DNA of 9,538 nucleotides from Pseudomonadota bacterium (GTDB taxonomy: Bacteria > Pseudomonadota > Gammaproteobacteria > Burkholderiales > Ferrovaceae). The DNA lies in the NCBI GenBank assembly GCA_021804345.1, contig JAJZHV010000031.1, forward strand, positions 1-9,538, in the 5' to 3' direction. Both the position numbers and the translations under genes were made by a program. Positions 1-9,538 of the stretch are shown piece by piece; the stretch's first letter is position 1, and every line of letters starts with the position of its first letter. The notes under the pieces were generated by a model. It saw nothing but the letters and a program-made list of their open reading frames with translations, was not told the DNA's origin and made no database searches.

Positions 1-2036
1 GTGGAAATCTGTTGTGAAATATCTGCCGCAGGGTACAGCTTATGCCCCAGTTTGACGCTGAAATTGGGCAGAAAGACGACCTTGATGCGCCCGTTGACAT
101 CGGGATCGCGATTGATGACCTCCCCGATGGCGGTGATGAGACGGATCATCAGTTTGGCCATGGCATAGCCCGGGGCCGCCTTGCCGCCAAATAGGAAGGT
201 GCGGGGCTGAAAATCCACATGCGGGTTGCGCTTGATGCGGTTGTACAGGGTGACGATGTACAGGGCGTTCAGATGCTGGCGCTTGTATTCGTGAATGCGT
301 TTGGCCTGGACATCAAACAGGGTGTCCGGGTCGATGAGCGTGTGGCAGAGTTGCCGCACGGTATCGGCCAAACGCGTCTTGCAGCGGCGTTTCATGTCGC
401 GCCATTGGTCCTGAAAGGCGCTATCTTCGGCAAAGCGTTCCAGTTGTCGCAGTTGAGTCAGGTCGCGTTCCCACTGGGTGCCGATGGTGTTGGTCAGCAG
501 TTGGGTGAGCCCCGGGTTGCTGAGCATGATGAAACGTCGCGGGGTGACGCCGTTGGTCTTGTTCTGGAATTTTTCCGGCCATAAGCGATAAAAGTCTTTC
601 AGGACGGTTTCCTGAAGCAGACGGCTGTGTAATTCCGCCACACCGTTGATCGCGTAGCTCCCCACACAGGCTAGATGGGCCATGCGCACATGACGGGCAC
701 CAGACTCGTCGATGATGGACAGGCGTTGGACCAGGCTTTCGTCAAAGGGAAAATGCATGCGCACCTCATCTAGAAAGCGCGCGTTGATTTCGTAAATAAT
801 TTCCAGATGCCTGGGCAGTATGCTTTCAAACAGGGCGATGGACCATTTTTCCAGGGCTTCGGGCAACAGGGTATGGTTGGTGTAGGCAAAGGTGTGACGG
901 GTAATCTGCCAGGCCTGGTCCCAATCCAGAAATTTCTTGTCCAGCAGCAAGCGCATCAATTCGGCCACGGCAATGGCCGGATGAGTGTCATTGAGTTGCA
1001 CCGTGAACTTTTGGTGGAAAGTGGAGAGGGGTTCGCCCGTGGAGAGGTGGATCCGCAGCATATCCTGCAGCGAGCAGGTGACAAAAAAGTGCTGTTGCAA
1101 CAGGCGCAGGCGTTTGCCGGTTTCCGGCTCGTCGTTGGGGTAGAGTACCTTGCTGATGGTTTCGGAGCGCACTTCGCGAGCCACAGCCCCGTAGTAGTCC
1201 CCCTGGTTGAACATGGTGAAATCGAATCCTTCTGCGGCCTCGGCAATCCATAGCCGCAGTACATTCACCGTATTGACGCGATGCCCCACAATGGGCGTAT
1301 CTACAGCCACTCCCATGAGGGTTTCGCTGGGAATCCATCGGGTGCGCAGGGCGCCGTCGTGGTCCTGGTACATTTCCGTATGTCCGCCCAGTTTGACTTC
1401 GCAGGAAATGTTGGGGCGCCGCACTTCCCAGGGGTTGCCGTAGCGCAACCAGTGGTCCGTCACCTCCACCTGTTCCCCATTCACTAGGGTTTGGTTAAAG
1501 ATGCCGAATTCGTAGCGGATGCCGTAGCTGATGGCAGGAATTTGCAACGTGGCCAGGGATTCCATGAAGCAGGCCGCCAGTCGTCCCAGGCCGCCATTGC
1601 CCAGTCCGGGTTCTTCCTCGTGCTCCAGCAACTCCTCCAGGTCTAGCCCCAGATTGGCCAAAGCCGCACGGGCATTGTCTTCAATGCCCAGATTAAGCAG
1701 GTTTTTACCCATGAAGGGGCCGGGCAGATATTCGGCCGAAAGGTAACAGACGGTACGCGGATTGCCTTCCTGGTAGGTGCGCACGGTGCTGACCCAACGC
1801 TGCAGCAGTCGGTCGCGCAGGGTGTAGGCCAGGGCCTTGAATTGATCGTCCCGGGAGGATACTTCCAGAAAGCGCCCCTGAACATAGAACAGATTGTCCA
1901 GAAACGCCTGCTGAATTGCCTCTACACCCAATCCGGTGCGAATGGATTCACTGGGGCGGTCTGACCGGGCACTGGGCACTGCCGCGTCCGCTGGGTGGGT
2001 GGCAGGGTCGGCGGGACGGGAGAAGGCGCTGGGCAT
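1..2036 (-). CDS. glgP: Glycogen/alpha-glucan phosphorylase (C-terminus beyond left edge)
   Basis: This cytoplasmic PLP enzyme (GT35) releases glucose-1-phosphate from glycogen or maltodextrin. Reading the minus strand gives 678 codons, open at the window edge. Visible landmarks are YLSAEYL near residue 100, GLGNGGLGRLAACF near 142-156, YGIRYEFGIF near 170, DHWLRYGNPW near 193, LNDTHP near 350, and HEYKRQ near 585. The last codons read PAADISQQIS, which in this family comes just before the EASGTGNMK-type block with the PLP lysine. So the cofactor lysine and about 150 C-terminal residues lie outside the window. The start is the ATG at 2036; an in-frame stop at 2060-2058 bounds it and a weak GAGAA precedes it. 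It begins 34 nt after the stop of the GGDEF-EAL gene on the same strand with no terminator seen, so co-transcription is likely. The assignment to the phosphorylase family is secure; the exact preferred glucan is not visible. Confidence 0.96.
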   Translation of the reverse strand, partial: MPSAFSRPADPATHPADAAVPSARSDRPSESIRTGLGVEAIQQAFLDNLFYVQGRFLEVSSRDDQFKALAYTLRDRLLQRWVSTVRTYQEGNPRTVCYLSAEYLPGPFMGKNLLNLGIEDNARAALANLGLDLEELLEHEEEPGLGNGGLGRLAACFMESLATLQIPAISYGIRYEFGIFNQTLVNGEQVEVTDHWLRYGNPWEVRRPNISCEVKLGGHTEMYQDHDGALRTRWIPSETLMGVAVDTPIVGHRVNTVNVLRLWIAEAAEGFDFTMFNQGDYYGAVAREVRSETISKVLYPNDEPETGKRLRLLQQHFFVTCSLQDMLRIHLSTGEPLSTFHQKFTVQLNDTHPAIAVAELMRLLLDKKFLDWDQAWQITRHTFAYTNHTLLPEALEKWSIALFESILPRHLEIIYEINARFLDEVRMHFPFDESLVQRLSIIDESGARHVRMAHLACVGSYAINGVAELHSRLLQETVLKDFYRLWPEKFQNKTNGVTPRRFIMLSNPGLTQLLTNTIGTQWERDLTQLRQLERFAEDSAFQDQWRDMKRRCKTRLADTVRQLCHTLIDPDTLFDVQAKRIHEYKRQHLNALYIVTLYNRIKRNPHVDFQPRTFLFGGKAAPGYAMAKLMIRLITAIGEVINRDPDVNGRIKVVFLPNFSVKLGHKLYPAADISQQIS

Positions 2037-2070
2037 GATGGGTTCTCGGCAGGGGGTTCATGGGCGGGGA

Positions 2071-4935
2071 TCAAAGCGCGGCAATCAAGGCGTTCAAAGC
2101 CTGCAGCAGTTCGTTGCGCAGGTCAAGTAGGTGGGGAATGGCGGCACGGGCGGCTTCCTGGGCGTTGTTGTGCTGCAGGTTGAACAGATTCTGGGCCAGC
2201 ACATGCACGGCTTCGTGCAATCGGTCGATGGTCTGAAACTCCGGTCGAGCAGCGTAATGAAGTCGGCCATTTCCCTGCAGCCATTCGCCAAAACTGCATT
2301 GACGGGGATCCAGAGGAGGAGCCAGTGTGGTTTCGTTTTCCAGACTCAGGATGACGGTATCCACCCAACGCCGGTGCCACACCTCGGCAAAGGCTAGGGC
2401 AATATCCTGACGGGTTAGGCGCTTGTTCAGCAGAGAGGCCCATTGCGCAGCGGGTCGGTAATGGCTAACCCATTCGGGAATCTGGTCTGCGGGCAGCGGT
2501 TTGGAAATCCCGTATCCTTGCGCGAGTTCACAACCCAGATACAGCAGAATGTTGCCATGGTCCACGGTTTCCATGCCCTCGGCGATCACTGCCTTCTGGA
2601 AGGCATCCGCCAGGCTGATGACGCCCTCCACGATGGACAGATCGTCCGCGTCATTGAGCATGTCGCGAATGAAATTCTGATCGATCTTGATGGTGTTGAC
2701 CGGTAACCGACGCAAGTAGGCCAGAGAAGCATAGCCGGTTCCAAAATCATCGATGGAAAACAGGACGCCGTAGCTGCGACATTCCGTCATGGTGCGCGTA
2801 ACCCGGGGAATATCCCACAGGGCCACGTTTTCCAGCACTTCCAGTTCCAGCCGTTCGGGCGGAATTTGCGGGTATTGGGCGATGAGGCCCGAAATGAAGG
2901 CGGAAAAACTGTCGGCATGCAGGTGTCGGGCCGGTAGATTGACGCTGACTGCCAACTCCAGTCCCTGTTCGTGCCACTGGGCCATTTGGCGCATGGCCTC
3001 ACGCAGTACCCATTCGGAAAGGCGGGTTTCCAGATCGGAGTTTTCCACAAGCGGCAGAAAGCCAGCCGGAGAAAGTAATCCTTGCTGGGGATGATTCCAA
3101 CGAATCAGGGCCTCCAGGCCCACCACCTTGCCGCTGCGCAGGTTGACCTTGGGCTGGTAGTGCAGAATGAATTCCTGGTTTTCCAGTGCGGTTTCGATCC
3201 GGGTTCGGCCTTCGGAGCGAATATGGGCCTTGCGATCATCCACCACATCAAAGAAATGAAACCGGTTACGCCCCGCTTCCTTGGCCAGATACATGGCCTG
3301 ATCTGCGTGCCGCAGCAGGGTTTCGGCATCCACATCGTCTTCGGGGTAGACCGTCACGCCCACACTGGCAGAAATCGTGATGAGAATGTTGTTCAGAGAA
3401 TAGGGGTGGGATAACACCGTCATGATACGGGTCAGTGTTTTGACAAACTCCTGCTCGCTGTCCAGTTCCGACAAAATCAGGATGAACTCGTCACCCCCCA
3501 GGCGGGCCACGGTATCGGTGGCGCGCAGGGTGCTGGTTAGCCGATGAGCAACTTCCTTGAGCAGTTGATCGCCCGTTTCATGCCCATGGGTATCATTCAC
3601 CGGCTTGAAATCATCCAGGTCGATGAAACAGACCGCCATTTTTCCCCCAGAACGGCGTGCGTCCGCCAGTGCCATGGACAGGCGATCATTGAGCAGGGCC
3701 CGATTGGGTAGCCCCGTCAGCGCGTCATGCAGCGCCATCAATTCCAATTCGGCCTGCTGCGCCTTGATGACGGAGATATCGGAGGAAATGCAGACGTAAC
3801 TGAGGGTTTCCCCATCGCTGTTGCGCACGACCGAAACCGTCAGTTTATCGGGGTAGATGTCGCCGTTTTTGCGTCGATTCCAGATTTCTCCCGACCAATG
3901 ACCCTCTTGCAGCAGACCCGCCCACATGTCCGCAAAGAAACGGGGTTCATGGCGCCCCGACTGCAGGATGTTGGGGTTTTGTCCCAGGACTTCCTCGCGG
4001 GTATAACCGGTGGTGCGGGTAAAGGCTGGGTTGACCTCCACGATGCGACCGTGGGGGTCGGTAACAAAAATGCTCTCGTCCGCATACAAAAACACCTGGG
4101 AGACCAAGCGCATGAAATCATCCGAGCTTTTGCGCTCGGTGATGTCGTTGATGATGGCCACATAGTGGGAGAGTGCCCCTTCCTGATCCTGGACGGGGGA
4201 GATCTGGAAGCGATTCCAGAACATCGTGCCATCCTTGCGATAGTTGCGCAGGGTGGCTTTCACAGCCTGGCCCTTTTGCAAGGCCGCGCGCAGGATTTTC
4301 AGGTCGGGTTGCTCGCGGTCAGTGCCCTGCAGAAAGCGGCAATTTTTGCCCAGGACTTCTTCCGAGCGATAACCCGTGATGCGTTCGAAGGCCGGATTGA
4401 CATAGATGAGGGGACTGTCCGGTTGCCGGGCATCGGAAATGGCGATGCCATTGACGCTGTTTTTTAGGGCATCGGCCTGAAGCCGGATCAGGTCTTCGGA
4501 CTGTTTGCGATGAGAGATGTCACGCGAGGAGCAAAACAGCAGAGGTTTGGAGTCCAGCAGAAAAGGCTTGATATGGACTTCTACTGGAATGAACTGTCCG
4601 TCCTTGCGGCGGTGAATGGTTTCGAAGGTGGCCTCATCAATGTGCAGAAACTCCTGAATGCGCTCGATGAGGACCTCTTGGGGCCACTTGGCATCCCAAT
4701 AGGCCACATGTTTGCCCAGTAATTCCGACCGGGTATACCCCAGAAGGGCACAGAAGGAGTCGCTCATTTCCAGCAGGTTGCCTTGCGGGTCGAGCACATG
4801 CAGGCCGTCGCTGGCAATTCGCAAAAGCGATTGCATCATGCTGGAATCGGAGAGCGTGGAGCGAGTCGTGGGGTGCGTTAGAGCGCTCGGTTGGGCCGAG
4901 GGTTTGTCCGGAGAAAATGGGCCAGCCACAATCAA
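2071..4935 (-). CDS. PAS-LOV-PAS-GGDEF-EAL-CZB cyclic-di-GMP sensor enzyme
   Basis: This 954-residue soluble protein should make and/or degrade c-di-GMP under several sensory inputs. Domains in order: PAS about 35-145; LOV-type PAS about 152-270 with GKNCRFLQ (Cys199) and flavin-contact asparagines 231 and 241; PAS about 275-395; GGDEF about 402-560; EAL about 575-825; CZB about 845-920. The GGDEF motif (480-484) is canonical and preceded by an RxxD inhibitory site (471-474). The EAL domain keeps Glu608, Asn666, Glu702, the DDFGTG loop (729-734), Lys750, Glu786 and Gln806, so both activities look possible. The CZB zinc set is His854, Cys880, His907 and His911. I see no membrane segment. The longest reading starts at TTG 4935, 10 nt after the upstream lipoprotein stop; a GTG at residue 3 and ATGs at residues 33 and 34 are alternatives and none has a clear ribosome site. 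Which activity dominates cannot be read from sequence. Confidence 0.95.
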   Translation of the reverse strand: MIVAGPFSPDKPSAQPSALTHPTTRSTLSDSSMMQSLLRIASDGLHVLDPQGNLLEMSDSFCALLGYTRSELLGKHVAYWDAKWPQEVLIERIQEFLHIDEATFETIHRRKDGQFIPVEVHIKPFLLDSKPLLFCSSRDISHRKQSEDLIRLQADALKNSVNGIAISDARQPDSPLIYVNPAFERITGYRSEEVLGKNCRFLQGTDREQPDLKILRAALQKGQAVKATLRNYRKDGTMFWNRFQISPVQDQEGALSHYVAIINDITERKSSDDFMRLVSQVFLYADESIFVTDPHGRIVEVNPAFTRTTGYTREEVLGQNPNILQSGRHEPRFFADMWAGLLQEGHWSGEIWNRRKNGDIYPDKLTVSVVRNSDGETLSYVCISSDISVIKAQQAELELMALHDALTGLPNRALLNDRLSMALADARRSGGKMAVCFIDLDDFKPVNDTHGHETGDQLLKEVAHRLTSTLRATDTVARLGGDEFILILSELDSEQEFVKTLTRIMTVLSHPYSLNNILITISASVGVTVYPEDDVDAETLLRHADQAMYLAKEAGRNRFHFFDVVDDRKAHIRSEGRTRIETALENQEFILHYQPKVNLRSGKVVGLEALIRWNHPQQGLLSPAGFLPLVENSDLETRLSEWVLREAMRQMAQWHEQGLELAVSVNLPARHLHADSFSAFISGLIAQYPQIPPERLELEVLENVALWDIPRVTRTMTECRSYGVLFSIDDFGTGYASLAYLRRLPVNTIKIDQNFIRDMLNDADDLSIVEGVISLADAFQKAVIAEGMETVDHGNILLYLGCELAQGYGISKPLPADQIPEWVSHYRPAAQWASLLNKRLTRQDIALAFAEVWHRRWVDTVILSLENETTLAPPLDPRQCSFGEWLQGNGRLHYAARPEFQTIDRLHEAVHVLAQNLFNLQHNNAQEAARAAIPHLLDLRNELLQALNALIAAL
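2176..2403 (-). other. CZB (chemoreceptor zinc-binding) domain at C-terminus of the GGDEF-EAL protein
   Basis: After the EAL domain, residues about 845-920 show the CZB layout. There is a first helix with WHRRW (His854), then QCSFGEWL (Cys880), then HEAVH (His907, His911). This 3His/1Cys set is the zinc site known from chemoreceptors and from the diguanylate cyclase DgcZ, where CZB sits at the N-terminus. The domain is therefore likely to let zinc, or cysteine oxidation, tune c-di-GMP turnover. The remaining residues to 954 are predicted helical with no further motif recognised. Confidence 0.8.
4126..4482 (-). other. LOV photosensor domain within the GGDEF-EAL protein (Gln replaced by Ile)
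   Basis: Residues about 152-270 match the bacterial LOV pattern: YVNPAFERITGY, then GKNCRFLQG, then NYRKDGTMFWN, then HYVAIINDIT. Cys199 is the residue that in LOV proteins forms the flavin-C4a adduct under blue light; Arg200, Gln203, Asn231 and Asn241 match flavin-contacting positions of YtvA/phototropin LOV domains. The position of the conserved glutamine on the last strand (GIQNDIT in YtvA) is Ile262, codon ATC at 4152-4150. FMN binding is inferred from these motifs. Confidence 0.82.
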
Positions 4936-4945
4936 GCCGGTCCGG

Positions 4946-5143
4946 TTAGCGGTCAGGGTGCTGCAACAGGAATTGCGCGCGCGCTGCCTCGTTGCAATTG
5001 TAGGTGTTTTTGCCCAGGCGTTTGCATTCGTTCAGATCGGCGGCGATTTCATCGGGATGACTCTGGTAGTAAGCCTGGGTCTTGGTTTGCTCACAGGCCA
5101 TCAGCCCCAAAACCATTCCGGAGATAAGCCACAGGCGCCTCAT
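4946..5143 (-). CDS. Small EexN-like lipoprotein
   Basis: A 65-residue precursor with a short basic N-terminus (MRRLW), a hydrophobic stretch and a lipobox-like LMAC ending at Cys17, so a lipid-anchored envelope protein is expected. The mature part has YYQSHPDE, a DLNECK segment and a YNCNEAARAQ segment. This spacing resembles EexN-family lipoproteins, small proteins named from conjugative entry exclusion but also found in chromosomes without transfer genes. Two mature-part cysteines (besides Cys17) could form a disulfide. I chose ATG 5143 because AAGGTGG lies about 6-10 nt upstream; a GTG at 5152 would add three residues but sits almost on top of that ribosome site. The gene is first behind a strong promoter and ends 10 nt before the c-di-GMP enzyme gene, so the two are probably co-transcribed. 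No conjugation gene is visible nearby, so an exclusion role is not implied. Confidence 0.7.
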   Translation of the reverse strand: MRRLWLISGMVLGLMACEQTKTQAYYQSHPDEIAADLNECKRLGKNTYNCNEAARAQFLLQHPDR

Positions 5144-5175
5144 TGGATCCACCTTCCCCCTGATTTTAATTACCC

Positions 5176-5204
5176 ATTATAACGGTCTGCAGGGGTTTTG
5201 TAAT
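5176..5204 (-). promoter_or_regulatory. Sigma70-type promoter for the lipoprotein/GGDEF-EAL/glgP unit
   Basis: On the minus strand a perfect TATAAT -10 box (5181-5176) lies 17 bp downstream of ATTACA (5204-5199), a 4 of 6 match to TTGACA. Transcription would start near 5169, giving a leader of about 25 nt before ATG 5143 that contains the AAGGTGG ribosome site. This is the clearest housekeeping promoter in the window. Confidence 0.7.
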
Positions 5205-5240
5205 CTTCCGGACATGTAACCATCTGTTGATGCCCAGGGG

Positions 5241-5269
5241 TTGTCATGTATTCGTCATCCGAGCGTCAC
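5241..5269 (+). promoter_or_regulatory. Putative triple Pho box (PhoB binding site)
   Basis: Three direct repeats TTGTCAT, TCGTCAT and GCGTCAC begin at 5241, 5252 and 5263, so the GTCA cores at 5243, 5254 and 5265 are phased exactly 11 bp. The known Pho box consists of CTGTCAT-type heptamers each followed by a 4-bp spacer, the same 11-bp period. The first repeat matches 6 of 7 positions and the others keep the GTCA core. Repeats point towards the plus-strand phospholipase gene, the orientation expected for PhoB activation. A -10 is not clear; CACAAT (5267-5272) or CACTAT (5283-5288) are weak candidates. Confidence 0.62.
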
Positions 5270-5377
5270 AATTTGGACATGCCACTATGGCTTACTGCAC
5301 GGGTTCCATTCAAGGTACATGCCGCTTGCCCGCTACAGTCCTGACACCCGATTCGCCCGCCTGTGTTGCAAAAACGC

Positions 5378-5383
5378 AAGAGG
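5378..5383 (+). promoter_or_regulatory. Ribosome binding site deciding the PlcP-like start
   Basis: AAGAGG lies 8 nt before the TTG at 5392, exactly where the conserved phosphoesterase fold begins. Longer in-frame starts (TTG 5227, ATG 5230) lie upstream of the putative Pho box and so would not be in the transcript. ATG 5287 would be within a few bases of the expected transcription start. Confidence 0.5.
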
Positions 5384-5391
5384 TGGCCCCC

Positions 5392-6162
5392 TTGCCCGCG
5401 CTGCGGGCCATCTGGATTTCTGATCTCCATTTGGGTACTGCAGGGTGTCAGGCGCAGTACCTCCTGGACTTTTTACGCGTGCATGAATCCGAAACCCTTT
5501 TTTTGGTGGGCGATATTCTGGATGGCTGGCAACTGCGCAAGGGTTGGTACTGGCCCCAGTCCCATAATGACGTGGTGCAGAAATTGTTGCGCAAGGCGCG
5601 CAAGGGAACGCGGGTGGTGTATGTCCCGGGAAATCATGACGAACTAGCTCGACAGTTTGACGGTCTGGCCTTTGGGGACATCGAGGTCCGAAGCGAAGCC
5701 TTTCATACGCTGAAGGATGGACGCCGATTGTGGGTGGTGCATGGCGACCTGTTTGACGGGGTAACCCAGCATGCACGTTGGTTGGCCTATCTGGGCGATT
5801 CGCTCTACACCCTCATTCTCAAATTCAATCAGTGGTTCAATGCGGCCCGGGCGCGTCTGGGTATGCCCTATTGGTCTGTGTCTCAATACCTCAAGCATCA
5901 GGTCAAGAACGCGGTCAATTATATGGCCGCCTTCGAGCGGGTGATGGTGGATGAAGCCAGGCGTCGGGGCTGTCAGGGCGTGGTGTGTGGGCATATTCAC
6001 AAGGCCGAGATTCGCGATATTGAAGGCATGCTCTATTGCAACGATGGGGACTGGGTGGAAAGCCTGACCGCTCTGGTGGAAACCCAGGCTGGAGAGTTAT
6101 GCATTCTGCAGTGGCCCCAGGGGACCCGGTTGATGGTGGAGCAGAGGCTGGCCGTGACCTGA
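5392..6162 (+). CDS. plcP: PlcP-like metallophosphoesterase (phospholipase C / LpxH-like family)
   Basis: A two-metal calcineurin-like phosphoesterase of about 256 residues, usually auto-annotated as UDP-2,3-diacylglucosamine hydrolase. In numbering from TTG 5392 the metal motifs are SDLH (Asp11, His13), GDILD (Asp41), GNHDE (Asn81, His82), HGD (His117) and GHIH (His201, His203). The GNHDE and GHIH forms differ from true LpxH, which has GNRDF and GHTHRP. Together with the glycosyltransferase next door, this points to the PlcP group. PlcP, first shown in Sinorhizobium meliloti, cleaves phospholipid head groups to diacylglycerol during phosphate starvation. There is no signal peptide or membrane segment, so action at the inner cytoplasmic leaflet is inferred. 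An upstream frame extension to 5227 is open but looks non-coding and starts before the Pho-like repeats. ATG 5287 is an alternative start. The family is certain; the substrate is inferred from context. Confidence 0.88.
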   Translation: MPALRAIWISDLHLGTAGCQAQYLLDFLRVHESETLFLVGDILDGWQLRKGWYWPQSHNDVVQKLLRKARKGTRVVYVPGNHDELARQFDGLAFGDIEVRSEAFHTLKDGRRLWVVHGDLFDGVTQHARWLAYLGDSLYTLILKFNQWFNAARARLGMPYWSVSQYLKHQVKNAVNYMAAFERVMVDEARRRGCQGVVCGHIHKAEIRDIEGMLYCNDGDWVESLTALVETQAGELCILQWPQGTRLMVEQRLAVT

Positions 6163-6256
6163 CCTGACCGAAACCCGCCCGGAGCGGCTCTGCGCTCATT
6201 GCGCCCATCCTCTGGCGGCACTAGAGCACAAACCTAACGTAAGGAGTAAGGCGACA

Positions 6257-7318
6257 ATGAAGATCATGGTGGTGACCGATGCGTGGGACCCTCAAGTTAA
6301 TGGTGTGGTGCGCACACTCAAAAACACCTGCAAGGAACTGGACGCCTTGGGCCATTCGGTGTCGATGATCAGCCCCCAGTCCTTCCGGACCATTCCCTGC
6401 CCCACCTATCCGGATATTCGTTTGTCCCTGTTTCCGGGGCGTGCCGTCGCCGCGCAACTGGATCGGGCTGCACCGGATGCCCTGCATATCGCCACCGAGG
6501 GACCGCTGGGCATGGCTGCTCGCGCATGGGCTATCCGGCATGACTTCCCCTTTACCACGGCGTACCATACGCGTTTTCCGGAATATGTGCGGGCGCGCTT
6601 TGCCTTCCCCCTGGACTGGACCTACCGCTTTTTGCGCTGGTTTCACGGACCCTCCCAGGCGGTGATGACGCCCACCCCGGTGGTGATGGCTGATCTGGTG
6701 CGGTATGGGTTCAGCAATGTGGTACTGTGGGGGCGAGGAGTGGATTTGGATGTGTTCAAACCCCAGTCGGTTCAATGCCTGAATACCCGGCCGCCTATTT
6801 TTTTGTATGTGGGACGCGTGGCCGTGGAAAAAAACGTGGAGGCTTTCTTGCAACTGGATCTTCCGGGTTCCAAATGGGTGGCTGGCGCGGGTCCGGCCAT
6901 GGCACAGGTTCGCCAGCGCTATCCTGAGGTCCATTTTCTGGGTGTGTTGAATCAACCGCAACTGGCCGAGGTCTATGCCTCGGCGGATGTTTTTGTATTT
7001 CCCAGCAAAACCGACACTTTTGGACTGGTGCTGCTGGAGGCTCTGGCCTGTGGCTGTCCCGTGGCGGCCTATCCGGTCACCGGACCCCTGGATGTCATTG
7101 GCGAGTCAGGGGCGGGCGTATTGCAGGAGGATTTGCGTGCGGCTTGTTTGCAGGCCTTGAACATCCCTCGGGCCCGGGCCCGGGCCCATGCGGAAACTTT
7201 TTCCTGGCGTGCCTCCACGTTGCAGTTTCTTCATCACCTCAGTCCGCGTTCCACCCCCACTACCCCTACCACACCCTCTTCGCAGGAGCACCTGGCTGTT
7301 GAACCCCTCTCGTTCTGA
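6257..7318 (+). CDS. agt: Family 4 glycosyltransferase, Agt-like glycolipid synthase
   Basis: A 353-residue GT-B fold retaining glycosyltransferase. The N-terminal acceptor half has the GT4 motif DPQVNGVVRT (11-20) and AYHTRFPEY (102-110), with GRGVDLDVF (159-167) at the linker. The donor half has YVGRVAVEKN (184-193), FPSKTDTFGLVLLEAL (248-263) and GPLDVIG. The donor-binding E-x7-E is Asp253-x7-Glu261, an acidic first position seen as SKTDTFG in this subgroup. The subgroup includes Agt and SqdX-type enzymes that transfer sugars to diacylglycerol to make glyco- or glucuronosyl lipids. The start ATG 6257 has AAGGAG 10 nt upstream and a second AAGG closer. It follows the PlcP-like gene by 94 nt and its end overlaps dgkA, fitting conversion of PlcP-released diacylglycerol into phosphorus-free lipid. 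The C-terminal tail (331-353) is Pro/Thr/Ser-rich and not conserved fold. The sugar donor cannot be read. A mannosyltransferase acting on phosphatidylinositol-like lipid is a less likely alternative. Confidence 0.86.
   Translation: MKIMVVTDAWDPQVNGVVRTLKNTCKELDALGHSVSMISPQSFRTIPCPTYPDIRLSLFPGRAVAAQLDRAAPDALHIATEGPLGMAARAWAIRHDFPFTTAYHTRFPEYVRARFAFPLDWTYRFLRWFHGPSQAVMTPTPVVMADLVRYGFSNVVLWGRGVDLDVFKPQSVQCLNTRPPIFLYVGRVAVEKNVEAFLQLDLPGSKWVAGAGPAMAQVRQRYPEVHFLGVLNQPQLAEVYASADVFVFPSKTDTFGLVLLEALACGCPVAAYPVTGPLDVIGESGAGVLQEDLRAACLQALNIPRARARAHAETFSWRASTLQFLHHLSPRSTPTTPTTPSSQEHLAVEPLSF
7169..7187. repeat. Tandem GGGCCC hexamer, three copies
   Basis: A self-complementary GC tract of three GGGCCC units within the glycosyltransferase gene encodes Arg-Ala-Arg-Ala-Arg-Ala. 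It is in frame and coding, but as a slippage-prone tandem repeat it could vary in copy number between strains. Confidence 0.6.
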
Positions 7319-7682
7319 AAGCCCCTTCAAGGGAAAAACGGGTTTTACCCGCATCTGGAATGCTTTGGGCTATTCCATTGCGGGATGCCAGGATGCTTGG
7401 CGGCACGAAAGCGCCTTTCGCCAGGAGGTTCTGCTGGCCCTGGTGCTGACGCCTGTTTCCCTGTGGTTGCCGGCCACGGGGGTAGGACATGCGCTCATGA
7501 TCAGCAGTTTGTTGCTGGTGCTGTTGGTGGAATTGCTCAATTCTGCTGTGGAGGCCACGGTGGATCGCATTTCTCTGGAAAACCACCGCTTGGCCAAGCG
7601 GGCCAAAGATATTGGCAGTGCGGCGGTGTTGATCAGCCTGCTCAATGTGCTGGTGGTATGGGCTTGCGTGGTGTTTTTTTGA
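7299..7682 (+). CDS. dgkA: Diacylglycerol kinase
   Basis: A small integral inner-membrane kinase of 127 residues that phosphorylates diacylglycerol to phosphatidic acid. It has GFTRIWNALGYS at the N-terminus and three predicted membrane helices. Key residues align with the E. coli enzyme: Glu37 (HESAFRQE), Glu78, Asn81 and Glu85 in VELLNSAVEATVDR, and Lys103-Asp104 in RAKDIGSAAVLI. I chose TTG 7299 because AGGAG lies 10 nt upstream and the length matches the family (about 120-130). An open extension back to 7188 is just the glycosyltransferase gene read in another frame. The start lies 20 nt inside the end of the glycosyltransferase gene, so translational coupling is likely. In this operon it would recycle diacylglycerol left by the PlcP-like enzyme, in competition with the Agt-like enzyme. 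The last 41 bp overlap the opposite-strand EamA gene. Confidence 0.95.
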   Translation: MNPSRSESPFKGKTGFTRIWNALGYSIAGCQDAWRHESAFRQEVLLALVLTPVSLWLPATGVGHALMISSLLLVLLVELLNSAVEATVDRISLENHRLAKRAKDIGSAAVLISLLNVLVVWACVVFF

Positions 7683-8571
7683 CCAGGGCGCCCAGCAGGG
7701 CTCCCACTGTGACTAACAGGACGCCAGCGATGGTGGCGAGTGTGGCCTGCTCCCCCAAAAAGGGCACCGCTAGGATGGCAGAGGTTCCTGGCACGATGGC
7801 CAGCATCAAGGAGGCTACACCCGGCCCTAGGGACAAGGTGGCATAGGCATAACTGAAACTGGCCACCAGGGCGGCCACGATGCCCTGATACACGCCTTGC
7901 AGCAGAATCTGGGACAGGGGGGCCAAAACCAATCCCTTGGGCAGAAACAACAGATACACCGGAAAGTACAGCAGCGCCGACCCCACTGTTAGTCCGCACA
8001 GGGTATCCAGCGGACGAATGTGCCAAGCCCGCACCATCAGACCAAAGTTGGCATAAAGCAAGGCTGCTGCGATGAAGCAGAGATCGCCCACCCATTCCTG
8101 CGGCGTGTCCGCATGGCTTGCGGTCAGGCTGTTCAGCCCCAGCACCAGTACACCGCTGGCGGCAATGGCCAAGGCCCCGAGTGCGCGCCGCGCGGGCTTT
8201 TCTCCATAAAATAGCCAAGCCAGAGCCACGGTGGCCAGGGGGATTCCGCCATTGATCAAAATTCCGGCATGGGCTGCGGGGGCGAAAGAAAAACCGCTAT
8301 AGGCCAAAAGGGCGTAAAACAGGCCCCCGCTGCAGGCCAGGGGAATCAGGCGGCGCCAGGGCAACCGCTGTAGAGTGCCGGTCAGTAGAAAAACAGGAAG
8401 AATGAAACACAGAGAAACCCCAAAGCGCAGGGCAGTGATGTCGTAGGGCGTCAGAGCGCTTTTACCCCCCAGTCGCGACACGATGTTAAAGCCGGTCCAG
8501 CACGTAATGACAATGCCGGCAGCGATGAAGCCTTTCCAGCGGGGGCGTTCGGGAACAGTGAGGGCAGCCAT
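7642..8571 (-). CDS. EamA/DMT-family transporter
   Basis: A 309-residue, about ten-helix inner-membrane protein made of two EamA repeats. The first (from about 18) opens with IAAGIVITCWTGFNIVSRLG, PYDITALRFG and a stretch ending in HAGILINGGIPL. The second opens with EWVGDLCFIAAALLYANF and contains FSYAYATLSLGPGVASLML and FLGEQATLATIAGVLLVTVG. Family members export amino acids, drugs or other small metabolites; the substrate cannot be deduced. I prefer ATG 8571 because the upstream in-frame extension to 8682 is Cys/Arg-rich and unlike the family; an ATG at 8622 (17 more residues) is possible, though neither start has a strong ribosome site. It converges on dgkA and overlaps its final 41 bp, and is divergent from the PP0621-family gene. 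It does not appear part of the lipid operon. Confidence 0.92.
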   Translation of the reverse strand: MAALTVPERPRWKGFIAAGIVITCWTGFNIVSRLGGKSALTPYDITALRFGVSLCFILPVFLLTGTLQRLPWRRLIPLACSGGLFYALLAYSGFSFAPAAHAGILINGGIPLATVALAWLFYGEKPARRALGALAIAASGVLVLGLNSLTASHADTPQEWVGDLCFIAAALLYANFGLMVRAWHIRPLDTLCGLTVGSALLYFPVYLLFLPKGLVLAPLSQILLQGVYQGIVAALVASFSYAYATLSLGPGVASLMLAIVPGTSAILAVPFLGEQATLATIAGVLLVTVGALLGALVKKTPRKPIPPAH

Positions 8572-8665
8572 GGGACAGCTCGAAGCCTTGCAATCTAATT
8601 GGCCATCATAACATCTTTCCATGGTCTGCCTGCCCCCCCGGGTGTTCCTGCGGCAGCGTGAGGAT

Positions 8666-8677
8666 GCACAATTGTGC
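8666..8677. promoter_or_regulatory. Perfect 12-bp palindrome in the divergent spacer
   Basis: GCACAATTGTGC is a perfect dyad in the 165-bp region between the divergent EamA and PP0621-family genes (8572-8736). Its size and place suit a dimeric regulator operator. On the minus strand a TATGAT -10-like box lies at 8610-8605, without a convincing -35. No small gene or RNA was recognised in the rest of this spacer. Confidence 0.3.
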
Positions 8678-8736
8678 GTCATCGCGTTCGCTTCATGATA
8701 AATTAACCCTATGACACGACATGATTTCCCTTGACC

Positions 8737-9036
8737 ATGTGGTCCCGCTGGCTTTTTTGGGGCTTTCTGATCTGGCTGGCCTGGCGCTGGGGGTCTCCCA
8801 TTCTGGCGCGCTTGCGCCAGGATTCTGCGCCTGGGCCAACCCCCCGGGCCCCTCCGCCCGGATCGGTTGATCCGGGCGCTGGCAGCGCGGCTTCGGCTTC
8901 ACCCTCGGGGACGGAGGCGTTTCAGGAGATGGTGCGCTGTGCGCGCTGTGGCGTGTATACCCTGCGCAGTGAATCCTATTTGCAAGGGCAACAGTTTTAC
9001 TGTTGCGACGAGCATCGCCGTGCTGGAGCGCGCTGA
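8737..9036 (+). CDS. PP0621-family small membrane-anchored zinc-finger protein
   Basis: A 99-residue protein of unknown function. It has one N-terminal, tryptophan-rich membrane segment (about 2-20), then a Pro/Gly/Ala/Ser-rich linker (about 30-60). The C-terminal metal-binding knuckle reads VRCARCGVYTLRSES, then FYCCDEH. Candidate zinc ligands are Cys68, Cys71, Cys89 or Cys90, and His93. This layout matches the PP0621 family of proteobacteria. With a single short helix and no signal cleavage site, the zinc knuckle probably faces the cytoplasm, though topology is inferred. ATG 8737 is chosen over the TTG two codons upstream; no clear ribosome site precedes either. Its end overlaps the ampD start by 17 nt, suggesting coupled expression. 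Confidence 0.82.
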   Translation: MWSRWLFWGFLIWLAWRWGSPILARLRQDSAPGPTPRAPPPGSVDPGAGSAASASPSGTEAFQEMVRCARCGVYTLRSESYLQGQQFYCCDEHRRAGAR

Positions 9037-9538
9037 CCTCTTGCCGGCCTTTGCGGTGGGGGCAGGGGGCTGGGTGCCCCGTGCGCAGTGGGTGCCCTCT
9101 CCCCATTGTGACGCCCGCCCTGTGGGGCAACCGATTTCTCTGGTGGTGATACACGCCATCAGTCTTCCCCCCGGCGTCTTTGGCGGACCGGATGTGTTGC
9201 GTCTATTCAGCCACCAGCTTGATGCCACAGTCCGTCCAGAGTACGAAACCTTGCAAGGCTTGCAGGTGTCGGCGCATTTTTTTATACGGCGCCGGGGCGA
9301 ATTGATCCAATGCGTGTCCTGCGACCAACGCGCCTGGCATGCCGGTGTGTCCCAGTGGCGTGGACGCAGTCAGTGCAATGCCTGGTCCCTGGGAATCGAG
9401 CTGGAAGGCACTGATCGGGTTCCCTTTACCCTGGAACAATACCAAACTTTGGAGGCACTGCTGCGCGGGCTGGCTCAGCGCTATCCCCTGCGTGAGGTGG
9501 TGGGACATGAGCATATTGCGCCCGGGCGCAAGACCGAT
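9020..9538 (+). CDS. ampD: 1,6-anhydro-N-acetylmuramyl-L-alanine amidase AmpD (C-terminus beyond right edge)
   Basis: This cytosolic zinc amidase cleaves the stem peptide from 1,6-anhydro-muropeptides in cell-wall recycling. By controlling those muropeptides it can also influence AmpR-type beta-lactamase induction where such a system exists. Visible motifs closely follow E. coli AmpD: WVPSPHCDARP (24-34), VVIHAISLPPG with zinc ligand His45, VSAHFFIRR, RAWHAGVSQWRGR, IELEGTD, and GHEHIAPGRKTD. In the last motif His163 is the second zinc ligand, Lys171 is catalytic, and the third ligand Asp173 is the last codon of the window. All three zinc ligands are therefore present and only a short tail is missing. 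The GTG start at 9020 overlaps the preceding gene; GTG 9056 is an alternative nearer to the E. coli N-terminus. No strong ribosome site separates them. Confidence 0.95.
   Translation, partial: MLERADLLPAFAVGAGGWVPRAQWVPSPHCDARPVGQPISLVVIHAISLPPGVFGGPDVLRLFSHQLDATVRPEYETLQGLQVSAHFFIRRRGELIQCVSCDQRAWHAGVSQWRGRSQCNAWSLGIELEGTDRVPFTLEQYQTLEALLRGLAQRYPLREVVGHEHIAPGRKTD

Follow-up and report, generated by a model that had tools for sequence, protein, structure and literature searches.

A probable phosphate-starvation lipid-remodelling operon, plcP-agt-dgkA, predicted in a likely relative of Ferrovum

By swapping lipids, PlcP and Agt reduce the phosphorus that bacteria need and influence how phosphorus is cycled, and the fate of the surplus diacylglycerol (DAG) is little treated in the available parts of the literature on these enzymes. 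The locus described here raises the question of what a diacylglycerol kinase gene does beside such a pair. The DNA analyzed (referred to as the window) was a stretch of 9,538 nucleotides (GCA_021804345.1, contig JAJZHV010000031.1) from an organism that is likely a relative of the iron-oxidiser Ferrovum.

Reading-frame analysis of the window placed three adjoining genes on one strand, in the order plcP-like, agt-like GT4 and dgkA (Table 1), as described in an earlier note on this DNA; the motifs were present and the Pfam scores over cut-off for all three. The metallophosphoesterase frame is open from 5170 to 6162, with candidate start codons at 5287 (ATG), 5383 (GTG) and 5392 (TTG), and homology begins at about 5401. 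The gap between plcP and agt is 94 bp. The end of agt overlaps dgkA by 20 bases when dgkA is read from the TTG at 7299, and with that start the overlap claimed for the last two genes was confirmed.

Table 1. Features of the locus, in window coordinates.
Feature	Position	Strand	Evidence
Pho-box-like direct repeats	5241..5280	+	four 7-mers with an 11-bp period; highest-scoring 4-unit match of the window
plcP-like gene, predicted phospholipase C type phosphodiesterase	5287..6162	+	five-block metallophosphoesterase motif with GNH; homology; tree
agt-like GT4 gene, predicted UDP-glucose:diacylglycerol glucosyltransferase	6257..7318	+	preceded by AAGGAG; Pfam GT4; identity to Agt1
dgkA, prokaryotic diacylglycerol kinase	7299..7682	+	TTG start; PF01219; 3ze3 match

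The first gene is of the PlcP type, not LpxH, and phospholipase activity is predicted for its product. The protein scored 45.4 bits with Pfam Metallophos (over cut-off) and was 56% identical to a PlcP orthologue of Sinorhizobium meliloti (over 240 aa), 53% identical to PlcP of P. aeruginosa (over 233 aa) and 23% identical to the LpxH of its own genome; the two PlcP references are 47% identical to one another. In a quick tree with LpxH as the outgroup, it fell within a 49-row clade (SH-aLRT 96) nested in a 59-row clade (SH-aLRT 100) holding both PlcP references. The placement test proposed in the earlier note comes out as a grouping with characterised PlcPs and away from LpxH, in a tree in which LpxH is a single row, LpxG has no row and several reference rows have long branches. 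According to the available text of PMC3087551, the PlcP type is defined by five blocks, D / GD / GNH(E/D) / H / GHXH, with H and not R in the third, and GNHD as opposed to GNRD distinguishes LpxH2/PlcP from LpxH. All five blocks were found in the window protein (SDLH at 5419, GDILDGW at 5509, GNHD at 5629, VHGD at 5737 and GHIH at 5989), the third and fifth being the motifs recognized beforehand. GNHD is present in 78 of the 81 tree rows; the rule has an exception, since a Thiodictyon row within the PlcP clade carries GNRD. Among phages, PlcP was found in 5 of 50,697 records.

The product of the second gene scored 87.0 bits with Pfam Glyco_transf_4 (over cut-off), carries TDTFGLVLLE at 7010, in agreement with the GT4 motif reported before, and is 50% identical over 337 aa, near full length, to Agt1 of P. 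aeruginosa, the gene for which adjoins plcP. Agt1 is a UDP-glucose:diacylglycerol transferase with monoglucosyl-DAG as its product (PMC8528852, available text). The GT4 domains, the close relation to a characterised Agt and the plcP neighbour point to a predicted glucosyltransferase making glucosyl-DAG; we infer glucose as the sugar because of the relationship to Agt1, and a GalU gene is present in the genome. The third gene is an E. coli-type DgkA, for which kinase activity is predicted. Its product scored 117.6 bits with PF01219 (DAGK_prokar; over cut-off) and matched solved DgkA chains (3ze3, 112.5 bits), to which it was aligned; its segments WRHE, VELLNS, EATVDR and AKD hold the E, N, E, K and D of the E. 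coli DgkA active site.

The order of the trio is kept beyond the family of the window and is not universal. Of 73 named loci with 2.5 kb or more of downstream sequence, 28 carry it, and these include 22 of 24 from Burkholderiaceae and all four from marine SAR116; L166 of Cupriavidus necator is another locus with the trio noted in the analysis. It was also found in the six genomes of the window family (6/6) in which the region downstream of plcP is assembled. In the order survey, dgkA lay within about 8 kb of plcP at 12 of 71 loci. A glycosyltransferase (GT) gene adjoins plcP in 32 of 47 clade-A loci; near plcP, a GT of at least 50% identity was absent from 15 of the 47 and dgkA from 38, these loci including a few (L042, L044, L070 and L074) with less than 2 kb downstream. 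A single origin of plcP-linked dgkA was not rejected with 13 linked rows out of 52 (AU p 0.104), with a 9-row or a 7-row subset (p 0.261 and 0.38), or with 19 clade-A same-strand trio rows and 16 core rows (p 0.117 and 0.167), and was rejected with 23 linked rows out of 63 (p 0.0095). The outcome varies with the row set, and dgkA may have been recruited to plcP repeatedly.

In all four SAR116 loci, agt and dgkA form one reading frame, and 119 of 120 homologues of this fusion among the matches listed cover both halves. Outside SAR116, no unbroken Agt-DgkA fusion was found among the matches listed (118 of 398 genomes with a match); in two genomes of the G031/G076 group, the halves share a frame that is interrupted between them by a single stop. 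Long DgkA frames at L092, L113, L114 and L140 (549, 645, 609 and 381 aa) were considered as fusions and rejected as chance open extensions with no GT match.

If the first gene encoded the lipid A enzyme LpxH (UDP-2,3-diacylglucosamine hydrolase), the trio would serve LPS or envelope synthesis. Most homologues are displayed under the names UDP-2,3-diacylglucosamine diphosphatase, hydrolase or LpxH, a labelling that, as had been anticipated, hides the PlcP role, and the protein gave 39.2 bits with NF003743 and 31.8 bits with TIGR01854. Both scores are far under the cut-offs (134 and 190.35, respectively), and in the profile search no NCBIfam cut-off was passed by the PlcP, GT or DgkA of the window. 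A genuine LpxH, with GNRD, is encoded elsewhere in the genome (G000:C177:2115-2804; 251.4 bits against the cut-off of 190.35), and the window protein is placed with characterised PlcPs; the earlier note would have given up its reading had the protein clustered with LpxH in a genome with no other lpxH, a combination that was not observed. LpxH was found in all 48 sampled genomes bearing this PlcP clade and in 142 of 150 genomes overall (E 1e-20), and LpxH2 of P. aeruginosa failed to replace lpxH of E. coli (PMC3087551, available text). By sequence, the LpxH reading is largely contradicted, and we regard it as extremely improbable. Somewhat less remote, and still improbable, is an acceptor other than DAG for the GT4 enzyme (e.g., an intermediate of exopolysaccharide or LPS synthesis), which would leave DAG to PlcP and DgkA. 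GT4 enzymes are diverse, and the best NCBIfam match here, GlcN-PG synthase, scored 82 bits where 480 would be needed; the identity to Agt1, the adjacency to plcP in clade A and the SAR116 proteins in which it is joined to a DAG kinase argue against this reading.

The alternative with most weight, although unlikely, concerns the kinase: PlcP and Agt would remodel lipids as published, and dgkA would be a passenger, a housekeeping kinase recycling the DAG left when periplasmic glucan (Opg) or lipid A is decorated. The dgkA of the window is the only one found in a 70%-complete genome, and since OpgG/MdoG is encoded there too, its product may work in the recycling of glucan-linked DAG; OpgG also occurs in 5 of 12 relatives, and among the other 69 plcP-bearing genomes of the order survey, dgkA lies only at a distance from plcP in 46 and is missing from 11. 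Against a passenger role, genome G152 (99% completeness) has the trio and no OpgG match, four genomes (G076, G067, G111 and G155) hold the linked dgkA plus a second full-length or nearly full-length copy elsewhere, and the trio order recurs in distant families, with agt and dgkA fused in SAR116.

Phosphate control was assessed from the repeats ahead of the operon, which were found as claimed: TTGTCAT (5241), TCGTCAT (5252), GCGTCAC (5263) and TGGACAT (5274), spaced by exactly 11 bp. The 4-unit score was reached by 8 of 200 whole-window shuffles and the 3-unit score by 34 of 200, and these repeats by themselves were judged too weak to support a Pho box. What makes them convincing is that comparable repeats recur upstream of orthologues (32 of 48 plcP genes in clade A; in-gene controls, 0 of 48; shuffles, 1.4%) and that a genome of the same genus (G150) retains the block almost without change. 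A second plcP subfamily has a Pho box in only 8 of 23 loci, and the SAR116 upstream regions hold no clear one (scores 12-13). With a PhoB gene in the genome (335.6 bits; cut-off 296.2) and PhoB-type repeats kept in orthologues, we infer that the operon would be under PhoB control and induced in low phosphate. The neighbours of plcP at three SAR116 loci were phnL/phnM with acr3, acr3, and ppk1/ppx; in the order survey, ppk1 was near plcP at 7 of 71 loci and ppx at 9 of 71.

The closest known system is plcP-agt1 of P. aeruginosa (PA3219-PA3218), with the first two genes in the same order and a Pho box upstream (PMC8528852, available text). In the copy examined (L112), the two frames overlap by 4 bases, unlike those of the window, and agt is followed not by dgkA but by an adenylate/guanylate cyclase-domain gene on the opposite strand. 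The S. meliloti PlcP is likewise a GNH-type metallophosphoesterase, and its gene (L109) has AHL-synthase and LuxR genes close by, in a 12.7-kb stretch that carries neither an annotated agt nor an annotated dgkA. Of six marine plcP neighbourhood types, type 2 is plcP then agt, with putative Pho boxes (PMC4796936); in the available text of that paper, the main text has neither "diacylglycerol kinase" nor "dgk", and section 13 no DAG kinase. Genes labelled "LpxH", glycosyltransferase and DGK are listed, in an island figure legend and the text, for flexible phosphate islands of HIMB59, together with pst, phoBR, ppk and ppx; the available text takes LpxH for an enzyme of lipid A and assigns GT/DGK no direct function in P (PMC10734472). 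Phosphate depletion enriched both PlcP and a DAG kinase in the proteome of P. putida BIRD-1, and the two are discussed as PHO-dependent; the available text neither describes dagK-plcP linkage, as seen in the window, nor names DagK among the proteins missing from the phoBR mutant (PMC5082522). In the available part of PMC13086504, dgkA appears only in a gene-screening table and plcP alone is discussed. For PlcP or SAR116 with DAG kinase, the relevant prior art in the open-licence literature was PMC10734472 and PMC5082522. The PlcP-Agt pairing and the joint increase of PlcP and a DAG kinase when phosphate is low (P. putida) are thus already known, and the operon-linked kinase is the new part.

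The trio quite probably forms a phosphate-starvation lipid-remodelling operon. PlcP would remove head groups from membrane phospholipids to give DAG, Agt would join DAG and glucose into a sugar lipid, and DgkA would phosphorylate the remaining DAG to phosphatidic acid, keeping DAG low and allowing a return to phospholipids when the supply of phosphate or UDP-sugar changes; the direction of flux through DgkA is presumed. The operon reading advanced in the earlier note is supported by the identities, the Pho-box conservation, the PhoB gene and the repeated linkage of the trio; gene order and overlap, GalU, the separate LpxH and the SAR116 fusion are likewise read directly from sequence. Re-phosphorylation of DAG uses up ATP and ties phosphate down again; in starvation this seems counter-productive, a point against the proposal. 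Also counted against it are the plcP loci without GT or dgkA, the weak repeats in the window, SAR116 without a clear Pho box, the few Pho boxes of the second plcP subfamily, the NCBIfam scores below cut-off for all three proteins, OpgG/MdoG and the Thiodictyon GNRD. A wider proposal, held tentatively and at a little below an even chance, is that PlcP-Agt-DgkA is a distinct, horizontally mobile module acting as a two-way valve at DAG, that a bifunctional Agt-DgkA in SAR116 sends each DAG either to glucolipid or to phosphatidic acid, and that the marine-island "LpxH, glycosyltransferase, DGK" is this module misread.

A kinase travelling with the pathway, and fused to its glycosyltransferase in SAR116, offers a concrete test of the reversibility of remodelling, and could lead to a correction of the "LpxH" labels given to genes in the phosphate islands of marine bacteria. 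The prediction also brings the pathway to the Ferrovum group, which belongs to acid mine drainage; at the site of strain JA12, phosphate lay below the detection limit (PMC4725956, available text).

The earlier note had read three genes as a phosphate-starvation lipid-remodelling operon: a metallophosphoesterase, a GT4 glycosyltransferase and DgkA on one strand, the last two overlapping. The genes were found as described (Table), and at the level of sequence the finding is real and the reading correct. The genome of the window (contig C179) is 1.17 Mb and 70% complete. Ferrovum is among the named sources of the first protein's closest homologues (identity 80% and 77%), and the genome is probably that of a Ferrovum-family betaproteobacterium.

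Table. Features of the window, the Agt-DgkA fusions of the marine SAR116 group and a phage homologue
Feature	Position	Strand	Remark
Metallophosphoesterase (plcP-like)	window, frame 5170-6162	+	first of three genes
GT4 glycosyltransferase (agt-like)	window, 6257-7318	+	second of three genes
DgkA	window, 7299-7682	+	TTG start; 20-base overlap with GT4 gene
Pho-box-like repeats	window, 5241-5280		upstream of first gene; four 7-mers like CTGTCAT, exact 11-bp period
Multi-PAS protein	window, 2071-4935	-	GGDEF, EAL and C-terminal CZB zinc-binding domain over cut-off
Open-ended frame	window, 3-2057	-	resembles glycogen phosphorylase (by eye)
Open-ended frame	window, 8771-9538	+	resembles AmpD-type amidase (by eye)
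Agt-DgkA fusion	L225:2986-4386		SAR116; directly after plcP
Agt-DgkA fusion	L226:5762-7162		SAR116; directly after plcP
Agt-DgkA fusion	L228:5762-7165		SAR116; directly after plcP
Agt-DgkA fusion	L231:4066-5466		SAR116; directly after plcP
PlcP homologue	L248:3989-4726		Pelagibacter phage Mosig EXVC030M; 47% identity; annotated UDP-2,3-diacylglucosamine hydrolase; adjoins putative phosphate ABC transporter gene

The first protein had been proposed as a PlcP liable to be labelled LpxH, and this was borne out: it scored 31.8 bits against the LpxH model (cut-off 190.35) and stood apart from LpxH in the tree, and the genome's own lpxH was found on contig C177, encoding a separate protein at 251.4 bits with the LpxH-type GNRD. 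LpxH was also present in 48/48 sampled genomes, including that of the window, that carry the clade holding the window protein (clade A), and in 142 of 150 genomes overall at E 1e-20 (137 over the cut-off). Over 240 aa the window protein shared 56% identity with a 281-aa Sinorhizobium meliloti protein that has AHL-synthase and LuxR genes nearby, neighbours that we take to mark the plcP locus. This context, and the 281 aa of S. meliloti LpxH2 (PMC3087551), identified that protein as PlcP. Identity was 53% to a 270-aa P. aeruginosa protein whose gene precedes a glycosyltransferase gene, with a cyclase-domain gene next in line; the first two were assigned as PA3219-PA3218 because of this context, the 270 aa stated in PMC3087551 and the 46.6% identity between the P. 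aeruginosa and S. meliloti proteins, matching the 46% printed for PA3219 (PMC8528852). P. aeruginosa LpxH2 failed to replace E. coli LpxH (PMC3087551).

A quick tree was built from 81 rows (one LpxH row, no LpxG row, several reference rows long-branched). In it, clade A (49 rows, SH-aLRT 96) included the window protein and lay inside a 59-row clade (SH-aLRT 100) with the S. meliloti and P. aeruginosa PlcP references; a second Burkholderiales subfamily (43-51% identity) fell mostly outside the larger clade, with four rows at its base. GNHD was found in 78/81 rows and GNRD in the genome's own LpxH and Thiodictyon; L106 is a fragment. The protein from a Candidatus Thiodictyon plasmid (L111) carries the LpxH-type GNRD block inside the PlcP clade and is therefore an exception to the GNH rule set out in PMC3087551.

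Remodelling by PlcP and Agt is well documented (PMC4796936, PMC8528852, PMC9239053); the new element is the predicted kinase arm, together with its recurrence and fusion. In the order survey (71 plcP loci from 69 other genomes), dgkA lay within about 8 kb of plcP at 12 loci: eight had plcP-agt-dgkA on a single strand, one was divergent, and three belonged to the second subfamily (L083-L106); the chance count, roughly estimated from genome sizes, is well under one. Counting against dgkA as part of the unit, among 47 clade-A loci, a few short of downstream sequence, no dgkA was found nearby in 38 and no glycosyltransferase of at least 50% identity in 15. Likewise, in the other plcP-bearing genomes dgkA occurred only elsewhere in 46/69 and was absent from 11/69. 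The trio was present in all six window-family genomes that carry this plcP and have its downstream region assembled (G000, the window's own, G042, G087, G128, G152 and G155). The sequence of G150 ends inside agt, G154 has only a second-subfamily plcP, without dgkA, and plcP was not found in G151 and G153 (83% and 85% complete). Among 73 named loci with at least 2.5 kb downstream (from the best 80 of 584 relatives), plcP-glycosyltransferase occurred in 52 and the trio in 28, including 22/24 Burkholderiaceae and 4/4 SAR116 loci. Four-base plcP/agt overlaps were seen in 12 of the 23 trio loci checked, and agt/dgkA overlaps of 20-26 bases in several window-family members.

In all four SAR116 loci agt and dgkA form one frame of 467-468 aa (glycosyltransferase, residues 4-339; DgkA, 344-463), with a four-base overlap at the plcP end where measured (L225 and L226). 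Both halves were matched by 119 of the 120 homologues listed, down to 61% identity, the exception being P0220 (372 aa), which lacks the DgkA half; motifs of both active sites were invariant in an alignment of the query with 20 of these 120. No unbroken fusion of both halves was found among the matches listed from 398 genomes of the window's phylum (118 with a match); in two relatives of G031/G076 the halves share a frame that a single stop interrupts between them. In a quick tree that drew long-branch warnings and whose outgroup did not form one clade, SAR116 PlcP nested among betaproteobacterial PlcPs, not with S. meliloti. SAR116 DgkA grouped with Burkholderiaceae DgkA; these placements suggest horizontal transfer. 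Phosphorus or arsenic neighbours differed in each of the three SAR116 loci examined, with phnL, phnM (C-P lyase) and acr3 upstream of the module in L226, acr3 about 2 kb downstream in L228, and ppk1 and ppx directly downstream in L231. In the order survey, 7/71 loci had ppk1 and 9/71 had ppx at a distance of about 7 kb or less from plcP.

The Pho-box-like repeats claimed ahead of the candidate operon were present, and modest in the window alone, where the four-unit score was reached in 8/200 shuffles and the three-unit score in 34/200; two-unit matches with at most three mismatches have an expected count of 0.72 per window. Across loci, three 7-mers at 11-bp spacing were scored in the 300 bp that precede the homologous domain (threshold 14/21). 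The threshold was reached upstream of 32/48 clade-A plcP genes (0/48 in-gene controls, 1.4% of first-order shuffles), 8/23 second-subfamily genes and 36/80 named loci (best 80 of 584 relatives; 0/80 in-gene, 0.9% of shuffles), the last comprising 18/28 with the trio and 18/52 without; the four SAR116 loci scored 12-13, below threshold. The repeat block is near-identical in G150, of the same genus, with indels in the flanks, and the window's genome encodes PhoB (335.6 bits, cut-off 296.2).

The window GT4 protein and the P. aeruginosa glycosyltransferase shared 50% identity over 337 aa. Purified Agt1 used UDP-glucose as the sole sugar donor, and its product, monoglucosyl-diacylglycerol (DAG), was gone in an agt1 mutant (PMC8528852). 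Glucosyl-DAG is predicted as the product of the window enzyme from this likeness and biochemistry and from GalU in the genome (373.6 bits). Window DgkA, the sole DgkA match in the 70% complete genome, scored up to 112.5 bits against solved DgkA chains and retains motifs whose roles we take to be catalytic; an NCBIfam search at E 0.001 matched no model.

PlcP would free DAG from phospholipids, Agt would convert it to glucolipid, and DgkA would send unused DAG back to phosphatidic acid. This reading of the kinase as a DAG valve fits a linked dgkA beside another copy elsewhere (G067, G076, G111 and G155), the SAR116 fusion, and the trio of G152, a genome in which no match was found to OpgG, the periplasmic-glucan protein relevant to a rival housekeeping role for dgkA. 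Against the valve, phosphorylating DAG would cost ATP during starvation; the expense may possibly serve toxic-DAG buffering, anionic-lipid supply or re-feeding recovery.

In P. putida BIRD-1, PlcP and DagK were enriched on phosphate depletion (PMC5082522). The genes listed for HIMB59 phosphate islands include LpxH, a glycosyltransferase and DGK alongside pst, phoBR, ppk and ppx; LpxH is taken there to act on lipid A, and the glycosyltransferase and DGK to have no direct role in P (PMC10734472). These three may be the same trio. Pho genes are described for Ferrovum JA12, with phosphate undetectable at its site, and lipid remodelling goes without mention in the available part of that account (PMC4725956).

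A MAG contig labelled Klebsiella pneumoniae (L185, CAMDGF010000010.1) looks mislabelled: at 48,950 it has the same length as contig C10 of G001, a genome from the order to which the window belongs. The multi-PAS protein of the window contains GKNCRFLQG, which we take to be a LOV-like motif, and may be a cyclic-di-GMP enzyme linked to blue light and zinc.
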